64,000 bases of DNA from Gardnerella vaginalis. GTDB lineage: Bacteria > Actinomycetota > Actinomycetes > Actinomycetales > Bifidobacteriaceae. Location: contig NZ_KQ956802.1 of NCBI RefSeq assembly GCF_001546455.1, positions 2,712 through 66,711 of the forward strand, written 5' to 3'. The translations under genes and the position numbers were made by a program. This document shows positions 1 through 64,000 of this stretch, in pieces; the stretch's first letter is position 1, and the number at the start of each line of letters is the position of its first letter. The notes under the pieces are model-generated. The model made no database searches. It was not told the DNA's origin and saw only the letters and a list, made by a program, of their open reading frames with translations.

Positions 1-15
1 GGGGGGGGGGGGGGG
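1..15. other. Poly-G run at window edge
   Basis: Fifteen consecutive G residues open the window, in an otherwise AT-rich region. This may be an assembly or gap artefact at a contig end, or the end of a real homopolymer. The left boundary cannot be seen, so no function is assigned. Confidence 0.6.
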
Positions 16-167
16 TGCTCTAAAAGAAAATTTCTTGCAAAATGTTATAACAATATAACTTTTGATAAAATTTCTTATTATTTTCGTAATTTGTTATATG
101 TCTTATGGTGTGTCGCAGATTTGTGATTGGGTAATCACTAAACAAATGTTGTAGTTCATTACCTCAC

Positions 168-195
168 TATAATTTTGATACTAAATCGTTTAGTA
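168..195 (+). promoter_or_regulatory. Probable -10 box and operator palindrome of the antitoxin gene
   Basis: A TATAAT hexamer lies at 168-173. It is followed at 179-195 by an inverted repeat with 7-bp arms TACTAAA/TTTAGTA around TCG, directly before the TTG start at 198. A second inverted repeat (GTGATT/AATCAC) lies at 123-138. RelB/DinJ proteins normally repress their own operon by binding such palindromes, so 179-195 is the likely operator. This is inference from position and symmetry. Confidence 0.5.
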
Positions 196-197
196 CT

Positions 198-473
198 TTG
201 TTGAATACAGCGAATGTGAATGTGAGAATACAAGAGGATATTAAGCAGCAGGTGCAGCAGATTCTGGAAACTATTGGAGTTCCTAGGGCTACGGCTATTG
301 ACATGTTTTATCGTCAAATCATTCTTAATAAGGGTATTCCGTTTTCGCTTACTATTCCAAAGTCTCTTCCAGCACAAGATGATATGGATGAGAAAACGTT
401 TAACGCGTTGATGGCTAAAGGTTATGATCAGGCGGTTCGTGGTGATAGTTATCCGATAGATGATGTTTTTTAG
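198..473 (+). CDS. RelB/DinJ-family antitoxin, orphan
   Basis: A 91-residue protein with the RelB/DinJ layout. A short N-terminal beta-strand (NVNVRIQEDIKQQVQQILE) is followed by a ribbon-helix-helix-like segment with the hallmark GVPRATAIDMFYRQII and the GIPFSL motif. Family members bind their operator as dimers and neutralise a RelE/YafQ-type mRNA interferase. The ORF opens with two tandem TTG codons just after an operator-like palindrome. No toxin gene follows: the next about 370 bp hold only hairpins and a repeat array. The pair therefore seems broken, or the antitoxin has become a stand-alone regulator. The family call is secure; the orphan state is seen directly. Confidence 0.8.
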   Translation: MLNTANVNVRIQEDIKQQVQQILETIGVPRATAIDMFYRQIILNKGIPFSLTIPKSLPAQDDMDEKTFNALMAKGYDQAVRGDSYPIDDVF

Positions 474-508
474 GAGCTTGAACGCTGATTAGCAGCCGTG
501 GTGTGAAC

Positions 509-547
509 TTGGTTTTAGAAAATTAAAATATTTAGTGCTAAAACCAA
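509..547 (+). terminator. Hairpin after the antitoxin gene
   Basis: Perfect 9-bp arms TTGGTTTTA (509-517) and TAAAACCAA (539-547) enclose an AT-rich loop 35 bp after the antitoxin stop. Only a weak T-rich tail follows (TGCTTTTGC), so it is a possible rather than certain terminator. Confidence 0.35.
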
Positions 548-600
548 TGCTTTTGCTATGTGTCTTTCTGCGTTTTTATACTGAGCATTACTCAATACGT

Positions 601-717
601 ATAATTATGTGATTAAAAAAACTAAAATATATATAATAATGTGATTAATTAATTATGTGATTAAATGCGTCAGAACATACATAATAGTGTGATAATAGTG
701 CGATATGTCTAAGGCAT
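601..717. repeat. Array of about 32-bp imperfect repeats, copy 1
   Basis: About four imperfect units begin ATAATWATGTGATTAA or ATAATAGTGTGATA, at 601, 633 (shortened), about 651 and 681. The same units occur at 4290-4383 with a clean 32-bp period. The array is non-coding, lies between the orphan antitoxin and a membrane-protein gene, and ends at a terminator-like hairpin. Function unknown. Confidence 0.7.
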
Positions 718-727
718 AATGCGACAT

Positions 728-755
728 ATAGCCTAGGGGCATTTAGGCTATTTTT
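728..755 (+). terminator. Rho-independent terminator
   Basis: An 8-bp stem ATAGCCTA (728-735) / TAGGCTAT (744-751) with loop GGGGCATT is followed by TTTT. It would end transcription from the antitoxin gene and repeat array before the next gene. Confidence 0.6.
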
Positions 756-880
756 GAGTCCTCTGTCGCTATTATAATCAGCGAAAAGCAAAGTATAATT
801 TTTAAATCTTCTCGCTTATAAAATTTAAAAAATGATGGTAAAAATTGCGTAACATATTTTTCAAGAAAGAGCAATTAATT

Positions 881-1783
881 ATGAAAGAAATAAGAGAAAA
901 GTTAACATCACGTTCAATCATCATAGCTTTAATTTTGATAACGTCAGAAGCAATGAAATACTGCTATCTTATTAACGTTTTTGAAAGATTATTATTGCAC
1001 GCTCATGTATATCAATCGATAATGTCATTAATCACGCTAGTAGTATTTTTAGTATGCATCTGCTATGTTGAGCTAATTTATCATAAAAATAATAATCTTA
1101 TTTTTAAACCCAGCAGTTACAGAAATAATACTTTTTTCAATAAGATTGTAAAACATAACTTAATAATTCATGTTGTAATGACAGCGGTTCTTTTCTTAAT
1201 TCCAAATGAAGTGAAATATAACTACACAATATTAGTTATTGCAGTGCTTGTTATTGAATTTTTAAGACCAGATGTTCTGCGCGTTAAAGAAGAAAGAAAA
1301 GAAAATCCAGAGAATGTTAACATCGATGTAGACGCCGATATTCAGCAGCTTGCATCTGAAAATATTGAGGATGACGTTGATGGTGATGAATATTATGAAA
1401 TTTCTGGTAATGCATATTATCAAAGAGCTTTAGAAGAAGCTAAAAAAAGAAACATTGCAGTTTATAGAAAACTGCTAATTAGAAGAGGTCAAATGTGCAG
1501 CCCTGAGGAGTATATAGCATGCGCGGAAGATGAAGACTCTTTACCTGAAAGAATGAAAAGGAAACTTGAGAGAGAAAAAATTCATTACGCGAAGATTATT
1601 GATTGCGTGGGAAGAGATTATTTAAACTTCGATAAGCTTTTCGGCTCCGATTATGAAGCTTTGCAATTCCTTCACGACATGAACAAGAGTGAGAACCCTG
1701 TATGCACTCCTTCTGACGTTGAATATTTCTGGAAGAATTATGAAAAATATTATTATGATCATCCGTCAATAGCTGATAAATAA
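881..1783 (+). CDS. Unknown membrane protein with acidic cytoplasmic tail
   Basis: No family recognised. The roughly 300-residue protein has about four hydrophobic segments in its first 140 residues (for example IIIALILITSEAM and LITLVVFLVCICYV). A long, charged and acidic soluble tail follows, rich in Glu, Asp and Tyr. ATG 881 is chosen over an in-frame TTG at 845 because AAGAAAGAG lies about 7 nt upstream of it. A TATAAT box at 773-778 may drive it. The gene is AT-rich and lies in the accessory flank. Topology suggests a membrane-anchored cytoplasmic domain; no enzymatic motif is visible. Confidence 0.6.
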   Translation: MKEIREKLTSRSIIIALILITSEAMKYCYLINVFERLLLHAHVYQSIMSLITLVVFLVCICYVELIYHKNNNLIFKPSSYRNNTFFNKIVKHNLIIHVVMTAVLFLIPNEVKYNYTILVIAVLVIEFLRPDVLRVKEERKENPENVNIDVDADIQQLASENIEDDVDGDEYYEISGNAYYQRALEEAKKRNIAVYRKLLIRRGQMCSPEEYIACAEDEDSLPERMKRKLEREKIHYAKIIDCVGRDYLNFDKLFGSDYEALQFLHDMNKSENPVCTPSDVEYFWKNYEKYYYDHPSIADK

Positions 1784-1787
1784 CGCT

Positions 1788-1868
1788 CTCCGAAGCTTCG
1801 TCTTCGGAGCTTTGTACGCTAAATTATAAAAAGCGGCTATTGTTTTATTTTTTAAACGGCCGCTTTTT
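1788..1868. terminator. Two hairpins between convergent genes
   Basis: Stem 1 is CTCCGAAG (1788-1795) / CTTCGGAG (1802-1809). Stem 2 is AAAAAGCGGC (1828-1837) / GCCGCTTTTT (1859-1868), with A and T runs on both sides, typical of a bidirectional terminator serving both flanking genes. Confidence 0.8.
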
Positions 1869-1894
1869 GCTTTCCCAATTTTTCAGTCAATTTT

Positions 1895-2233
1895 TCAGTC
1901 GTCGTTATTATCATAAAGTTTTGAGAACTTGCCGCTTTTAAGGTCGTAATCCTCTTCTATTTTGCCGTTAAGATAATCTATTCTTCGCTTATAAAACCAT
2001 TCCACTGTGTCGCGGGGAATTTTATCTTTTAAATCTTCTATTTGAGTGTTGTAGAAATCATCAAACGAAGGGTAACGTGCGTGGTCAAGATAGTATACGT
2101 CGATGTAATAAACTAGTTCGGATTTATAGTATAAGTCGCTGCCTCTTTCAAAACGTCCATAAATACATGCATCTTCAATGTCGCAACGGTTAATTAATGT
2201 TATTGCATCATCTGTAAGATTCGAGTAAAACAT
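1895..2233 (-). CDS. Unknown small acidic protein
   Basis: A 112-residue protein very rich in Asp, Glu and Tyr (ELVYYIDVYYLDHARY), without signal peptide or membrane segment. A good ribosome-binding site (GGGAGA, 5 nt before the ATG on the minus strand) supports it as a real gene. It ends at the bidirectional terminator shared with the membrane-protein gene on the other strand. No family recognised; the acidic composition resembles small cytosolic accessory proteins, but no function is claimed. Confidence 0.5.
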   Translation of the reverse strand: MFYSNLTDDAITLINRCDIEDACIYGRFERGSDLYYKSELVYYIDVYYLDHARYPSFDDFYNTQIEDLKDKIPRDTVEWFYKRRIDYLNGKIEEDYDLKSGKFSKLYDNNDD

Positions 2234-2729
2234 TTTTCTCCCATCTTTAAAAAACTTTCCCTGCTATTTTTCTTTTATCGTATTGTTATCTATATTTGTT
2301 ACAAACGGACTTTTTTTTATATCCATTTGTTGCCACACAAGCAATATAGACTATTTTACCAAGTTGTAGAATACTCTACTTTATTTGGTCGGAGTGCCTA
2401 AACTGTGGCACCCCGAATTTTTATTTTATGTTCAAAATTTTATTCTGCTTATGTAATAGCACATTATAATACGATAATCAATAACATATGTTTACAGTTT
2501 TGTGATGCTGTATTGTTTGACCACGTAGTACCGCTGCTGTTTTTAAAGTCTCAGCTATGGCGATTTACCAGATTTTCTACTGGAAGAGATGCGTAATCTG
2601 CTTGATTTTGCTTTTGTATAGATTATGTTTCGCGATGACTACTATTAAAGTTAAACGGACTATTATGGATTCTAATTTTAATAGAATTGTATTCTTATTA
2701 GAATTGCATATTAAGAATAAGAGGAACTT
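2234..2729. other. Gene-poor stretch with possible coding remnants
   Basis: No intact gene is supported. A hairpin GGAGTGCC (2391-2398) / GGCACCCC (2407-2414, one mismatch) is followed by a T-rich tail. Downstream, short open stretches in different frames read like protein (for example LFDHVVPLLFLKS, then LPDFLLEEMRNLLDFAFV before a stop near 2618). This suggests a decayed gene of unknown family. A 63-codon ORF from GTG 2405 crosses this region but has no ribosome-binding site. Confidence 0.3.
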
Positions 2730-3236
2730 ATGAAATTAATTAGACCAGATAGTAAATATATTCAAGGTTATATAGAAGCAAATGAAGAAGATGAAATTCT
2801 TAGGCCGAATGCAGAAAGACGTTTTATACACCCTGAGACAATTATAGAGAGTTCTTATAACTATGAGCATGGTATAAATTTGCCTGAAAATTATGTTAGA
2901 GCTACTACATTTTGGTTGATAGATAATGAAAAATTTATTGGTGAGATTAATATTAGGCATGAATTAAATTCTTTTTTAATTAACTATGGTGGTCACATAG
3001 GGTACGAAGTTAGACAGTCTGAATGTATGAAGGGCTATGGAACAAAAATGCTTTCTATGGCACTTACATATTGTAAAGAGACTCTGAATCTACATAAAAT
3101 TTTGATTACGTGTGATGATGACAATATTGGCTCGATACGAGTCATAGAAAATAATGGTGGAATTTTAGAAAACAAAGTTAAAAATAGCTTATCAAGAGGA
3201 AACGTTACAACAAGAAGGTATTGGATTAATATATAG
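2730..3236 (+). CDS. GNAT-family N-acetyltransferase
   Basis: A 168-residue GNAT domain protein expected to move an acetyl group from acetyl-CoA to an amine. The central strand and acetyl-CoA loop are visible as GHIGYEVRQSECMKGYGTKM (residues about 89-108), with the C-terminal motif DDDNIGSIRVIENNGG typical of the RimJ/RimL-like branch. AAGAGGAA precedes the ATG by about 5 nt. Only 7 bp separate it from the next gene, so the two are probably co-transcribed. Strong AT bias compared with that neighbour suggests recent acquisition. The substrate (antibiotic, polyamine or protein N-terminus) cannot be told. Confidence 0.85.
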   Translation: MKLIRPDSKYIQGYIEANEEDEILRPNAERRFIHPETIIESSYNYEHGINLPENYVRATTFWLIDNEKFIGEINIRHELNSFLINYGGHIGYEVRQSECMKGYGTKMLSMALTYCKETLNLHKILITCDDDNIGSIRVIENNGGILENKVKNSLSRGNVTTRRYWINI

Positions 3237-3243
3237 AGGAAAG

Positions 3244-4200
3244 ATGATGAGTGAGACGAAGGTAAGGCCAGTGCTTTTCAAGCATGCTTTTTGGGATAAT
3301 GTGGTTACAGAAACTGTTGCTGGCGTTTGCACGCTTATTATTGCGTTGCTTGTGCAGCAGTTCGTAGGGCGCCGCGTACTAGGTTGGGAAACTGTGGTCA
3401 TACTCGCGTTGAGTATTGTGGTGTTTTCGCTGCTAAGTGCAGCGTATCTGCAGTGGTATAGGCATCGTAGACCAGATGACGGGTATTTGCTTATTGGAAT
3501 CATCGATTTTGCGTTAAGGCTTCTGGTGACTTCTGGTATTGCTTTATTGCTTGTTTCCAATACTATGTTGCTAAGCATTATTATTGGTGCAGCGATTACT
3601 AGTGTGTTGATGTTTGTTTTAGAAAAGCCTTGGCAGCCAGGGATGACGGATGCGCAATTACAGGAAGCTTCAAAGAAATCGGTTGAGCTTGGCGTTCAAA
3701 TGCTTGAAGAAGAGCGCGTAAAGCGCGCCGAGGTGAGAAACACGATTGCATTACAGAATGCGAGCGAAGGTAAAACAGACACTCCTAGAGGCGTGTCTTT
3801 AACATTCTCCTCGTTAATCGTTGCGAATATGCTGATGGAATCAGTATATGCTGTTGTTACATTTTTGCTTGCATTGATGCTGCAATGGTGGATGCTTGGT
3901 ACTATCGCTGGCTGGCGAACGCTACTCGTCATATTCTTGGGCAACATGCTATTTTCTTGCGCGGCAGCTGCGGTTATGGTTATGATGGGCGCATTGAAGG
4001 CTGATCAACAGAAATGCCTAACAAAAAGTTGGCCTTTCTTGGTTATTGTTGTATTGCTTCGACTGCTGATTTTCGGTGTTCTCGCTTGGCTGCTTACACC
4101 GAGCTTGGTATGGGTGAGCGTAGTCGTTGGTATTGTGCTTACCAATATTGTTCTCGTTATCAAGTGGCACCCACGGAGAAGAACCGCAGTAGACGCATAA
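3244..4200 (+). CDS. Integral membrane protein built from two similar four-helix halves
   Basis: A 318-residue protein with about eight transmembrane segments. Residues about 15-125 and 195-310 look like two copies of one four-helix module. Each begins with N-x(5-6)-V followed by a hydrophobic helix, has a GW(E/R)T motif before the second helix, an LLRLL-like basic-hydrophobic segment before the third, and a short basic end. A soluble linker of about 60 residues rich in Glu and Lys joins them. No transporter signature is recognised. ATG 3244 and 3247 are both possible starts. Base composition is closer to core genes than that of the AT-rich GNAT gene upstream. Confidence 0.65.
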   Translation: MMSETKVRPVLFKHAFWDNVVTETVAGVCTLIIALLVQQFVGRRVLGWETVVILALSIVVFSLLSAAYLQWYRHRRPDDGYLLIGIIDFALRLLVTSGIALLLVSNTMLLSIIIGAAITSVLMFVLEKPWQPGMTDAQLQEASKKSVELGVQMLEEERVKRAEVRNTIALQNASEGKTDTPRGVSLTFSSLIVANMLMESVYAVVTFLLALMLQWWMLGTIAGWRTLLVIFLGNMLFSCAAAAVMVMMGALKADQQKCLTKSWPFLVIVVLLRLLIFGVLAWLLTPSLVWVSVVVGIVLTNIVLVIKWHPRRRTAVDA

Positions 4201-4289
4201 GATTTTATAAGACTGTTTTCTTCTCTTTTGAGCAAAGGGTTCTACGTACGTGGAAAGTGTTTGCTTTTATGCTGATAATTATGCAATAC

Positions 4290-4383
4290 ATAATAATGTG
4301 ATTAAATACACTAAAATACGTATAATAATGTGATTAAATGCGCCAAAACATACATAATAGTGTGATATTCGCTAAGACATAAT
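4290..4383. repeat. Array of 32-bp repeats, copy 2
   Basis: Three units start at 4290, 4322 and 4354 with an exact 32-bp period, consensus start ATAATAATGTGATTAAAT; the last unit begins ATAATAGTGTGATA. It matches the array at 601-717, including the order of variants. It lies in the gap between the duplicated-module membrane protein and the MFS gene. The rest of that gap (4201-4562) shows nothing further apart from T runs. Confidence 0.75.
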
Positions 4384-4562
4384 GCAATTTTTGCTTTTTT
4401 TTTAAACGAGAGTATTGTGTTATTAAATTTGTCAAATAAGCTATTGGATTTGTGTAGTTTGTATTGAATTATTTAAGTTGGATAGCGATTTGAAGGTAGT
4501 TATGTAAGTTTGCGTGTAGGCATGCGTTATTTTGAAAGAGTTTTAGAGGAGAGCTGGTTGCA

Positions 4563-5864
4563 GTGAAGTCAATTTTTAGCAAAGATAATATTTTTATTCG
4601 TATGAGATCTATTAGTCCAGCATTGCGATGGGCGCTGGTTGGATTCTGTTTTTCTATGCTCGGCAATCAAGCGTATGAAGGCTCGGTTTTGCCTTCGATT
4701 ATTATTGTGGGCTTGCCGGCTTGGGTGATTGGTTTTCGTAAGACTTTTATGACGGTTGCCGATTTTCTTTCGCCATGTTCTGGTTGGATTGTTGATAAGC
4801 TTGGCGGTTTTCGCGCTCTTGCTATGACTGAAGGCGTAGAAGGCGTGCTCAGTTTGCTACCGCTTCTTATGCTTGGCTCTCCTGCGTGGAAGTGGTCGCT
4901 TGTAGCTCTTTCTTGCGCGTTGTTGATTACTGGTCAAGTGATTGATATTGCTAGCGAAGTTTTCGAGGTTGATGCTGCCGGAGGCGATGATGGCATGATT
5001 GTAAACTACAGCGGCATTGTGAGCGTTTTGGCGAGTGTTACAGGAACACTGCTTGGCTCTCCGCTTGGATCTTGGATTGCAAGCTGGTCAATTCCTGCGG
5101 TTTTGATTTTCTCGTCCGTGACTTCTTTTGCGGCTTGTGCTACGCGATTTATTATGAAACAAGACATTGCGCAAGCATCTTGCGTAGAAGAGGAAGCGTC
5201 GCAAGATGTAGAGAATGAATCGCAAGCGATTAGTGAAGAAGGAGAAGTATCGCAAGAATCGCAAGCAAATGACGTTGCTAACAAATCTGCAGCTAAGCAA
5301 TCTGCGAACCCATCACTCAAGAGTAAAATCATGCTTCTTTTGGGCTCTCTTTTGGTCGCTTTTATTCCTGCATGCTCCGTTTCCTATATTCTTCTCGGTA
5401 TCGGTAAGCAATATAGCTCTCAATCTTTAACAGTACTGTATATTTTCAGTGGTGTAGGAAGCGTGCTTGCGTCCATTTTGTATGCGCATTCGTCTCAAAA
5501 GCTCGGTTTAAGAAAAGTTGCGATTTTGGGGATTGCTGCAAGCGTGGTTGCTTATTGCTTTATGTTTATTAATCTTTTGCCAATTATGTGCGTTGCATTC
5601 TTCCTTGAGGCGATTGGCGGAATGTTATTGGTAGAGCCGATTATTGTTGCACGGCAGATTCTGTTTAAAGGAAGTACGCTCGCTAAGTTTTCTGGTTGGG
5701 CGCGCCTTGCGTTTGCGATTGGTGCTACTACTGGTTCTTGGATTGGATTTGCATTCTCGTCTATGTTGCAATGGCAGCTTTTGCCTATACTAGCGCTGAT
5801 TTTTACTGCCGGTCTTCTTGTTGTTTTGCCGCAGTTGCCAAATACTAGCTACGCTAGAAATTAG
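4563..5864 (+). CDS. MFS transporter
   Basis: A 433-residue major facilitator superfamily permease with about 12 hydrophobic segments. After helix 2 the loop DFLSPCSGWIVDKLGGFRAL carries the family G-x(3)-D-(R/K)-x-G signature. A hydrophilic, Glu/Gln/Ser-rich central loop (residues about 205-250) separates the two six-helix halves, as usual. The GTG start at 4563 is preceded by AGAGGAGAG. Substrate unknown. The gene converges on the adhesin-repeat remnant, and the 3' end of its coding sequence directly abuts that remnant. Confidence 0.75.
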   Translation: MKSIFSKDNIFIRMRSISPALRWALVGFCFSMLGNQAYEGSVLPSIIIVGLPAWVIGFRKTFMTVADFLSPCSGWIVDKLGGFRALAMTEGVEGVLSLLPLLMLGSPAWKWSLVALSCALLITGQVIDIASEVFEVDAAGGDDGMIVNYSGIVSVLASVTGTLLGSPLGSWIASWSIPAVLIFSSVTSFAACATRFIMKQDIAQASCVEEEASQDVENESQAISEEGEVSQESQANDVANKSAAKQSANPSLKSKIMLLLGSLLVAFIPACSVSYILLGIGKQYSSQSLTVLYIFSGVGSVLASILYAHSSQKLGLRKVAILGIAASVVAYCFMFINLLPIMCVAFFLEAIGGMLLVEPIIVARQILFKGSTLAKFSGWARLAFAIGATTGSWIGFAFSSMLQWQLLPILALIFTAGLLVVLPQLPNTSYARN

Positions 5865-6340
5865 GCGCATAGGGGTGAATACTGTCTTTGTTGTAATTTG
5901 CGGATCAACATTGAATTCTATTTGCGGCTGCGTTTTGTGAGTATCTGGCTTTGTGTCTCCAGGTGTGCCTGGGGTATATGGATCTTCTGGATTTCCTGGA
6001 TCTTCTGGATCTCCTGTGCCTTCTGTTCCTGGGGTAGGTGTAGGAGGTGTAGGAGGTGTAGGAGGTTGTGTTATCTTTGTCCAATGCGCAGTTAATGTAA
6101 CGTCAGACGTTACAGTGTCTTTATCAAAGTTCCACTTGGTAGTTTCATCCTTAAACCAGCCAGCAAACGTGTAGCCAGCTTTGGTTGGATCAGCAGGCTT
6201 AGTTACCTTCGAACCATCATCAACCTTAACTGATGTTGTGTCGTTAAAGGTAGCGCCTTCGCCTGGGATGAAGGTTACTGTGTGCTGTGTGGCTTTTTTC
6301 CAATGGGCAATTAATTCAGTGGTTTCGCATGCACCTGGCC
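5865..6340 (-). pseudogene. Fragment of a repeat-domain surface adhesin
   Basis: On the minus strand this stretch encodes the end of one and one complete repeat of the Listeria-Bacteroides/InlB B-repeat type (PF09479-like). The hallmarks GYTFAGWFKDETTKWNFD and LTAHWTK are followed by a Pro/Thr and Asp-Pro-Glu-rich stalk. Such repeats belong to large cell-wall adhesins. The fragment has no start or signal peptide and its end lacks an LPxTG sorting signal. Its frame enters from the neighbouring membrane-protein gene and runs out inside the antisense of the MFS gene. It is a relic left by recombination or a silent donor cassette. Confidence 0.65.
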
Positions 6341-6900
6341 TATAGCCTTCCAAACTCGTTATAGTCTTCGATAGAAGTGTTGCTCTTTTTTCTAGACATA
6401 AGTAGGCCTGCGCCGCCAATCAAAAACAGGAAAGCACTAACAGAGCCAGTATAAAGCGCAAGATATGGCACTAGAACGCTTAAAATCATGCCTAAAATTC
6501 CCAGAATAAACACGCTCCATAAAACTATAAGGGTAATGGAAACGTTGTTAAAATGAGGGTTTGGGGCAATAAAGTCATCTCCATACTCGTCCATTGTTTT
6601 ATCAACATCCAGCCAGCTTAATTTGGTATTATCTCTTGGACCAGATTTTTTTAAATCAGATTTTCTTAAATCAGATTTATCGCTCAACGCTATATTTTTT
6701 AACGGTTTTGCCGCTTGATTAATGCGTTTTTTAAAGATTTTTGCACTTTTTGACTTTTCTAAATCGTTAAAATCCTCTTTATGTTCGCTAACAAATTGAG
6801 CCCATGAGTCGTCAAAGTTTTTACCAAGCGAGTTGTTAACATTACTGTTTTCGCTATTCGGCAAAGGGTTATGGGAGTTGGTATTCTTAGAAGAAGTCAT
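6340..6900 (-). CDS. Bifidobacterial-type membrane protein of unknown function
   Basis: A 186-residue protein. The long hydrophilic N-terminal half is rich in Ser, Asn and Lys and includes the short repeat SDLRKSDLKKS. A motif GDDFIAPNPHF follows at about 106-116, then two transmembrane helices (TLIVLWSVFILGILGMIL and YTGSVSAFLFLIGGAGLLM) and a short basic tail. Layout and position next to an acyltransferase suggest a conserved bifidobacterial protein with cytosolic N-terminus. Its C-terminus lies exactly at the junction with the adhesin fragment, so the last residues may have been replaced. Divergent from the plsC-like gene. Confidence 0.6.
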   Translation of the reverse strand: MTSSKNTNSHNPLPNSENSNVNNSLGKNFDDSWAQFVSEHKEDFNDLEKSKSAKIFKKRINQAAKPLKNIALSDKSDLRKSDLKKSGPRDNTKLSWLDVDKTMDEYGDDFIAPNPHFNNVSITLIVLWSVFILGILGMILSVLVPYLALYTGSVSAFLFLIGGAGLLMSRKKSNTSIEDYNEFGRL

Positions 6901-6972
6901 GAATTATACTGTAGCAAGTCTGCTTGATAGTTGGAATGCTGTTTTGCGAATCTTGCTAGAACGGGGATTAGC

Positions 6973-7665
6973 ATGTTGTATTGGTTCTTTGTAAAGGGGT
7001 TTGGATTCATTGCACGCTTAAGGATTCATCCTACTGCTCAAGGAGTTAACAACATTCCTAAAACAGGCGGCGCGATTATTGCAGCAAATCATCTTGCTGT
7101 TATTGACGACGCACTTTTGCCTCTTACATGCCCGCGCATGATTCATTTTATGGGCAAAGCCGAGTATTTTGAAGGCAAGGGCTTAAAGGGTCGTTTTAAA
7201 AAGTGGTGGTTTACGTCTGTTGGTGTGTTCCCTGTGGATCGTTCTGGTGGGTCTAAATCGCTTGGTGCGTTGAATCATGCTAAAGAAATCCTAGAAAAAG
7301 GTCAGCTTTTTGGAATTCACATTGAAGGAACAAGAAGCCCAGACGGAAAGCTTTATAAGGGTCATTCTGGCGCTGCAAGATTGGCGCTAGAAACGGGATG
7401 CCCGATTGTTCCAGTTGCAATTATTGGCACTCGCGAGCTTCAAAAACATGGTCAGATTATGCCTGCAAAGGGAAATACAAAGGCGATTTATGGCGAGCCA
7501 ATTGAAGTTAGCAAGATGAATCCAGAAGACATTACTCACGACATTCTTCGAGATCTTACCAATAAAGTAACCATGGCAATTCAACAGATGAGCGGTCAAG
7601 AGTACGTTGACGAATATGCTCAAACTGTTAAAAAGCGCATGCAAGATGCGCGCGAAGAGCGCTAA
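6973..7665 (+). CDS. plsC: 1-acyl-sn-glycerol-3-phosphate acyltransferase
   Basis: A PlsC-family enzyme, transferring an acyl chain to lysophosphatidic acid to give phosphatidic acid at the membrane. The catalytic H-x4-D is visible as NHLAVID (residue about 40). Later come VGVFPVDRSGG, the glycerophosphate-binding EGTRSPDGKL and the PIVPVAI strand. ATG 6973 is preferred to an upstream TTG (6931): GGGG lies about 6 nt before it and the hydrophobic start MLYWFFVKGF fits the family. It ends in a 15-bp tandem duplication shared with the convergent kinase gene. Confidence 0.88.
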   Translation: MLYWFFVKGFGFIARLRIHPTAQGVNNIPKTGGAIIAANHLAVIDDALLPLTCPRMIHFMGKAEYFEGKGLKGRFKKWWFTSVGVFPVDRSGGSKSLGALNHAKEILEKGQLFGIHIEGTRSPDGKLYKGHSGAARLALETGCPIVPVAIIGTRELQKHGQIMPAKGNTKAIYGEPIEVSKMNPEDITHDILRDLTNKVTMAIQQMSGQEYVDEYAQTVKKRMQDAREER

Positions 7666-7686
7666 ATAATCGAGCGCTAAATAATC
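7657..7686. repeat. 15-bp tandem duplication spanning two stop codons
   Basis: GAGCGCTAAATAATC occurs twice in a row. The first copy holds the stop of the acyltransferase, the second the stop of the convergent kinase gene. Confidence 0.9.
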
Positions 7687-9956
7687 GTTAGCGTTACGGT
7701 TGTTGGGTTTCCGCTTTCGTCTAGAACTCTAACTTGAGACCCTGGAGCTGCGGATTGGAACCTAACAGTATGCATAAGATCGCCCAAAGGCGCAGAAATA
7801 TTAACTTTTAGCCCAAGCGATTCAAGTATTCTTTTAGCTTCGTTAGCGTTCTTATTGCGCACATCTGGCATTGTTATAGTCTTTGGTCCCTTAGAAACAA
7901 CCACATCGAGTTTATCTCCCCAATGTAGTTGCGCTCCCTTTTGCACGCTAGCGCTAATAATCTTGCCTTTTTCAACTTTGTCGTTAAACTCTTCGCTGTA
8001 GTTTGGAACGAGTTTTGCTTCGCCAAAGGCTTTGTCGGCCTCTTCTTTTGTAAGATTAACAACGTCTGGCATAGAAACAGGCATAGGACCCTTAGAAAGA
8101 ATCACGGTAATGTTTTTATTGTGATTCATTTGCATTCCAGGGGTTGGTGAAATTTCAACAACGCAACCCTTAGGGATTTCCAAAGAGTAAATGTCATCGC
8201 TCGATTTATGCGTAATAGAAGTAAATCCAGCCTTCTTTAAAGCTTTTATAGGATTTTTCCCTGCGCTAGAAGTTGGATCCATAATGTCTTCTGGAATAGT
8301 GGACTTGCGTATGCCTTTGGAAACAACAACTTTCAAGCGGCCATCATTGCGCTTAGAAACTTTACCGCCACTAAAATCTGGATTAGTGAAAATAATGTTT
8401 CCTTCGGGTATGTTGTCGCTAAAGTCTTTAGAAACGGAATAAGGAATATTAGATACTTTAAGCGTGCGCTCGTAATCTACCCAAGGAATGTTTGTTATTT
8501 TGCACGCACTCTGCGATGCGCATTCTTGCGTGCTTGGTTTTGGCAAAGACCAGTAGCTTCCAGGGCCTAAATAGTACCAGTACGCTCCAAATGCAGCTGC
8601 TGCTAAAACAATTGCCGCGCAGCTGGAAGATGCAATTACAATGTTTTTGCGCGTGTTTTTGCGCGTTTCTTTGCCGTTGCCGTCTGCATTATTAGACTTA
8701 TTTCGTTTAGCTTTTAAACGTTCACTAATAAATTGCGGAGCGCGCATTGTAACAGTGAGCATATTACTGTCGTTAAAGTCTTCAAGCGGATTGCTGTTTG
8801 TTGAAGTTGTTGAAGTTGAATAGTTTGAAGATTCCTCACCAAAATCGAAGCTCTTTGTTTCTAAGGCTTGAGTGGCATTAATATCGGTTGTTTTATCAAT
8901 ATCCGCAGTCTTATCTATATCTGCAGTTTTATTTAGCACTTCTTCGTTTTCTAAAGAGTTAAGGTTATTAGCAAAGCTAGGAGGAAGTGGTATTTGAGAT
9001 TTTAGATTAGACTTTTTATCTTCAAACTTGCTTGCGATTATCGAGTCTTCAAGAGGTTGATTTTCATCGTTTGAATTTGCATCAAACTTATATTGCCATT
9101 CTTGTTCGCTTAATCCAGCGCAAATGCCTCTTAAAATGTTAAGCGCTTTATTGGCATCGGCTGGTCTTTTTTCCATTTCTCGAGCGGTAATAGCGCTAAG
9201 AAAATCAGCAACAGAAGAATTGATATCTTTGCAAACAGTTTTTATAGAAGGAGTATCTTCGTGAACATGCTTAAAAACAAGCGTTACGGGATTATCTGCG
9301 TTAAAAGGAACACGTCCAGCAAGCATTTCCCAAGCCATCATTCCTGCAGAATATAAATCTCCCTGCGGAGTTGCAAGATTCTTCTCAATCATTTCTGGTG
9401 CAAGGTATGCGGCCGTTCCAAGAAGAAGCCCTGTAGAAGAAAGAGTGGCTTGAGATACTGCTCGCGCAAGTCCAAAATCAGTGATTTGCACGTTTCCGCG
9501 GTCGTTAATCAAAATATTTTCTGGCTTAATATCTCTGTGAACAACGCCAGCAAGATGTGCGGATGCAAGACCGTCTAAAGTTTGAGCCAGCACGCGTAAA
9601 GTGTCTTTTACGCTAAAAGTGCCGTATTTGTTCATCTCGTATCTAAGATTTACGCCATGAACATATTCCATAACTAAGTAGTCAAGTCCTTCAAATTCGC
9701 CAGTATCGTAGACTTGAACAATATGCGGATTTGCGATTGCAGCAGCAGAAGTTGCTTCTCTGCGGAACCTTGCAATAAATTGTTCTCGGTGGATTCCCTG
9801 AGCAAGTTGCGTATGCATGATTTTAAGCGCAACAGGGCGATTAAGACGCTCATCTTGCGCTTGATAAACAGTGGCCATGCCACCTTCTGCTATCTTTTTA
9901 ACTATGCGATAGCGATTTTCAATACACATTCCTGGTTGCGCTTGAACTTCACTCAT
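7677..9956 (-). CDS. pknB: PASTA-domain serine/threonine protein kinase
   Basis: A 759-residue membrane receptor kinase of the PknB type, which senses cell-wall fragments and phosphorylates division and wall-synthesis proteins. Kinase domain about 15-280: glycine loop EGGMATVY, Lys in VALKIM (about 45), catalytic HRDIKPEN (140-147) and DFG (160-162). A low-complexity juxtamembrane stretch includes a threefold (K)TADID-like repeat. One transmembrane helix lies at about 440-463, followed by about four extracellular PASTA repeats (motifs such as MPDVVNLTKEEADKAF and MPDVRNKNANEAKRILESLG). Neighbouring polyprenyl synthetase and rpoD are the usual actinobacterial context. Symbol by family; paralogues could exist elsewhere. 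Confidence 0.92.
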   Translation of the reverse strand: MSEVQAQPGMCIENRYRIVKKIAEGGMATVYQAQDERLNRPVALKIMHTQLAQGIHREQFIARFRREATSAAAIANPHIVQVYDTGEFEGLDYLVMEYVHGVNLRYEMNKYGTFSVKDTLRVLAQTLDGLASAHLAGVVHRDIKPENILINDRGNVQITDFGLARAVSQATLSSTGLLLGTAAYLAPEMIEKNLATPQGDLYSAGMMAWEMLAGRVPFNADNPVTLVFKHVHEDTPSIKTVCKDINSSVADFLSAITAREMEKRPADANKALNILRGICAGLSEQEWQYKFDANSNDENQPLEDSIIASKFEDKKSNLKSQIPLPPSFANNLNSLENEEVLNKTADIDKTADIDKTTDINATQALETKSFDFGEESSNYSTSTTSTNSNPLEDFNDSNMLTVTMRAPQFISERLKAKRNKSNNADGNGKETRKNTRKNIVIASSSCAAIVLAAAAFGAYWYYLGPGSYWSLPKPSTQECASQSACKITNIPWVDYERTLKVSNIPYSVSKDFSDNIPEGNIIFTNPDFSGGKVSKRNDGRLKVVVSKGIRKSTIPEDIMDPTSSAGKNPIKALKKAGFTSITHKSSDDIYSLEIPKGCVVEISPTPGMQMNHNKNITVILSKGPMPVSMPDVVNLTKEEADKAFGEAKLVPNYSEEFNDKVEKGKIISASVQKGAQLHWGDKLDVVVSKGPKTITMPDVRNKNANEAKRILESLGLKVNISAPLGDLMHTVRFQSAAPGSQVRVLDESGNPTTVTLTII

Positions 9957-10039
9957 GTAGTAAATCCCTTATACGCGTATTAAAACCCACTACTTAAAAG
10001 TGTACAGGTAATACAGTAAAGAATAGTCTTAATTTATAC

Positions 10040-11140
10040 TTATTGCCATTCTTTAGGTATAAACATGTTAGAAATATTTCTAAGAATGACTTTGCTATTG
10101 GCGTTTAGCGTGCTGTTGCTTATTTTTTCTTGCGATTTAACCCAAAGATTATGAATGCGTTCTTTAGACTTACTTATAGCGCCGCTTTTGTTGTAAATAT
10201 CAATGATTCTTTTAACATCATCTTCATTTCTGCTGCTAGAAGTGTATGCGTTTATAAGGAAGAGCTTATCTTCGGGAGTGCAAAGTTCTAATGCGTCTGC
10301 TAAAAGAACAGCACGTTTTCCTTCTTTAATATCTCCTCCAATCGGCTTTCCAGTGTGAGCAGAATCCGAAACAATATCTAAAAGATCGTCTGCAAGTTGG
10401 AATGCAATTCCCAAGGGGTCGCCAATCTGGTTTGCTAAGTCTATTGCATAATCTTTTTGCATTCCAGCAGCTAAAAATCCTAGAGAAAGAGGTGCAATAG
10501 TTGTGTAGCTTGCGGTTTTCCACCTAAAAACGTTTATGGAAGATTCGGCAAGTTTTTGTGGATTATCTAGGCTCATCATCTCGATTGAAAGATCTAGAAT
10601 TTGGCCAATTCCAACGTTTTTTTGCATGTTTGCAAACTCGCATAAAACCTCATGCGGATTTTGAAGATTTTCGCACGCTTTTCTAGATATATCGAAGCTT
10701 TGAGACGCTAGAATATCTCCAAGCATTAATCCAAGCCCAGTTCCAATATGCTGGCTGTTTGTTGCTTTAGACAACGCGCAATAAGCGCTTGGTTTTCCTC
10801 GCCTTAAAGCGGATTCGTCGATTATATCGTCGTGAACAAGTGCTGCCGTTTGAAATACTTCTAAAGCACAAGCAAGGTTTAACATTGCGCTTTTTGAGTC
10901 ATTGGAAAAGTGGCCATTGTTCTCTTTACTGCTCTCTTTGGCTGCGTCAAAAGCCTTTAAAGCTAATAATGCTCTAAGTCGTTTTCCGCCTTGGCTAGAC
11001 AAAATAGCCTGAGATACAACGCTTTTAAGTGTTTCGCTGCAATTAGAAATAAGATTTTTACAAGCTAAAGAGTCAAATTGATTATAAATTAATTCGCTTA
11101 TACGCGTATCAATGCATGACCTTTGAGAATCTAAACTCAT
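10040..11140 (-). CDS. Polyprenyl (geranylgeranyl-type) diphosphate synthase
   Basis: A 366-residue trans-isoprenyl diphosphate synthase that condenses isopentenyl diphosphate with an allylic diphosphate to make the lipid precursor for quinones or wall carriers. The substrate-binding motif GGKRLR is at about 51-56, the first Asp-rich motif DDIID at 104-108 (HDDIIDESALRRG) and the second DDLLD at about 248-252 in QLADDLLDIVSD. Chain length cannot be settled by eye. It lies downstream of the next core genes' divergent promoter and upstream of the kinase on the same strand, so the two may be co-transcribed across an 83-bp gap. Confidence 0.88.
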   Translation of the reverse strand: MSLDSQRSCIDTRISELIYNQFDSLACKNLISNCSETLKSVVSQAILSSQGGKRLRALLALKAFDAAKESSKENNGHFSNDSKSAMLNLACALEVFQTAALVHDDIIDESALRRGKPSAYCALSKATNSQHIGTGLGLMLGDILASQSFDISRKACENLQNPHEVLCEFANMQKNVGIGQILDLSIEMMSLDNPQKLAESSINVFRWKTASYTTIAPLSLGFLAAGMQKDYAIDLANQIGDPLGIAFQLADDLLDIVSDSAHTGKPIGGDIKEGKRAVLLADALELCTPEDKLFLINAYTSSSRNEDDVKRIIDIYNKSGAISKSKERIHNLWVKSQEKISNSTLNANSKVILRNISNMFIPKEWQ

Positions 11141-11295
11141 ATTTACGAGTTATCCACATGCCTTAGACATTATAAATCGAGTATTTTCTAGGATTTATAG
11201 CCTTTAACCACATTGCTTAATTTTTATTGCATTATTGTTTGCGTGCTGCAAAACTCTTATTTACAAATTTAAAAACACAAAAGTAAGGAGGAATT

Positions 11296-12234
11296 ATGGA
11301 AACAATAAATGGCGAAATAATAGACAATGAGTTAGAAGATACACATTTTTTTGAAAACAAAGAGCATGAATATTCAACTCTTAAAGAGATGACAAATCTA
11401 TATGCTGCTAGCATGATTTGCTGCGATTCCGAAGACTATTTTGCTGTGAGTAATGTTGCTGGAAAAAGTATAGAGAAGGTGAATCTTAGTTATCTTCCAA
11501 AAGAGTGCGTAGCAGTTTTAGACATTCCTAAAGATTATGTTAACAATCATCATGGTTACAACGATGATTGGATTAAAAATCTTAGAGTGTTGGCAAAAGA
11601 CTTTTTTGAAAAATACATTGATTATATAAATAGGGATTTAGATGTTAGAGGGAAATCAGAAGTATTTTCGGCTTTTGATATTTTTGTAAATCAATCAATA
11701 AGAAACTGGCATAATATGATTTCCAAAAAAGACGGAAACATTGTAGGCTACGACCTTATAATGCTTCCGATTGCAATGTTTGACAACATTAACGTTCGAG
11801 ACACGCTGCTTGTATCTTTATTGGATTCTAAAGGTGAATATTACGATATTGATTCTTTGCTTTCTCTAGCCTTAGAGCCTAGAACAAAAGAGATGTCTAA
11901 AGCTTTAAGGCATTTTCTAGAAGAAAAGTTTAATGAAGAACATGAGCTTCCCGATATTTGCAAAGCTCTAGACGCGGTAAATCTGTTGAAGGCAGTGGCT
12001 TGTGTTGTAGATGGAATTCCAGAGTTAAAAGTGCAAGTTTACGCTCTAATGTGCTATATAAGCTGGTGGTTTAAGCTGGGAGACGTTGAAAAATATGTTG
12101 AAATGGCATTAGACATAGATCCAGATTGTTCTATGGCTAGAATTGTTTATAACGCTTATAGCAATCATGTAGAGCCAGCTTGGTGTAAAAACTTTAACGA
12201 TTTTCAAGAAAAAACAAAGAAAAATCGTACATAA
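11296..12234 (+). CDS. DUF4192 family protein
   Basis: A 312-residue cytosolic protein of the actinobacterial DUF4192 family, which sits next to the principal sigma factor gene in many genomes. Supporting signs are the RDTLLVSLLD segment (about 178-187) and the C-terminal half built like a small helical repeat: CYISWWFKLGDVEKYVEMAL, then DIDPDCSMARI, ending EPAWCKNF. These match the family's WW-x-gDg, AL-x-DP and P-x-W pattern. TAAGGAGG precedes the ATG by 6 nt. Function unknown; synteny with rpoD is the main clue. Confidence 0.8.
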   Translation: METINGEIIDNELEDTHFFENKEHEYSTLKEMTNLYAASMICCDSEDYFAVSNVAGKSIEKVNLSYLPKECVAVLDIPKDYVNNHHGYNDDWIKNLRVLAKDFFEKYIDYINRDLDVRGKSEVFSAFDIFVNQSIRNWHNMISKKDGNIVGYDLIMLPIAMFDNINVRDTLLVSLLDSKGEYYDIDSLLSLALEPRTKEMSKALRHFLEEKFNEEHELPDICKALDAVNLLKAVACVVDGIPELKVQVYALMCYISWWFKLGDVEKYVEMALDIDPDCSMARIVYNAYSNHVEPAWCKNFNDFQEKTKKNRT

Positions 12235-12284
12235 AGAAAGAATCGTCCTTAGAAGATGATTAACTTCTTAAAGAAAAGTTGCCC

Positions 12285-12313
12285 TTGCCATAACTATGCC
12301 TTTGTGGTATAGT
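12285..12313 (+). promoter_or_regulatory. Promoter of rpoD
   Basis: TTGCCA (12285-12290) and TATAGT (12308-12313) are 17 bp apart, close to the vegetative consensus. A related direct repeat (GCCTTTAGGGTATAGC) follows about 24 bp downstream of the GCCTTTGTGGTATAGT segment that includes the -10 box. This may give a second, tandem start. Confidence 0.65.
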
Positions 12314-12397
12314 AGAGTGCCTTTAGGGTATAGCAAAATTAAATGCCTAATTTGGCAGATTACTTTGTGCTAGCGGGGAATCTACAGGAGGAAAAGT

Positions 12398-13711
12398 TTG
12401 GCGAGCAAAGATAAAGCGATTGTCGATTCCAAGACGAGCAAAGAAGAACAGCAGGACTTTAAAATGGCAGAAGATGTTGATGCTCAAGATGTTGATGTAG
12501 ACGTTGATGTTGATGCGCCAATGGATCCAGACGAAGACCACATGGATTTAGAAGATGAAGATTTTGATGAAATCCACGATGATCTTGATGTAGACGATGT
12601 AGACAACTTGGACGACGTTGACGACATTAATAATCTAGACGATATTTCCGAAGAAGATAGCGAAGATAGCGAAGAAAACAAGCCAGAAGCTCCGCAAGTT
12701 CCACAAGCTAAAGGTGCTTTTATTGTTCGAGATGATGACGATGACGATAATCTAACTCCTTCTGGGAATCCAAAGCGTCGCGTAATCGCTACAGGAGCTA
12801 CTGCAGATCCTGTTAAGGATTATTTAAAGCAGATTGGTCGCGTGAGCCTGCTTAATGCCGAGCAAGAGGTTGATTTGTCGGAGAGAATTGAGGCTGGCTT
12901 GTATGCTCAGCATTTGCTCGACACTCAAATCGATCAAATGGAATTTAAGCGCAAGCGTGAGTTAAAGTGGGCTGCAGCAGACGGTAAGAAAGCTAAGGAT
13001 CATCTTCTTGAAGCAAACCTTCGTCTTGTTGTTTCTCTTGCTAAAAGGTATACAGGCAGGGGCATGCTTTTCCTTGATTTAATTCAGGAAGGCAACCTTG
13101 GCTTAATTCGTGCTGTAGAAAAGTTCGATTGGAAGAAGGGCTTTAAGTTCTCAACTTATGCAACGTGGTGGATTCGCCAGGCCATTACTCGCGCTATGGC
13201 AGACCAGGCTCGTACAATTCGAGTTCCAGTGCATATGGTGGAAGTTATTAATAAGCTTTCTAGAGTTCAGCGTCAAATGCTCCAAGACTTGGGTCGCGAG
13301 CCTACGCCAGACGAGCTTGCGCGCGAGCTTGATATGCCTGTAGAAAAAGTGCAAGAAGTTCAAAAGTATGGTCGTGAGCCTATCTCTTTGCATACTCCTT
13401 TGGGTGAAGATGGCGATTCCGAGTTTGGTGATTTAATTGAAGATACCGATGCAATTGCACCTTCGGATGCAGTAGCTTTCTCGCTTCTTCAAGAGCAGTT
13501 TAAGCAGGTTTTGGAAACATTGGCTCCTAGAGAAGCTGGTGTTATTAAAATGCGTTACGGCTTGGAAGATGGCCAGCCTAAGACTTTGGACGATATTGGG
13601 CGCGTGTATGGAGTTACTCGCGAACGCATTCGCCAGATTGAGTCTAAGACTATGTCTAAGTTGCGTCATCCATCTAGATCGCAGACTTTGCGTGACTTCT
13701 TAGATCAGTGA
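12398..13711 (+). CDS. rpoD: Principal RNA polymerase sigma factor
   Basis: A 437-residue sigma-70 group 1 factor (HrdB/SigA type) that directs RNA polymerase to housekeeping promoters. After a very acidic N-terminal extension (residues about 25-90, runs of Asp) come region 1.2 ([11 protein letters not shown]), region 2 ([18 protein letters not shown], then [13 protein letters not shown], the strand-opening and -10 reading part), region 3, and the region 4 helix-turn-helix [20 protein letters not shown]. The TTG start is backed by AGGAGG 7 nt upstream. A 60-bp gap leads to parE on the same strand. Confidence 0.95.
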
Positions 13712-13771
13712 TTTGCTGCAGCTGCGCTTTAGTAGCTTTAAGCTTTAATTGTTGTTGAATAAGGGGTAAAA

Positions 13772-16138
13772 GTGGCTTCTCTTAAAGAGCAAGAGCAATA
13801 TGATGCCGATAGTTTAACCGTGCTAGAAGGCTTGGATGCTGTTCGTAAGCGCCCAGGTATGTATATTGGCACTACCGACAGCCAGGGATTAATGCATTGC
13901 CTTTGGGAGATTATTGATAATGCGGTTGACGAGGCTTTAGCTGGTGCTTGCAATCATATTATTGTTACTCTTCACAACGATGGATCTATTGAAGTTGCAG
14001 ATAATGGTCGCGGTATTCCAGTAGATGTAGAGCCAAAAACAAAGCTTACAGGCGTTGAAGTTGTTTTAACTAAGCTTCATGCTGGAGCAAAGTTTGGTAA
14101 CGCTTCGTATAATGCTGCAGGCGGCTTGCATGGCGTTGGCTCTTCTGTTGTAAACGCGTTGAGCTTGCGATTAGATGTAGAAGTAGATAGAGACGGTAAA
14201 ACGCATCACATGGCGTTCCATCAGGGGCATCCTGGTGTGTATAGCGATGCAGATCCAGCAAATCCATCTCCTGCTTCTCCTTTTAAGCGTACGCGTAAAA
14301 ACAAGCCTACCGAACTTGAGATTATTGGTACTGTTTCTCCAAAAACTACTGGTACTCGAGTTCGATATTGGGCGGATCCTGAGATTTTTAATTCAACGGC
14401 TCGCTTTAGTTACGAACAGCTGATTGACCGAGTTCGTCAAACCAGTTTTTTGGTTCCAGGCTTAAAAATTACTGTTATTGATGAGCATGTACCAGAAGGC
14501 GAATCTGCAAATATTGAAGAAATTGATTCTCCAGAAGGCGTTATTGCGGAAGATAATAATATTCTTGAGAATCAGTACGAAAATGATGACGAATCTAATA
14601 CAGAAGAACTCGAGTCTGAGTCCACGTTGGTAAATAATGATGAGTCTGAGACCGATTTTGATGACGACGATGAGTCTGATGAATCTGATGAATCCACTGC
14701 GCAATCTGTTGCCAATAGCGAATCTGCTAGAGAATTGCAAAATAATCATCACCCTAGAGTTGTTGAATTCTTGCACAATGGTGGAGTAAAAGATTTTGTT
14801 GACTTTCTTTCAAAAGGTCAAGCCATCTCCGATATTTGGCGAATTTCTGGCCAAGACACTTATATTGAAGAGACTCAAGCTGTTGATTCTGCAGGCGATT
14901 TGCATGCTCAGCAAGTAACGCGTAAGTGTGCTGTAGACATTGCAATGCGCTGGGTAAACGGCTACGATTCAACGATTGTTAGCTTTGTGAACGTTGTTGA
15001 AACACCTGGTGGTGGTATGCATGTTGACGGCTTTTTGCAAGGCTTGACTAAGCAAATCCGCAAGGCTGTCGAAGACAATGCTAGAAAACTTAAAGTCAAT
15101 CTTAAAGATTCAAACACTAAGATTGAGCGAGACGATATTCTAGCTGGAATGGTGGCTGTTGTAACAGTTCGCATAGCAGAGCCTCAATTCCAGGGTCAAA
15201 CCAAAGACGTGCTTGGAACAGCTCAAGTTAAGCCAATCGTTACAAAAATGACGGATTCTCAATTTGGGGATATGATTAGCGGGTCCAAGCGAGGATTAAA
15301 AGAGCAGTCTGCTAGAGTTTTAGAGAAAATTGTTTCCGAGATGCATGCGCGCATTCAAGCGCGTAAAACTAAGGAAGTTACTCGCAGAAAGAACGCTCTT
15401 GAGTCTGCTTCTATGCCGCCGAAGCTTTCTGATTGCCAGCCTGGAAACGACGATGTTGCAGAGCTTTTCATCGTGGAGGGCGATTCTGCACTCGGAACTG
15501 CAAAAGCTGCAAGAAACTCTGCTTTCCAGGCGCTTTTGCCAATACGCGGTAAGATCTTGAATGTTCAAAAAGCAAGTCTTGCGCAAATGCTTTCCAACAA
15601 AGAGTGTGCTGCAATTATTCAGGTTGTTGGAGCAGGGTCGGGAGCAAGTTTTGATATTTCGCAAGCGCGTTATAACAAGATTGTTATGATGACAGATGCA
15701 GATGTTGACGGCGCGCATATTCGTATTTTGCTGCTAACTCTGTTTTACCGTTATATGCGCCCACTTATTGAGCACGGCCACGTTTATGCTGCAGTGCCTC
15801 CGCTTCACAGGATTGCGCTCGCTGGAAAGCACAAAGGCGAGTATATTTACACGTATTCCGACGACGAATTGGCTGGAAAGCTTGATGATTTGCAAGTTAA
15901 GGGCATTGATTTTAACAGCGATATTCAGCGCTACAAGGGCTTAGGTGAGATGGATGCGGATCAGCTTGCAGACACCACTATGGACCCTAGAACGCGTATG
16001 TTAAGAAGGATTCGTATGGAAGATGCTCAGCAGGCGAGCGAGGTATTTGATTTGCTAATGGGCGATGACGTTCCGCCGCGAAAGCAGTTTATTGTTGATA
16101 ATGCAGACGACTTTGATCGCTCCAAAATCGATACCTGA
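13772..16138 (+). CDS. parE: DNA topoisomerase IV subunit B
   Basis: A 788-residue type IIA topoisomerase ATPase subunit. GHKL ATP site: EIIDNAVDEALAG (about 46), DNGRGIPV (about 77-84), GLHGVGSSVVNALS (about 117). Toprim domain: EGDSALG (about 569), DADVDGAH (about 640) and RYKGLGEM (about 719). ParE rather than GyrB is inferred from its place after rpoD with parC nearby, the actinobacterial pattern, while gyrB normally lies by dnaA. Odd feature: residues about 235-325 hold a strongly acidic, low-complexity insertion (many Asp/Glu/Ser) in the transducer region. The start is GTG with AAGGGG before it. It needs ParC to cut and decatenate chromosomes. Confidence 0.88.
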   Translation: MASLKEQEQYDADSLTVLEGLDAVRKRPGMYIGTTDSQGLMHCLWEIIDNAVDEALAGACNHIIVTLHNDGSIEVADNGRGIPVDVEPKTKLTGVEVVLTKLHAGAKFGNASYNAAGGLHGVGSSVVNALSLRLDVEVDRDGKTHHMAFHQGHPGVYSDADPANPSPASPFKRTRKNKPTELEIIGTVSPKTTGTRVRYWADPEIFNSTARFSYEQLIDRVRQTSFLVPGLKITVIDEHVPEGESANIEEIDSPEGVIAEDNNILENQYENDDESNTEELESESTLVNNDESETDFDDDDESDESDESTAQSVANSESARELQNNHHPRVVEFLHNGGVKDFVDFLSKGQAISDIWRISGQDTYIEETQAVDSAGDLHAQQVTRKCAVDIAMRWVNGYDSTIVSFVNVVETPGGGMHVDGFLQGLTKQIRKAVEDNARKLKVNLKDSNTKIERDDILAGMVAVVTVRIAEPQFQGQTKDVLGTAQVKPIVTKMTDSQFGDMISGSKRGLKEQSARVLEKIVSEMHARIQARKTKEVTRRKNALESASMPPKLSDCQPGNDDVAELFIVEGDSALGTAKAARNSAFQALLPIRGKILNVQKASLAQMLSNKECAAIIQVVGAGSGASFDISQARYNKIVMMTDADVDGAHIRILLLTLFYRYMRPLIEHGHVYAAVPPLHRIALAGKHKGEYIYTYSDDELAGKLDDLQVKGIDFNSDIQRYKGLGEMDADQLADTTMDPRTRMLRRIRMEDAQQASEVFDLLMGDDVPPRKQFIVDNADDFDRSKIDT

Positions 16139-16182
16139 TTTTTGCTTAAAAATAGTTTGTTGATAGGTGAAACTGGATTTAT

Positions 16183-16248
16183 ATTACTTACACATAAATT
16201 ACTTACACATAAATCCTACTGTTTAGTGAATTGCAGCAGTAGGATTTA
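16183..16248. terminator. 15-bp tandem repeat followed by a hairpin
   Basis: ATTACTTACACATAA is exactly duplicated (16183-16197, 16198-16212). It runs into a perfect 12-bp hairpin, TAAATCCTACTG (16210-16221) / CAGTAGGATTTA (16237-16248). It lies between the convergent parE and antitoxin genes. There is no T run, so termination is probable from position only. Confidence 0.55.
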
Positions 16249-16269
16249 TGCGTATCTTATGCTATTACG

Positions 16270-17379
16270 TTATTTTCTTGCAAACATGCTTTTTGCATAT
16301 TCGCTTATGTCGTCTGGGTTTATCATATTGTATTTTTCTTTTATTTTTGTGAAGTATTCGCCGATTATGTTTTTATTGATTATTTTATTTGATGAATCAT
16401 TAGTTTTTAGATTTCCGCGAGTAAGTATCCAAGGCTCTTCATGATGTGTGAATCTTTCAAGTTCTTTACCACTGTAGCAGCAAAGATTATCGATAACACT
16501 ATCACATACTGCTCTTTCGGTGGCAGATAGTGTGGTTGTTAGATCTGCTGTAAATAGTGTCACATCACTTTTTTGAACATGTTTGTAATCCGCTAATTTT
16601 TCTGATGATTTAATTCCTGATATTTCCTTGGTTGGTGAATCTATTGGATTAAAAATGTAGTTTTTATAGCGCAAATAGACGTCTTTATACACAGGTCCAT
16701 GAACCCATGCTTGACAATCGTCTGTAAATATAAACGACTTATAAAAAGCGAAATAAAAACCCTGAATGTAGTATAAGGATTTTTGCAAGGCCAGGGGAGT
16801 TATATCCTCACACTTTATAAGCAAGTATTGTATTACATTGTTTATTTTGTCACTCGACTTATTGCTATCAAAGTTATTGTTTGCAAAGTTATTTTGTAAT
16901 TCGCGTATTAGTTTTTGTGTTGCTTTATAGCTTTTTTCGTAGCTAAGTGCGGATTTCAGATTGTTCTTATTGCTGATTAATAATTGCAAGTAATATTCCG
17001 GATCATTATAAATGCGTAGCAAAATGTCAGAATATTGTTTTGAAGGAATATCTCCATCTGCAAATCTAGAAAATGTTTGTTCTCCCCAGCCGAGTAGCAG
17101 TGAAAGTGGCCGTTTACCTATTGAGTATTTAGTAGGTATTTCGTTGATTTCATCAAGAGGAATAATATTGTTTTCTTTACGATACTCGTCATACAATGCT
17201 CGAAGATTCGCGTCGATAATTTCTGGTACATATACGTAAGAACCGCATTCTTTACAGTGTGCTTCTGTGCCAGTGTAGGAATATTGTTTCCCTTTAATAG
17301 ATGCAGTCATTGGAATGGATTTTGTTGAGTACTCAACATCATTCCTGCACTCTTCGCAAAATGTTTTATTATCTTTCAT
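16270..17379 (-). CDS. MqsA-like zinc/HTH antitoxin with Panacea (SocA/DUF4065) domain
   Basis: A 369-residue, three-part protein. Residues 8-45 hold two CxxC pairs (CEEC and CKEC) as in the YgiT/MqsA zinc finger. Residues about 90-125 form a helix-turn-helix (LSLLLGWGEQTFSRFADGD). Residues about 180-330 match the Panacea/SocA domain: LLIKCEDITPLALQKSLYYI, then QAWVHGPVYKDVYLRY. Panacea domains are known as toxin-neutralising modules attached to varied antitoxins. It follows the toxin gene by 58 bp on the same strand, toxin first as in mqsRA. Expected role: repress the operon through the HTH and bind the MqsR-like toxin. AT-rich, so likely acquired. Confidence 0.8.
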   Translation of the reverse strand: MKDNKTFCEECRNDVEYSTKSIPMTASIKGKQYSYTGTEAHCKECGSYVYVPEIIDANLRALYDEYRKENNIIPLDEINEIPTKYSIGKRPLSLLLGWGEQTFSRFADGDIPSKQYSDILLRIYNDPEYYLQLLISNKNNLKSALSYEKSYKATQKLIRELQNNFANNNFDSNKSSDKINNVIQYLLIKCEDITPLALQKSLYYIQGFYFAFYKSFIFTDDCQAWVHGPVYKDVYLRYKNYIFNPIDSPTKEISGIKSSEKLADYKHVQKSDVTLFTADLTTTLSATERAVCDSVIDNLCCYSGKELERFTHHEEPWILTRGNLKTNDSSNKIINKNIIGEYFTKIKEKYNMINPDDISEYAKSMFARK

Positions 17380-17437
17380 TATGAGAGCCTTTTATTGAAA
17401 ATTAGCAGATTTATTATTTTTTGAGTTGTTTATTAGA

Positions 17438-17845
17438 TTATTTAAATAAATAATCTATCTGTTTATTCGCTTTATGGAATGAAATAACAACTGTTCTATT
17501 TTGCTGAGAAATAGTAATGATATTAAACTTCGTGTAAATGTTTACCATCTCACATTTACCTACGTGTGATAGTTTTACTCGTGGCGCGAATACGTAAAGC
17601 GTTTCATATTCATAGCCTCTTTTTTTGTTTTTTAACGAATGACAAAAATCTTCTACTTCAATGTTGAGAAGTATATTTTTCTGAATATCTGATCGTATGT
17701 TGTATTCTCGAATGAAGTTTATGTTTTCCTGACGATTTTCGTTTAACGAGATGGTAAAACGGTCATTTTTTATGCAGTCTTTTATCTTTGCAAGTATTGC
17801 TGAAATTTCTTCTTTTGTGTAATTCTGATTATAGTTTCTGTTCAT
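17438..17845 (-). CDS. MqsR-like toxin (putative mRNA interferase)
   Basis: A 135-residue protein. Its C-terminal two thirds align by eye with E. coli MqsR: an N-terminal helix (ISAILAKIKDCIKN), a central I-x-L/N-x-E-DF segment (LLNIEVEDFCHSLKN), then YVFAPRVKLSH and VNIYTKF, and the terminal strand TVVISFHKA matching the MqsR ending LIVSFKEK. MqsR cleaves mRNA, mostly at GCU. Here the protein is about 35 residues longer and diverged, so the RNase activity is inferred. First gene of the pair; a GGTGG-like ribosome site precedes the ATG on the minus strand. AT-rich like its antitoxin. Confidence 0.6.
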   Translation of the reverse strand: MNRNYNQNYTKEEISAILAKIKDCIKNDRFTISLNENRQENINFIREYNIRSDIQKNILLNIEVEDFCHSLKNKKRGYEYETLYVFAPRVKLSHVGKCEMVNIYTKFNIITISQQNRTVVISFHKANKQIDYLFK

Positions 17846-17988
17846 ATACCACCTCCACTCTTATGATACAAAAAATAATCGTTTTTATCAAGAAAAATGC
17901 ATCTATTGATGCATAAATAATTGCACATGCATTTTAGAATAAAATTTATTAGCGTTATTAATGTATTTGGCTTGTTTTTATGCTTTAA

Positions 17989-18228
17989 GATTATCTGCAA
18001 GAAGGCTTTGACAAAGATAAGCTTGATTTTGCAATATTTTGTATTGAAAATGTTGCTAAAAAGCTTAATCAAAACCCTCGTGATACGTATGATGCTTTGA
18101 CTAAGAAAAGTAATATTCTTATGTCTTATATTGTTCCGTCATATGATGTTTTGCATACTCAAGGCAAAGAGTATATTACAAACGATATTATTTCTTTCAT
18201 GCGCGAAAAAGGTGTGGCAAAGATTTAG
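17989..18228 (+). pseudogene. 5'-truncated DUF3791 protein
   Basis: An open frame without a start codon (an in-frame TAA lies just before 17989) encodes DYLQEGFDKDKLDFAIFCIE, then NVAKKLNQNP, a LTKKSNIL segment and LHTQGKEYITNDIISFMREK. This is the pattern of DUF3791 proteins, often paired with DUF3990 ADP-ribosyltransferase-like proteins in presumed toxin-antitoxin modules. The partner is missing. Most of the domain survives, so decay began with loss of the 5' end, or translation starts at an internal codon. Confidence 0.6.
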
Positions 18229-18242
18229 GGGAGTGATGGATT

Positions 18243-18470
18243 TTGAGGGCGAATCCTATTTTGTTGCAAAAGAAGTATGCTAGGGTTGTAAGTCTTTTAG
18301 TTGAGCGTGCTGGCTTGAGTTATGAGCAGGCGCTTGACGTGTTTTACCATTCTGTTACTTACGATTTGATGCGTAATGGTATTTCGGATATGCATTGTAT
18401 GAGTGACGGATATTTGGTTCAAGATCTGCTTGATGAGATGCACGAAGCCAGTGAGAAAAATAATTTGTAA
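18243..18470 (+). CDS. Small protein companion of DUF3791-type modules
   Basis: A 75-residue protein with the sequence LLQKKYARVVSLLVERAGLS, followed by EQALDVFYHS, LMRNGISDMHCMSDGYLVQD and LLDEM. Proteins with this pattern are commonly found as small partners beside DUF3791/DUF3990 genes; I know no function for them. The start is TTG 18243 with AGGGGAG 9 nt upstream. It follows the truncated DUF3791 frame by 14 bp, so the two were one operon. All-helical appearance, cytosolic. Confidence 0.6.
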   Translation: MRANPILLQKKYARVVSLLVERAGLSYEQALDVFYHSVTYDLMRNGISDMHCMSDGYLVQDLLDEMHEASEKNNL

Positions 18471-18547
18471 ATGTTATAGTGCTGGCGTTTTTTAATCCTA
18501 CCTAAATCCTAATGCAAAAACTTATAACTCGTTTTATGAATTGATAT

Positions 18548-19729
18548 GTGAATATGATTAACCTTCTTCTTGCAATTATCTATTTAGCATTTATTAGCTT
18601 GGGTTTGCCAGATGCTCTTCTTGGAGCCGCGTGGCCGACTATGAGCCACGATGTTGGTGCGCAAATTTCTTGGGCTGGCGGAATATCAATGGTTATTTCT
18701 GCAGGAACAATTGTTTCTGCGCTGTTATCTAATAGGCTTACGCATAAGTTTGGCCCAGGGAAAGTTACGTTTATTTCAGTTGCTTTAACAGCTTTAGCTT
18801 TACTGGGTTTTTCTTTTGCTCCGAATTATCTTGTGCTTATTTTTCTAGCTATACCATATGGTTTGGGCGCTGGAGGAGTGGACGCGGCTCTTAATAATTA
18901 CGTTGCAGTTCACTATGAGAGTTGGCATATGAGCTGGCTTCACTGCATGTGGGGAATTGGAGCTTCGGCAGGCCCTTACGTTATGGGGTTTGCGCTTTCT
19001 AACGGTCAGCGCTGGCCTGCAGGATACCAGTATATTGCTGTTATACAAATTGTTTTAACTCTTGTGCTGTTTATAAGTTTGCCGCTGTGGCAAAATAATA
19101 CAAAAAAAGAAGTGAATATTACTGATTCAAAGCAACAATCTTCTGGAATGCTATCTTATGCGGAAGTTTTGCGCATTCCTGGAGCTAAAAATATTCTTAT
19201 AATGTTCTTCTGCTACTGCGCTATTGAACAAACTGCAGGATTATGGGCTAGCAGTTACATGGTTTTGCATGGGGGAGTTGGTCGCGTTGTTGCAGCGGGA
19301 TGGGCAAGTTTATTTTACGTTGGTATTACAGCAGGACGATTTATAAGTGGTTTTTTAACAATGCGTTTTAACGATGCAACAATGATTCGTATTGGTCAGT
19401 GCGTGATGCTTGTGGGAATTCTGGTATTGTTATTGCCATTGCCGAATCATATTGAGCTTATTGCAGGTTTTGTGATTATTGGCTTAGGATGCGCTCCAGT
19501 TTATCCATGCATTATCCATTCTACGCCGCATTATTTTGGTGCTGATAAATCGCAAGCGATTGTTGGCATGCAAATGGCAAGCGCATATATTGGATCAATG
19601 GTAATGCCTGCAATCTTTGGGTTTATTGGTCAAAACGTGTCTATGTCTTTGCTGCCAGCATATTTGATTATTTTGCTATCTGTAATGACTTTTATGCACA
19701 TGCGTCTGCTTCGAACTTGCGAAAGTTGA
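18548..19729 (+). CDS. MFS transporter, fucose-permease-like
   Basis: A 393-residue 12-helix major facilitator protein. It resembles the FucP/sugar-type MFS branch seen in bifidobacteria, with starting helix ISLGLPDALLGAAWPTM, loop RLTHKFGPGK between helices 2 and 3, then GLGAGGVDAALNNYV and WLHCMWGIGA. GTG 18548 is in frame, and ATG 18554 is equally possible; no clear ribosome site is visible for either. Substrate unknown, sugar or polyol plausible. It is convergent with parC, and a 13-bp tandem repeat fills the gap. Confidence 0.72.
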   Translation: MNMINLLLAIIYLAFISLGLPDALLGAAWPTMSHDVGAQISWAGGISMVISAGTIVSALLSNRLTHKFGPGKVTFISVALTALALLGFSFAPNYLVLIFLAIPYGLGAGGVDAALNNYVAVHYESWHMSWLHCMWGIGASAGPYVMGFALSNGQRWPAGYQYIAVIQIVLTLVLFISLPLWQNNTKKEVNITDSKQQSSGMLSYAEVLRIPGAKNILIMFFCYCAIEQTAGLWASSYMVLHGGVGRVVAAGWASLFYVGITAGRFISGFLTMRFNDATMIRIGQCVMLVGILVLLLPLPNHIELIAGFVIIGLGCAPVYPCIIHSTPHYFGADKSQAIVGMQMASAYIGSMVMPAIFGFIGQNVSMSLLPAYLIILLSVMTFMHMRLLRTCES

Positions 19730-19755
19730 GCGTGAAAGTATTTGTGTAAGATTGC

Positions 19756-19807
19756 GTAACTACACAGCGTAACTGTACAGCGTAATTAACCAATGTAACT
19801 AACCAAT
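19756..19807. repeat. Four tandem 13-bp repeats
   Basis: Units GTAACTACACAGC, GTAACTGTACAGC, GTAATTAACCAAT and GTAACTAACCAAT run from the MFS downstream region into the last codons of parC on the other strand. Confidence 0.8.
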
Positions 19808-22480
19808 ATGCGCAATAGGGGAAACAAGCTCAGTTCCCGAAGCATCCCTTCGCATATCTGGCTTAGGTAGTTCCACATTTGCTCCACGTTGTGTAGTAGC
19901 GTAAAGCGGATAGTTTCCAACGTATGCATGCAAAAGCGTGTTCTGCCCCTTAAGGAATCGCTGCGATCGCACGCCTCCCGTGCCGCGGCCCTTTGTAGGG
20001 TACATTTCTAACGGCGTAATCTTTGCAGCTCCGTTTTCTGTTCCAGCAAGCGCGTCGCTATCTCCAGCAAGAGTGAAGACCACGCTTCCAGAAGCAGAAA
20101 ATAGTCCGTTTTGCCCTTCTTCGTAGTTCCATTCAACATCATTTTTAGCAACAACTGCAAAAGCAGAAACAGCGCATCCTTCATTAAGCCTAATTCCTGC
20201 CATTCCAGCGGAATTTCTGCCCTGTGGGCGTACTTGTTTTGCGTCGAATGTAAGTAGGGAGGAGTCGCTGCTTATAAACACAAGCCTGTCGTCGTCTTTT
20301 GCAGGAGCGGCACTGATAACCGAATCATCGTCTTTTAAGTCAATAATGCTCCAGGAATCCATTGTTGTTGGCGATTCAAAATTCCATCGTTTTACAACGC
20401 CGTTCTTTGTTCCAATTGCAAGAGAAGTCGAAGTTGTAGAAGTTGTAGAATCATCGCTCATTGCAATTGCAGCTACGACTTTTTCTCCTATAATCGGGTC
20501 TGTGCTTTGAGTAGAGGTTAGCAATTCGTTTGCGTTAACGCCATTAGAAAGTGATTCTAAAACGTCTTCGTTCCCTTGATTTAAATGCGGCAAATCTGCA
20601 ACATGAGCTATTACTAATCGCCCTGCGGATGTTATTAAAGCGTAGTTTGCGCGAGTTGTTGTTTCAAACATGCTTAAGCATGGAGTGTTAAAAACGCTTG
20701 AAGAATGTGCTTGCCATTTATTAAACGTTTCAACGCTTGTTCTTGCTATAAGCCCAGACGCACTCAACGCTACTGCGCACGGCTCGTCGCTTAATTGCAA
20801 AGCTGCCGCAGCAGCATCGCTGCTTCCAGCCTTTTTAGCGGCCAGTGCGGCTGCTGCAACGTCTGCTTGAGTGCTTGTAATCTTATTTGCTGCAATAACG
20901 GCATCCATAGCTAAATCAGCATCTGCAACTTTGGTGTTCTTAGTGCAAACTGGTGTAAAGCTGCCGTCTTCTTGCTCATCTAAAAGAATTGTTCTGCGCG
21001 GAGTATCCCACTGTTTTACAGCGTAGTCCATTTCTGCAATTACAACTTTATCTAGCTGGCTGGCGGAGCTTAGAATCTCGTTAAGTTCATCTATTTTTTG
21101 CAATAAGTCGTTTTTTTCGCCTTCTAGCTCGATTCGACTCATTTTTGTAAGTCTTCTAAGCCTTAGGTCAAGAATGTACTGAGCCTGAATTTCGTCTAAA
21201 TCAAATACGCTAATAAGCTTTGATTTTGCGGTTTCTGCATCTTCGGAAGACCTAATTACTTGAATCACTTCGTCAATGTCTAGCATTGCAAGAAGAAGGC
21301 CTTCTACAAGGTGCAATCGCTCTTTGGCTTTGTTTAGCCTAAATTCACTACGCCTTCTAATAACAGTTCTTCTGTGCAAAATCCACACGTCTAGAAGCTC
21401 TCGAAGACCCATTGTGTGCGGCCTGCCGTCTACCAGTGCAACGTTGTTAATCGTAAAGCTTTCTTGCAGCGGAGTGTGTTTAAAAAGCTGCGCAAGAACA
21501 GCGTTTGGGTCGAATCCTGTTTTTATTTCTATTACGATTCGCGTTCCGTTATGTCTATCTGTTAAGTCGATTGCTCCAGATATTCCGTCTAGTTTGCGTG
21601 CTTTTATACCTTGAGATATGCGTTCGAGCACACGCTCTGGGCCAACCATAAACGGCAGCTCGGTAACAATAATCGCCTTTTTGCGTGCTGTAACGTTTTC
21701 AATATGTGTTTTCGATCTAGTTGTAAAAGCGCCTCTTCCAGTTTCGTACGCTTCGCGAATTCCGCTGCGGCCAATAATTATGCCGCCTCCTGGCCAATCT
21801 GGGCCTGGAACTATTTGCATTAAATCGTCTAGAGTGGCGTTTGGGTGGCGCATAACGTATTTTGCTGCAGCAACAACCTCTCCAAGATTGTGGGTGGCCA
21901 TGTTTGTAGCCATTCCAACTGCGATTCCAGAAGCTCCGTTTACAAGCAAGTTTGGTATAGCAGAAGGCAAAACCGTTGGCTCTTTTAGCTTATTATCGTA
22001 GTTTGGCGCAAAATCAACAGTATCTTCGTTTATGTCTGCATTCATTCCAAGCGCTGCTGGGGCTAATCGCGCTTCTGTGTACCTGGATGCTGCAGGGCCG
22101 TCGTCTAGGGAACCAAAGTTTCCATGGCCGTCAACCAAGGGGAGTCTAAGCGAAAACGGCTGAGCTAAACGCACCATTGCTTCGTAAATCGCGGAATCTC
22201 CATGCGGATGAAGCTTTCCCATAACTTCGCCCACAACGCGCGCAGACTTCATGTACGCGTGATCTGGCGTAAGATTCATGTTTCCCATTTGGTACACGAT
22301 TCTGCGCTGTACAGGCTTCATTCCGTCTCTTGCGTCTGGCAATGCGCGCGCGTAAATCACGGAGTACGCGTATTCCAGGAAAGATTTGCTCATCTCTTCG
22401 TTAAGCGGCGTTTCAACAATATTTTCCTTAACCTTTCTAGGGTCGAAGGTTGGTTTTGTTGATTTGCTGCGTGAAGGCAT
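19799..22480 (-). CDS. parC: DNA topoisomerase IV subunit A
   Basis: An 893-residue breakage-reunion subunit of a type IIA topoisomerase. The quinolone-resistance region reads [14 protein letters not shown] with Ser96 and Glu100 unmodified. The catalytic Tyr134 is in [11 protein letters not shown] coiled tower segment follows at about 380-470, and the C-terminal half forms the DNA-wrapping beta-propeller, with a low-complexity Ala-rich stretch around 530-560. The label ParC follows from pairing with the parE gene near rpoD; gyrA usually lies by gyrB. Its minus-strand orientation makes it convergent with the preceding MFS gene. Confidence 0.87.
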
Positions 22481-22602
22481 GGTTTTAAACTCCTTGAAGT
22501 GGTTTACAAGCCTTTATAATACCAATTTATATGCACAAATGTTTATTAAATGCTTATTTTCTTGCCATTTTAGTGGCGACTTTTCTTGTGATTTTTCTTG
22601 CT

Positions 22603-22648
22603 GCTTTAGTGCTAACTTGAATTTTGCTTTAGTGCTAATTTGAATCTC
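22603..22648. repeat. 23-bp tandem duplication upstream of the phosphodiesterase gene
   Basis: Two copies beginning GCTTTAGTGCTAAYTTGAAT lie between the divergent parC and phosphodiesterase genes. They probably overlap the promoter region of the latter. Confidence 0.75.
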
Positions 22649-22655
22649 ACTTTAT

Positions 22656-23903
22656 ATGTATTCTTTTTTAACTACAATGTTGCTTATGACTATTGAGGTT
22701 CCACAATTGGATGACTTGTTGAAGTTTGTTGACAATAGCAAAATTCGTGACGCATACAATAATCCTGATTTTGCTCTTCATTTATCTGCAATTCTTCCTG
22801 CTCTTAGTGCTTCTATAGGATCGCCAATTTGCACACAAATCCATAAAAACCCTGATTTTTTGCGAGATTCTCTTGGTTTTCCTAAAGCACAAAGTGCTGT
22901 TGTTGTTCTTGTAGACGGTCTTGGGTACTGGAATCTTGTTAGTAGAAAAGGTCATGCTCCATATTTGCGCTCTCTTCTTAACAACAGCGCAAACCAGCGG
23001 CCTATAACCACTTGTGTTCCAAGCACTACGGTTGCAGCAATGGCCACTTTTGGCACTGGAACTTGCCCTGGCCTTACTGCAATGACTGGGTACACTCAAA
23101 AAAATCCTAAAACTGGCGCTTTATCTCAATTAATTCAATTTAGAGATGCTCCAGATCCAAAAGATTTACAGCGTCAGCCTACAATATTTGAGTCGCTTTC
23201 TAACTTGGGCGTTAGAGCAAACCATGTAAGTCTTTCAAAATTTGAAGATTCCCCTTTAACTCAAGCAGCTTTTAGAGGGGCTAAATTTATAAGCGGAACA
23301 ACTGCTAGAGCGCGAATTATCAATGCTGCAAACAGCACTAAAACGCCTGGATTAACTTATTTATACCTTAGAGATATTGACAAAATAGGGCATAATTACG
23401 GTTGGAATTCCAATAATTGGGTTTCTACTTTTGAGCAGATTGATTCGCAGCTAAATCTTTTAAGAAAAAATTGCCAAAAAGGTACTTTAATCGTTATTAC
23501 GGCAGACCATGGAATGGTTGAGTCAAATCCAGATTTATCAATCGATATTGCAAAAGATAGTCGTCTTATTAAAGGAGTTAAGCTTGTTGGGGGAGAGCCA
23601 CGTTCTGTTATGCTCTATGCGGAATCTGGCGAAAATCCAGAAGACATTGCATTAAGATGGGCTAATGTTTTGCAAGATAAAGCGCTTGTTAGAACTAAAG
23701 AGCAGGCTATTAAAGACGGCGTTTTTGGCAAAGTCAGCCCGCTTGCGTTAAGCGTTATTGGAGATGTTCTTGTTCAAGCAAAGTCGTCTGTAACAATCGT
23801 TGATTCTAGAATAGAAACAGAAAAAGCCATGAACTTGCCGAGTGTTCATGGCTCTATGAGCGCAATGGAAATGGACATTCCTTGCTTAATTGATATAGCT
23901 TGA
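22656..23903 (+). CDS. Alkaline-phosphatase-superfamily phosphodiesterase/nucleotide pyrophosphatase
   Basis: A roughly 410-residue enzyme of the nucleotide pyrophosphatase/phosphodiesterase (AlkP) fold. Metal-site motifs: VVVLVDGLGYWNL (first Asp), TTCVPSTTVAAMATFGTG (catalytic Thr), TADHGMVE (second Asp-His pair) and a terminal SVHGSM His. Expected to hydrolyse phosphodiester or pyrophosphate bonds in the cytosol, as no signal peptide is seen. The start is uncertain between ATG 22656, 22677 and 22686; there is no ribosome-binding site, so translation may be leaderless or nearly so. Commonly linked to parC and sepH in bifidobacteria. It ends in a 10-bp tandem duplication. Confidence 0.8.
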   Translation: MYSFLTTMLLMTIEVPQLDDLLKFVDNSKIRDAYNNPDFALHLSAILPALSASIGSPICTQIHKNPDFLRDSLGFPKAQSAVVVLVDGLGYWNLVSRKGHAPYLRSLLNNSANQRPITTCVPSTTVAAMATFGTGTCPGLTAMTGYTQKNPKTGALSQLIQFRDAPDPKDLQRQPTIFESLSNLGVRANHVSLSKFEDSPLTQAAFRGAKFISGTTARARIINAANSTKTPGLTYLYLRDIDKIGHNYGWNSNNWVSTFEQIDSQLNLLRKNCQKGTLIVITADHGMVESNPDLSIDIAKDSRLIKGVKLVGGEPRSVMLYAESGENPEDIALRWANVLQDKALVRTKEQAIKDGVFGKVSPLALSVIGDVLVQAKSSVTIVDSRIETEKAMNLPSVHGSMSAMEMDIPCLIDIA

Positions 23904-23930
23904 TATAGCTTAATATAGCTTAATTTATGC
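23890..23930. repeat. 10-bp tandem repeats over a stop codon
   Basis: TTGATATAGC twice, then TTAATATAGC and TTAATTTATGC. The first unit is coding and the stop TGA lies at the start of the second. Confidence 0.85.
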
Positions 23931-23934
23931 TAAA

Positions 23935-25260
23935 TCACCCTTCTCCAAAAAGAATCTCATCCCAGCTAGGAACGGCTGCTCGGCTGCTCTTTTTGGCTTT
24001 AGAATGCTCATTTGTGCGCGCTTTAGTAGACTTTTGCGTTTGCGTAGACTTTGGTGTTTCTATTGAAACAGTTTTGTCTGCCTGAACGTGCTTATCTTCT
24101 TGCTGCGCTTTTTTGTTGTTCGATTCGTTGTTTGCCTTGTAGCTAGAGTCGTCACTAAAAAGCGTATTTGAATTGTTGCTAGTGTTGCTTAAATCAGAAT
24201 TTGCTGAGTTTGCAATATTTGCTGCGATTTGTGCAGCATCTACATTTGCATCCGACTGATTCTCGCTATTTGCCACTAAATCGCTTAAATCATTGTTTTT
24301 AAGCTGATTATTAGGCTGATTTTGCAACTTGCTCTGATCTTGATTTTGCTCATAGTTTTGATCAAAGCTTTGCATATAATCCGCATTATTTTGGCTTAGA
24401 GCTTGATTTTTACTATTCTGTTCTTTTGCACTTTGTGCTTGCACTGCGGCATTTGCTGCATTTGCAACACTTGCAAGGTTTTCGCTATTCCTTGATTCCC
24501 ATTGAGAAACAGCGCGCTCTATTCTTGCAGAACGAATTGAGTTTCCTGGAAGATCTTCGTTTGCAAATGGGAAGCTAATGCTTACAGTGTCTCTGTACGC
24601 TCCACCAAACTGCGATTTTTTGGAAGAATCATTATTCATAACTTCTTCACCGAAAAGCAGTCTAGCCGAAGGATTTGCGCAAGTAACGGAGTTATCGTGC
24701 ATATTCCAAGTCCACTCGGCTTTTATTGTGCGAGTAGCGGTGTTGAATTCTGCGGTTATAAGCCATGGCTCAAGACCGCGTCTTGTTGCACGCCACTTTA
24801 CTGTTTCCATTCCAATATGAGCTTTTGCAAGAGTGCGTTCAATCAAATCTGAAAGAGTTCGCATATTACTTTGCTTTGGGGCTGGAACAGTTAAGAATTG
24901 CTCAATAGCATACTGTTTTTCGGTTTCAACGCCGCTTGAGAATCGTCTAACTTGTGATTCGCTTACGTTGTAGCGCTTTGCAACATGTTCTGGCTCTAAG
25001 CCAGCTCGTATTAACGCTTGAATCTGAGATATAGGCAGCGTTGCTGTAGTTACAGCTGGTGAATCGTCAGATTTGCCAAGCGAGCTAACTGTATTTTGAT
25101 TACTTCCATCAACATTTGTTAGTTTTTTCGACTCTGCGATTGCGTGCTCCAGCGTGTCGTCAACATGAATTTTTAACGGCGTGTCTTCAAAAATAAAAAC
25201 TAAATCGCCATTATTATCCACATGATCGAAACTCGCCTCTTTTGGCGGATTTTCAAGCAT
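23935..25260 (-). CDS. sepH: Septation protein SepH (DUF3071)
   Basis: A 441-residue protein matching the actinobacterial SepH/DUF3071 family, which binds FtsZ and promotes Z-ring assembly. The N-terminal domain ends in a helix-turn-helix (LIRAGLEPEHVAKRYNVSES, about 85-105), followed by MRTLSDLIERTLAKAHI and the WRATRRGLEPWLITAEF / AEWTW strands. The C-terminal half (about 230-420) is a long disordered Asn/Gln/Ser-rich linker, and the end reads RAAVPSWDEILFGEG, a conserved terminal motif of the family. Context between parC and DUF4193-dut is conserved. Confidence 0.85.
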   Translation of the reverse strand: MLENPPKEASFDHVDNNGDLVFIFEDTPLKIHVDDTLEHAIAESKKLTNVDGSNQNTVSSLGKSDDSPAVTTATLPISQIQALIRAGLEPEHVAKRYNVSESQVRRFSSGVETEKQYAIEQFLTVPAPKQSNMRTLSDLIERTLAKAHIGMETVKWRATRRGLEPWLITAEFNTATRTIKAEWTWNMHDNSVTCANPSARLLFGEEVMNNDSSKKSQFGGAYRDTVSISFPFANEDLPGNSIRSARIERAVSQWESRNSENLASVANAANAAVQAQSAKEQNSKNQALSQNNADYMQSFDQNYEQNQDQSKLQNQPNNQLKNNDLSDLVANSENQSDANVDAAQIAANIANSANSDLSNTSNNSNTLFSDDSSYKANNESNNKKAQQEDKHVQADKTVSIETPKSTQTQKSTKARTNEHSKAKKSSRAAVPSWDEILFGEG

Positions 25261-25405
25261 TGTGCACCACTTTCTTCGCTTTTAACGATACTTATAACAT
25301 ACTCTAGTCCATAGTCTGCCTTCTTTGCCATTTTCTATGAATAAAAAAACAAGTATTTTATGCGGGGTATGTTTCATGTATGCTATGCGCGTAGGTAGAT
25401 TTAGA

Positions 25406-25443
25406 CTAATTGCTATAAATAGTGCTAATTGCTATAAGTAGAG
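25406..25443 (+). repeat. 19-bp tandem duplication upstream of the DUF4193 gene
   Basis: CTAATTGCTATAAATAGTG and CTAATTGCTATAAGTAGAG lie head to tail. Each contains a possible -10 element (TATAAA/TATAAG), so duplicated start sites are possible. Confidence 0.7.
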
Positions 25444-25499
25444 TAGAAAAGTAAAAAGTAGCTTTAAGCAATAAGTAGTGTTAAAACGAAAGGACCATA

Positions 25500-25793
25500 A
25501 TGGCACAGGATTATGATTCTCCTCGTAGTAAAGACGAAGACGAGGAGTCGTTGGAAGCGTTAAGCAAAGGCTCGCAGAGTTCTGCAAACGATATAGACGA
25601 TGATGAAAATGCTATTGCAGAAGATTACGAGTTGCCAGGCGCTGATCTTAGTAACGAAGATGCATCTGTTACGGTAATACCAATGCAGGGTGATGAGTTT
25701 ATTTGCTCCGAGTGCTTCTTGGTAAAGCATAGAAGTCAGCTTGCTCAAATGTCTCAAGACGGTCAACCGATTTGCAAGGAGTGCGCAGCTTAA
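25500..25793 (+). CDS. DUF4193 zinc-ribbon-like protein
   Basis: A 97-residue acidic protein of the actinobacterial DUF4193 family. The N-terminus is Asp/Glu-rich. The conserved ending VIPMQGDEFICSECFLVKHR then CKECAA has two CxxC pairs likely to bind zinc. ACGAAAGG precedes the ATG. Its stop overlaps the dut start by 1 nt, so the two are translated together. DUF4193 proteins are near-universal in actinobacteria next to dut and sepH; function unknown. Confidence 0.88.
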   Translation: MAQDYDSPRSKDEDEESLEALSKGSQSSANDIDDDENAIAEDYELPGADLSNEDASVTVIPMQGDEFICSECFLVKHRSQLAQMSQDGQPICKECAA

Positions 25794-26290
25794 TGGCTTA
25801 CGACGAGACCTATACTGGCCCAGAGCAGGTAGAAGTTCTTATTAAATATTTGAACGATGGAACTGATAATACTGATAATAAGGCCAAAGTAGAGCATCTT
25901 TCTTACGCTCATGCTGGAGACGCTGGAGCAGATTTGCGCACTACAGAGGACTTTACTTTGCGTCCATTTGAGCGTGCGCTAGTGCCAACTGGCATTGCAA
26001 TTGCTTTGCCTGCTGGATACGTTGCTCTGGTTCATCCACGTTCTGGTCTCGCTGTAAAACAGGGCGTTACTGTTCTTAATGCTCCAGGAACGGTTGATGC
26101 TGGGTATCGTGGTGAAATTAAGGTTCCACTAATCAACATGGATCCTAATAATACTGTGCAATTTAATCGCGGAGATCGTATAGCTCAACTTGTTATTCAA
26201 CGCTACGTTGAAGCTAACTTTGTTGAGGCGGATCAGCTTCCAGGTTCCGATAGATCTACTAAAGGATTTGGCTCTACTGGAGTACAATAA
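25793..26290 (+). CDS. dut: dUTP diphosphatase
   Basis: A trimeric dUTPase that splits dUTP to dUMP and pyrophosphate, keeping uracil out of DNA and feeding thymidylate synthesis. All five family motifs are visible: DAGADLR, HPRSGLA, GTVDAGYRGE, RGDRIAQLV and the C-terminal RSTKGFGSTG. The ATG at 25793 overlaps the preceding stop as TAATG and fits the family better than an internal GTG/ATG upstream. It is followed at once by a strong terminator. Confidence 0.93.
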   Translation: MAYDETYTGPEQVEVLIKYLNDGTDNTDNKAKVEHLSYAHAGDAGADLRTTEDFTLRPFERALVPTGIAIALPAGYVALVHPRSGLAVKQGVTVLNAPGTVDAGYRGEIKVPLINMDPNNTVQFNRGDRIAQLVIQRYVEANFVEADQLPGSDRSTKGFGSTGVQ

Positions 26291-26296
26291 CTCATT

Positions 26297-26337
26297 AAAT
26301 CCGACTAGCTAAAATTGGGTTAGTCGGATTTATTTTG
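26297..26337 (+). terminator. Rho-independent terminator of DUF4193-dut
   Basis: An 11-bp perfect stem AAATCCGACTA (26297-26307) / TAGTCGGATTT (26321-26331) is followed by ATTTTG and more T. Confidence 0.85.
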
Positions 26338-26410
26338 TTTTTGTAAATGTTGTATGATTTAGCTGGTTTTACAAGGTAGTATAGGATTTATAAATCGGGA
26401 GGTGCATTCG

Positions 26411-28750
26411 ATGGCAGAAGTTCAAGACGACATTAAAGGCGCTAACATGCTCGGATGCGAAATTAGCGAAGATATGCGAGACCCATTGCGCCCTATACTG
26501 CAAATGTGCAAATGGCATCATCCCGATGAAAGCATGGATATTCTGCATAAGGCGTATAAAAGAGCCGTAAAGCAGCATACTGGTCAAAGGCGTAAATCGG
26601 GAGAGCCGTACATTATTCATCCTCTTGCTGTAGCTCAGATTTTGGCAGATCTTGGAATGGGTCCAATTGTTGTTGCCGCAGGACTTTTGCACGATACGGT
26701 AGAAGACACTGATTACACGCTAGAAGAGTGTAGGGCAGATTTTGGAGACACGATTGCTGGCCTTGTAGATGGCGTTACAAAAATATCCAATATGGAGTAC
26801 GGCGAAAGCGCTCAAGCAGAAACAATCCGAAAAATGGTTGTTGCAATGAGCCGAGATGTGCGAGTGTTGGTAGTAAAACTTGCGGATCGATTGCATAATG
26901 CGCGTACTTGGAGGTATGTTAAGCCATCTAGCTCGCATAAAAAGGCTCGAGAAACTCTAGATGTTTATGCTCCTCTTGCAAATCGTTTAGGCATGAATGC
27001 CATTAAAACCGAGCTTGAAGAGCTTAGCTTTAAAGTTTTATATCCAAAGATTTACAACGAAATCGTAGTGTTAGTGGCTAGAAGAGCTGGCCAGAGAGAA
27101 GTATATTTACGTCAAATTCTAGAAGAAATCAATGAAGATTTAAGTCAGCAGCATGTTAAGGCTTCGGTTAAGGGTCGTCCAAAAGATTACTTCTCAATTT
27201 ACCAAAAGATGATTGTTCGTGGCCACGATTTTGAAAATATCTACGACCTTGTAGGAGTGCGAATAATCGTTGATTCTATTCGAGACTGCTACGCAGCTCT
27301 TGGTGCCGTGCATGCCAGGTGGAGCCCTGTACCAGGCAGATTTAAAGACTATATAGCTACTCCTAAGCTAAATATGTATCAAAGCTTGCACACGACTGTT
27401 GTAGGCCCTGGCGGAAAGCCTGTTGAGATTCAAATTCGCACATGGGATATGCATAGGCGTGCTGAGTTTGGTATTGCTGCTCACTGGAAGTACAAGGCAA
27501 ACGGCCAAGCTGGGCGCGCTTTAAGTAAGCCAGATAAGGGTGATGTTAAGCGCGAGCAAGAAGAGAACAAAGAGCTTAGCGAATTAGATAATTTAAAGTG
27601 GATTCAGCAGCTTGCAGATTGGACTAGCGAAACGCCAGATTCCGACGAATTCTTGGGCTCCTTAAAGCAAGATCTTGGAGCTTCGGAAGTCTACGTGTTT
27701 ACTCCAAAGGGGAGCATTGTTGCTCTTCCTCAAGATGCAACGCCAGTTGACTTTGCTTATTCTGTGCATACAGAGGTTGGTCACAGAATGATGGGCGCTC
27801 GCGTAAATGGAAAGCTTGTTCCGCTAGATACAAAGCTTAACAACGGAGACACTGTAGAAGTTCTTACGTCTAAGTCCGATACTGCTGGCCCTTCTAGAGA
27901 TTGGCTTAGTTTTGTAAAAAGCCCTAGAGCTAGAAATAAGATTAGGCAGTGGTTTAGCAAGGAACGTCGCTCGGAGGCCATTGAAGAGGGTAAAGACGAG
28001 CTTACGCGCGCTATGCGTAAACGTAACTTGCCTCTTTCTACTTTGCTTACTCCGCAAGCGTTAATAGGTGTTGCAGAAGAGCTTAATATTACTGCAAATG
28101 TAGAGGCTGTTTATGCTGCGATTGGCGAAGGCCAGGTTTCTACACAAAATGTTATTTCTCGTCTTGTTAAAGATGCGGGAAGCGAAGAAGTAGCAGAAGA
28201 AGCGCAAGAAGAGGCGCTTCCGCTTAGAAGAGCAGAGCGTAATCGCAAGTCTAACGGCGTTCTTGGCGTTTCGGTAAAGGGTGTTGGAGACGTTTGGGTT
28301 AAGCTTGCGCGCTGTTGCATGCCTGTTCCAGGAGACAATATTGTTGGCTTTATAACAAGAAATCAGGGTGTTTCTGTTCATAGAACAGATTGCCAAAATA
28401 TGATTGATTTGCAAAAGTCGCAATCGGAACGTGTTATTCCTGTTCAATGGACAAGCGACAAAGGCTTGTTCCTTGTTAAAGTTCAAGTAGAAGCTTTGGA
28501 TCGTCAGCATTTGCTTTCGGATGTTACTAGAGTTCTTTCGGATCATGGAGTAAACATTCTTTCGGGAACGATTGCTACTGGAGACGATCGCGTTGCTACA
28601 AGCCAATTTACATTTGAAATGGCAGACCCTCAGCATTTGAATACTCTTCTTGCTGCAATTCGTAAGATTGATGGCGTTTTTGACGTTTATAGAATTACGG
28701 GTGCAAAAGATAGTGCGGAACCGCGACTTAGAAAAATGGAACGCGACTAA
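26411..28750 (+). CDS. rel: Bifunctional (p)ppGpp synthetase/hydrolase
   Basis: A 779-residue RelA/SpoT homologue controlling the stringent response. The hydrolase HD domain is intact: LLHDTVEDT (about 95). The synthetase domain (about 245-385) has RPKDYFSIYQK, MYQSLHTTV and EIQIRTWDMHRRAEFG. A TGS domain (about 425-485, VYVFTPKGSIVALP), a Cys-containing helical zone (LARCCMPVPGD) and a C-terminal ACT domain (ALDRQHLLSDVTRVLSDHG) follow. ATG 26411 is chosen; an upstream GTG (26402) overlaps the ribosome site GGGAGG. Both activities are expected since both active sites are complete. Confidence 0.94.
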   Translation: MAEVQDDIKGANMLGCEISEDMRDPLRPILQMCKWHHPDESMDILHKAYKRAVKQHTGQRRKSGEPYIIHPLAVAQILADLGMGPIVVAAGLLHDTVEDTDYTLEECRADFGDTIAGLVDGVTKISNMEYGESAQAETIRKMVVAMSRDVRVLVVKLADRLHNARTWRYVKPSSSHKKARETLDVYAPLANRLGMNAIKTELEELSFKVLYPKIYNEIVVLVARRAGQREVYLRQILEEINEDLSQQHVKASVKGRPKDYFSIYQKMIVRGHDFENIYDLVGVRIIVDSIRDCYAALGAVHARWSPVPGRFKDYIATPKLNMYQSLHTTVVGPGGKPVEIQIRTWDMHRRAEFGIAAHWKYKANGQAGRALSKPDKGDVKREQEENKELSELDNLKWIQQLADWTSETPDSDEFLGSLKQDLGASEVYVFTPKGSIVALPQDATPVDFAYSVHTEVGHRMMGARVNGKLVPLDTKLNNGDTVEVLTSKSDTAGPSRDWLSFVKSPRARNKIRQWFSKERRSEAIEEGKDELTRAMRKRNLPLSTLLTPQALIGVAEELNITANVEAVYAAIGEGQVSTQNVISRLVKDAGSEEVAEEAQEEALPLRRAERNRKSNGVLGVSVKGVGDVWVKLARCCMPVPGDNIVGFITRNQGVSVHRTDCQNMIDLQKSQSERVIPVQWTSDKGLFLVKVQVEALDRQHLLSDVTRVLSDHGVNILSGTIATGDDRVATSQFTFEMADPQHLNTLLAAIRKIDGVFDVYRITGAKDSAEPRLRKMERD

Positions 28751-28826
28751 ACTGCGATTAGATTGCGGCTAAACCAATACTAAACAATAAAACTTCCAGT
28801 CAAAGAGTGTTTTGGCTGGAAGTTTT
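28743..28826. terminator. 11-bp triplicate repeat and bidirectional terminator
   Basis: Just over the rel stop lie GCGACTAAACT, GCGATTAGATT and GCGGCTAAACC in tandem (28743-28775). A hairpin AAAACTTCCAG (28789-28799) / CTGGAAGTTTT (28816-28826) follows and serves rel and the convergent cyclophilin gene. Confidence 0.8.
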
Positions 28827-28849
28827 GTAGTTTGTAGTCTTATAAGCTT

Positions 28850-29389
28850 TTACTTAATAACCTCAATGGATATAATTCCAACTGGCTCTAGTGGAGCGTC
28901 TGCTCTATCTGTTGGAACGGATTCGAGCTTATCTACAACAGCTTTAGACTCATCATCTACCACTTCTCCAAAAATCGTGTGATGGCCATCAAGCCAAGGA
29001 GTTGGAACAGTGGTAATAAAGAACTGCGATCCATTCGTGCCGTGCAAGCGGCCGTCTCTACCGCGTTGCTTTCCAGCATTTGCCATTGCAAGCAAATATG
29101 GCTTATCGAACTTTAAAGATGGGTCAATCTCATCGTCAAATTCGTAACCTGGGCCGCCCATTCCGTTTCCAAGAGGGCATCCACCTTGAATCATAAAGTC
29201 TTTAATAATACGGTGGAACGTCAAGCCATCGTAGAATGGTTGATTAGACTTTTCCCCGCTAAAAGGATCGGTCCATTCTTTTGCACCAGTGGCCAAGTCA
29301 ACGAAATTTTTTACTGTAATAGGCGCTTTATCGTCAAAAAGATTAATCTTTATATCGCCTTCAGACGTATGCATGTTAATAAGTGTCAT
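28850..29389 (-). CDS. Peptidyl-prolyl cis-trans isomerase (cyclophilin)
   Basis: A cytosolic cyclophilin that speeds proline isomerisation during folding. Active-site segments: [13 protein letters not shown] (catalytic Arg), [20 protein letters not shown] (Gln, Phe, Trp and His), and [21 protein letters not shown] 29389 ([13 protein letters not shown]) is preferred over an ATG 42 nt upstream: GGGAAAA lies about 8 nt before it, and homologues start at this strand. No signal peptide. Position after rel is typical for bifidobacteria. Confidence 0.88.
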
Positions 29390-29475
29390 AATGCGATTTT
29401 CCCATACGTTAAAGACGGTTGGAAAAGTCAAGGCGAGCCGAAGTAAAGTGTGTTACTTGCGACTCGCCTTGTGCG

Positions 29476-30075
29476 CTATATAAAAGCATAGGATTTTATA
29501 GGCCAAAATCCATTTAATGTTTTTATAAAGCGTTTAACCAATATACTGAAACTTCTACTTATCTCTTTCAACCCTCGGCAATAGTCTTGCTGCGGGCTTC
29601 TTTTCAACAAGTTAATTAGGTTAATTGAATTAAACTTGTTGATCTTGCTGCAAAAATCTTGCAAAACAAGTTGTTTTAAAACCCAATTTTGTAAGATTTT
29701 GCAATGGAAAGTGATATTTGCATTTGGATTTAAGCTTGATATAAACTTACCCAAGTAGCCAAGCTCAAAATGAGTTTTGCCTGCAATGTTATCTCTATCC
29801 ATACCATGTTGATTATGCATAGGTTGATTACGCATAGCAAACCCAACATGATAACAAGCTTTTTTGTGTTCAATCGCACTATTTTTAACGCGATTATTAT
29901 GCATCCCCAAATGCATTTTTTCTACAGATAAGCAAAGATTCTCTTTTATGCAAAGATTAGTAAAGTAAGCAACATTTTGTAATAAGATAATTTTTTTCGC
30001 TGTAAAATCGCTAGCAAAGCATGCGCCAAGATTAAACTGTTTATGCATTAATGCATATGTGTAATCTGCTGTCAT
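29476..30075 (-). CDS. Hypothetical protein, uncertain
   Basis: An open frame of 199 codons with a good ribosome site (AGGGAGC, 5 nt before the ATG). The product is basic and rich in His, Asn, Cys and Met (for example HLGMHNNRVKN and MRNQPMHNQHGMDRDN). No domain, signal peptide or membrane segment is recognised. The composition is unlike that of neighbouring proteins, so it may be non-coding or a fast-evolving gene. It sits between the cyclophilin gene and the methionine-type transporter, both on the same strand. Confidence 0.35.
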   Translation of the reverse strand: MTADYTYALMHKQFNLGACFASDFTAKKIILLQNVAYFTNLCIKENLCLSVEKMHLGMHNNRVKNSAIEHKKACYHVGFAMRNQPMHNQHGMDRDNIAGKTHFELGYLGKFISSLNPNANITFHCKILQNWVLKQLVLQDFCSKINKFNSINLINLLKRSPQQDYCRGLKEISRSFSILVKRFIKTLNGFWPIKSYAFI

Positions 30076-30236
30076 GCTATGCTCCCTACGTTGTATTAAC
30101 TAACAGGTTCTAAGGGTAAAGCGATGTGCTTATCTCAGCCTTCTAAAAATAGAAAGCACCCCCGCAAATGTTGTGACATCTAATATTTTACATTAAAAGG
30201 TGATTTTTAAAAACGTGTAGCCATTTTGTGTGTGCT

Positions 30237-30917
30237 TTAGCGCTCATGATGGTTGATTTTGTTAGAAATTAAATCACCAATGCTTTGCACTAATTGCACA
30301 AGAATAATGCACAAAATTACTGCTGCGCTCATAACGTCGTATTGATAACGCTGATATCCGTAGCGAATTGCAATATCTCCAAGACCGCCTGCGCCAACGG
30401 CTCCAGCCATTGCAGAGAATCCAAAAAGCGTAATAAACGTTAATGCTGCTCCGCGAATTAGCGAAGGTAAGCTTTCAAAAAGTAGCACTTTAAATACAAT
30501 TTGAGTGTTGCTTGCTCCAAAGCTTTGTGCAGCTTCTATAAGACTTCCGTCAACTTCTGCTAAAGATTGTTCAACAATTCGCGCTACAAACGGGGCAGCG
30601 GTTATAACCAGCGGAACAATAGCTCCGGGAACACCTAAAGATGTTCCAACAATAAGCCTTGTAAGTGGGATTATGGCAACAAGCAAGATTATAAATGGAA
30701 TAGAACGAACAACATTTACAATGCTGCTTAAAACAGTGTTAATCAATGCGTTGTGGCAAATTCCTTGCTTTGCGCTTGTTATAAGAAGAACTCCTAATGG
30801 AAGTCCAATTACGTAGGCAAATAGTGTAGATATTGAAGTCATAACAATTGTGTCTTTTGTGCCTTCAATAAGTAGTTCGCCGTACTCGTCTATAAATTGT
30901 GAAATATTTTCTAGCAT
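30237..30917 (-). CDS. metI: Methionine-type ABC transporter permease
   Basis: A 226-residue permease of the MetI family with five membrane segments. The cytoplasmic coupling loop contains EAAQSFGASNTQIVFKVLLFES, the EAA motif, contacting the ATPase; then RGAALTFITLFGFSAMAGAVGAGGLGDIA, typical of MetI. It forms a D-methionine/L-methionine importer with the ATPase and lipoprotein encoded just upstream. The start lies 1 nt past the ATPase stop, so the pair is translationally coupled. The substrate is inferred from family only. Confidence 0.87.
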   Translation of the reverse strand: MLENISQFIDEYGELLIEGTKDTIVMTSISTLFAYVIGLPLGVLLITSAKQGICHNALINTVLSSIVNVVRSIPFIILLVAIIPLTRLIVGTSLGVPGAIVPLVITAAPFVARIVEQSLAEVDGSLIEAAQSFGASNTQIVFKVLLFESLPSLIRGAALTFITLFGFSAMAGAVGAGGLGDIAIRYGYQRYQYDVMSAAVILCIILVQLVQSIGDLISNKINHHER

Positions 30918-30918
30918 C

Positions 30919-31710
30919 TTATTTCACCTCACTGTTGTCGCTGCTGTTATCTTTGTTATTTCTATGATTTTCAACGTGTTCGTTTGCAATAAGTGTTTTT
31001 AAAATATTGCTTTGCGGATTTTTAAAAAGCGTTGATGTATCGCCGATTTCTACTATGTTTCCGCCGTCAATCATGGCAACTCTATCGCAAATATTGCGCG
31101 CCACTGCAAGAGAGTGAGTAATAATAACCAACGTAACGTTAAGATCTCGGTTAATTCTTCTAAGCAAGTCAAGTATTTGCGCGGTAGTTGTTGAATCCAA
31201 GGCGCTTGTGGCCTCGTCGCAAAGCATAATCGAAGGATTGTTGGCAAGCGCGCGCGCAATGGCAACTCGCTGCTGCTGGCCGCCAGAAAGCTGAATAGGG
31301 TAGCGGTTTGCTAAATCTTTTAAGCCAACTAAGTCAAGCAAATACTTTGCTCGCTCTTCTCGTTCGTTTTTATTTGTGTGGTTTAGTTCCAAAGGAAAAG
31401 TCACATTTTGCAAAACTGTTCGCTGTTGGAAAAGACTAAAGTTTTGAAAAATCATGCCAATATTCGATCTAATATCAGATAAATCGTGATTTTTAGCGTC
31501 TGTAATATCTTTTCCGTCTATTACAACTCTTCCGCTTGTAGGTCTTTCTAGAAGATTTATGCAGCGAACTAGCGAAGATTTTCCAGCTCCCGAAGAACCT
31601 AAGATTCCAAAGACTTCTCCCGACTCAATAGTCAAATTAATGTCTTTAAGTGCTTCGTGCTTAATTTTGCCGCTTGAATAAGTTTTGTAAAGATGCTCAA
31701 TCTGAATCAT
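30919..31710 (-). CDS. metN: Methionine-type ABC transporter ATP-binding protein
   Basis: An ABC ATPase of the MetN group. Walker A GSSGAGKSSLVRC, signature LSGGQQQR, Walker B MLCDEATSALD and the H-loop ITHSLAV are all present, with a C-terminal extension (QSNILKTLIANEHVENHRNN) shorter than the full regulatory NIL domain. ATG 31710 with GGTGGAAAA upstream is preferred to an ATG 45 nt earlier. A strong hairpin separates it from the binding-protein gene, fitting the need for excess lipoprotein over ATPase. Confidence 0.88.
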   Translation of the reverse strand: MIQIEHLYKTYSSGKIKHEALKDINLTIESGEVFGILGSSGAGKSSLVRCINLLERPTSGRVVIDGKDITDAKNHDLSDIRSNIGMIFQNFSLFQQRTVLQNVTFPLELNHTNKNEREERAKYLLDLVGLKDLANRYPIQLSGGQQQRVAIARALANNPSIMLCDEATSALDSTTTAQILDLLRRINRDLNVTLVIITHSLAVARNICDRVAMIDGGNIVEIGDTSTLFKNPQSNILKTLIANEHVENHRNNKDNSSDNSEVK

Positions 31711-31752
31711 TTTTCCACCGATTTTAAAACGAATTTTTAAACAAATATGAGG

Positions 31753-31782
31753 CACGTGCCTCTAGCTTTTTAGAGGCACATG
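31753..31782 (-). other. Intercistronic hairpin between metQ and metN
   Basis: A 12-bp stem, CACGTGCCTCTA (31753-31764) with TAGAGGCACATG (31771-31782, one G-T pair), with a 6-nt loop and no T run after it. Probably an RNA-stabilising or attenuating stem that raises metQ over metNI. Confidence 0.65.
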
Positions 31783-31815
31783 TCTCTTTATTTGTGATTA
31801 AACGCTGTAATTACT

Positions 31816-32664
31816 TTAGAATACTGGCAAAACAGCGCCATTATAGTTGTTCTTTATAAAGTCACGAACCTTGCTTGTTTTTAGCGCTTTTACAAGAGCC
31901 TTGATTTTAGCAAGCTTTTCGGATCCCTTCTTAACAGCAATAATGTTTTCGTATGTTTTAGCAGCAACGCCTCCAACCTTTTCGCTTGTAAGAGGATCTT
32001 TAGTTGGGTTAAATCCAGCTTGAATAGCGTAGTTTCCGTTTAGAGCAGCTAAATCAACGTCTTTAACAACTGTTGGGACCAAAGAGGCATCTAATTCCTT
32101 AAACTTTAGATTCTTTGGATTAGAAACAATATCCTTCTTGGTTGAGTTAACATCCTTTGGATTCTTTAACTTAAGAAGTCCTGCGTCTTGCAAAAGAAGA
32201 AGAGCGCGAGCTTCGTTGGTTGGGTCGCTAGGAATTGCAACTGTTGCGCCATCTTTTAAGTCTTTAATGCTCTTGGTTTTTCCTGGGTAAAGTCCAAATG
32301 GCTCAAAGTGAATTCCAGCAATGGAAATAATATGAGTTCCTCTTTCCTTATTAAAGTTATTTAAGTATGGCAAATGCTGATGGTAGTTTGCATCAACTTC
32401 GCCTTCTTCTACAGCAGTATTTGGCTGAACGTAGTCGGTAAATTCCTTAACAACCAATTTATAACCCTGCTTTTGCAAAATTGGCTTAACAACTTTGTTT
32501 AAAATATCGCTGTGAGGAGTTGGGGAAGCTGCAACCTTAATCACCTTATCGTCTTGAGTTGCACCATTTGCCGAAGATCCGCATGCGCTTAGTGACAATC
32601 CTAAAATCGCAGTTAGCGCGGTAAGAGCTGCAATGGCCTTTGTGTTCTTTTTTGTGATTTTCAT
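31816..32664 (-). CDS. metQ: Methionine-type substrate-binding lipoprotein
   Basis: An NlpA/MetQ family binding lipoprotein. Signal peptide with lipobox LSAC, Cys28 being the lipid anchor; mature domain signature VIKVAASPTPHSDILNKV, then NTAVEEGEVDANYHQHLPYL, GLYPGKTKSIKDL and IPSDPTNEARALLLL. ATG 32664 is chosen, with AAGGGG before it; an upstream ATG adds only non-signal residues. First gene of metQNI. Upstream, TTTTGTAGCA occurs twice (32705, 32737), the second inside a GTAGC/GCTAC hairpin, a possible operator. Confidence 0.9.
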   Translation of the reverse strand: MKITKKNTKAIAALTALTAILGLSLSACGSSANGATQDDKVIKVAASPTPHSDILNKVVKPILQKQGYKLVVKEFTDYVQPNTAVEEGEVDANYHQHLPYLNNFNKERGTHIISIAGIHFEPFGLYPGKTKSIKDLKDGATVAIPSDPTNEARALLLLQDAGLLKLKNPKDVNSTKKDIVSNPKNLKFKELDASLVPTVVKDVDLAALNGNYAIQAGFNPTKDPLTSEKVGGVAAKTYENIIAVKKGSEKLAKIKALVKALKTSKVRDFIKNNYNGAVLPVF

Positions 32665-32937
32665 ATTTTTCCCCTTGTCCTTTAATGTTTTTGTTAATCG
32701 CGCTGTTTTGTAGCAACGGAATATCAATATATGCGATTTTGTAGCAGCTTCGCTACCTATTTTCTATTTGTATAATTTATGACGAGTTACTAAGACTAAT
32801 TAAATCAAGCAGATAGTCAAGAATTATTTTTTGCATTTAGAGCTTGATTTTTTGTTTTTTCTATTATTTTGGCGTGGCGTTTTGCAATCTTTTTGTTTTA
32901 GAAGTCTTTAAAGTGATATGTCTTATGCAACATGGCC

Positions 32938-32950
32938 TATAATAAAACCA
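32938..32950 (+). promoter_or_regulatory. -10 box next to the nadE start (leaderless)
   Basis: TATAAT at 32938-32943 ends 7 nt before ATG 32950. Transcription would begin at or beside the A of the start codon, so the message has no leader or ribosome-binding site. No good -35 element is visible. Confidence 0.5.
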
Positions 32951-34662
32951 TGACTTCTTTGCGTTTAGCTTTAGCTCAAATTGACACTTGCGTTGGAAAC
33001 ATAAGCAAAAATACGGATGAAATATTGCGATTTTGCAAAGACGCACGTAAGGGAAATGCGGATATTGTTGTGTTTCCAGAGATGACACTAACTGGGTACC
33101 CAATCGAAGATCTTGCTTTGCGTGCAACTTTTAGAAAAGCAGCTAATAATGCCGCTTATAGTCTTGCAAAAAGCTTGGAAGATAGCGGTTTGGGTGATTT
33201 ATTTGTTGTTGTTGGAACAGTTGGAGTAGATAGCGAATCTGGAAAGCCAAGGAATCGCCTGCTTGTTATTAACAATGGCAAAGTGGCACTTGTTTACGAC
33301 AAGCATTTCTTGCCAAATTATGGCGTTTTTGACGAATTTAGAATCTTTTCTTCTGGAGATGATTGCGGAATTCTAAACGTTAAAGGTGCAAAATTAGGAT
33401 TTGCTATTTGCGAAGACATTTGGCAAGATGGCGGCCCAGTTGCGCGTTTTGCTAAAGAGGGGATTGATGTTTTAGTAACAATCAACGGTTCTCCATACGA
33501 AGAAGGTAAAACGGATATTCGCTTAAAACTTGCGCAAAAGCGAGCTAAAGAGGTTAATGCTCCGCTTGTTTACGTAAATCAGGTTGGTGCTCAAGACGAT
33601 CTTGTTTTTGATGGCGGCAGTTTTGTAGTAAACGCAGACGGGTCTTTGATTGAGCGTTCTAAAATGTTTGATCAAGACTTAAGTTTTGTTGATTTTGATA
33701 CGTCTTTAAAAACGCAAAAATGCTCAACGATTGCTCAAAAATTAGACCCAGACGAAGAAGTTTATTGCGCATGCGTTTTAGGATTAAGGGATTACATGCG
33801 CAAAAATGGCTTTAAGGGTGTTTGCTTAGGGCTTTCTGGCGGAATCGACTCTGCGCTAGTTGCAACTATGGCGGCGGATGCTTGCGGAGGGCAAAACGTT
33901 TGGGGCGTTTCAATGCCAAGCATGTATTCTTCGCTTGGTTCTAAAGACGATGCTTGCGATTTAGCTAATCGCCTTGGTGCGCATTACGATATTCAGCCTA
34001 TTGAGCCGCTTTTTAAGTCGTTCCAGAATCAGCTTGATTTACAAGGCGTTGCTGCCGAAAATTTGCAGGCACGCGTTAGAGGCGTGATTGTTATGGCGTA
34101 CTCCAATTCAAAAGGTTTGCTGGCGTTAGCTACTGGCAATAAGTCGGAGCTTGCATGCGGTTACTCTACTATTTATGGAGATGCGGTAGGTGGGTATGCG
34201 CCTATTAAAGATTTGTTTAAGACTCGCGTTTGGGCGCTTTCTAGATGGCGTAATCGCGCTGCTAAAAATGGAGTAGGTCTTGGAATGTTGCATATTGCTG
34301 GGAGTGAAGATTTTCCTAAAGACAATAATCCTAAAGAAAATGCTCCAAAAGATGGCATTCTTATACCTGTAAACTCTATTGTTAAGCCTCCTAGCGCAGA
34401 GCTTAGGCCTGGGCAAAAAGACTCGGATTCTTTGCCAGAATACGACTTGTTAGATAAAGTGCTAGCGGCTCATATTGAGCTTGCTCACGGGCGAGCGGAT
34501 TTGCTTGCAGATGGTTTTGATGAGCGCACGGTTGATACTGTTATTGGGCTTGTAGACCGCGCGGAATGGAAGCGTAGGCAGTATCCGCTCGGGCCAAAAG
34601 TTAGTGCGATTGCGTTTGGTAGGGATAGGCGAATACCAGTAACAACGGCGTTTAGGGAGTAG
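32950..34662 (+). CDS. nadE: Glutamine-dependent NAD+ synthetase
   Basis: A roughly 570-residue two-domain enzyme making NAD+ from deamido-NAD+, ATP and glutamine. The N-terminal nitrilase-type glutaminase has its Glu (VVFPEMTLTGYP), Lys (YDKHFLPNYG) and Cys (FAICEDIW). The C-terminal synthetase carries the ATP-pyrophosphatase loop GLSGGIDSALVA, then GNKSELACGY and STIYGDAVGGYAPIKDLFKT. ATG 32950 is preferred to 32932 because the TATAAT box covers the latter. It ends before a clear terminator at 34750. Confidence 0.92.
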   Translation: MTSLRLALAQIDTCVGNISKNTDEILRFCKDARKGNADIVVFPEMTLTGYPIEDLALRATFRKAANNAAYSLAKSLEDSGLGDLFVVVGTVGVDSESGKPRNRLLVINNGKVALVYDKHFLPNYGVFDEFRIFSSGDDCGILNVKGAKLGFAICEDIWQDGGPVARFAKEGIDVLVTINGSPYEEGKTDIRLKLAQKRAKEVNAPLVYVNQVGAQDDLVFDGGSFVVNADGSLIERSKMFDQDLSFVDFDTSLKTQKCSTIAQKLDPDEEVYCACVLGLRDYMRKNGFKGVCLGLSGGIDSALVATMAADACGGQNVWGVSMPSMYSSLGSKDDACDLANRLGAHYDIQPIEPLFKSFQNQLDLQGVAAENLQARVRGVIVMAYSNSKGLLALATGNKSELACGYSTIYGDAVGGYAPIKDLFKTRVWALSRWRNRAAKNGVGLGMLHIAGSEDFPKDNNPKENAPKDGILIPVNSIVKPPSAELRPGQKDSDSLPEYDLLDKVLAAHIELAHGRADLLADGFDERTVDTVIGLVDRAEWKRRQYPLGPKVSAIAFGRDRRIPVTTAFRE

Positions 34663-34749
34663 ACGAAAGGAATAGGCGAAGGCTGGGAGCGGATTAGTGG
34701 GCTCAATAAAAGTCGCAAGCAGCCGTTGACTTTCTACGCGTTGTATATG

Positions 34750-34782
34750 TGCTAGTTTGAGGATTCAAACTAGCATTTTTTA
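34750..34782 (+). terminator. Rho-independent terminator of nadE
   Basis: A perfect 11-bp stem TGCTAGTTTGA (34750-34760) / TCAAACTAGCA (34765-34775) followed by TTTTTT. Confidence 0.88.
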
Positions 34783-34809
34783 TTAAAAATAAGCTAAAAA
34801 ACAGTAAAA

Positions 34810-34825
34810 TGTGAGGTAACTCACG
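34810..34825. promoter_or_regulatory. Rex-like operator candidate upstream of pflB
   Basis: TGTGA-N6-TCACG, part of an inverted repeat GTGAG-gtaa-CTCAC, about 100 bp before pflB. It is close to the Rex consensus TTGTGA-N6-TCACAA, with one changed base in the right half. Rex represses fermentation genes until NADH rises. Confidence 0.4.
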
Positions 34826-34924
34826 TTAAAAATGCCAAAAATCGACGTGTACTGTTTAAACATTGCTCTAACATAGTAGAGAAGGCGACGTGAAGAAGCG
34901 TCGTGGATACGAAAGGAGTCAAAT

Positions 34925-37300
34925 ATGGCATCAGTGGATGCATCCGTTCTCAGCGAAGAGGATCTTCGTGCAAAAGCGTGGGATGGATTTACAAGCGGCA
35001 ATTGGGAAAAAGATATTGACGTTCGTGACTTTATCCTAAAGAATTACACCCCATACGAGGGCGACGAGACGTTCTTGGCAAACGCCACCGAAAAAACGAA
35101 GCATATGTGGAAGTACCTCGACGACAACTACTTGGCAGTCGAGCGTGAACGCCGCGTATACGACGTTGAAACCCATATTCCAGCAGGCATTGACGCAATG
35201 CCAGCAGGCTACATTGAAAGCCCAGAAGTAGATAACGTAATCGTTGGTCTTCAAACCGACGAACCTTGCAAGCGCGCTATGATGCCAAACGGCGGTTGGC
35301 GAATGGTTGAGCAGGCCATTAAGGAAGCTGGCAAGGAAGTTGACCCAGAAATCAAGAAGATTTTCACCGTTTATCGCAAGACTCATAACGATGGCGTGTT
35401 TGGTGTTTACACCAAGAATATTAAGATTGCTCGCCACAACAAGATTTTGACTGGTTTGCCAGACGCTTATGGCCGTGGTCGTATTATCGGTGATTATCGT
35501 CGTGTGGCTCTTTACGGCGTTAACATGCTTATTGAGTTCAAGAAGCGCGATAAGGACTCGATTCCATACCGCAACGACTTTACCGAGACCGAGATTGAGC
35601 ATTGGATTCGCTTCCGCGAAGAGCACGATGAGCAAATCAAGGCTTTGAAGCAGCTTATTAACTTGGGTAACGAGTACGGCTTGGATTTGAGCCGCCCAGC
35701 TCAAACTGCTAAGGAAGCTGTTCAGTGGACTTACATGGGCTATCTTGCTTCTGTTAAGAGCCAGGATGGCGCTGCAATGAGCTTCGGCCGTGTTTCCGCA
35801 TTCTTCGATTGCTACTTTGAGCGCGATTTGAAGGCTGGATTAATCAACGAAACCGACGCTCAGGAAATCATTGATGCTTTGGTTATGAAGCTTCGTATTG
35901 TGCGCTTCTTGCGTACTAAGGATTACGACGCAATCTTCTCCGGAGATCCATACTGGGCAACTTGGTCCGATGCAGGCTTCAGCGATGATGGCCGTACCTT
36001 TGTTACTAAGACTTCGTTCCGTTTGCTCAACACTTTGACCCTTGAGCATCTTGGGCCAGGTCCAGAGCCAAACATCACTATTTTCTGGGATCCAAAGCTT
36101 CCAGAAGCCTACAAGCGTTTCTGCGCACGAATCTCTATCGACACTTCTGCAATTCAGTACGAGTCCGATAAAGATATTCGTGAGCACTGGGGCGATGACG
36201 CTGCTATTGCTTGCTGCGTTTCCCCAATGCGTGTTGGTAAGCAAATGCAGTTCTTTGCTGCACGCGTTAACTCCGCAAAGGCTTTGCTCTACGCGATTAA
36301 CGGTGGCCGCGACGAAATGACTGGCATGCAGGTTATTGATAAGGGTGTTATTGACCCAATCAAGCCAGAAGCTGATGGAACTCTTGACTACGAGAAGGTT
36401 AAGGCCAACTACGAGAAGGCTTTGGAATGGCTTTCCGAAACCTACATTGAGGCTTTGAACATCATCCACTACATGCACGATAAGTATGCGTACGAGTCCA
36501 TTGAGATGGCTTTGCACGATAGGGAAGTCTATCGTACACTCGGTTGCGGTATGTCTGGCTTGTCTATTGCTGCAGATTCCTTGGCTGCTCTAAAGTATGC
36601 AAAGGTTTACCCAATCTACAACAAGGATGCTAAGAATACAGAAGGCCACGAGTACGAGTACATCGAAGGCGCAGACGACGACTTAATCGTTGGTTACAAG
36701 ACGGTTGGTGAGTTCCCAATCTACGGTAACGATGACGATCGTGCTGATGACTTGGCAAAGTGGGTTGTAAGCACTGTTATGGGTCAGGTAAAGCGTTTGC
36801 CTGTGTACCGTAATGCTGTTCCAACTCAGTCCATCTTGACTATTACTTCTAACGTTGAGTACGGCAAGAACACTGGTTCCTTCCCATCTGGCCACAAGAA
36901 GGGCACTCCTTACGCTCCAGGTGCAAACCCAGAAAATGGTATGGATTCTCACGGCATGCTTCCATCCATGTTCTCCGTTGGCAAGATTGACTATGACGAT
37001 GCTCTCGATGGTATCTCTTTGACCAACACCATTACTCCAGACGGTTTGGGTAGAGACGAAGACGAGCGCGTTAACAACCTTGTTGGTATTTTGGACGCTG
37101 GCAACGGCCACGGCTTGTACCACGCAAACATCAACGTTTTGCGCAAGGAACAGCTTGAAGACGCTGTTGAGCACCCAGAAAAGTACCCACATCTTACGGT
37201 TCGTGTTTCTGGCTACGCAGTGAACTTTGTAAAGCTCACTAAGGAGCAGCAGCTCGACGTTATTTCTCGTACATTCCACCAGGGTTCAGTTACTGACTGA
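34925..37300 (+). CDS. pflB: Formate C-acetyltransferase (pyruvate formate-lyase)
   Basis: A 791-residue glycyl-radical enzyme turning pyruvate and CoA into acetyl-CoA and formate under anaerobic conditions, an exit of the bifid shunt. The active-site Cys pair is in IACCVSPMR (about 428-429) and the radical Gly in [13 protein letters not shown] (about 763) near the C-terminus. GAAAGGAGT precedes the ATG. Codon use is distinctly more biased than in neighbours, as in highly expressed genes. It is followed by a terminator and then its activase. A Rex-like site lies upstream. Confidence 0.95.
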
Positions 37301-37318
37301 TTCTGATTGATTGCGAAT

Positions 37319-37360
37319 GCCGCCGGGAGTGAGAATGGTTTTGCTCCTGGCGGCTTTTAA
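37319..37360 (+). terminator. Rho-independent terminator of pflB
   Basis: A 12-position stem GCCGCCGGGAGT (37319-37330) / GCTCCTGGCGGC (37343-37354) with two G-T pairs, followed by TTTTAAAAT. Confidence 0.88.
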
Positions 37361-37409
37361 AATAAAATAGACTTATAGATATATACCAAAGACGGTTATA
37401 GGAGGGCAT

Positions 37410-38294
37410 ATGATGGCTGAAAACACAGCATTTCGCACTACGACTCAGCACATGTTAAAGGAGTCAAAAGAGTATGCCCGACAAACTTTAATGGGTGGTC
37501 TTTCTGGTTTTGAATCTCCAATTGGATTAGACAGAAAAGATCGCTTAGTTGCTCTTAAAACTGGCGATATTGGGTTTGTGCATTCTTGGGATATTAACAC
37601 TTCTGTTGATGGTCCTGGCACTCGCATGACTGTGTTTATGAGCGGTTGCCCGCTTCGCTGTCAGTATTGCCAGAATCCTGATACTTGGAAAATGCGCGAC
37701 GGAAAGCCAGTCTACTTAGATGCAATGATTAAAAAAGTAGACCGTTATCAAAGTCTTTTTAAGGCAACAGGCGGCGGAATCACATTTTCTGGCGGAGAAT
37801 CTATGATGCAACCAGCTTTTGTATCTAGGGTTTTTCGTGCAGCAAAAGAGATGGGCGTGCATACTTGCTTAGATACTTCGGGCTTTTTGAATCGCAATTA
37901 TACGGACGAAATGATTGACGACATTGATCTTTGCCTTCTTGACGTTAAATCCGGAACTGAAGAAACGTATAAAAAAGTAACTGGTGGCTTGCTTCAGCCA
38001 ACTATTGACTTTGGTCAGCGATTGGCGAAAGCTGGTAAGAAGATTTGGGTGCGTTTTGTGCTCGTTCCAGGTTTGACCGACAGCGAAGAAAATGTTGAAA
38101 AAGTTGCTGAGATTTGCGATTCGTTTGGGGATGCTGTCGAGCATATCGACGTTCTTGGATTCCATCAGCTAGGCCGCCCAAAGTGGCATGAGCTTAGGAT
38201 TCCGTACCCTCTTGAGAATCAAAAAGGACCTTCTAGAGCACTTAAAGAGCGAGTTGTAAACCAGTTTAAAGACCACGGTTTTGTTGTGTACTAG
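37410..38294 (+). CDS. pflA: Pyruvate formate-lyase activating enzyme
   Basis: A radical SAM enzyme that installs the glycyl radical on PflB. The [4Fe-4S] cluster motif CPLRCQYCQ (CxxxCxxC) is at about residue 76, with the SAM-binding GGGITFSGGESM, DTSGFLN and LLDVKS segments following. The length of 294 fits PflA. Start ATGATG at 37410/37413 with GGAGG before it. It has its own leader after the pflB terminator, so it is probably expressed at a lower level. Confidence 0.93.
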   Translation: MMAENTAFRTTTQHMLKESKEYARQTLMGGLSGFESPIGLDRKDRLVALKTGDIGFVHSWDINTSVDGPGTRMTVFMSGCPLRCQYCQNPDTWKMRDGKPVYLDAMIKKVDRYQSLFKATGGGITFSGGESMMQPAFVSRVFRAAKEMGVHTCLDTSGFLNRNYTDEMIDDIDLCLLDVKSGTEETYKKVTGGLLQPTIDFGQRLAKAGKKIWVRFVLVPGLTDSEENVEKVAEICDSFGDAVEHIDVLGFHQLGRPKWHELRIPYPLENQKGPSRALKERVVNQFKDHGFVVY

Positions 38295-38357
38295 ACTGAA
38301 CCTCGATGCGTTTTAGGCAATTTTTGCGTATTGTATTGTTTTTTTTTTTAAAGGATT

Positions 38358-38373
38358 TTGTATAATTATACAA
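38358..38373. promoter_or_regulatory. 16-bp perfect palindrome over a -10 box
   Basis: TTGTATAATTATACAA reads the same on both strands and contains TATAAT on each. It lies about 28 bp before the small membrane-protein gene. It could be an operator overlapping its promoter; the T-rich stretch upstream gives only a poor -35 box. Confidence 0.45.
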
Positions 38374-38400
38374 ATAACCTTTTTAGAGAAAGGATACGCA

Positions 38401-38757
38401 ATGAAGCGCAGAATAGGTTGTTGGATTGCATTAGCTTTTACATTAGCGTTAGCTATTTTTGTGCGGTGTAACGATCAGTTTGGTTTTGCTACAGCGCTTA
38501 CTATTTTCGTTATTTTGCCAATAATTTTGTTGCCAATAAACATTGTTGCATCGTTTGATGAGAAACTTCTTATTGAAGTGCCAATAATATCTATTGCGAT
38601 AACTTTTGTTATAGAACTTGTTACTTTTTCAATATCCAAGTTCTCGGATTTAGGTTTACATGCTGGCTACGTTATCCCAACAGTTTTAGTTTCGGCAGTT
38701 GCATTTACTCTTACTAGATTCCTTAAAACTAGGCTTGTTAAGCGCATAACTCAATAA
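38401..38757 (+). CDS. Small four-helix membrane protein, unknown
   Basis: A 118-residue protein with about four hydrophobic segments (GCWIALAFTLALAIFV, ALTIFVILPIILLPIN, IISIAITFVIELVTF, VIPTVLVSAVAFTL) and a basic C-terminus (RFLKTRLVKRITQ), suggesting the tail is inside the cell. GAAAGGAT lies 5 nt before the ATG. No family recognised. It stands alone, flanked by a palindromic promoter region and a large hairpin. Confidence 0.6.
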   Translation: MKRRIGCWIALAFTLALAIFVRCNDQFGFATALTIFVILPIILLPINIVASFDEKLLIEVPIISIAITFVIELVTFSISKFSDLGLHAGYVIPTVLVSAVAFTLTRFLKTRLVKRITQ

Positions 38758-38845
38758 GAATCAAACAATAAAACAGATTGATTATTTAAATGATTATTTA
38801 ATTTATTACTTATTTTTGATTAGTCGTAGTTGTGTGCGAAAGTTG

Positions 38846-38884
38846 AAGCCGTGTTACAAGATGCATAATCTTTTAACACGGCTT
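38846..38884. terminator. Long hairpin between the small membrane protein and rnd
   Basis: Stem AAGCCGTGTTA (38846-38856) / TAACACGGCTT (38874-38884), with a nested AAGAT/ATCTT inside the loop. No T run follows; terminator or regulatory stem. Confidence 0.55.
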
Positions 38885-38999
38885 AAATATATCTTGCGCA
38901 ATATTCTATAGAATGTTTTACAGATATTTTGCAAAAAATTGCAAAGTAAGATGCAAAAAGCGTAAGAATTTGGCTAAAGCGTACAATCGGGAGGCGTTC

Positions 39000-40346
39000 T
39001 TGAATAAGGAACCAAAGCTTTTAAAAGAGCCTAGAGAAGGAGTTCCAGAAGTCATTGATACGCTTGAAGCATATAAAGAATATTGTAATTTATTAGCAGC
39101 AGGGTCGGGGCCTTTGGCTGCAGACGCAGAGCGCGCATCTGGTTTTAGGTATGGTCACGAAGATTGGCTGATTCAGTTTAAACGCAAAGGTGCAGGAATT
39201 GGATTGCTGGACCCAATAGCGCTAGGAAAACTTGGCGTTGATTGGCATGAATTTAATGAGGCAGTAGGGGATGCGCCTTGGATTATTCACGATTCTATGC
39301 AAGATTTGCCAGGATTTTTCGATATTGGTTTGCGCCCACGTGCTTTATTCGACACAGAAATCGCAGCTAAATTACTTGGCAGAAAGCGCTTTGGCTTAAG
39401 CTCTGTAACTGAATATTATTTGGGGTTGACTCTTGCAAAAGAACATTCTGCAGCGGATTGGTCTTATCGCCCACTTCCTAGAGATTGGCGAAATTACGCG
39501 GCTTTAGACGTTGAATTGCTAATCGAATTAGAAGAAGTAATGAGCAGCGAGCTAAAAAAGCAAGGCAAGCTTTTATGGGCAAATCAAGAGTTTGCACACT
39601 TATTAAGTAAAGGTGCGCAAAAGAAGGCTCCTCACCCAAATCCTTGGCTTAGAATATCTCATATAAGCGTTCTTATGCACGATAAAATCGGTTTAATGAT
39701 TGCAAAAGAGCTTTGGCAAAAACGAGATGAGCTTGCTCGTCAATACGATATTGCGCCAACTTTATTGCTTTCGGATTCTGCGATTATTGAAGCAGGCAAG
39801 CGAAAACCAAGTAATTCTAGGGAGTTTCGCTCTATTCGCATTCTTAACGAACGCGTTAGAATTCACACGGGCGGCGAACAAGACAAGATGTTTGAACGTT
39901 ATGCTCCGATTCAGCGCAAAATCAAATCAAATGTGTGGAAAGTTGTTATAGAAGACGCTATTAGTCGCGCTAAAAGCGGGGAAGTTGCTATTGTTTCTAA
40001 GATTGATGATTCAAGTAGTAAATATGGCAATTACAACGATTCTGGCGATACTGGCGATTTTGGCGACGCACAAGAATCGCAAGCAGCTCCACGATCTATG
40101 AAGTATTGGCGTGAGCATCATCCCAAAAGATATGAGCTCTTACAAAATGTAAAACAGTCTTTAATTAAGATTGCAGAAGATACACATACGCCTACGGAAA
40201 TCATTATTAAACCGCAAATTATTCGCAATCTTTGTTGGCAAGACAATATTGAGCATATTGACGTTAAGGAGTTTCTTGTAGAGCAGGGAGCAAGAACGTG
40301 GCAAAGCGATTTAATTGCTGAGTCCGTAACTCGCGCTATTATGTAA
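39000..40346 (+). CDS. rnd: Ribonuclease D
   Basis: A 448-residue 3'-5' exoribonuclease acting on tRNA precursors and other structured RNA. DEDDy exonuclease motifs: ExoI AADAERASGFRYG, ExoII HDSMQDLPGF and ExoIII YAALDVELLIEL. A HRDC domain follows (KIGLMIAKELWQKRDELARQ) and a second HRDC-like region at the end. TTG 39000 is chosen because CGGGAGG lies 5 nt upstream and residues before it show no homology pattern. Just 51 bp separate it from tig. Confidence 0.87.
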   Translation: MNKEPKLLKEPREGVPEVIDTLEAYKEYCNLLAAGSGPLAADAERASGFRYGHEDWLIQFKRKGAGIGLLDPIALGKLGVDWHEFNEAVGDAPWIIHDSMQDLPGFFDIGLRPRALFDTEIAAKLLGRKRFGLSSVTEYYLGLTLAKEHSAADWSYRPLPRDWRNYAALDVELLIELEEVMSSELKKQGKLLWANQEFAHLLSKGAQKKAPHPNPWLRISHISVLMHDKIGLMIAKELWQKRDELARQYDIAPTLLLSDSAIIEAGKRKPSNSREFRSIRILNERVRIHTGGEQDKMFERYAPIQRKIKSNVWKVVIEDAISRAKSGEVAIVSKIDDSSSKYGNYNDSGDTGDFGDAQESQAAPRSMKYWREHHPKRYELLQNVKQSLIKIAEDTHTPTEIIIKPQIIRNLCWQDNIEHIDVKEFLVEQGARTWQSDLIAESVTRAIM

Positions 40347-40397
40347 CGGTTGTGCCATATGGCAGAAGCTAGAAAACGTAATTTCAGGAGCGCAAGC

Positions 40398-41756
40398 GTG
40401 AAAATCAGCGTCAGGAATCTTGAGCCAACTAAGGTTAAGCTCACCATTACCGCAGATCTCGAAGATTTTGAGCCATTTTTGGATGAGGCTCGTAAAGAGA
40501 TTGCAAAGCAAATCAACGTGCCAGGTTTCCGTAAGGGACACGTACCAGGCAAGATTGTAGAACAGCGAGTTGGCTTCGGAGCTGTTGCCGGTGAAGCTGT
40601 AAATTCTGCTGTTCCAGAGCTTTATTCTAAGGCTTTGGAAGAAAAGAAGATTCGCCCAATGGATCAGCCAGAATTTGATGTTCAGGAAGTTCCAGAATCT
40701 GCTAAAGACGAAGTTAAGCTTAAGTTTGTCGCAACTGTTGAGCGTCGCCCAGAGTTTAAGCTTAACAAGTTCAAGGGTGTAGAAATCGAAGTAGAGAAGC
40801 CAGAAGTTAAAGACAGCGATGTTAAGGCTCGTCTTGAGGCTTTGCGCGCACGTTTTGGCACTCTTGTTGGTGTTGATCGCCCAGCTAAGAAGGGTGATTT
40901 TGCAAACATCGATTTGGAAGCTAAGATTAACGACGAAGTTGCCGATTCGCAAAATGGCGTAAGCTACGAGCTTGGCTCCAACACTATGCTTGATGGTTTG
41001 GATGAGGCTTTGGAAGGTCTTTCCGCTGGAGAAGAAACCACTTTTGAAGGCACTCTCGAAGCTGGAAAGAACCAGGGCAAGAAGGCTCAGGTTAAGGTAA
41101 AGGTTAACTCCGTTAAGGCTCAGGAATTGCCAAAGCTTGACGATGAGTTTGCTAAGGAAGCATCTGAGTTCGACACTCTAAAGGAGCTTAAGGAAGACGT
41201 TCGTAAGTCTTTGGAGCAGGCAAATGAAGGCCGTCAGGCAACTCTTGCTCGCGATGCTTTTATTGCTAAGATTCAAGAAGAAGTTGAAATTCCTGTGCCA
41301 AAGGGTGTTAAAGATAAGGCTGTTGCTGAGCACCTTAAGGGCATGACTCCAGACCCAGAAAAGGCCACTAAGAAGCAAAAGGAAGAGGCTGAAAAGGCTG
41401 CAGAAAAGGAGCTTCGTGACCAAATGGTTCTCGACGCTTTGGCAGAAAGCCTCGATGTTTCTGTTTCTCAAGCAGACGTTACCAACTTCTTGGTTTCCGT
41501 TGCTCAGCAGTACGGCATGGATCCAAGCCAGTTTATTAACGCTATTGTTCGCAATGGTCAGCTTGGTTCTGCTGTTCAAGAAGTTGCTCGCTCTAAGGGC
41601 TTGCTTGCTGGCATGCGTGCTGTAAAGTTCGTTGCTGGCGGAGAAGCTCTTGATTTGAGTGCTTTCTTGTCGGAAGATGAAGAGCCAGAAGATGAAAGCG
41701 TTAAGGCTGCTTCTGCTGCTGCAGCTGTTGCCGATGAGCTTTCTGCTGAAAAGTAG
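40398..41756 (+). CDS. tig: Trigger factor
   Basis: A ribosome-bound chaperone with peptidyl-prolyl isomerase activity. The ribosome-docking loop is in INVPGFRKGHVPGKIVEQRV (about 37-56). The FKBP domain lies at about 150-240 (GDFANIDLEAKI) and the helical substrate-binding arms follow, ending in an acidic tail. The GTG start at 40398 is preceded by CAGGAG; upstream in-frame ATGs lack a ribosome site. A 15-bp tandem duplication and a terminator follow the stop. Confidence 0.93.
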   Translation: MKISVRNLEPTKVKLTITADLEDFEPFLDEARKEIAKQINVPGFRKGHVPGKIVEQRVGFGAVAGEAVNSAVPELYSKALEEKKIRPMDQPEFDVQEVPESAKDEVKLKFVATVERRPEFKLNKFKGVEIEVEKPEVKDSDVKARLEALRARFGTLVGVDRPAKKGDFANIDLEAKINDEVADSQNGVSYELGSNTMLDGLDEALEGLSAGEETTFEGTLEAGKNQGKKAQVKVKVNSVKAQELPKLDDEFAKEASEFDTLKELKEDVRKSLEQANEGRQATLARDAFIAKIQEEVEIPVPKGVKDKAVAEHLKGMTPDPEKATKKQKEEAEKAAEKELRDQMVLDALAESLDVSVSQADVTNFLVSVAQQYGMDPSQFINAIVRNGQLGSAVQEVARSKGLLAGMRAVKFVAGGEALDLSAFLSEDEEPEDESVKAASAAAAVADELSAEK

Positions 41757-41757
41757 T

Positions 41758-41830
41758 TAGAGTCTTCTAAATTAGAATCTTCTAATAATCTTGTTATTTA
41801 AGACCTGGCGGAATTTTTTCTGCCGGGTCT
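41758..41830 (+). terminator. 15-bp tandem repeat and terminator of tig
   Basis: TAGAGTCTTCTAAAT and TAGAATCTTCTAATA lie in tandem (41758-41787). The hairpin AGACCTGGC (41801-41809) / GCCGGGTCT (41822-41830) has a T-rich loop and a weak T tail. Confidence 0.7.
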
Positions 41831-41856
41831 TACTTATATAAGAATTGCGAGACGTT

Positions 41857-43350
41857 ATGGATGATAGTAGTGCTAAAACTAAGCATGAATCTTGTTGCAG
41901 ATTTGGCAAATTCGGCAAATCTTGCAAATTATTTAGTTTTGCAATTCTAGTAGCGCGTTTTGTTACGTCTTCTGTTGCTCTTGGCGTTCTTGTTGGCTTA
42001 GGAGCAACAGTTCTTACGCTTATTTTTTACGCTGTACAATACCTTGCTTTTGGCTCAATTGAATCTGCTAAAAATACTGTATTTTTAGGGCTTCCTTGGT
42101 ATCGATACGTGCTACCTGGCACAATTGCTATGACTATTGCTGCAATATCTTGGTATTTTTTGCGAAAGAAGGAGAATCCTCCTCGAATCGTTACTATTCC
42201 ACAAGCCGTTAGTGGCAGTAGAATGCCAATTTTTTCTACTATTGCACATGTTTTATTGCAAATCGGCATTGTTGGTTCTGGAATTTCAATCGGCAGGGAA
42301 GTAGCTCCGCGAGAATTAGCTGCAATGCTTGCTCAACGCTACAGCAGTATTTTTAATGTGTCTGCTAAAACTCAGCGCATACTTGTTGCCTCTGCTGCAG
42401 GTGCTGGCTTGGCTGCAGTGTACCACGCGCCTTTAGCTGGCACCGTGCTTTCTTTAGGTTTGCTTAGTAAAACTCAAGGTTTTGGTTTTTATGCGTGGCT
42501 AAATCGCGAAAATGGCTCTGTAATAGTTAATGCGCTTAAAAATATTGCGCGCTCGGAGCGTTTGCATTGCTTGCCTTTTGCTCTTGTTATGAATTATGTT
42601 GCTGCGTTTGTTGTTGAATTTTTATTGCATCATTCTAGATACTACAATATTTCGCAATTTTCTTGCGTGATTTCTTGGCAAATCTGCGTTTTTGCTGTTG
42701 TTGTTGGTGCCGTGTGCGGCTTAGTTGGTTACGTTTTTCGCTTGGGAATTATTTGGTGTAGAACTCATGCTTTGCGTGGCATACAAATGCTGTGTTTTAT
42801 GCCTGTAGCTGGCTTAGTTATTGGTGTTTCAGCTTGTTGGTTTCCGCATATTTTGGGAAACGGTAGGTCGCTTTCTCAACTTGCCTTTTCTGTAGCTAGC
42901 TTTCCGTATTTGGCAGAAAACTCGCATATTGTGACTATTTTGTTGCTTCTTGCAGTAATAAAAATGCTTATGACTGTGCTGGTTTTACGTTACGGTGCCT
43001 CTGGAGGAGTGTTGCAACCGAGTATTTCAACTGGTGCTTGCTTTGGTGTGATTTTATACTCTATTTTTTCAACGTCTGGTTTTTTGCAAGTTTTTGACAT
43101 TTCGCAAGTTTCTGCAATTTCTGTATCTATTATTGGCGCTGCTTCTTTACTTGCGTCTTCTAGAAAAGCTCCGATTATGGCGTGGCTTTTAGTTGCGGAA
43201 TTAGTAAACGCACCGTTTGCGTTACTTTGTCTTATGCTATTGGCGGTGATTGTGTCTAATTGCGTGTCTAATTGCGTGTCTAGTTGTGTGTCTAATTTCG
43301 TTGAGCGTTTTACTTTGCATTCTTGTTCTGCGGTCACGCGCACACGATAG
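41857..43350 (+). CDS. CLC-family chloride channel/antiporter
   Basis: A roughly 497-residue CLC protein with about 11 hydrophobic segments. The ion-pathway motifs are recognisable but altered: GSGISIGREVAPRELAAML (GREVAP in place of GREGP, the gating Glu kept), GLAAVYHAPLAGTVLSL (in place of GxFxAPLAG), and YGASGGVLQPSISTGACFG (in place of GGxFxP). It likely carries chloride or a similar anion, possibly with protons. Near the C-terminus a 12-bp unit is repeated four times (43252-43299), giving NCVSNCVSSCVSNFV. The start may be ATG 41857 or the TTG 12 nt upstream. Confidence 0.8.
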   Translation: MDDSSAKTKHESCCRFGKFGKSCKLFSFAILVARFVTSSVALGVLVGLGATVLTLIFYAVQYLAFGSIESAKNTVFLGLPWYRYVLPGTIAMTIAAISWYFLRKKENPPRIVTIPQAVSGSRMPIFSTIAHVLLQIGIVGSGISIGREVAPRELAAMLAQRYSSIFNVSAKTQRILVASAAGAGLAAVYHAPLAGTVLSLGLLSKTQGFGFYAWLNRENGSVIVNALKNIARSERLHCLPFALVMNYVAAFVVEFLLHHSRYYNISQFSCVISWQICVFAVVVGAVCGLVGYVFRLGIIWCRTHALRGIQMLCFMPVAGLVIGVSACWFPHILGNGRSLSQLAFSVASFPYLAENSHIVTILLLLAVIKMLMTVLVLRYGASGGVLQPSISTGACFGVILYSIFSTSGFLQVFDISQVSAISVSIIGAASLLASSRKAPIMAWLLVAELVNAPFALLCLMLLAVIVSNCVSNCVSSCVSNFVERFTLHSCSAVTRTR

Positions 43351-43384
43351 TCTAGATATATTCAAATATTTGTAAGGAGATAAG

Positions 43385-43996
43385 GTGACTGAGCTGTTTA
43401 CGGCTTCTCCCGTTATGCAAGAAGGGGAGCCACAAAATCCAACGGATTCGATTTTTAATCAACTCTTAAAGGATCGTATTATTTGGCTTGGCTCTGAAGT
43501 CAAGGATGAAAATGCCAATATTATTTGCGCTCAGATGCTTATGCTAGCTGCGCAAGACCCTAAGAAAGATATTTGGCTTTATATTAATTCGCCAGGTGGT
43601 TCTATTACCGCTGGAATGGCCATTTACGACACTATGCAGCTTATTGAGCCAGATGTGGCTACGATTGCTGTTGGCATGGCCGCTTCTATGGGTCAGTTCT
43701 TGCTGAGTTCTGGTACCCCTGGTAAGCGTTTTATTACGTCTCACGCTCGCGTGCTAATGCATCAGCCTTCTGGCGGAGTTGGTGGCACTGCTACCGATGT
43801 GCGTATTAATGCCGAACTTATTATGGACATGAAGAAAACTCTCGCTGAACTCACGGCTCAGCAGACTGGTCATACTGTTGAAGAGATTTACAGAGACAAC
43901 GAGTACGATCATTGGTTTACCGCTCAGCAGGCTTTGGAGTATGGCTTTGTAGATAAGATTGTTACCACTCCAGCTTCTATGCGTGGGGAGGAGTGA
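43385..43996 (+). CDS. clpP1: ATP-dependent Clp protease proteolytic subunit 1
   Basis: A 203-residue serine protease subunit of the Clp barrel. The catalytic Ser is in [11 protein letters not shown] (about 100), His in [11 protein letters not shown] and Asp in [12 protein letters not shown] start with AAGGAGATAAG upstream. Actinobacteria carry two ClpP types that form a mixed 14-mer fed by ClpX/ClpC; the second gene follows after 5 bp. Numbering 1/2 is by gene order. Confidence 0.93.
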
Positions 43997-44001
43997 TTTT
44001 A

Positions 44002-44670
44002 ATGGCAAGTGAAGAAGCAAAGTTTGTTGCTCGCGCTAAGCGTTTGGGTGGATTTGGTCAGACCAGTGGTGTGTTTACGAATCGTTATGTTTTGCCACAA
44101 TTTGGTGAGCAAACGCCATACGGTATGAAAACTCAAGATCCATACACTAAGCTTTTTGAAGACCGCATTATTTTTATGGGTGTTCAGGTAGATGACACTT
44201 CTGCGGACGACATTATGGCTCAGCTTTTGGTTCTAGAAAGCATGGACCCAAACAGAGATGTAATGATGTACATTAACTCTCCTGGCGGCTCTATGACGGC
44301 TATGACGGCCATTTACGATACCATGCAATACATTAAGCCAGATGTTCAAACGGTGTGCTTGGGTCAAGCTGCTTCGGCTGCTGCGATTTTACTTGCTGCT
44401 GGTGCTGCTGGTAAGCGCATGATTTTGCCAAATGCTCGTGTGCTTATTCATCAGCCTGCAATGGGTCAGGATTTTGGCAAGGCCACAGAGATAGAGCTTC
44501 AAGCTAAGGAAATGCTGCGTTTGCGCGAATGGTTAGAGGCCACTCTTGCAAAGCACACTGGCCAAAGTGTTGAGCGCATTCGTAAAGATATTGAGGTAGA
44601 CACTATTCTTACTGCTCCTCAAGCTAAAGAATACGGAATGGTAGACGAGGTTCTTGAGCATAGAGCTTAA
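44002..44670 (+). CDS. clpP2: ATP-dependent Clp protease proteolytic subunit 2
   Basis: A 222-residue second ClpP. The catalytic Ser is in LGQAASAAAILLA, His in ARVLIHQPAMG and the Asp region in RIRKDIEVDTIL. An N-terminal extension (about residues 1-40) precedes the protease core. ATG 44002 with GGGGAGG upstream. Co-transcribed with clpP1. A 15-bp tandem repeat and a terminator follow. Confidence 0.93.
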   Translation: MASEEAKFVARAKRLGGFGQTSGVFTNRYVLPQFGEQTPYGMKTQDPYTKLFEDRIIFMGVQVDDTSADDIMAQLLVLESMDPNRDVMMYINSPGGSMTAMTAIYDTMQYIKPDVQTVCLGQAASAAAILLAAGAAGKRMILPNARVLIHQPAMGQDFGKATEIELQAKEMLRLREWLEATLAKHTGQSVERIRKDIEVDTILTAPQAKEYGMVDEVLEHRA

Positions 44671-44697
44671 GTAGTTTTTGCTTTTTGCTGTAGACTT

Positions 44698-44775
44698 TAG
44701 ATTCTTATGTTTTAGCTTCTTATGTTTTAGATTCAAACCCTGGCGCTGGCGACACGCCAGGGTTTGTGTTTTTGT
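44698..44775 (+). terminator. 15-bp tandem repeat and terminator of clpP1P2
   Basis: TAGATTCTTATGTTT, TAGCTTCTTATGTTT and a partial third unit (44698-44734) lead into the 11-bp perfect stem AAACCCTGGCG (44735-44745) / CGCCAGGGTTT (44755-44765) and a GTGTTTTTG tail. Confidence 0.85.
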
Positions 44776-44846
44776 AAAGATGGTTGTATATTAGTCAAGT
44801 TGCCAAAAACAACGGAAAGTTAAAGTTCCAAGTTTTTGGAGAACAT

Positions 44847-44920
44847 GCGCCAGTAGCCCAACGGATTAGAGCATCTGACTACGGATCAGAAGGTTGCAGG
44901 TTCGAATCCTGTCTGGCGCA
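44847..44920 (+). tRNA. tRNA-Arg (anticodon ACG)
   Basis: A 74-nt cloverleaf: acceptor GCGCCAG / CTGGCGC with discriminator A, D arm, anticodon stem TCTGA/TCAGA around loop CTACGGA (anticodon ACG), and T arm GCAGG-TTCGAAT-CCTGT. The CCA end is not encoded. It reads CGU and, with A34 turned to inosine, CGC and CGA codons. It is the last core feature before the accessory island. Confidence 0.95.
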
Positions 44921-44927
44921 CGATATA

Positions 44928-44953
44928 CGCGGTTTTTGCCGCGTTTTTTTTTT
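44928..44953 (+). terminator. Terminator of the tRNA gene
   Basis: Stem CGCGG (44928-44932) / CCGCG (44939-44943), loop TTTTTG, followed by ten T. Confidence 0.85.
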
Positions 44954-45458
44954 ATGCTGCTTAATAACAGAGAGTTTTCCTTGGTATTTCAACGAAAACT
45001 CGGTTTTTTTAGACACACTTCTTTGCTGATTACCCATAACGGGTACTATCCTGCCTGTTTTCATATTACTCGGTGTTTTCAACCGCCCTATGAAATTTCT
45101 TGAAAAATTTTTGTCGATAGGCAAAACTCCTTTCAGCGAAATCTCTCATTTTTGAAATTGGCAATAAAAATGCGCCCTCGATTTTTTGAAAAACGAGAGC
45201 GCAGCACTTGTGCAACTATTCGATTGTGATTGAGGACGGAGGGTTAAGCCGTCGCTTATTCAAGTTGAAAATATTTTCTGAACATTTTTCCAAACCTCCT
45301 TATTTTGTTCGTATGAGCGAGTACAATATGCAGCGATATTTTATAAACAGACGAAGCCTATGTCTGCGTAAAAGCAGTTTGTTCCGCTAATCCCCTAGTC
45401 AATATAAAAGTGTGTTTTTGAAAGGTTAGCGGTACGCGGAATAATTGGGAGGGGTACG
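44954..45458. other. Left edge of the accessory island, no gene seen
   Basis: No supported gene lies in these 505 bp. A GC-rich hairpin GCGC-C-CTCG (45172-45180) / CGAG-A-GCGC (45194-45202) would act as a terminator on the minus strand, where a T-rich tail follows. Base composition shifts from Gardnerella-like to a more GC-balanced, Firmicutes-like style towards the end. No integrase and no copy of the tRNA-Arg 3' end is visible. Confidence 0.4.
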
Positions 45459-45674
45459 ATGAAATATTTATCCGTTGCGGAGACCGCTGAGAAATGGGGC
45501 ATCTGCCAACGGCGCATACAGACCTTGCTCAACGAAAAACGTATTGAGAGTGCGACGCGGATTGGTCGTACCTGGGCAATTCCCGACGATGCACAAAAGC
45601 CCGCCGATGCAAGAATTAAAAGCGGCAAGTATATCAAGACCTCTGAAAAACCAAAAGAGTCGCAGGAGAAATAG
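45459..45674 (+). CDS. Small helix-turn-helix protein (excisionase/MerR-like)
   Basis: A 71-residue DNA-binding protein: YLSVAETAEKWGICQRRIQT, then LLNEKRIESATRIGRTWAIP, the winged HTH pattern of small MerR/excisionase-like regulators common in Firmicutes accessory loci. Basic C-terminal tail. GGGAGGGG lies 5 nt before the ATG. As first gene of the island operon it may control the restriction-modification and Hachiman-like genes downstream. GC content is higher than in the host core, suggesting transfer. Confidence 0.75.
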   Translation: MKYLSVAETAEKWGICQRRIQTLLNEKRIESATRIGRTWAIPDDAQKPADARIKSGKYIKTSEKPKESQEK

Positions 45675-45855
45675 CCGCGACTCTAATTCGATATGATGAT
45701 ACCAATTTATCCGCAAGTGTGCCAATGTCCGCACTACCCCCCTGGTTACAACTCGCCCCAGATGGTATGTACGACGGACAACAAAAGCCGGTGCCGATGC
45801 GTTTACCAATGTGTGAATTGCTGCGCCAATAGAAAAAATAGGAGGCACAAACACG

Positions 45856-47673
45856 ATGAGCACCAACATCTCAAAACAAAAGCGTGATGACCTGATTGCA
45901 AAAATCGGTCAGATACGCACTTTCATATCTGCCGCCCCGCAGGACGAAAACACGGGCAATCTGCTGACCTACCTTTCCGAGTTGGAGAAAGATGTTAATG
46001 GTAAAAAGTATGGTCTTGTGTTTGAAGAACACCGCGAGGAAATTGACGATGTGCTGGATACGCATACGCCTGTGCTGACCGAGGACAAAAGCCTTTTCAT
46101 CGACAACGGCGGTCAAATGAATTTTCTCATTGAGGGGGATAATCTCGCTTCTTTGAAACTATTGGAGAAAACGCACAAGGGCAAGATTGACCTTATCTAC
46201 ATAGATCCACCTTATAACACCGGAAACCAAGATTTTATTTATGATGACACGTATCTTTCAGCTACCGATGGATACCAACATAGTAAGTGGATTTCGTTTA
46301 TTACTGAAAGACTTAAAATTGCGAAAAAGTTTCTTGCGCAAGATGGTGTTATTGCAATTAGTATTGGATACCAAGAGGTACATAACCTCATGTTGATGTG
46401 CCAAGAAATGTTCTACGAAAAGAATGTTACTTGCGTAACGGTTCAAACATCGGGTGGAAAGCCAAACGGTGGTTTTAATATTACATACGAATTTATTGTA
46501 TTTATTACCCCAAATGATTTTTCTCCCAATGCGAGCGAATCTGCAATGAACGAATATGCGTCACCTTACCACGGAATGAATTTAGCGACATTCGACCAAG
46601 TACAGAGACCGGGACAAGCCTATCCGATATTTGTTGATAAGGATGGAGTTTTTTTAGGATGCGGAAAATCCCTTGCCGAAAGGGTAAAGGCAGGAGAATA
46701 TAACGGCGAATTGCAAGATTTCATATATGACTATTCGGAGGCGCCTGAAGGCGCGTATGCTATTTGGCCTGTTACACGAAAAGGTGTGCCTTGTGTATGG
46801 CGTTTAATTCCGTCCCGTCTTGCGAAAGATTGGGAAAAAGGTTACATCAAAATTGTACCTCAAAATCCTGGCAAGACAAAAAATTTATTTACAGTTCAGT
46901 ATCTTTCCGATGGTGTAATTAAAAAAATCAAAAGTGGTGAATTGGAAACACATAGATTATCCGAGGATAGCCGTATTCCTACTGTCAATGTTGATAATTA
47001 TCGAACTGCTGGAACAACTATTCAATCTATTTGGACGGAAAAAGCCTTTTATACTACTAACGGTGGCAATGAAATGGCTGATATTCTTGGTAGTAAAAAA
47101 GCATTTTCCTACCCAAAACCGCTTGACCTTGTATCAGAGGTAGTGCAACGCATATCCAAAGAAAATTCAACCATTCTTGATTTTTTTGCTGGCAGCGGCA
47201 CAACGGGACATGCCGTTATGAAGCTGAATGACGAAGATGGCGGAAACCGTCGTTTCATCCTATGCACCAACAATGAAAACAACATATGCCGTGATGTGAC
47301 CTACGAGCGTATCAAGCGCGTTATCGACAAAGAGGGGTACGCCGCGAGCCTGAAATATTACAAGGTGGATTACATTCCCATCTCAGAACGTCTTTATTAT
47401 GAGTATGCGGACGAGCTGCTCTGTCATATCCGCGAATTGGTGGAGCTTGAAAACGGCATCAATTTTGTCGGCAACGCGGAAATTGCAATTGTGCTGACCG
47501 AAGAAGAACTTGCCGTTTTTATGGCAAATATTGATGCTTACAGTAAATGCCGCAAGCTGTATATGGGACACGACCTCTTACCCGACGAGGAACAGGAAAA
47601 GTCCCTTGTCGAACACGACATAGAGATAAATATTATTCCCGATTACTATTATCGGGAGTTGCAGGAGGTGTAA
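45856..47673 (+). CDS. mod: Type III restriction-modification methyltransferase (Mod)
   Basis: A 605-residue N6-adenine DNA methyltransferase of the beta class: catalytic motif DPPYNTG (about 116-122) comes first and the SAM-binding motif DFFAGSGTTGHAVM (about 442-455) late, with the target-recognition domain between. It protects host DNA and supplies specificity to Res. AGGAGG precedes the ATG. Base composition is uneven: the centre (about 46240-47130, the recognition domain) is clearly richer in AT than the two ends, a mosaic typical of recognition-domain exchange. Res starts on the base after its stop. Confidence 0.92.
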   Translation: MSTNISKQKRDDLIAKIGQIRTFISAAPQDENTGNLLTYLSELEKDVNGKKYGLVFEEHREEIDDVLDTHTPVLTEDKSLFIDNGGQMNFLIEGDNLASLKLLEKTHKGKIDLIYIDPPYNTGNQDFIYDDTYLSATDGYQHSKWISFITERLKIAKKFLAQDGVIAISIGYQEVHNLMLMCQEMFYEKNVTCVTVQTSGGKPNGGFNITYEFIVFITPNDFSPNASESAMNEYASPYHGMNLATFDQVQRPGQAYPIFVDKDGVFLGCGKSLAERVKAGEYNGELQDFIYDYSEAPEGAYAIWPVTRKGVPCVWRLIPSRLAKDWEKGYIKIVPQNPGKTKNLFTVQYLSDGVIKKIKSGELETHRLSEDSRIPTVNVDNYRTAGTTIQSIWTEKAFYTTNGGNEMADILGSKKAFSYPKPLDLVSEVVQRISKENSTILDFFAGSGTTGHAVMKLNDEDGGNRRFILCTNNENNICRDVTYERIKRVIDKEGYAASLKYYKVDYIPISERLYYEYADELLCHIRELVELENGINFVGNAEIAIVLTEEELAVFMANIDAYSKCRKLYMGHDLLPDEEQEKSLVEHDIEINIIPDYYYRELQEV

Positions 47674-49863
47674 ATGATGGAACTAAAAATGTTTCAAAAA
47701 ACGGCTGTAAAGTGTTTGTTTGAGGCGATGGATACCTCTGCCAGGGACATCATCTTAAAAAGTCCCACGGGCAGCGGAAAGACCATCATTCTCACCTACT
47801 TTATGCACCAATACACGCAGAGCTATCCGAAAACCGTGTTTGTGTGGCTCACACCAGGCAAGGGTAACCTTGAAGAACAGAGCAAGGCGAAAATGGACAA
47901 GTATATCCACGCCGCGCAAACCAAGCTTCTTGCCGATGTGATGGCGGCGGGATTTGAGGAAAACGATTGCTGTTTCATCAACTGGGAGAAGCTGACGAAA
48001 AAAGGCAATAACGCCCTCAAAGACAGCGAACGCACCAATTTCATTGAGCATATCGAACATGCTTTGAATGACGGCTTGCGCTTTGTGGTTATCGTGGACG
48101 AGAGCCATCAGAATAACACGGTCAAAGCGGATGAGATTATTCAGTATTTCCATACGAATAAAATTATCCGTTGCTCTGCTACGCCGAAGGGCATAAAAAA
48201 TGCGGAGATTATTGAAATCCCCGAAGAAGATGTAATTGCAGAAGGTCTGATAAAGAAAATGCTCATTATCAATGAAGATTTTCCGCAGAGCATAGAAACC
48301 ACCGACCAGAACGCCTATCTGCTTGAAATGGCACTTGCCAAGCAGCGCGCGCTACGTTCCGCTTTCCTTGCGGCAGATAAAGACATCAATCCGCTGATTG
48401 TGGTGCAAATACCGAATAAGTCCGAGAAAATGCAGGATGATATTGAGCGTTATTTTGACACACAAGGTATCACCTATGAAAATCAGCAGTTGGCGGTGTG
48501 GCTCTCCGATATGCACGAAAACCTGGAGGGCATCGACGAGCCGAACGCAAATTCCGTTGCTGTTATCATCAAGCAAGCCGTCGCTACGGGTTGGGACTGT
48601 CCGAGAGCCTATATTCTGGTGAAGCTCCGCGACAACATGGACGAAACCTTTGAAATACAGACTATCGGACGTATCCGCCGTATGCCCGAAGCGCATCACT
48701 ACGGAAGCGATTTGCTGGATAGCTGTTACCTCTATACCTTTGACGAAAAGTTTACGCAGGGTGTGAAAATGAGCCTGGGCAAGGGCGCGTTGGAGGCGGC
48801 TACGCTGTTTCTCAAAAACGAATACAAAGAAATCACGCTGACCAGTGAACAGCGGACGATGGTTACGAATACCCGCAATCCGCAGACTGCGCTGCTTGCT
48901 GTTGCCAAATACTTTGAGAAAGAGTTTAAGACGGGCGGCAATAAAGCGGAAAATCTGACGCGCTTACAGACGGCGGGCTTCGTGTTTGTAGACGGCATTT
49001 TGCGCCATACATATTCGGGCGAAACAGCAACCCTCGATTTCAATGCCTGTGATATGAACACCGTAACCATTGAGGAAAAGCTGAACACCCACCAACACGG
49101 ACACTTGTATCACAACTGTATCGGTAGAATCGGTATGGAAATTGGTATGGAATATAATTATATGAATACCATTATCCGCAAGCTGTTTGATAAGAATTTC
49201 AAGTATGCGCGTAAAATTCTTACTTTAGAGCCAAGAGAGGTTTACATCTTTGTCATTAACAATGCAGACCGTTTGAAGCACATCGTGCGCGAAGCAATGG
49301 CGGCGGAGTTGGCGCAGCTTCAGTTGGATATAAAGACGGTATCTAAAGTGCAGTTCCGTATTCCGCAGAGTTGTCTGTTTACCTATGACGGAACGGCGAA
49401 AACACAGGTGGAAATGAAAAAGAACGTGTATAGCGGCTATCTTTCCTCTGCCGAGGTTCGTTCTTCTTCGGAGCGCAAGTTTGAAAAATACTGCGAACAC
49501 GATGACAGTGTGGATTGGATATATAAGAACGGCGACAAGGGTAACGAATACCTTTCCATCGTTTACGCTGATAACTCCGAAAAGCAGAAGAATTTCTATC
49601 CCGACTACATTATTTCCGTTCGCGGTAAGATTTGGATTATCGAAACCAAGGGCGGTTTTGATCGTTCCGGCAACAGCCAGGATATTGATATTTTCACGCC
49701 GAAGAAGTTTAAGGTGCTGAAAGATTATCTTGAACGCTATGAGCTGAACGGAGGCATCGTACGCTACGATGAAAAGAGCGAGGAATTGTGTATCTGTATG
49801 GATACCTATTCCGATGACATCGGCAGTGACAGTTGGAAAATTCTATCTGATGTTTTAATGTAA
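47674..49863 (+). CDS. res: Type III restriction enzyme (Res)
   Basis: A 729-residue SF2 helicase-nuclease. Walker A SPTGSGKT (about 30-37), Walker B VDESHQN (about 141), motif III SATPKG and motif VI QTIGRIRRMPEA form the motor; the C-terminal PD-(D/E)xK endonuclease reads FYPDYIISVRGKIWIIETKGG (PD about 645, ETK about 657). With Mod it cuts unmodified DNA after meeting oppositely oriented sites. Start ATGATG right after the mod stop, with GGAGG just before. Complete active sites suggest a working system. Confidence 0.92.
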   Translation: MMELKMFQKTAVKCLFEAMDTSARDIILKSPTGSGKTIILTYFMHQYTQSYPKTVFVWLTPGKGNLEEQSKAKMDKYIHAAQTKLLADVMAAGFEENDCCFINWEKLTKKGNNALKDSERTNFIEHIEHALNDGLRFVVIVDESHQNNTVKADEIIQYFHTNKIIRCSATPKGIKNAEIIEIPEEDVIAEGLIKKMLIINEDFPQSIETTDQNAYLLEMALAKQRALRSAFLAADKDINPLIVVQIPNKSEKMQDDIERYFDTQGITYENQQLAVWLSDMHENLEGIDEPNANSVAVIIKQAVATGWDCPRAYILVKLRDNMDETFEIQTIGRIRRMPEAHHYGSDLLDSCYLYTFDEKFTQGVKMSLGKGALEAATLFLKNEYKEITLTSEQRTMVTNTRNPQTALLAVAKYFEKEFKTGGNKAENLTRLQTAGFVFVDGILRHTYSGETATLDFNACDMNTVTIEEKLNTHQHGHLYHNCIGRIGMEIGMEYNYMNTIIRKLFDKNFKYARKILTLEPREVYIFVINNADRLKHIVREAMAAELAQLQLDIKTVSKVQFRIPQSCLFTYDGTAKTQVEMKKNVYSGYLSSAEVRSSSERKFEKYCEHDDSVDWIYKNGDKGNEYLSIVYADNSEKQKNFYPDYIISVRGKIWIIETKGGFDRSGNSQDIDIFTPKKFKVLKDYLERYELNGGIVRYDEKSEELCICMDTYSDDIGSDSWKILSDVLM

Positions 49864-49880
49864 GAAAAGAGGTATTTGGG

Positions 49881-50570
49881 GTGAAGGTAATAGAGCATCG
49901 ACAAGTAAATACAAATGGAACAGCTAAAGTGCAGTTTTTGCGTATTGACCCCGAAGATTTATCTGCAACTTTGTCAGATATTTTGACCGCTTTAATGAAT
50001 TTGTCGTGGCTTAGCAAATTCGATGAAGATTACGAAATTGCAGCCTTTGCCTCAAGAGCCAATAAAACTATAAAGGTCATTAAGGAGAAATTCTCTAAAT
50101 CCATAGACGATAAAATTTCCAAGGATGCCGGCGAGTATGTTGTATCCGAATTAGCGAGAGAGGCAATCGTAAACGAACTTCATTACTTGGATATACCTTT
50201 GTCAGAGTTACTTGGAAAGAAAAAGTCCGGAAATCCGGGATTCGATTTTCATAGCCAAAATATTTATACAAATACAGTCATATTTGGTGAATCAAAGTAT
50301 GTTGCGACAACAACTGCGTATTCCAGTGCTTTGCCACAGATGGTAGATTTCATTAAAAAGGGTAAGGACATTGAAGATTTGCCCGAATTAAAACCTTTTT
50401 GTTCAGACGCAGCACTTAATAGAGCTTATAGCGGAAGCAAGGGTTTTGCTGCGGCTTTTTCTGCCAAAAGTACAAAATCGGATAGTATTATCAATAACAT
50501 TATGGGTCGTTCAGATTTCCAATCACTACTTTTATTTGAGGAAGTATTATTAGTGGCAGTGAATCTATGA
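49881..50570 (+). CDS. hamA: HamA-like nuclease (DUF1837), Hachiman defence
   Basis: A 229-residue protein fitting the DUF1837/HamA nuclease of the Hachiman anti-phage system. The segment DAGEYVVSELAREAIVNELH, then GKKKSGNPGFDFHS and VIFGESKYVATT, shows a PD-(D/E)xK-type core: Asp in GFDF (about 122) and Glu/Lys in GESK (about 137-139). HamA is held inactive by HamB and degrades DNA when released. Start GTG 49881 with AGAGG upstream, 17 bp after res. Its stop overlaps the next start by 4 nt (ATGA). The AT-rich composition differs from the res gene, so the pair was joined to the operon separately. Confidence 0.75.
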   Translation: MKVIEHRQVNTNGTAKVQFLRIDPEDLSATLSDILTALMNLSWLSKFDEDYEIAAFASRANKTIKVIKEKFSKSIDDKISKDAGEYVVSELAREAIVNELHYLDIPLSELLGKKKSGNPGFDFHSQNIYTNTVIFGESKYVATTTAYSSALPQMVDFIKKGKDIEDLPELKPFCSDAALNRAYSGSKGFAAAFSAKSTKSDSIINNIMGRSDFQSLLLFEEVLLVAVNL

Positions 50571-52870
50571 ATAGTATTTTAGAAAATGGGAAGTTGATAA
50601 GTCGAATTAAAGACGGGGTAAATTTGCCCGAAATAGCAAGCTATGCTCTTGAATGCTTATATCGAGATGGACCAGTAGATACAGTGGTTCTTGAAATTGT
50701 TTCGTATCTAAAAATATTTCAACCTGCATTCTTTGCTACCATTGAAAATGACGTGATAGAAATAATGGGGTTGTTCTATAAATCGCCCACACCAGAAACA
50801 CTTCAAGGTGTAGTGTTTGATATATATTCTCAACAAATCAAAGAACGCTGGGGTAATAATTATACTCCAATGCAGGCGGATATTCTAAAACAAATCAACT
50901 CAAAGCAATGTTTCAGCTTTTCTGCTCCGACAAGTACGGGAAAGTCGTTTGTGTTCCGCAATGTGATTATGAAATCGCAAAGAGATATTGTTGTAGTTGT
51001 TCCTTCGAGAGCACTAATAAACGAATATCATGACCGTGTATGCAGCACCTTAGATGTCAAAGAAGTGAATGTCTTAACATTTGTTGAGCGCATCAATACT
51101 AAGCATGCAAAAAGAAATGTGTTTATTCTTACTCCTGAGCGTGCTCGCGAATTGTTTAAGAACAAGTCTTGGCTGGATGTTGAATACATACTTTTTGATG
51201 AAGCCCAGTTAAGTGATGAAAAATCAACACGGGGAATATACTTTGACGGTATCGTTCGACGTGCATTGAAAGTTTTTCCAAATGCGAAATTTATATTTGC
51301 CCATCCTTTTATATCAAACCCGCAGGCACAGTTAAAAAAGAATAATATTGGGCTGGATGAATCAACATTTTCGAGACAGTACAAGCAAAAAAATGTTGGA
51401 CAGATATTTTATACTCATAATCCTAATTCGGGAGAATTTTGTCATTTCGGAACAAACAATAGAATATTTGGGGAACGTAAAATATTATCTTCTTATGATC
51501 CCATTGAACAGTCGCTAAGGAATGGCGGTAGCGTTCTGATATACGCTGCGAAAACACAGATTCTTAACAAAAAAATATTTCAACGCTTCAATAAATATTT
51601 TGAGTTCTGCCCCACAATTACAAATCCAGAGGCATTAGAGCTAATCGAAAGTCTCCGTGAATACATTGGAGCATCAAAAAACGATGTGAATTACTATAAT
51701 TCCGACATGATTGATAACCTCATGCGCGGAATTGTATCCCATCATGGCTCAATCCCTCTTACTGCTAGACTCATTCTTGAGCATTTTACTCAAAGAGGGT
51801 TCTGCAAATTATGTTTTGCTACCTCCACATTGGAGCAGGGGATAAATATGCCCTTTGATGTAGTTTATATCGACAGATTTGAGTCCTCAAAATCTTTGTC
51901 TGTAAAAAATCTTATTGGTCGTGCAGGGCGCTCGACCACGAGTAAGCAATTTGACATAGGTAGCGTCATAGTTCACACCTCTGCTATGACATCATTGCGT
52001 AAAACACTTCTAAAAAACGAACCTATTTCAGAGATATCTCATTTGGATATTAAAAATGACCAAATTGATGAAACCTACCAGGAGTTTAAGGACGCAATTG
52101 TTAATGAGACATTTAATGATGAGTATAATCTGACCGAAAAAGATGTTGAAAAAATTAAAGCGGAAGAAATCAAATTAGTGATACCAACATTGTTAGATAT
52201 ACTGTTTATTGATGAAAACATTATTACTACCGAAGAAATTACTCCAGAGGTCAAAGACCTGTTTCATAAACTTTACGAGTCCTATCTCGGACGTCCTTTA
52301 GTTGAATCAGAGAAAAATGTACTGAATGAAGCAATTAGAATCATACTCTGGAAAGTGACCGGCAGAACTTTTAGAAATATTTGTCAGATTAGATACGCAC
52401 GAGTTGCACAAGTGAATGAACGCAGGAAACATCCTGAACGTATTGAATCTATATACGCCAAATATATGGTTGGCTATAATGAAATACCCAATAAGAATCT
52501 GTCCAATTACCCTAAAATACCAAATACAATCCTTGCAAAAAATGTGGATTACGATACGGTTGTATTTGATACTTATGATTTTTTGGATAAAATGATTGGC
52601 TTCAAGTTGAGTGACATTTACTATGCAGTTTTTCATGAATACTATTTGGATACAAATGATGAGCGCTCCCAGAAAATGGCGAATTATATTAAGTTCGGAA
52701 CAGCTGATGCAACAGAGATTTGGATGCTAAAATATGGATTTGACTTTGAAGATATTGAGTGGCTGAAGCCATATGTAAAATCCATTGGGGAAGAAGAAAT
52801 TTGCTTTCATAGTTCTATTGCAGAACTGAATAATGAGCAGAAAAGACTTATAGAAAAGTTTCTCTACTAA
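50567..52870 (+). CDS. hamB: HamB-like SF2 helicase, Hachiman defence
   Basis: A 767-residue DEAD/DEAH-type helicase of the Ski2/Hel308-like style. Walker A APTSTGKSFVF (about 121), motif Ia VVVVPSRALINEY, DEAQ in YILFDEAQLSDE (about 211), HHGSIPLTARL, FATSTLEQGINMP, and motif VI NLIGRAGRSTTSKQ (about 451). HamB scans DNA and holds or frees HamA. Translationally coupled to hamA by ATGA. Somewhat shorter than some described HamB proteins; the pairing with a DUF1837 protein is the main argument. Nothing but short AT-rich sequence follows for 175 bp. Confidence 0.75.
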   Translation: MNSILENGKLISRIKDGVNLPEIASYALECLYRDGPVDTVVLEIVSYLKIFQPAFFATIENDVIEIMGLFYKSPTPETLQGVVFDIYSQQIKERWGNNYTPMQADILKQINSKQCFSFSAPTSTGKSFVFRNVIMKSQRDIVVVVPSRALINEYHDRVCSTLDVKEVNVLTFVERINTKHAKRNVFILTPERARELFKNKSWLDVEYILFDEAQLSDEKSTRGIYFDGIVRRALKVFPNAKFIFAHPFISNPQAQLKKNNIGLDESTFSRQYKQKNVGQIFYTHNPNSGEFCHFGTNNRIFGERKILSSYDPIEQSLRNGGSVLIYAAKTQILNKKIFQRFNKYFEFCPTITNPEALELIESLREYIGASKNDVNYYNSDMIDNLMRGIVSHHGSIPLTARLILEHFTQRGFCKLCFATSTLEQGINMPFDVVYIDRFESSKSLSVKNLIGRAGRSTTSKQFDIGSVIVHTSAMTSLRKTLLKNEPISEISHLDIKNDQIDETYQEFKDAIVNETFNDEYNLTEKDVEKIKAEEIKLVIPTLLDILFIDENIITTEEITPEVKDLFHKLYESYLGRPLVESEKNVLNEAIRIILWKVTGRTFRNICQIRYARVAQVNERRKHPERIESIYAKYMVGYNEIPNKNLSNYPKIPNTILAKNVDYDTVVFDTYDFLDKMIGFKLSDIYYAVFHEYYLDTNDERSQKMANYIKFGTADATEIWMLKYGFDFEDIEWLKPYVKSIGEEEICFHSSIAELNNEQKRLIEKFLY

Positions 52871-53045
52871 AAACTTGGCAAAAGCATCAAACCGTTACCA
52901 ATGCATCAAAATGAGACAATAGGAATGTGGGTAAGTACTCCTTCGGGGTTATATGCCAAAAGCGTGTAAAGCTAATATGATAGATATTTTTTGAAATAGA
53001 ACTAGACAGATTAGCTTATTAATAATAACTCATATGCAAGCGCAA

Positions 53046-53088
53046 GTATCAAAACTATTTCCTTAACGCAACAATTTTGATACACTTG
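53046..53088 (+). repeat. 43-bp direct repeat with inverted arms, copy 1
   Basis: Begins GTATCAAAACTATTTCC and ends TTTTGATACACTTG. The arms GTATCAAAA and TTTTGATAC form an inverted repeat. An identical copy lies at 56735-56777 in the same direction. This copy ends 4 nt before the ATG of the HTH gene, so it covers its promoter. Confidence 0.9.
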
Positions 53089-53092
53089 TGTT

Positions 53093-53860
53093 ATGTCTAT
53101 TTTTGTGAATGATACTCTTCTTACGCGTGAGGAAGCTGCAGCCAAGCTAGCAGTTAGCACTCAAAGAGTTAGCGCATTATGCTCGAATCATTTACTAACA
53201 ACGTACACATTTGGAAGTAGGAAGATTTTAATTTCACTAGATTCTGTAAATCGTTATAAACAACAAAACTCTAAAAGTGGTAGAGCATATGCTCCGTCAT
53301 TAGCTTTTGCTGCATTGTTTATGCTTAGTGGTTACAAAGTTTCGTGGATTAATAGGCAGCAGAAGTATCGTATAGAAGCATATTTGCGTTCGATTAGCCC
53401 GCAAGAGCTGGTTAGTCGATCTAAAAATCGCGCAAAAACAATGGAGTATTGGTGTAGAAAATCGCGTTTAGCAGAACTTTCAAATCACTTGATACTTTCT
53501 GCTGCAACTGGGAATATGCACTCACAATTCCAACTTACACAAACTGACAAAATAGAAGGATACGTAAGCAGCATCAAACTAGGAGATTTAATAAATAAGT
53601 TTCATCTTAAAAATAGCGAAGATGGTGTAAGTAGTTCAATGGCCAACGTTAAACTTCGTGTTATTGAAGATTCTAAAGTTTTTGATTTTATTCTCCAAAA
53701 TATGTCTTTGCATATTACAGAATGCACAGAAGAAACGCTGGCAAAATCCTTTATGCCAATCGCAGTGTGTGCTGCAGATTTGGCTGAATCTGTTGATGTT
53801 CGCGAGCGACAAGCAGGATTAAACAAACTTGCGGAATTGCTTGCTAAATATAATCACTAA
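53093..53860 (+). CDS. HTH-domain antitoxin/regulator partnered with a nucleotidyltransferase
   Basis: A 255-residue protein with an N-terminal MerR/excisionase-type helix-turn-helix (TREEAAAKLAVSTQRVSALC, about 10-29, then a wing with RKILISLDSV) and an all-helical C-terminal part without known motif. It is followed by an AbiEii-like nucleotidyltransferase gene, so it fits the antitoxin of a type IV/MenAT-like pair; such antitoxins repress their operon. It starts 5 nt downstream of the 43-bp repeat, whose symmetric arms are a likely binding site. No ribosome site is visible, so the message may be leaderless. Confidence 0.65.
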   Translation: MSIFVNDTLLTREEAAAKLAVSTQRVSALCSNHLLTTYTFGSRKILISLDSVNRYKQQNSKSGRAYAPSLAFAALFMLSGYKVSWINRQQKYRIEAYLRSISPQELVSRSKNRAKTMEYWCRKSRLAELSNHLILSAATGNMHSQFQLTQTDKIEGYVSSIKLGDLINKFHLKNSEDGVSSSMANVKLRVIEDSKVFDFILQNMSLHITECTEETLAKSFMPIAVCAADLAESVDVRERQAGLNKLAELLAKYNH

Positions 53861-53944
53861 ATATAATCATGCAATAAAAGAATAAAAATTATGCCTTTTG
53901 CTAAAATTTAAAAATAATATTTGGGAGTTTTGAGAGGGGTTTTT

Positions 53945-54691
53945 ATGATTGACATAAGTGTATCTACACCTACAGTTGAAGTTTCTAGCAGTGCACACCC
54001 GTGGAGTACGATATATGCACTATCTAAATCGTGTGATAGTTCACTATGGCTTTTAACTGGCGGACTTATGGTTCAGTTACATGCAATAATGAATGGAATT
54101 ACAGCACGTCCTACTTTGGATGCTGATTTATTGATTGATGTAATTTCTAATAAGGATAACGTTCGTAAAGTTTATAATACTCTAAATAATTTAGGATTTG
54201 CATTACAAATTGGCTTAACTGGATATGCAACTAGATTAACGAATCGCAATAATGATATTGTTGATGTGTTGATAGCTGATCATACTCCAAAAAAGCTATT
54301 TGGTTTTTTAAATATCTTTAATACTCCACTTTTATCCATGCCGGGTGGAACTCAAGCAATAGAACGAAGTATGCTTGTAAAACTTATTGATAGGCATGAA
54401 AACAATGAAGCAATGCTAAGAATTCCAGATTTGCTTGGAGCGTTAATATTGAAGAGCGCTGCTTATAATGCAGATAATATGGGGGACAGGGAAAAACATT
54501 TGTATGATGCAGCGCTAATAGCATCTTTAATAGATAATCCAGATTTTGAAGCTAAACGATTGCACAGTAAGAATGATTATAAAAGATTAAGATTTCTAAA
54601 ATCAAAACTTACTAAAGATTCAATATATTGGGATGTGCTAGATGCCGAGCATAAATTAAACGGTCTAGATGTGATTAATACGCTTGTATAA
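53945..54691 (+). CDS. AbiEii/MenT-like nucleotidyltransferase toxin
   Basis: A 248-residue NTase-fold protein. The signature is LLTGGLMVQLHAIMNGITAR (GG motif) followed by PTLDADLLIDV (the two metal-binding Asp in DAD), then DIVDVLIADH with the third acidic residue. A later lysine-containing helix reads GALILKSAAYNADN, then REKHLYDAALI. This is the AbiEii/AbiGii pattern, whose members block growth by modifying tRNA or other targets. ATG 53945 with GAGAGGGG upstream is preferred to a TTG 24 nt earlier. Pairs with the HTH gene 84 bp upstream. Confidence 0.75.
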   Translation: MIDISVSTPTVEVSSSAHPWSTIYALSKSCDSSLWLLTGGLMVQLHAIMNGITARPTLDADLLIDVISNKDNVRKVYNTLNNLGFALQIGLTGYATRLTNRNNDIVDVLIADHTPKKLFGFLNIFNTPLLSMPGGTQAIERSMLVKLIDRHENNEAMLRIPDLLGALILKSAAYNADNMGDREKHLYDAALIASLIDNPDFEAKRLHSKNDYKRLRFLKSKLTKDSIYWDVLDAEHKLNGLDVINTLV

Positions 54692-54751
54692 CTTTGCATA
54701 TGATATTTGTGTAAAAAATTTAAACAATGATCTATAAAGAAGAATAAACTT

Positions 54752-55120
54752 ATGAGAAGAAATATGGATTTAGTTCGCGAAATTTTAATTGAAGTTTCTA
54801 AAAGTGATAAAGAAGTTAGAGCAAGCGACATTGCTGAGAAAAGTAGTAAATACTCTCTTGAAGAAATTATTTACAACATAAAAATAATGGGGGAAGGTAA
54901 TTTAATTAATGTATATATCGATGAGCGCGAAGTTGGCGTTGTAGATGCTTACATTATGGACATAACATGGCATGGCAATGAGTTTCTTGATTCTATAAGC
55001 TCTAACGAAATATGGGAAAAGATAAAAAATAATTTTTCGGATAAAATTATCAATATTCCTTTTGATATTCTCACTAGTTTGGCTAAATTGTACCTAAAAA
55101 GTAAATTAGGCTTATTTTAA
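54752..55120 (+). CDS. DUF2513 family protein
   Basis: A 122-residue protein starting MRRNMDLVREILIEVSKSDK and containing the NIKIMGEGNLI and DITWHGNEFLDSI segments typical of DUF2513, a small winged-helix-like family common on phages and islands. Function unknown. Directly downstream of the nucleotidyltransferase gene on the same strand (60-bp gap), inside the 43-bp repeats. It ends before a perfect bidirectional terminator. Confidence 0.8.
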   Translation: MRRNMDLVREILIEVSKSDKEVRASDIAEKSSKYSLEEIIYNIKIMGEGNLINVYIDEREVGVVDAYIMDITWHGNEFLDSISSNEIWEKIKNNFSDKIINIPFDILTSLAKLYLKSKLGLF

Positions 55121-55140
55121 TTATTTTTTACTCTATTCAT

Positions 55141-55183
55141 CAGTTTATCTTGCATAAATATTAATTTTATGCAAGATAAACTG
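55141..55183. terminator. Bidirectional terminator
   Basis: A perfect 17-18-bp stem: left arm 55141-55157 (CAGTTTATCTTGCATAA), right arm 55167-55183. It separates the convergent DUF2513 and ApeA-like genes. Confidence 0.85.
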
Positions 55184-55199
55184 ATTCAGTATGCGTGTT

Positions 55200-56588
55200 T
55201 TATATAGATGCTTCATTGTATTTAAATATGTTCGAATTAAGTCTTTTAAGCATTGTCGGTAGATCAGCTCCAAGCTGCTTGCCAATCCATAATCTAATAA
55301 TATTCATAGAGCAAATATTAATTCTGTACATTTTTTCATAGTCTTTCGGAGTTTTTTCCATATTTTCGTTAGCATCATCATGTTTATTTTTCTTATAAAT
55401 ATCATTCATTTCTTTTACCCAATCAAAATCCTTTATATCTATTGGAAAATATTTGCCTAGTTCTTCTTTTATAGTGTCTAATGCACAGGAAAAATATCTC
55501 AATTCCTTAATTGTTTTTCCCTTTTTCTTTTTCATCCTATCTTCACGACCTGTACTTTTTATTATTTCCCACCCAATATCTTCTAGTGCAACACCTAAGA
55601 TTATATTCACAGATTCAACTGGAAGATTATTTTGTTCTTTTGCTATGTGCGATATTATTCCCATTGCTCTTCCATATCTTTGCAATAATTCAAACCATTT
55701 TTCTATTCCACAAATATTAATATCGTCAAAATCAAACAAGAATTGTTTATTATGCTTTTTATCAATGTTTTGCGCATAAGCATTTAAATGATGAAGAACA
55801 TGGGACCATTTTACTGTTGAATCATTGCAAGTATTATTGTTTTCCACTCCTACTTCCATTTTTGAAAATTCGCATCGCTCTAATTTAGATATAGAGATAA
55901 GATTTAAAATCCAATTATGAATTGAAATATGCTTTTCCCAATTCAATTCAGCTTCACTATGAGTCTCAATAAATGCTTCTTCTGTAAAGCTTACAATACT
56001 GCCATTTTTTGATATTTTTCTTACCTGCTGGTCGATAGCAAGCGACAGACTGATGGGTGATTTATTGCTTTCATTTTGCATTGAATTTATTTTGCATAAC
56101 TCTTTGCTACTAGATTTTTTAATATCAATTTTTATACTTTCGCCATCATCGGAAAGATTACTAACGCTAATTCCTCCCGATACGAACCAATCATATAGAT
56201 TTGAACAACTCGTTCTCAAATTAGTTATTTTTTCGAATTGTTTTTCATCTGAACCAACGATTATGTAGTCGCATGTAATTGTTGCAATTCTAATTGGGCA
56301 CATTACATCCTTGCGTGATTCTGTATCTCTACATCCTACTAACGTATATGTTTTACTTGAGGATAAAACTTGCAAAATATTAGGTACAGGCAATCTATTT
56401 ATTGCATCAGATTTTATATGTGTAACTCTTCCATCTAAAAACTGACCACTAAGCTCTTTGAATAATACAGACAGTTCAAATTTCATTCCGTTATCATGTA
56501 GCATAACTACAGTTTCAGAAGAATCGTTATTCTCTGTCTTCAAAAAACCAAGAACTGGTTTAGTTAAATCAAGACTTTTATCTTCCAT
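55200..56588 (-). CDS. ApeA-like protein with degenerate HEPN region
   Basis: A 462-residue AT-rich gene product. The N-terminal part (about 1-150) resembles the ApeA N-terminal domain: a run of beta-strands with VMLHDNGMKFELSV, NRLPVPNILQVLSSSKTYTL (the P-x-I-x-G/S and tLvgc strand), then SNLYDWFVSGGI. The C-terminal part is helical like a HEPN domain. ApeA is a HEPN RNase acting in abortive anti-phage defence. The usual R-x(4-6)-H is not clear here: the aligned place reads MNDIYKKNKH, so the Arg may be lost. Family call tentative. It lies inside the 43-bp repeats, opposite in direction to the toxin-antitoxin genes. Confidence 0.45.
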   Translation of the reverse strand: MEDKSLDLTKPVLGFLKTENNDSSETVVMLHDNGMKFELSVLFKELSGQFLDGRVTHIKSDAINRLPVPNILQVLSSSKTYTLVGCRDTESRKDVMCPIRIATITCDYIIVGSDEKQFEKITNLRTSCSNLYDWFVSGGISVSNLSDDGESIKIDIKKSSSKELCKINSMQNESNKSPISLSLAIDQQVRKISKNGSIVSFTEEAFIETHSEAELNWEKHISIHNWILNLISISKLERCEFSKMEVGVENNNTCNDSTVKWSHVLHHLNAYAQNIDKKHNKQFLFDFDDINICGIEKWFELLQRYGRAMGIISHIAKEQNNLPVESVNIILGVALEDIGWEIIKSTGREDRMKKKKGKTIKELRYFSCALDTIKEELGKYFPIDIKDFDWVKEMNDIYKKNKHDDANENMEKTPKDYEKMYRINICSMNIIRLWIGKQLGADLPTMLKRLNSNIFKYNEASI

Positions 56589-56734
56589 AATCTCTTAATC
56601 TCCACTAGGTTTCTACTTTTAATGAGAATATTTTAATATACAAATGTAGATTACTACAATTTATTGTTTGCAGTTTTAGCACTATAAACCAATGCAGCAA
56701 TCAATAATTTCGCTTGAAGATATCATATACCCAC

Positions 56735-56777
56735 GTATCAAAACTATTTCCTTAACGCAACAATTTTGATACACTTG
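56735..56777 (+). repeat. 43-bp direct repeat with inverted arms, copy 2
   Basis: Identical to 53046-53088 over 43 bp and in the same direction, 3689 bp downstream. It does not precede an obvious gene here; 147 bp separate it from the ApeA-like start codon on the other strand, which it may also regulate. Confidence 0.9.
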
Positions 56778-56992
56778 CGCACTAAATTTATAAATTAGAT
56801 TTGGTATACAAACAAAGTCAATGTTGTGCAAGAATGCAATATTTACTAATATCCTTTATAGGAGTCTTCCTGCGTTGAAAGTCGGTTTCATGCCGTCGGT
56901 AGATTTACTCACCTTAGGCGTTGCGTGGGCTCCTTTACTTTCGCTTATAACATATGAATCATTAAAGACTATAAAACAGTTGGAATATACGA

Positions 56993-57055
56993 AAGCTAGT
57001 CATACCCTCAAACCAACTCATTACGAGATTAAGGGGTAAGAGGAGCCCTAGCCTT
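56993..57055. ncRNA. Hairpin element A (repeat of element B)
   Basis: Outer arms GCTAG (56995-56999) / CTAGC (57048-57052) and inner CCTC (57006-57009) / GAGG (57040-57043). The element and its downstream flank to 57087 match 57981-58075 at roughly 70% identity. Base changes between the two keep pairing, which supports a folded RNA or recognised DNA hairpin. Unknown class. Confidence 0.45.
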
Positions 57056-57076
57056 CACTTCGATTCTATCATATAA

Positions 57077-57261
57077 GTCTTTACCTAATACGCAGTGGTA
57101 ATCCTTGAAGCGCAATAAGTAAATAAAGAGTCCCGAACAGACGAAGTGTCCAGGACTCACAATCCACTATAGTCTTTCCCGCATACGCGGGGTTGATCCC
57201 ATTTTAGTGTATTCTTTACGCTGTTTTTTGAGATCTTTCCCTCATACGCAGAGGTGATACT
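57077..57261 (+). CRISPR. Degenerate type I-E-like CRISPR repeats
   Basis: The best repeat, 57172-57200 (29 bp), contains CCCGCATACGCGGGGTTGAT, with the palindromic core and GATCCC end of actinobacterial I-E repeats. A second, decayed copy is at 57233-57261, exactly 61 bp later (29-bp repeat plus 32-bp spacer). A third, poorer match (GTCTTTACC..TACGCAGTGG) is at 57077-57104. No cas genes and no further units are present, so this is a relic of an array end. A hairpin GAGTCC/GGACTC lies between the first two. Confidence 0.55.
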
Positions 57262-57288
57262 ATAAATATTGTGATACAGTATAACCAG

Positions 57289-57353
57289 CGTGGGGACCTC
57301 GGCAACCAGTTTTCAAGACTGGAACATCAGTCTGAGGAGCACCCCACGTTTTT
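57289..57353 (+). ncRNA. Structured leader-like element ending in a terminator
   Basis: Closing stem CGTGGGG (57289-57295) / CCCCACG (57342-57348) is followed by TTTTT. Inside are CCTC/GAGG and either CCAGT-TTTCAAG-ACTGG (57306-57322) or AGACTG-gaacat-CAGTCT (57316-57333), which exclude each other. It lies about 95 bp before the 98-aa gene. It could be an attenuator, riboswitch-like RNA or a small RNA. Confidence 0.5.
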
Positions 57354-57447
57354 CAGTTTTTTGCAACGATTGAGCGAGAAAAAGGAAAGGGTGGCACGTT
57401 AATACAGCATTCCCAGTTGTGGAAAATAAGAAAGGAGTGAGAAGCTG

Positions 57448-57744
57448 ATGAACATGCAGAAAATTTATTATGACATGGCTGAGAAACTTCGTCCTTATGC
57501 TGAGCCATACATGGATAAACTTTGCAAAGAAGCTGCTAGTAATGCTACATGCGCAGGAGAGCCTTATGAAGCGTTAGTAGATTACTTAAGCTTTGCATGG
57601 GAACACCAAAATACTCCTCGTAAACTTATTATTGAAGCATACAATCTTATTGACGATGACTATCTTGATTTATATAACGAAATGGTAGATAAACTAGGGA
57701 TTCCGCGTCGTCAACATTCTGCAGATTACGACGAAGATGAATAA
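57448..57744 (+). CDS. Unknown small acidic protein
   Basis: A 98-residue protein, mostly helical by composition (MAEKLRPYAEPYMDKLCKEA, then EPYEALVDYLSFAWEHQ), ending in an acidic tail HSADYDEDE. AAAGGAGTGAG lies about 9 nt before the ATG. No family recognised. It is the only gene between hairpin elements A and B, preceded by the structured terminator-like element and followed by a predicted three-way junction. Small acidic proteins in such places include anti-CRISPRs, antitoxins and phage regulators, but nothing in the sequence decides. Confidence 0.55.
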   Translation: MNMQKIYYDMAEKLRPYAEPYMDKLCKEAASNATCAGEPYEALVDYLSFAWEHQNTPRKLIIEAYNLIDDDYLDLYNEMVDKLGIPRRQHSADYDEDE

Positions 57745-57779
57745 ATCGTATATTAAAAAATATGCTTAGAATGAAAATT

Positions 57780-57888
57780 GCGAGGGATCCCCTCGACTAA
57801 CAATCTGACGTAAACGGCAGCTGCGAGGCCCTCGCGTTACATTCATTATAGCGTTATTTTTTAGAATATCCAATGTAACAGGGGATCC
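57780..57888. ncRNA. Predicted three-way-junction element
   Basis: Nested perfect pairings: P1 GGATCCCCT (57785-57793) with AGGGGATCC (57880-57888); P2 hairpin GCGAG-GCC-CTCGC (57823-57835); P3 GTTACATT (57836-57843) with AATGTAAC (57872-57879), flush against P1. A competing pairing GCGAGGG (57780-57786) / CCCTCGC (57829-57835) would undo P1 and P2. Structured RNA or a DNA recombination/replication site; class unknown. Confidence 0.5.
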
Positions 57889-57980
57889 AATAAATACTAT
57901 TGTTCAAAAACGTTTATCTAGAGAAGATACGAAACTAAATTGCGTTTGCATAATAGAAAACGGGAAAATTAACTATTGCG

Positions 57981-58090
57981 AAAGAGCTGGTCATTCCCCC
58001 AAACCTACCCCGTGAAGGGCCAAGGGTAAGGGGGAGCCCCAGCTCTCAATTCGATTCTGTCATATGGGTTTTTACATCTTCGTGTGCTAT
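57981..58090. ncRNA. Hairpin element B (repeat of element A)
   Basis: A long imperfect hairpin: AGAGCTGG (57983-57990) / CCAGCTCT (58039-58046), CCCCC (57996-58000) / GGGGG (58030-58034), TACCC (58006-58010) / GGGTA (58024-58028). The 3' flank (CGATTCTGTCATATGGGTTT) also matches element A. The stretch 57889-57980 before it shows nothing. Confidence 0.5.
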
Positions 58091-58106
58091 ATGGTAAATC
58101 CATCAA

Positions 58107-58131
58107 GAGTTCGAATCCCACAGGGGGCACA
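58107..58131 (+). other. tRNA 3'-end fragment (possible att site)
   Basis: GAGTTCGAATCCCAC followed by AGGGGGCACA looks like the T-loop and 3' acceptor strand of a tRNA whose acceptor would begin GCCCCCT. The 5' half is absent. Such fragments are left by elements integrating into tRNA genes. It does not match the tRNA-Arg at 44847 beyond the T-loop. The remaining 117 bp to the LysR gene hold nothing evident. Confidence 0.5.
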
Positions 58132-58248
58132 TGCAATCATTCTCACATTCGTGTTAATAACCCAAAATAAGGGCTAATTGCAAAATCTGTAGCTACACCA
58201 ACAAACTTATACTCGAAGCCCTCTCGCGTAGTTTTGTCACGCATTTAT

Positions 58249-59181
58249 CTACTTAGCTCTATTTATTACTTGATAACCGTGTTTAATTAGCACAGATTCA
58301 AGTTGAGAAAGATACGCGAGCGCTGCAGGAGAAAGATTTGTGCGCTCGTTCTTAATCCAGCCAACAAGCATGGTCTCTTCGCAATCCAGCGGAATAGTCA
58401 CGATTTTCTCGTTATTCAAGTCGCCATTGTCGATTCCAGTGCAAATCGTAAAACCATTAAGACCAATAATAAAGTTTAAAATGGTTGCGCGGTCGGTAAC
58501 GTTAATCTTTTTAGGCGGGTGCTGAGGCCAAACTGCCTCCTCTGTAAAGAAGAAGCTCCCGTCTTCTCCCTGCTCGTACTGAATAAACGGATATGGTCGC
58601 AAATCCTCCAAGGTAAGCTTCTTGCGATTTGCAAGCGGATTATTTCTAGAAATAAAAACGTGCAATTTAGCGCGGAAAAGCGGGTGGAATTCAAGGTGCT
58701 TTTCTCTAAGCATTTTTCCAATAACATCTTTGTTGTAATCAGAAAGATAAAGCAAACCAAGGTCTGCTCGCATTGAAGTCACTTGATTAATAATGTTTTT
58801 AGTACGCGTCTCCCTTAAAGAAAACTCGTATTCATTAGAATCTATGCTGCGAATCATGTCTACAAAAGCCTCAACAGCAAACATGTAGTGCTGGGTGGCA
58901 ACGCTGCAAAGCTGTTTTCTAGGTTTAGTGCTGTTGTAGCGCTCTTCTAGCAAATCTGCCTGATCCAAAACTTGGCGCGCGTATGTTAAAAACTCAGCTC
59001 CGTCAACCGTTAATGCAATTCCTTGAGAAGACCTTGTAAAAATCTCGATTCCGAGTTCTCGCTCTAGCTCTTTAACAGAGGAGCTTAACGCTGGCTGCGA
59101 AACAAAGAGTTCATGCGAAGCTTCGTTCATAGAGCCACACTCTACGATTTTCACAATGTACTTTAACTGCAGCAGCGTCAT
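58249..59181 (-). CDS. LysR-family transcriptional regulator
   Basis: A 310-residue LTTR. The N-terminal winged HTH reads MTLLQLKYIVKIVECGSMNE, then ASHELFVSQPALSSSVKELE and LGIEIFTRS, followed by the linker helix and a two-lobed effector domain (about 90-300; FIQYEQGEDGSFFFTEE). LysR proteins usually control a divergent or nearby gene; the neighbours are an HAD hydrolase upstream on the same strand and the island downstream, so the target is not evident. First core gene after the island. Confidence 0.88.
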   Translation of the reverse strand: MTLLQLKYIVKIVECGSMNEASHELFVSQPALSSSVKELERELGIEIFTRSSQGIALTVDGAEFLTYARQVLDQADLLEERYNSTKPRKQLCSVATQHYMFAVEAFVDMIRSIDSNEYEFSLRETRTKNIINQVTSMRADLGLLYLSDYNKDVIGKMLREKHLEFHPLFRAKLHVFISRNNPLANRKKLTLEDLRPYPFIQYEQGEDGSFFFTEEAVWPQHPPKKINVTDRATILNFIIGLNGFTICTGIDNGDLNNEKIVTIPLDCEETMLVGWIKNERTNLSPAALAYLSQLESVLIKHGYQVINRAK

Positions 59182-59227
59182 TATTAAGAGCCTTCCGATT
59201 TTTGAGATTTATACTTGACTATTTTCA

Positions 59228-59345
59228 ACTATTACAACTATAACAACTATAAACTAACGCCTATAATCTAACGATTAACGCCTCATATAGTCTAACGCCT
59301 ACAAACTAGCGACTTTGGCTTAGTGCCTATAATCTAACGCCTAGC
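59228..59345. repeat. Cluster of short imperfect repeats
   Basis: Repeated ACAACTATAA-like units are followed by several copies of TCTAACGCCTA / CTATAATCTAACG. They run from upstream of the LysR start into the last codons of the HAD gene. Confidence 0.65.
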
Positions 59346-59989
59346 GATGCTAAATCTTTGCGAGCCTGTTGTGCGCTAGTAAAAACAAACCCATGCATTC
59401 CAACGTTATGTGCGCCATCAATATTTACTGGCTTATCGTCGAAGAAAACGGTTGTTTGCGGTTTTAACCCAAATCTGCTCATAGCAAGCTCAAAAATCTC
59501 GGGCTGTGGCTTATGCAATTTTTCAACGCCAGAAATAATCGTGCCTTGTAAAAGCGTGTTTAGTTCTGGGAATTTACGCAAGGCTAGTGGGAAAGTCTCT
59601 TTAGACCAGTTGGTTAATCCCCAAACGCCGTACCCAGCTTTGCGCAAATCGTGCAACAAGTCAACTATTCCAGGCATCATGCGTGTAAGAACTTGATCGT
59701 AGTGGGCGCAATACCATTGAAAAGCGTTGCTAAGCTCTTTGCCAAATCGCCTCTCATATTCTGGCAAAAGGTCTTTTAGCAGCTCTCCGCCGTCCATGCG
59801 GTCTTCAAACTCATAGAATCCAGCCAAATCGTCTTTTCCAAAAGTGCCATTAGGGCAAATTGTGTCTACTAAATCTGGGAACTGTTTTTGCAAGCAATTC
59901 CTGCAATTCCACTCGAGCAAAACTTTGCAATAATCGAACATTACATCGTGAATTTCAACAGATTTTGCATTTATATTTGTGTTTGTCAT
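59327..59989 (-). CDS. HAD-family hydrolase
   Basis: A 220-residue haloacid-dehalogenase-fold phosphatase. Motif I is DYCKVLLEW in VMFDYCKVLLEWN (the nucleophile Asp kept, the second Asp of DxD replaced, as in the FDFGGV-type branch). Motif II is WGLTNWSKETF, the motif III lysine lies in GVEKLHKPQPEIFELAM, and motif IV is VFFDDKPVNIDGA. A helical cap is inserted after motif I. Likely a small-molecule phosphatase of the YihX/epoxide-hydrolase-N-like group; substrate unknown. 24 bp downstream of the NAD(P)HX dehydratase gene, probably one operon. Confidence 0.85.
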   Translation of the reverse strand: MTNTNINAKSVEIHDVMFDYCKVLLEWNCRNCLQKQFPDLVDTICPNGTFGKDDLAGFYEFEDRMDGGELLKDLLPEYERRFGKELSNAFQWYCAHYDQVLTRMMPGIVDLLHDLRKAGYGVWGLTNWSKETFPLALRKFPELNTLLQGTIISGVEKLHKPQPEIFELAMSRFGLKPQTTVFFDDKPVNIDGAHNVGMHGFVFTSAQQARKDLASLGVRL

Positions 59990-60013
59990 TTTTCTTCTTT
60001 CGTTTTTCTTCTT

Positions 60014-60988
60014 TTAATCAAGATTAATTAAAGATCCAATAGTATATGGCAGAGCATCAATAATATTGCTTGCAACTATTGGATGCTCAACATCTTCGCA
60101 ATTTTCGCAATTTTCGCGATTTTTACAATTACTACAATCTTCGTAAACACTTTTTGATGCCAACTTTGCAGCTAAGCCGTGTATTGTAGCCGCGCTAGCT
60201 GCGATTAATGCGTAGTTTGCATTTTGATTTAGTTCGCAATTATTCTGCGCAAGAAGTGCGCCTAAAAGTCCAGAAAGAACATCTCCAGACCCAGCGGTTG
60301 CAAGCCAAGAGGGTCCATATTTGCAAGTAAATATTGGCAAGTTTAAATCCTCTGGAGACGCAACAACAGTGGTGGACCCTTTAAGAAGAACAGTTGCTCC
60401 AGTAAGATCTGCCGCTTTTTGAGCGAATTCTACAGGATTTTCCGCTATAGTCTGCGCGCTAAAATCAAGGTTATAACGTTTTAATAGCTTGCTTAATTCT
60501 AAGGCGTGAGGTGTTAGCACCACTTTTGTGCAAACTTTTTTAGGCAGCAAGTCAAGCGCTCCAGCGTCTACGCATACGGGCGGTAGGTTTGTGTTTTCTT
60601 GATTTTCTGCACTTTGTGCGCTATATGGTTTAAGCAAGTCTAAAATATAGTCTCTTTGCGATTTTGTTGAATCATCATTGCAATGATCATAATCTGGGAT
60701 TCCAGATCCAACAGTTATAGCATTGACTTTTCCTTGCAAGCAATCCGAAACAACAGCTTCTGGGACGGCTTGTAAAACAAGATTTTGCGCTCGCAAAGGC
60801 CCAACGTAGCGAACCATGCCAATATTGCTGTATGCTGCCGATTTTGTGCTTAAAACGGCTGCTCCTGGGTATTCGTTTGATCCTGTTACTAATCCAAGAA
60901 CGCCTCTAGAGTACTTATTGCTCGATTCGTTTGGCTTTTTTAAGCATTGGCTAGCATCTTTTGCGTCTATGTTTAGAAGTGGACTCAT
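60014..60988 (-). CDS. nnrD: ADP-dependent NAD(P)H-hydrate dehydratase
   Basis: A ribokinase-fold repair enzyme restoring damaged NAD(P)HX. Visible motifs: SRGVLGLVTGSNEYPGAAVL (substrate loop), VCVDAGALDLLP, VVLTPHALELSKLL, LLKGSTTVVASPE and the anion hole WLATAGSGDVLSGLLGALLA with its catalytic Asp. An odd Cys/Asn/Glu-rich insertion CSNCKNRENCENCEDVEH lies near the C-terminus, encoded by short direct repeats (about 60080-60150). The NnrE epimerase domain is absent. ATG 60988 is chosen; an ATG 42 nt upstream is possible. Confidence 0.87.
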   Translation of the reverse strand: MSPLLNIDAKDASQCLKKPNESSNKYSRGVLGLVTGSNEYPGAAVLSTKSAAYSNIGMVRYVGPLRAQNLVLQAVPEAVVSDCLQGKVNAITVGSGIPDYDHCNDDSTKSQRDYILDLLKPYSAQSAENQENTNLPPVCVDAGALDLLPKKVCTKVVLTPHALELSKLLKRYNLDFSAQTIAENPVEFAQKAADLTGATVLLKGSTTVVASPEDLNLPIFTCKYGPSWLATAGSGDVLSGLLGALLAQNNCELNQNANYALIAASAATIHGLAAKLASKSVYEDCSNCKNRENCENCEDVEHPIVASNIIDALPYTIGSLINLD

Positions 60989-61279
60989 GCTTACGATTCT
61001 AGTAAATATGCGCGATTGCCGTTCTTGCAAATCGCCAGAAAAATCGCGATTATATCAAACAAAAAAATCGCGACACGCTGTTTTATAAAAAATCCCGATA
61101 ATTTTTGTGATTTTATTGACCAAGCTTTTTATTTTTTCTATGCTTAAAACGTTATTGCTAACGATAATCTTTCCTAATTACAAGATTACAAGAAACTAGC
61201 GCAAGTAAAACGCTTAATAAATATGAAGATTATGAGAATTGCAATAATAATGAATTCATAGATTCCGGAAAGGAAAATA

Positions 61280-62464
61280 GTGAAAACTGCACGAATTTTT
61301 GCCACCGCAGCCACCGCCGCTTTGTTAACTGTTGGCTTGTGCGCATGTGGGTCTACATCTAAAACAGCGGATCAAAAGACTAGCGGAAATCAAGTAAACG
61401 TAGTTGCAACCACCACGCAAATCTGCGATTACGTAACTCAAATCGCATCCACGGCCGATGCAAAATCTGGATTAAGCCTTAATAAAACCGATTCTCAAGG
61501 CAAAAAGTCTGTAATCGGCGCGCCTTTAGACAAAGCAAAGTCAACAATTAACCTCACCTGCTTGCTTGCTCCAAACGCATCTGCTCACGAGCACGAGATG
61601 ACTCCAGCGCAATCCAAGGCGCTTTCTAAAGCAGATTTAATGCTTGTTTCTGGAGTAGATCTTGAGCACTTCTTAGATCAGGCCGTAAAAGCAACTGGAT
61701 TTAAGGGCACAATGGGCGTAACTTCGGGCATTCTTACTGCCGACGAAATCAAGGATTCAAAGGCGCAAGCTGCTAAAGAAAAGAATCTTCCTTACAAGAT
61801 TGACCGCGGTATTGAAAAGGTTCATGCCGAAAAGTGGCCATTCCCACCAGAAGAAGGCGAGAAGGAGCCAGAATTCCAGTACGATCCACATATTTGGACC
61901 AGCACTAAGAACACAATGATTCAGGTTAAGAATATTGGTAACTTCCTTGGCAAGGCTCTTCCAGAAAGCAAGTCAATCTTCGACGAGCATGTTGAAAAGT
62001 TCGTTAAGTCGCTCACTGATTTGGATTCTTGGGCTACCGAGGCTTTGAACAGTGTTCCAAAGGAGCATCGCGTACTCTTTACTTCCCACGATGCATTTGG
62101 ATACTTCTCTCGCGACTACGGTGTTAAGTTTATTGGCGCCGCGCTTTCCGACTTTAACAGCCAGCAGGATGCAACTGCCGACCATATTAAGGAAGCTGCA
62201 GAATCTGTTAAAAAGTCTGGTGCTGTGGCAATCTTTGCCGAAAACTCCAACAATTCCAAGTCTATTAAGGCTGTGGCTGCTGCTGCAGGCGTAAAGGCGA
62301 TTATTGGCGACGATGCGCTTTATGGCGATTCTCTTGGGCCTGTTGGCTCTGCTGGAGAAACCTATATTGGTTCCATTGTTCACAATGTTCAGACTCTTGT
62401 TAAGGCTTGGGATGGCAAGGTTCCAGACCTTCCAGAATCTGTAAAAACTGCGTTAAAAAAGTAG
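61280..62464 (+). CDS. Zinc/manganese ABC transporter substrate-binding lipoprotein
   Basis: A 394-residue cluster A-I binding protein. Signal peptide with lipobox LCAC, Cys23. The fold begins NVVATTTQICDYVTQI; metal ligands are visible as His in SAHEHEMTP, His in YDPHIW, His in FTSHDAFGYFS and the late acidic site in IIGDDALYGDSLG. These match ZnuA/AdcA-like proteins. The GTG start is preceded by GGAAAGGAAAA. Upstream TTAT-x8-ATAA symmetry at about 61150-61170 could be a metal-regulator site (weak). First gene of a three-gene importer. Confidence 0.88.
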   Translation: MKTARIFATAATAALLTVGLCACGSTSKTADQKTSGNQVNVVATTTQICDYVTQIASTADAKSGLSLNKTDSQGKKSVIGAPLDKAKSTINLTCLLAPNASAHEHEMTPAQSKALSKADLMLVSGVDLEHFLDQAVKATGFKGTMGVTSGILTADEIKDSKAQAAKEKNLPYKIDRGIEKVHAEKWPFPPEEGEKEPEFQYDPHIWTSTKNTMIQVKNIGNFLGKALPESKSIFDEHVEKFVKSLTDLDSWATEALNSVPKEHRVLFTSHDAFGYFSRDYGVKFIGAALSDFNSQQDATADHIKEAAESVKKSGAVAIFAENSNNSKSIKAVAAAAGVKAIIGDDALYGDSLGPVGSAGETYIGSIVHNVQTLVKAWDGKVPDLPESVKTALKK

Positions 62465-62537
62465 TTAATAGGTAGCTACACGCGTAGCGGAAAATCATAA
62501 ATCACTACAAAAGTAGTTACAAGAAGGTTAATTTACG

Positions 62538-63326
62538 GTGAATAAGAGCGTTCTCGCAATGAAGGATTGCGACCTAGCATACGGATATAAAACTGTTGTT
62601 ACTGGTCTTAACGGAAGTTTAGAAGCTGGGCAGGCCTTAGCTTTGATAGGGCCTAATGGTTCTGGAAAAACAACGTTTTTGCAGGCGATAATTGGTATTG
62701 TGCGCGTAAGTGGCGGCGAATTAACAATGCCAAAAACAGTTTCTATAGGCTATGTTCCTCAACAGGTTGATTTGGATTTAACTTTTCCAATTACCGCTAG
62801 GCAAGTGGTTGCAATGGGCTTAAGTAGGCAAACTGGATTCCTTGGTTTGCTTAAAAAAAGCCAGAAAGAAGCTGTTGAGAGCGCTCTTAATCATGTTGGC
62901 TTGCTTAATCGTGCAAATGTTAGGTTTGGTGACCTTTCTGGCGGGCAACGCCAGCGCATTTTGCTTGCACGTGCTATTGTTGCTCGCCCTACGTTGATTC
63001 TTTTAGACGAGCCTTTTAATGGATTGGATGAGCCAAATCGAAAAGAGCTGCTCAATATTATGAAGTCCGCTAAAAAAGAGGGGATTTCGTTTGTTGTGTC
63101 TACTCACGACTTGGTAATCGCGGACGCGATTTGCGAAAAAGCCTTGCTTTTGGCTGGTCGTCAAGTGGCTTTTGGGCCTCTTAGAAAAGTCATGACTAAA
63201 GAAAACATATCTTTGGCTTATGGCGGAAGTATGCCAGCTGCAAGCGCAGGTCTTACTTTGAATCAATTAGCAAACAAAGATGATTCGTTAAACGCATCTT
63301 TAGGAGACGAATCCAATGCTAGCTGA
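62538..63326 (+). CDS. Metal ABC transporter ATP-binding protein
   Basis: A 262-residue ATPase of the ZnuC/MntB type. Walker A GPNGSGKTT, Q-loop YVPQQVDLD, signature LSGGQRQR, Walker B LILLDEPFNGLDE and H-loop STHDLVI. The GTG start lies 73 bp after the lipoprotein gene, preceded by AAGAAGG. Overlaps the permease gene by 11 nt, so they are co-translated. Confidence 0.9.
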   Translation: MNKSVLAMKDCDLAYGYKTVVTGLNGSLEAGQALALIGPNGSGKTTFLQAIIGIVRVSGGELTMPKTVSIGYVPQQVDLDLTFPITARQVVAMGLSRQTGFLGLLKKSQKEAVESALNHVGLLNRANVRFGDLSGGQRQRILLARAIVARPTLILLDEPFNGLDEPNRKELLNIMKSAKKEGISFVVSTHDLVIADAICEKALLLAGRQVAFGPLRKVMTKENISLAYGGSMPAASAGLTLNQLANKDDSLNASLGDESNAS

Positions 63327-64000
63327 ATTGGTTGAGTCACTACGCAAAATCCTCGAGCCTATACCAGGATTTGACTTTATTGCCTCTGCACCCTACATTT
63401 TTAGGCCTTTCTGTTTACTTGTTGTTCTTGCGATTGCTAGCGGAATAGTTGGTGTGTTTGTTAATTTAAGATGCGCCGAGTTTAATGCGGAAGCCTTGGT
63501 TCACGGGATTTTTCCTGGAATCGTAGTAGGAGCGTTATATGGAGGTATTGAGCAAATTATTCCAGGAGCTTCGATTTGCGCAATCTTTCTAGTCGCAGCT
63601 CTTGTGTGGGCATCTAGGTCTCAAAAAATCAACGAGTCAATAATTGCAACAGTTTTAACAACATTTTTTGCGCTTGGAATCGTAATATCTCTTAAAAAGG
63701 GAGATATGTCTGGCCAGCTAGAAGCACTTATGTTTGGTCGTTTACTAGATGTTACAGACGATAGAATGACTCAAGCAATGCTTATTTGTTTATTTGCAAT
63801 CGCAGCGCTTGTTCTAACTTGGAAGAAGCAGATTGTTGTTGCGTTTGACCGCGCTAGCGCACCATTAATGGGTGTTAATACTTTATTTGTAGATATTGTT
63901 CTAAACGTTGGTATTGCAGCTGTTGTTGTGTCTGCATCTTCGGCAGTAGGCGTGCTTCTTGTTATTGGTTATCTTGTGATTCCTGGAGCCAGCGCAAGAT
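63316..64000 (+). CDS. Metal ABC transporter permease (cut by window end)
   Basis: The first 228 residues of an ABC-3 family permease. It begins MLAELVESLRKILEPIPGF, followed by hydrophobic helices and the conserved segments FNAEALVHGIFPGIVVGALY, LEALMFGRLLDVTDD and GVLLVIGYLVIPGASAR, typical of ZnuB/MntC permeases. ATG 63316 overlaps the ATPase gene by 11 nt. The stop lies beyond the window. With the lipoprotein and ATPase it imports zinc or manganese. Confidence 0.88.
   Translation, partial: MLAELVESLRKILEPIPGFDFIASAPYIFRPFCLLVVLAIASGIVGVFVNLRCAEFNAEALVHGIFPGIVVGALYGGIEQIIPGASICAIFLVAALVWASRSQKINESIIATVLTTFFALGIVISLKKGDMSGQLEALMFGRLLDVTDDRMTQAMLICLFAIAALVLTWKKQIVVAFDRASAPLMGVNTLFVDIVLNVGIAAVVVSASSAVGVLLVIGYLVIPGASAR

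Follow-up and report, generated by a model that had tools for sequence, protein, structure and literature searches.

A putative operator of an AbiE-like toxin-antitoxin pair recurs at junctions between defence modules in Gardnerella

A 64,000-nucleotide stretch of the Gardnerella vaginalis genome (the window) contains two copies of an identical 43-bp repeat (R). We consider it likely that this repeat is the putative operator of an AbiE-like toxin-antitoxin pair and that its copies would serve as crossover homology at the junctions between defence modules. In this reading, which was built from sequence comparison, the assignment of R as the putative promoter-operator of the adjoining HTH gene is strongly supported, and the extra copies probably act as crossover points between defence modules.

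The two copies, R1 (53046-53088) and R2 (56735-56777), are identical over 43 bp in the window sequence, lie 3689 bp apart from start to start and belong to a longer match of 46 bp with one mismatch (53043-53088 and 56732-56777). They enclose four genes, encoding the HTH protein, an AbiEii-like nucleotidyltransferase (NTase), a DUF2513 protein and, on the minus strand, an ApeA-like protein. An earlier note on this DNA had reported two perfect copies at this spacing around four genes, and its coordinates proved exact. Its statement that copy 1 ends 4 nt before the ATG of the HTH gene holds for the 43-mer, and the symmetric 38-mer stops 9 nt 5' of this ATG. The inverted arms that it placed about 20 bp apart correspond to the 9-bp arms GTATCAAAA and TTTTGATAC, separated by 20 bp, and the fuller symmetry is longer than claimed. 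A pattern search for the 43-mer with up to 3 mismatches found no third copy in the window or in the whole 1.49-Mb assembly, giving a genome total of two copies, and in 100 shuffles of the window the repeat was never matched (0 copies expected). The exact repeat had no match in GTDB contigs or viral contigs, and none was found among plasmids for the stretch preceding the HTH gene. A degenerate pattern of the repeat matched Gardnerella/Bifidobacteriaceae records only and nothing in viral contigs. An Rfam scan of the region returned nothing for the repeat, and only a tRNA reached the gathering score.

Table 1. Features of the repeat locus, in window positions.
Feature	Position	Strand	Basis and remarks
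Hachiman-like module left of R1	49881..52870	+	HamB match
R1, 38-bp palindromic operator core (proposed)	53046..53083	+	Exact repeat; layout common to Bifidobacterium HTH homologues; arms GTATCAAAACTATT / AACAATTTTGATAC, centre TCCTTAACGC
Proposed -10 box TACACT	53081..53086	+	-12 to -7 from the A of the HTH ATG; read from sequence
HTH gene, 255 aa	53093..53860	+	HTH_17/excisionase-type N-terminal domain; proposed antitoxin and autorepressor
AbiEii-like NTase gene, 248 aa	53945..54691	+	Weak AbiEii matches; proposed toxin
DUF2513 gene	54752..55120	+	PF10711, E 1.8e-22
ApeA-like HEPN defence gene	55200..56588	-	ApeA_NTD1, E 2.9e-17
R2, second operator-core copy	56735..56772	+	Exact repeat; followed by conserved non-coding block
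typeB, conserved block downstream of R2	56773..57160	+	Without clear coding content

The core of R is a palindrome whose 14-bp arms flank a 10-bp centre; it has two mismatches in the window and one in most relatives. When the 64 kb were scanned for palindromes of this quality (14-bp arms, 10-bp centre, at most 2 mismatches), four places were found, and two of them were R1 and R2. The predicted -10 box of the HTH gene lies in the right arm of the palindrome, at the position where a leaderless mRNA needs one, and the Bifidobacterium homologues have TACAAT at the equivalent place; the TACACT box was not among the hits of a generic sigma-70 scan. The minus strand of the palindrome folds well as RNA (-12.9 kcal/mol). 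However, since the palindrome lies upstream of the predicted transcript start and is not followed by a T-run, we rejected an RNA hairpin and preferred a DNA operator.

A phylogenetic footprint of the same layout was observed across Bifidobacterium. Distant HTH homologues in other species of this genus (28-47% identity) are preceded by a palindrome of equal architecture: its arms measure 14-15 bp, its centre 10-12 bp, and it stops 8-10 nt short of the start codon. Nearly all of the HTH homologues that we read have this palindrome at the start codon, with diverged arm sequences, and the arms covary (12 two-sided changes, compared with 2.5 in shuffles). The centre varies freely in other Bifidobacterium and is invariant in Gardnerella. 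Three of the distant HTH loci that we read lacked a palindrome beside the start codon; at two of them (L087 and L089) it lies farther upstream, and at the remaining one (L092) none was found. Because of this footprint, the co-changing arms, the in-register -10 box and the conserved HTH-NTase pair, R1 is read as a putative operator. Thus, of the suggestion in the earlier note that the HTH protein may bind the repeats as a shared operator, the part concerning copy 1 was retained.

The HTH and NTase genes most likely constitute a conserved AbiE-like HTH-nucleotidyltransferase pair, a putative toxin-antitoxin system. HTH homologues are present in 38 of 112 genus genomes, and the bicistronic layout, in which the HTH gene adjoins the NTase gene, is shared by the window and most Bifidobacterium that have an HTH gene. 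The HTH protein matched no AbiEi model of Pfam or PADLOC, only HTH_17/excisionase-type domains below the curated cut-off (HTH_17, E 5.4e-5). The NTase matched AbiEii weakly, both in Pfam (AbiEii/DUF1814, PF08843, E 0.018, below cut-off) and in PADLOC (E 1.7e-4); four of the six members of its family gave weak AbiEii matches at E<=0.01 (best E 6.4e-4), and the motif TGGL...RPTxDxDLL is conserved in the family. No relatives of the NTase were found in viral contigs. The predicted structures were too poor for use (pLDDT 35 for the NTase and 40 for the HTH protein), and sequence searches of the PDB gave nothing usable. We infer binding and repression by the HTH protein and toxin activity of the NTase: the HTH protein, as a dimer, would occupy both arms of the palindrome and mask the TACACT box, which would turn off the leaderless HTH-NTase transcript.

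In the ApeA-like gene, the HEPN_Apea match (E 1.2e-4) was slightly under the cut-off. Left of R1, HamB is encoded at 50567-52870 (E 1.5e-58), and a HamA candidate of 229 aa (49881-50570) was assigned by position only, as it matched no family, including HamA (DUF1837). Pieces of the typeB block, 81-92% identical, stand behind R in relatives, and R and typeB recur together in five of them (G009, G030, G111, G130 and G133).

Eleven related genomes of Gardnerella size carry 1-3 near-identical copies of R each, all in one orientation. The sites of these copies are junctions between differing defence modules, among them Schlafen/GIY-YIG, KAP/PifA-like, AbiU, type IIG R-M, CRISPR-Cas I-E, ApeA and Hachiman; many different left modules and right modules meet at R, and the gene adjoining R differs between genomes. 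In a sample of related genomes picked for carrying R, homology breakpoints were about fourfold enriched at the repeat (27 intergenic breakpoints, compared with 7.1 expected, after collapsing). G130 and G131 differ by exactly one R-bounded block of 2241 bp, an exact repeat-by-repeat size difference. Solo copies of R are conserved, more than their flanks, in genomes without the HTH gene, which operator function alone leaves unexplained. R2 and the many copies in relatives would be duplicated or left-over copies of the HTH operator at module junctions, where they would provide the homology for deleting, joining and exchanging whole defence modules. This role is considered the most likely because the copies are short, nearly identical and uniformly oriented; a length of 38-43 bp is, however, short for RecA-dependent recombination and counts against it. 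The recombination pathway we infer.

The same facts can be read in other ways. Possibly, though improbably, R defines a regulon, in which binding of the HTH protein at R1 as well as R2 would co-regulate nearby defence genes such as ApeA, and selection for this regulation would keep the copies. R2 precedes the ApeA start by 147 bp, a Schlafen-type gene is likewise divergent from R in G111, G130 and G131, the solo copies are better conserved than their flanks, and an entire defence island is under such control by RptR (PMC12255303). However, R2 and its -10 box point away from ApeA, R2 persists with unchanged neighbours in four genomes without any HTH gene (G130, G133, G009 and G030), and the adjoining gene changes from genome to genome. 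We regard as doubtful the view that R is a dedicated site-specific recombination site, at which a trans-acting recombinase swaps defence cassettes in an integron-like manner. The clean exchange points, combinatorial neighbours, uniform orientation and invariant Gardnerella centre are consistent with such a site, and a tyrosine integrase adjoins R-HTH in about 16 Bifidobacterium loci. Yet no Phage_integrase match was found near R in six Gardnerella genomes (G000, G021, G111, G130, G131 and G133), R flanks an integrase on both sides in G035 alone, and in other species the operator role would account for R fully. Moreover, homologous recombination would yield the identical pattern of an R-bounded block and clustered breakpoints. 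Equally doubtful is a toxin-antitoxin operator recruited as a recombination site, at which a trans-acting recombinase, which the HTH protein bound there may direct, would cut and join defence modules and so shuffle immunity genes in an integron-like manner without a local integrase.

That R1 and R2 are the ends or the target duplication of one mobile element with the four enclosed genes, as the earlier note had also proposed, appears very unlikely, despite their perfect identity and their placement around exactly four genes. Relatives have two or three copies around unrelated DNA and copies without the HTH gene or cargo. There is no transposase or recombinase between R1 and R2, and in no other genome that we read do the four genes occur together. 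Parts of the block stand apart in G021, G079, G111, G112 and G133, and movement as a unit was not seen. Since relatives carry the HTH gene alone (without the NTase in G021, G111 and G079) or DUF2513-ApeA alone (in G133, as DUF2513-ApeA-R), the block is not regarded as a mobile unit. In G021, the end of the HTH gene is joined straight to the counterpart of position 56812. In genomes lacking a second copy, R would act as the HTH gene's own putative operator. It is hardly credible that R is a small transposable or REP-like element able to spread on its own: it is indeed a short palindrome found at several places, some without an associated gene, but it has merely 1-3 copies per genome in a single orientation, is confined in Gardnerella to defence junctions, and showed no target duplications.

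The proposed operon resembles the type IV AbiE systems (S. agalactiae AbiEi/AbiEii; M. tuberculosis Rv2827c/Rv2826c), in which autoregulation was demonstrated (PMC7319586), in having an HTH-bearing regulator and a nucleotidyltransferase in a two-gene operon, with inverted repeats over the (here predicted) promoter, 8-10 nt before the start codon. It differs in its HTH_17-type regulator, which matches no AbiEi model, in its single palindrome (arms of 14-15 bp about a centre of 10-12 bp, as against 23-bp repeats 3 or 13 bp apart in AbiE; PMC7319586), in its predicted leaderless start and in its weak AbiEii scores. As far as the consulted parts of their descriptions go, RptR (PMC12255303) and BrxR/CapW (PMC9122601) are small dimeric repressors of a defence or toxin-antitoxin region that bind repeats in their own promoter, an arrangement that we propose here. 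Whereas RptR has tandem 6-bp palindromes in one promoter (PMC12255303), the copies of R are separated by kilobases, stand at module junctions and are retained where the regulator gene is missing.

Several relatives have R copies flanking a type I-E locus on both sides within the clpC to tRNA-Gly region. This appears to be the variable CRISPR-Cas region previously described in G. vaginalis, in an account whose consulted part does not mention a repeat (PMC3559282). The genome to which the window belongs has clpC and the tRNA cluster on a different contig from the R locus.

In chromosomal integrons, repeats let modules be shuffled. The same is permitted at the pneumococcal tvr locus by repeats around defence genes and a toxin-antitoxin pair (PMC6265443). 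Unlike both, the Gardnerella junctions have no local recombinase or integron integrase, the repeat would derive from a putative operator, and variation was seen between species only.

The locus bears on the question of how defence islands can acquire and shed entire systems when no transposase is evident. For the widespread AbiE-like pair of Bifidobacterium, of which we found no earlier description, a precise putative operator is now given. A putative regulatory sequence of 38-43 bp, in a single orientation, is found in a genus of the human vagina at the seams where several different defence modules meet, and it provides a concrete, testable case in which a regulatory sequence may double as homology for exchange.

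The earlier note had placed two exact 43-bp copies of a repeat in the window, and both were confirmed at its coordinates; their identity reaches 46 bp if one mismatch is allowed. No third copy at ≤3 mismatches was found in the whole assembly, and none arose in 100 dinucleotide shuffles. The core of the repeat, here called R (R1 and R2 for the two copies), is an imperfect 38-bp palindrome with the arms GTATCAAAACTRTT and AACAATTTTGATAC around the 10-bp centre TCCTTAACGC. The copies enclose four genes, for an HTH protein, an AbiEii-like nucleotidyltransferase (NTase), a DUF2513 protein and an ApeA-like HEPN protein. Left of R1 is a Hachiman-like pair, in which HamB was matched with an E value of 1.5e-58 and the HamA partner was assigned from position only. 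Features of the locus are collected in the table, where G numbers denote compared genomes of the genus; L numbers, used below, denote loci read from such genomes.

Features of the repeat locus, in window coordinates
Feature	Position	Strand	Remarks
Type III restriction-modification pair	45856-49863		N6_N4_Mtase then ResIII; adjoins the Hachiman-like module
Gene in HamA position	49881-50570		No Pfam, PADLOC or NCBIfam model matched; may be a divergent HamA
43-bp repeat, copy 1	53046-53088
R1	53046-53083
HTH gene	53093-53860	+
NTase gene	53945-54691	+
DUF2513 gene	54752-55120	+
Perfect 20-bp inverted repeat	55139-55185		Between the convergent DUF2513 and ApeA genes; the same in G133; probably a two-way terminator
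ApeA-like gene	55200-56588	-
43-bp repeat, copy 2	56735-56777
R2	56735-56772
Conserved non-coding block	56773-57160
54-bp direct repeat, 78% identical	57031-57084, 58022-58075		Inside hairpin-like GAGCTGG...CCAGCTC sequence, which recurs adjoining R in relatives
Two degenerate type I-E CRISPR repeats	57165-57190, 57236-57262		No cas genes found beside them; relatives have cas3 of a full system right of R and the HTH remnant
Structured RNA candidate, conserved	57287-57350		-27.3 kcal/mol, z -2.7, T-run behind; in G079, G112 and G130 at 87-88% identity; no Rfam match

Taken by itself, the reading of R as the operator of the HTH gene is strongly supported, and very probably correct, on comparative sequence evidence. 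Homologues of the HTH protein occur in 38 of the 112 genus genomes. In all five intact Gardnerella HTH genes the ATG follows the end of R by exactly 9 nt, and homologues from other Bifidobacterium (36-47% identity) have GTATACAGAACTATT-N10-AATAGTTCTGTATAC or a close variant in the place of R, ending 8-9 nt ahead of the start codon. More distant homologues show an equal layout with other arms, e.g. ATAGTCAAAACTAT...ATAGTTTTGACTAT or ATACCGTTAATTATT...AATAATTAACGGTAT, 8-10 nt ahead of the start codon; the exceptions are L087 and L089, where the palindrome lies further upstream, and L092, where no palindrome of this layout adjoins the HTH start. Among 19 distinct Bifidobacterium palindromes, 98.2% of the arm pairs were kept and 12 two-sided changes were counted versus 2.5 in shuffles, a signal destroyed when the register was slid. 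As the arms covary and the centre is free to vary, which is the pattern of a dimeric protein site, the palindrome looks like a site for such a protein. The shared operator proposed in the earlier note is well supported for copy 1, where the palindrome is conserved ahead of HTH homologues, with binding by the HTH protein as a prediction.

Inside the right arm, TACAAT or TACACT stands at -12 to -7 of the start codon and fits a putative -10 box of a leaderless promoter; in B. pseudolongum, 15% of mapped starts are leaderless (PMC4782308). This promoter was missing from the output of a generic sigma-70 scan, so the -10 assignment is based on conservation and position. The NTase gene adjoins the HTH gene in most HTH-positive Bifidobacterium, and the pair has an AbiE-like layout. 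AbiE antitoxins repress their own operon via inverted repeats over the promoter (PMC7319586, PMC3985639). Membership in AbiE is, however, not established, since both proteins fall below the curated cut-offs and no AbiEi model matched the HTH protein.

The alternative suggestion, that the four enclosed genes form a mobile cassette, was not supported, as components of the block are found apart in relatives. R and the HTH gene occur without the NTase gene in G021, G111 and G079, and in G021 the HTH end directly joins the counterpart of window position 56812. The NTase gene is truncated in G112, and G133 has part of DUF2513, then ApeA, then R, with no HTH gene. All that is left behind R in G030, G130 and G131 is roughly the first 45 bp of the HTH gene and an NTase-resembling piece, adjoining cas3 of a type I-E system.

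Besides the window's own genome, R was found at ≤3 mismatches in 11 of 112 genus genomes, all of 1.5-1.8 Mb, with one to three copies per genome; two further copies have a 1-nt deletion. The named records are G. vaginalis PSS_7772B, 1500E and NR010, G. swidsinskii GS 9838-1, and Bifidobacteriaceae NR047 and NR021. A search of viral contigs gave no copy. Some Bifidobacterium genomes that lack this HTH gene carry solo palindromes (L062:3961-4000, L063:4010-4049, L061:3983-4022 and 6042-6081): downstream of rplA in two species and, in a third, as two palindromes 2.06 kb apart, one immediately ahead of another HTH_17 gene.

In the Gardnerella genomes R stands at junctions between defence modules. 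Its left neighbours include Hachiman, ApeA, a GIY-YIG/Schlafen helicase, a KAP/PifA-like gene, a block with a 98-aa gene, or a type IIG MmeI-like gene (intact in G030, remnants in G079, G112 and G009), with AbiU one step further left in G079 and G112; those on the right include the HTH gene or its remnant, the conserved non-coding block, a DUF3800 gene and the tRNA flank. A given left neighbour can stand with various right ones, and a given right neighbour with various left ones; three distinct right sides were seen for the Schlafen module. In intergenic sequence near R, 64 HSP ends fell ≤12 bp from R versus 12.6 expected, or 27 versus 7.1 once nearby ends were collapsed (maximum of 2000 random placements, 21). 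Because of the relatedness of these genomes, and because R guided the choice of loci, the excess counts as a strong hint and not as a clean test. The clearest case is G130, with two copies 2241 bp apart, and G131, with one: their outer flanks align at 95% over 2.3 kb and 91% over 7.9 kb, and the difference is either a loss or a gain. Wherever clpC or the tRNA cluster is in reach, the orientation of R relative to them is uniform. This is consistent with direct repeats recombining and speaks against a small transposable element inserted at scattered sites. The extra copies of R are probably crossover points. G079 has the final 62 codons of the MmeI-like gene twice (L018:952-1137 and 8071-8253), once beside clpC and once cut off exactly at R.

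Several relatives carry their R loci within the stretch from clpC to tRNA-Gly that has been described for the CRISPR locus of Gardnerella (PMC3559282). The window's own genome has clpC and the tRNA-Gly/Cys/Val/Val cluster on other contigs (C13 and C17; L084, L085), and the stretches read around them contain no R. The R locus here adjoins a LysR gene, which in G009 comes after the tRNA cluster. This separation of clpC and the cluster from the window's contig suggests a rearrangement in this strain.

Solo copies of R share 95% pairwise identity versus ~74% for adjacent intergenic DNA, also in genomes without the HTH gene. The simplest explanation is that crossovers at R homogenise the copies, though they may instead have been kept similar by binding of a protein from the wider gene pool or by some other role. 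In the window's genome both copies have A at position 12, where most relatives do not; a recent duplication or conversion in this lineage would fit this. As to the pathway of such crossovers, a dedicated site-specific system acting at R is possible, though improbable: a 414-aa tyrosine integrase lies near R and the HTH gene in about 16 Bifidobacterium loci, but no tyrosine recombinase gene was found near R in six genomes tested. The integrase is directly upstream in nearly all of these loci and 98-100% identical between species (e.g. L060:6239-7483), which suggests recent spread of the palindrome-HTH pair on an integrative element. R flanks the integrase on both sides in G035 only, so that R is not, as a rule, its attachment site. 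RecA-dependent recombination between short repeats is taken as the default pathway; frequent recombination has been reported for the genus (PMC3559282).
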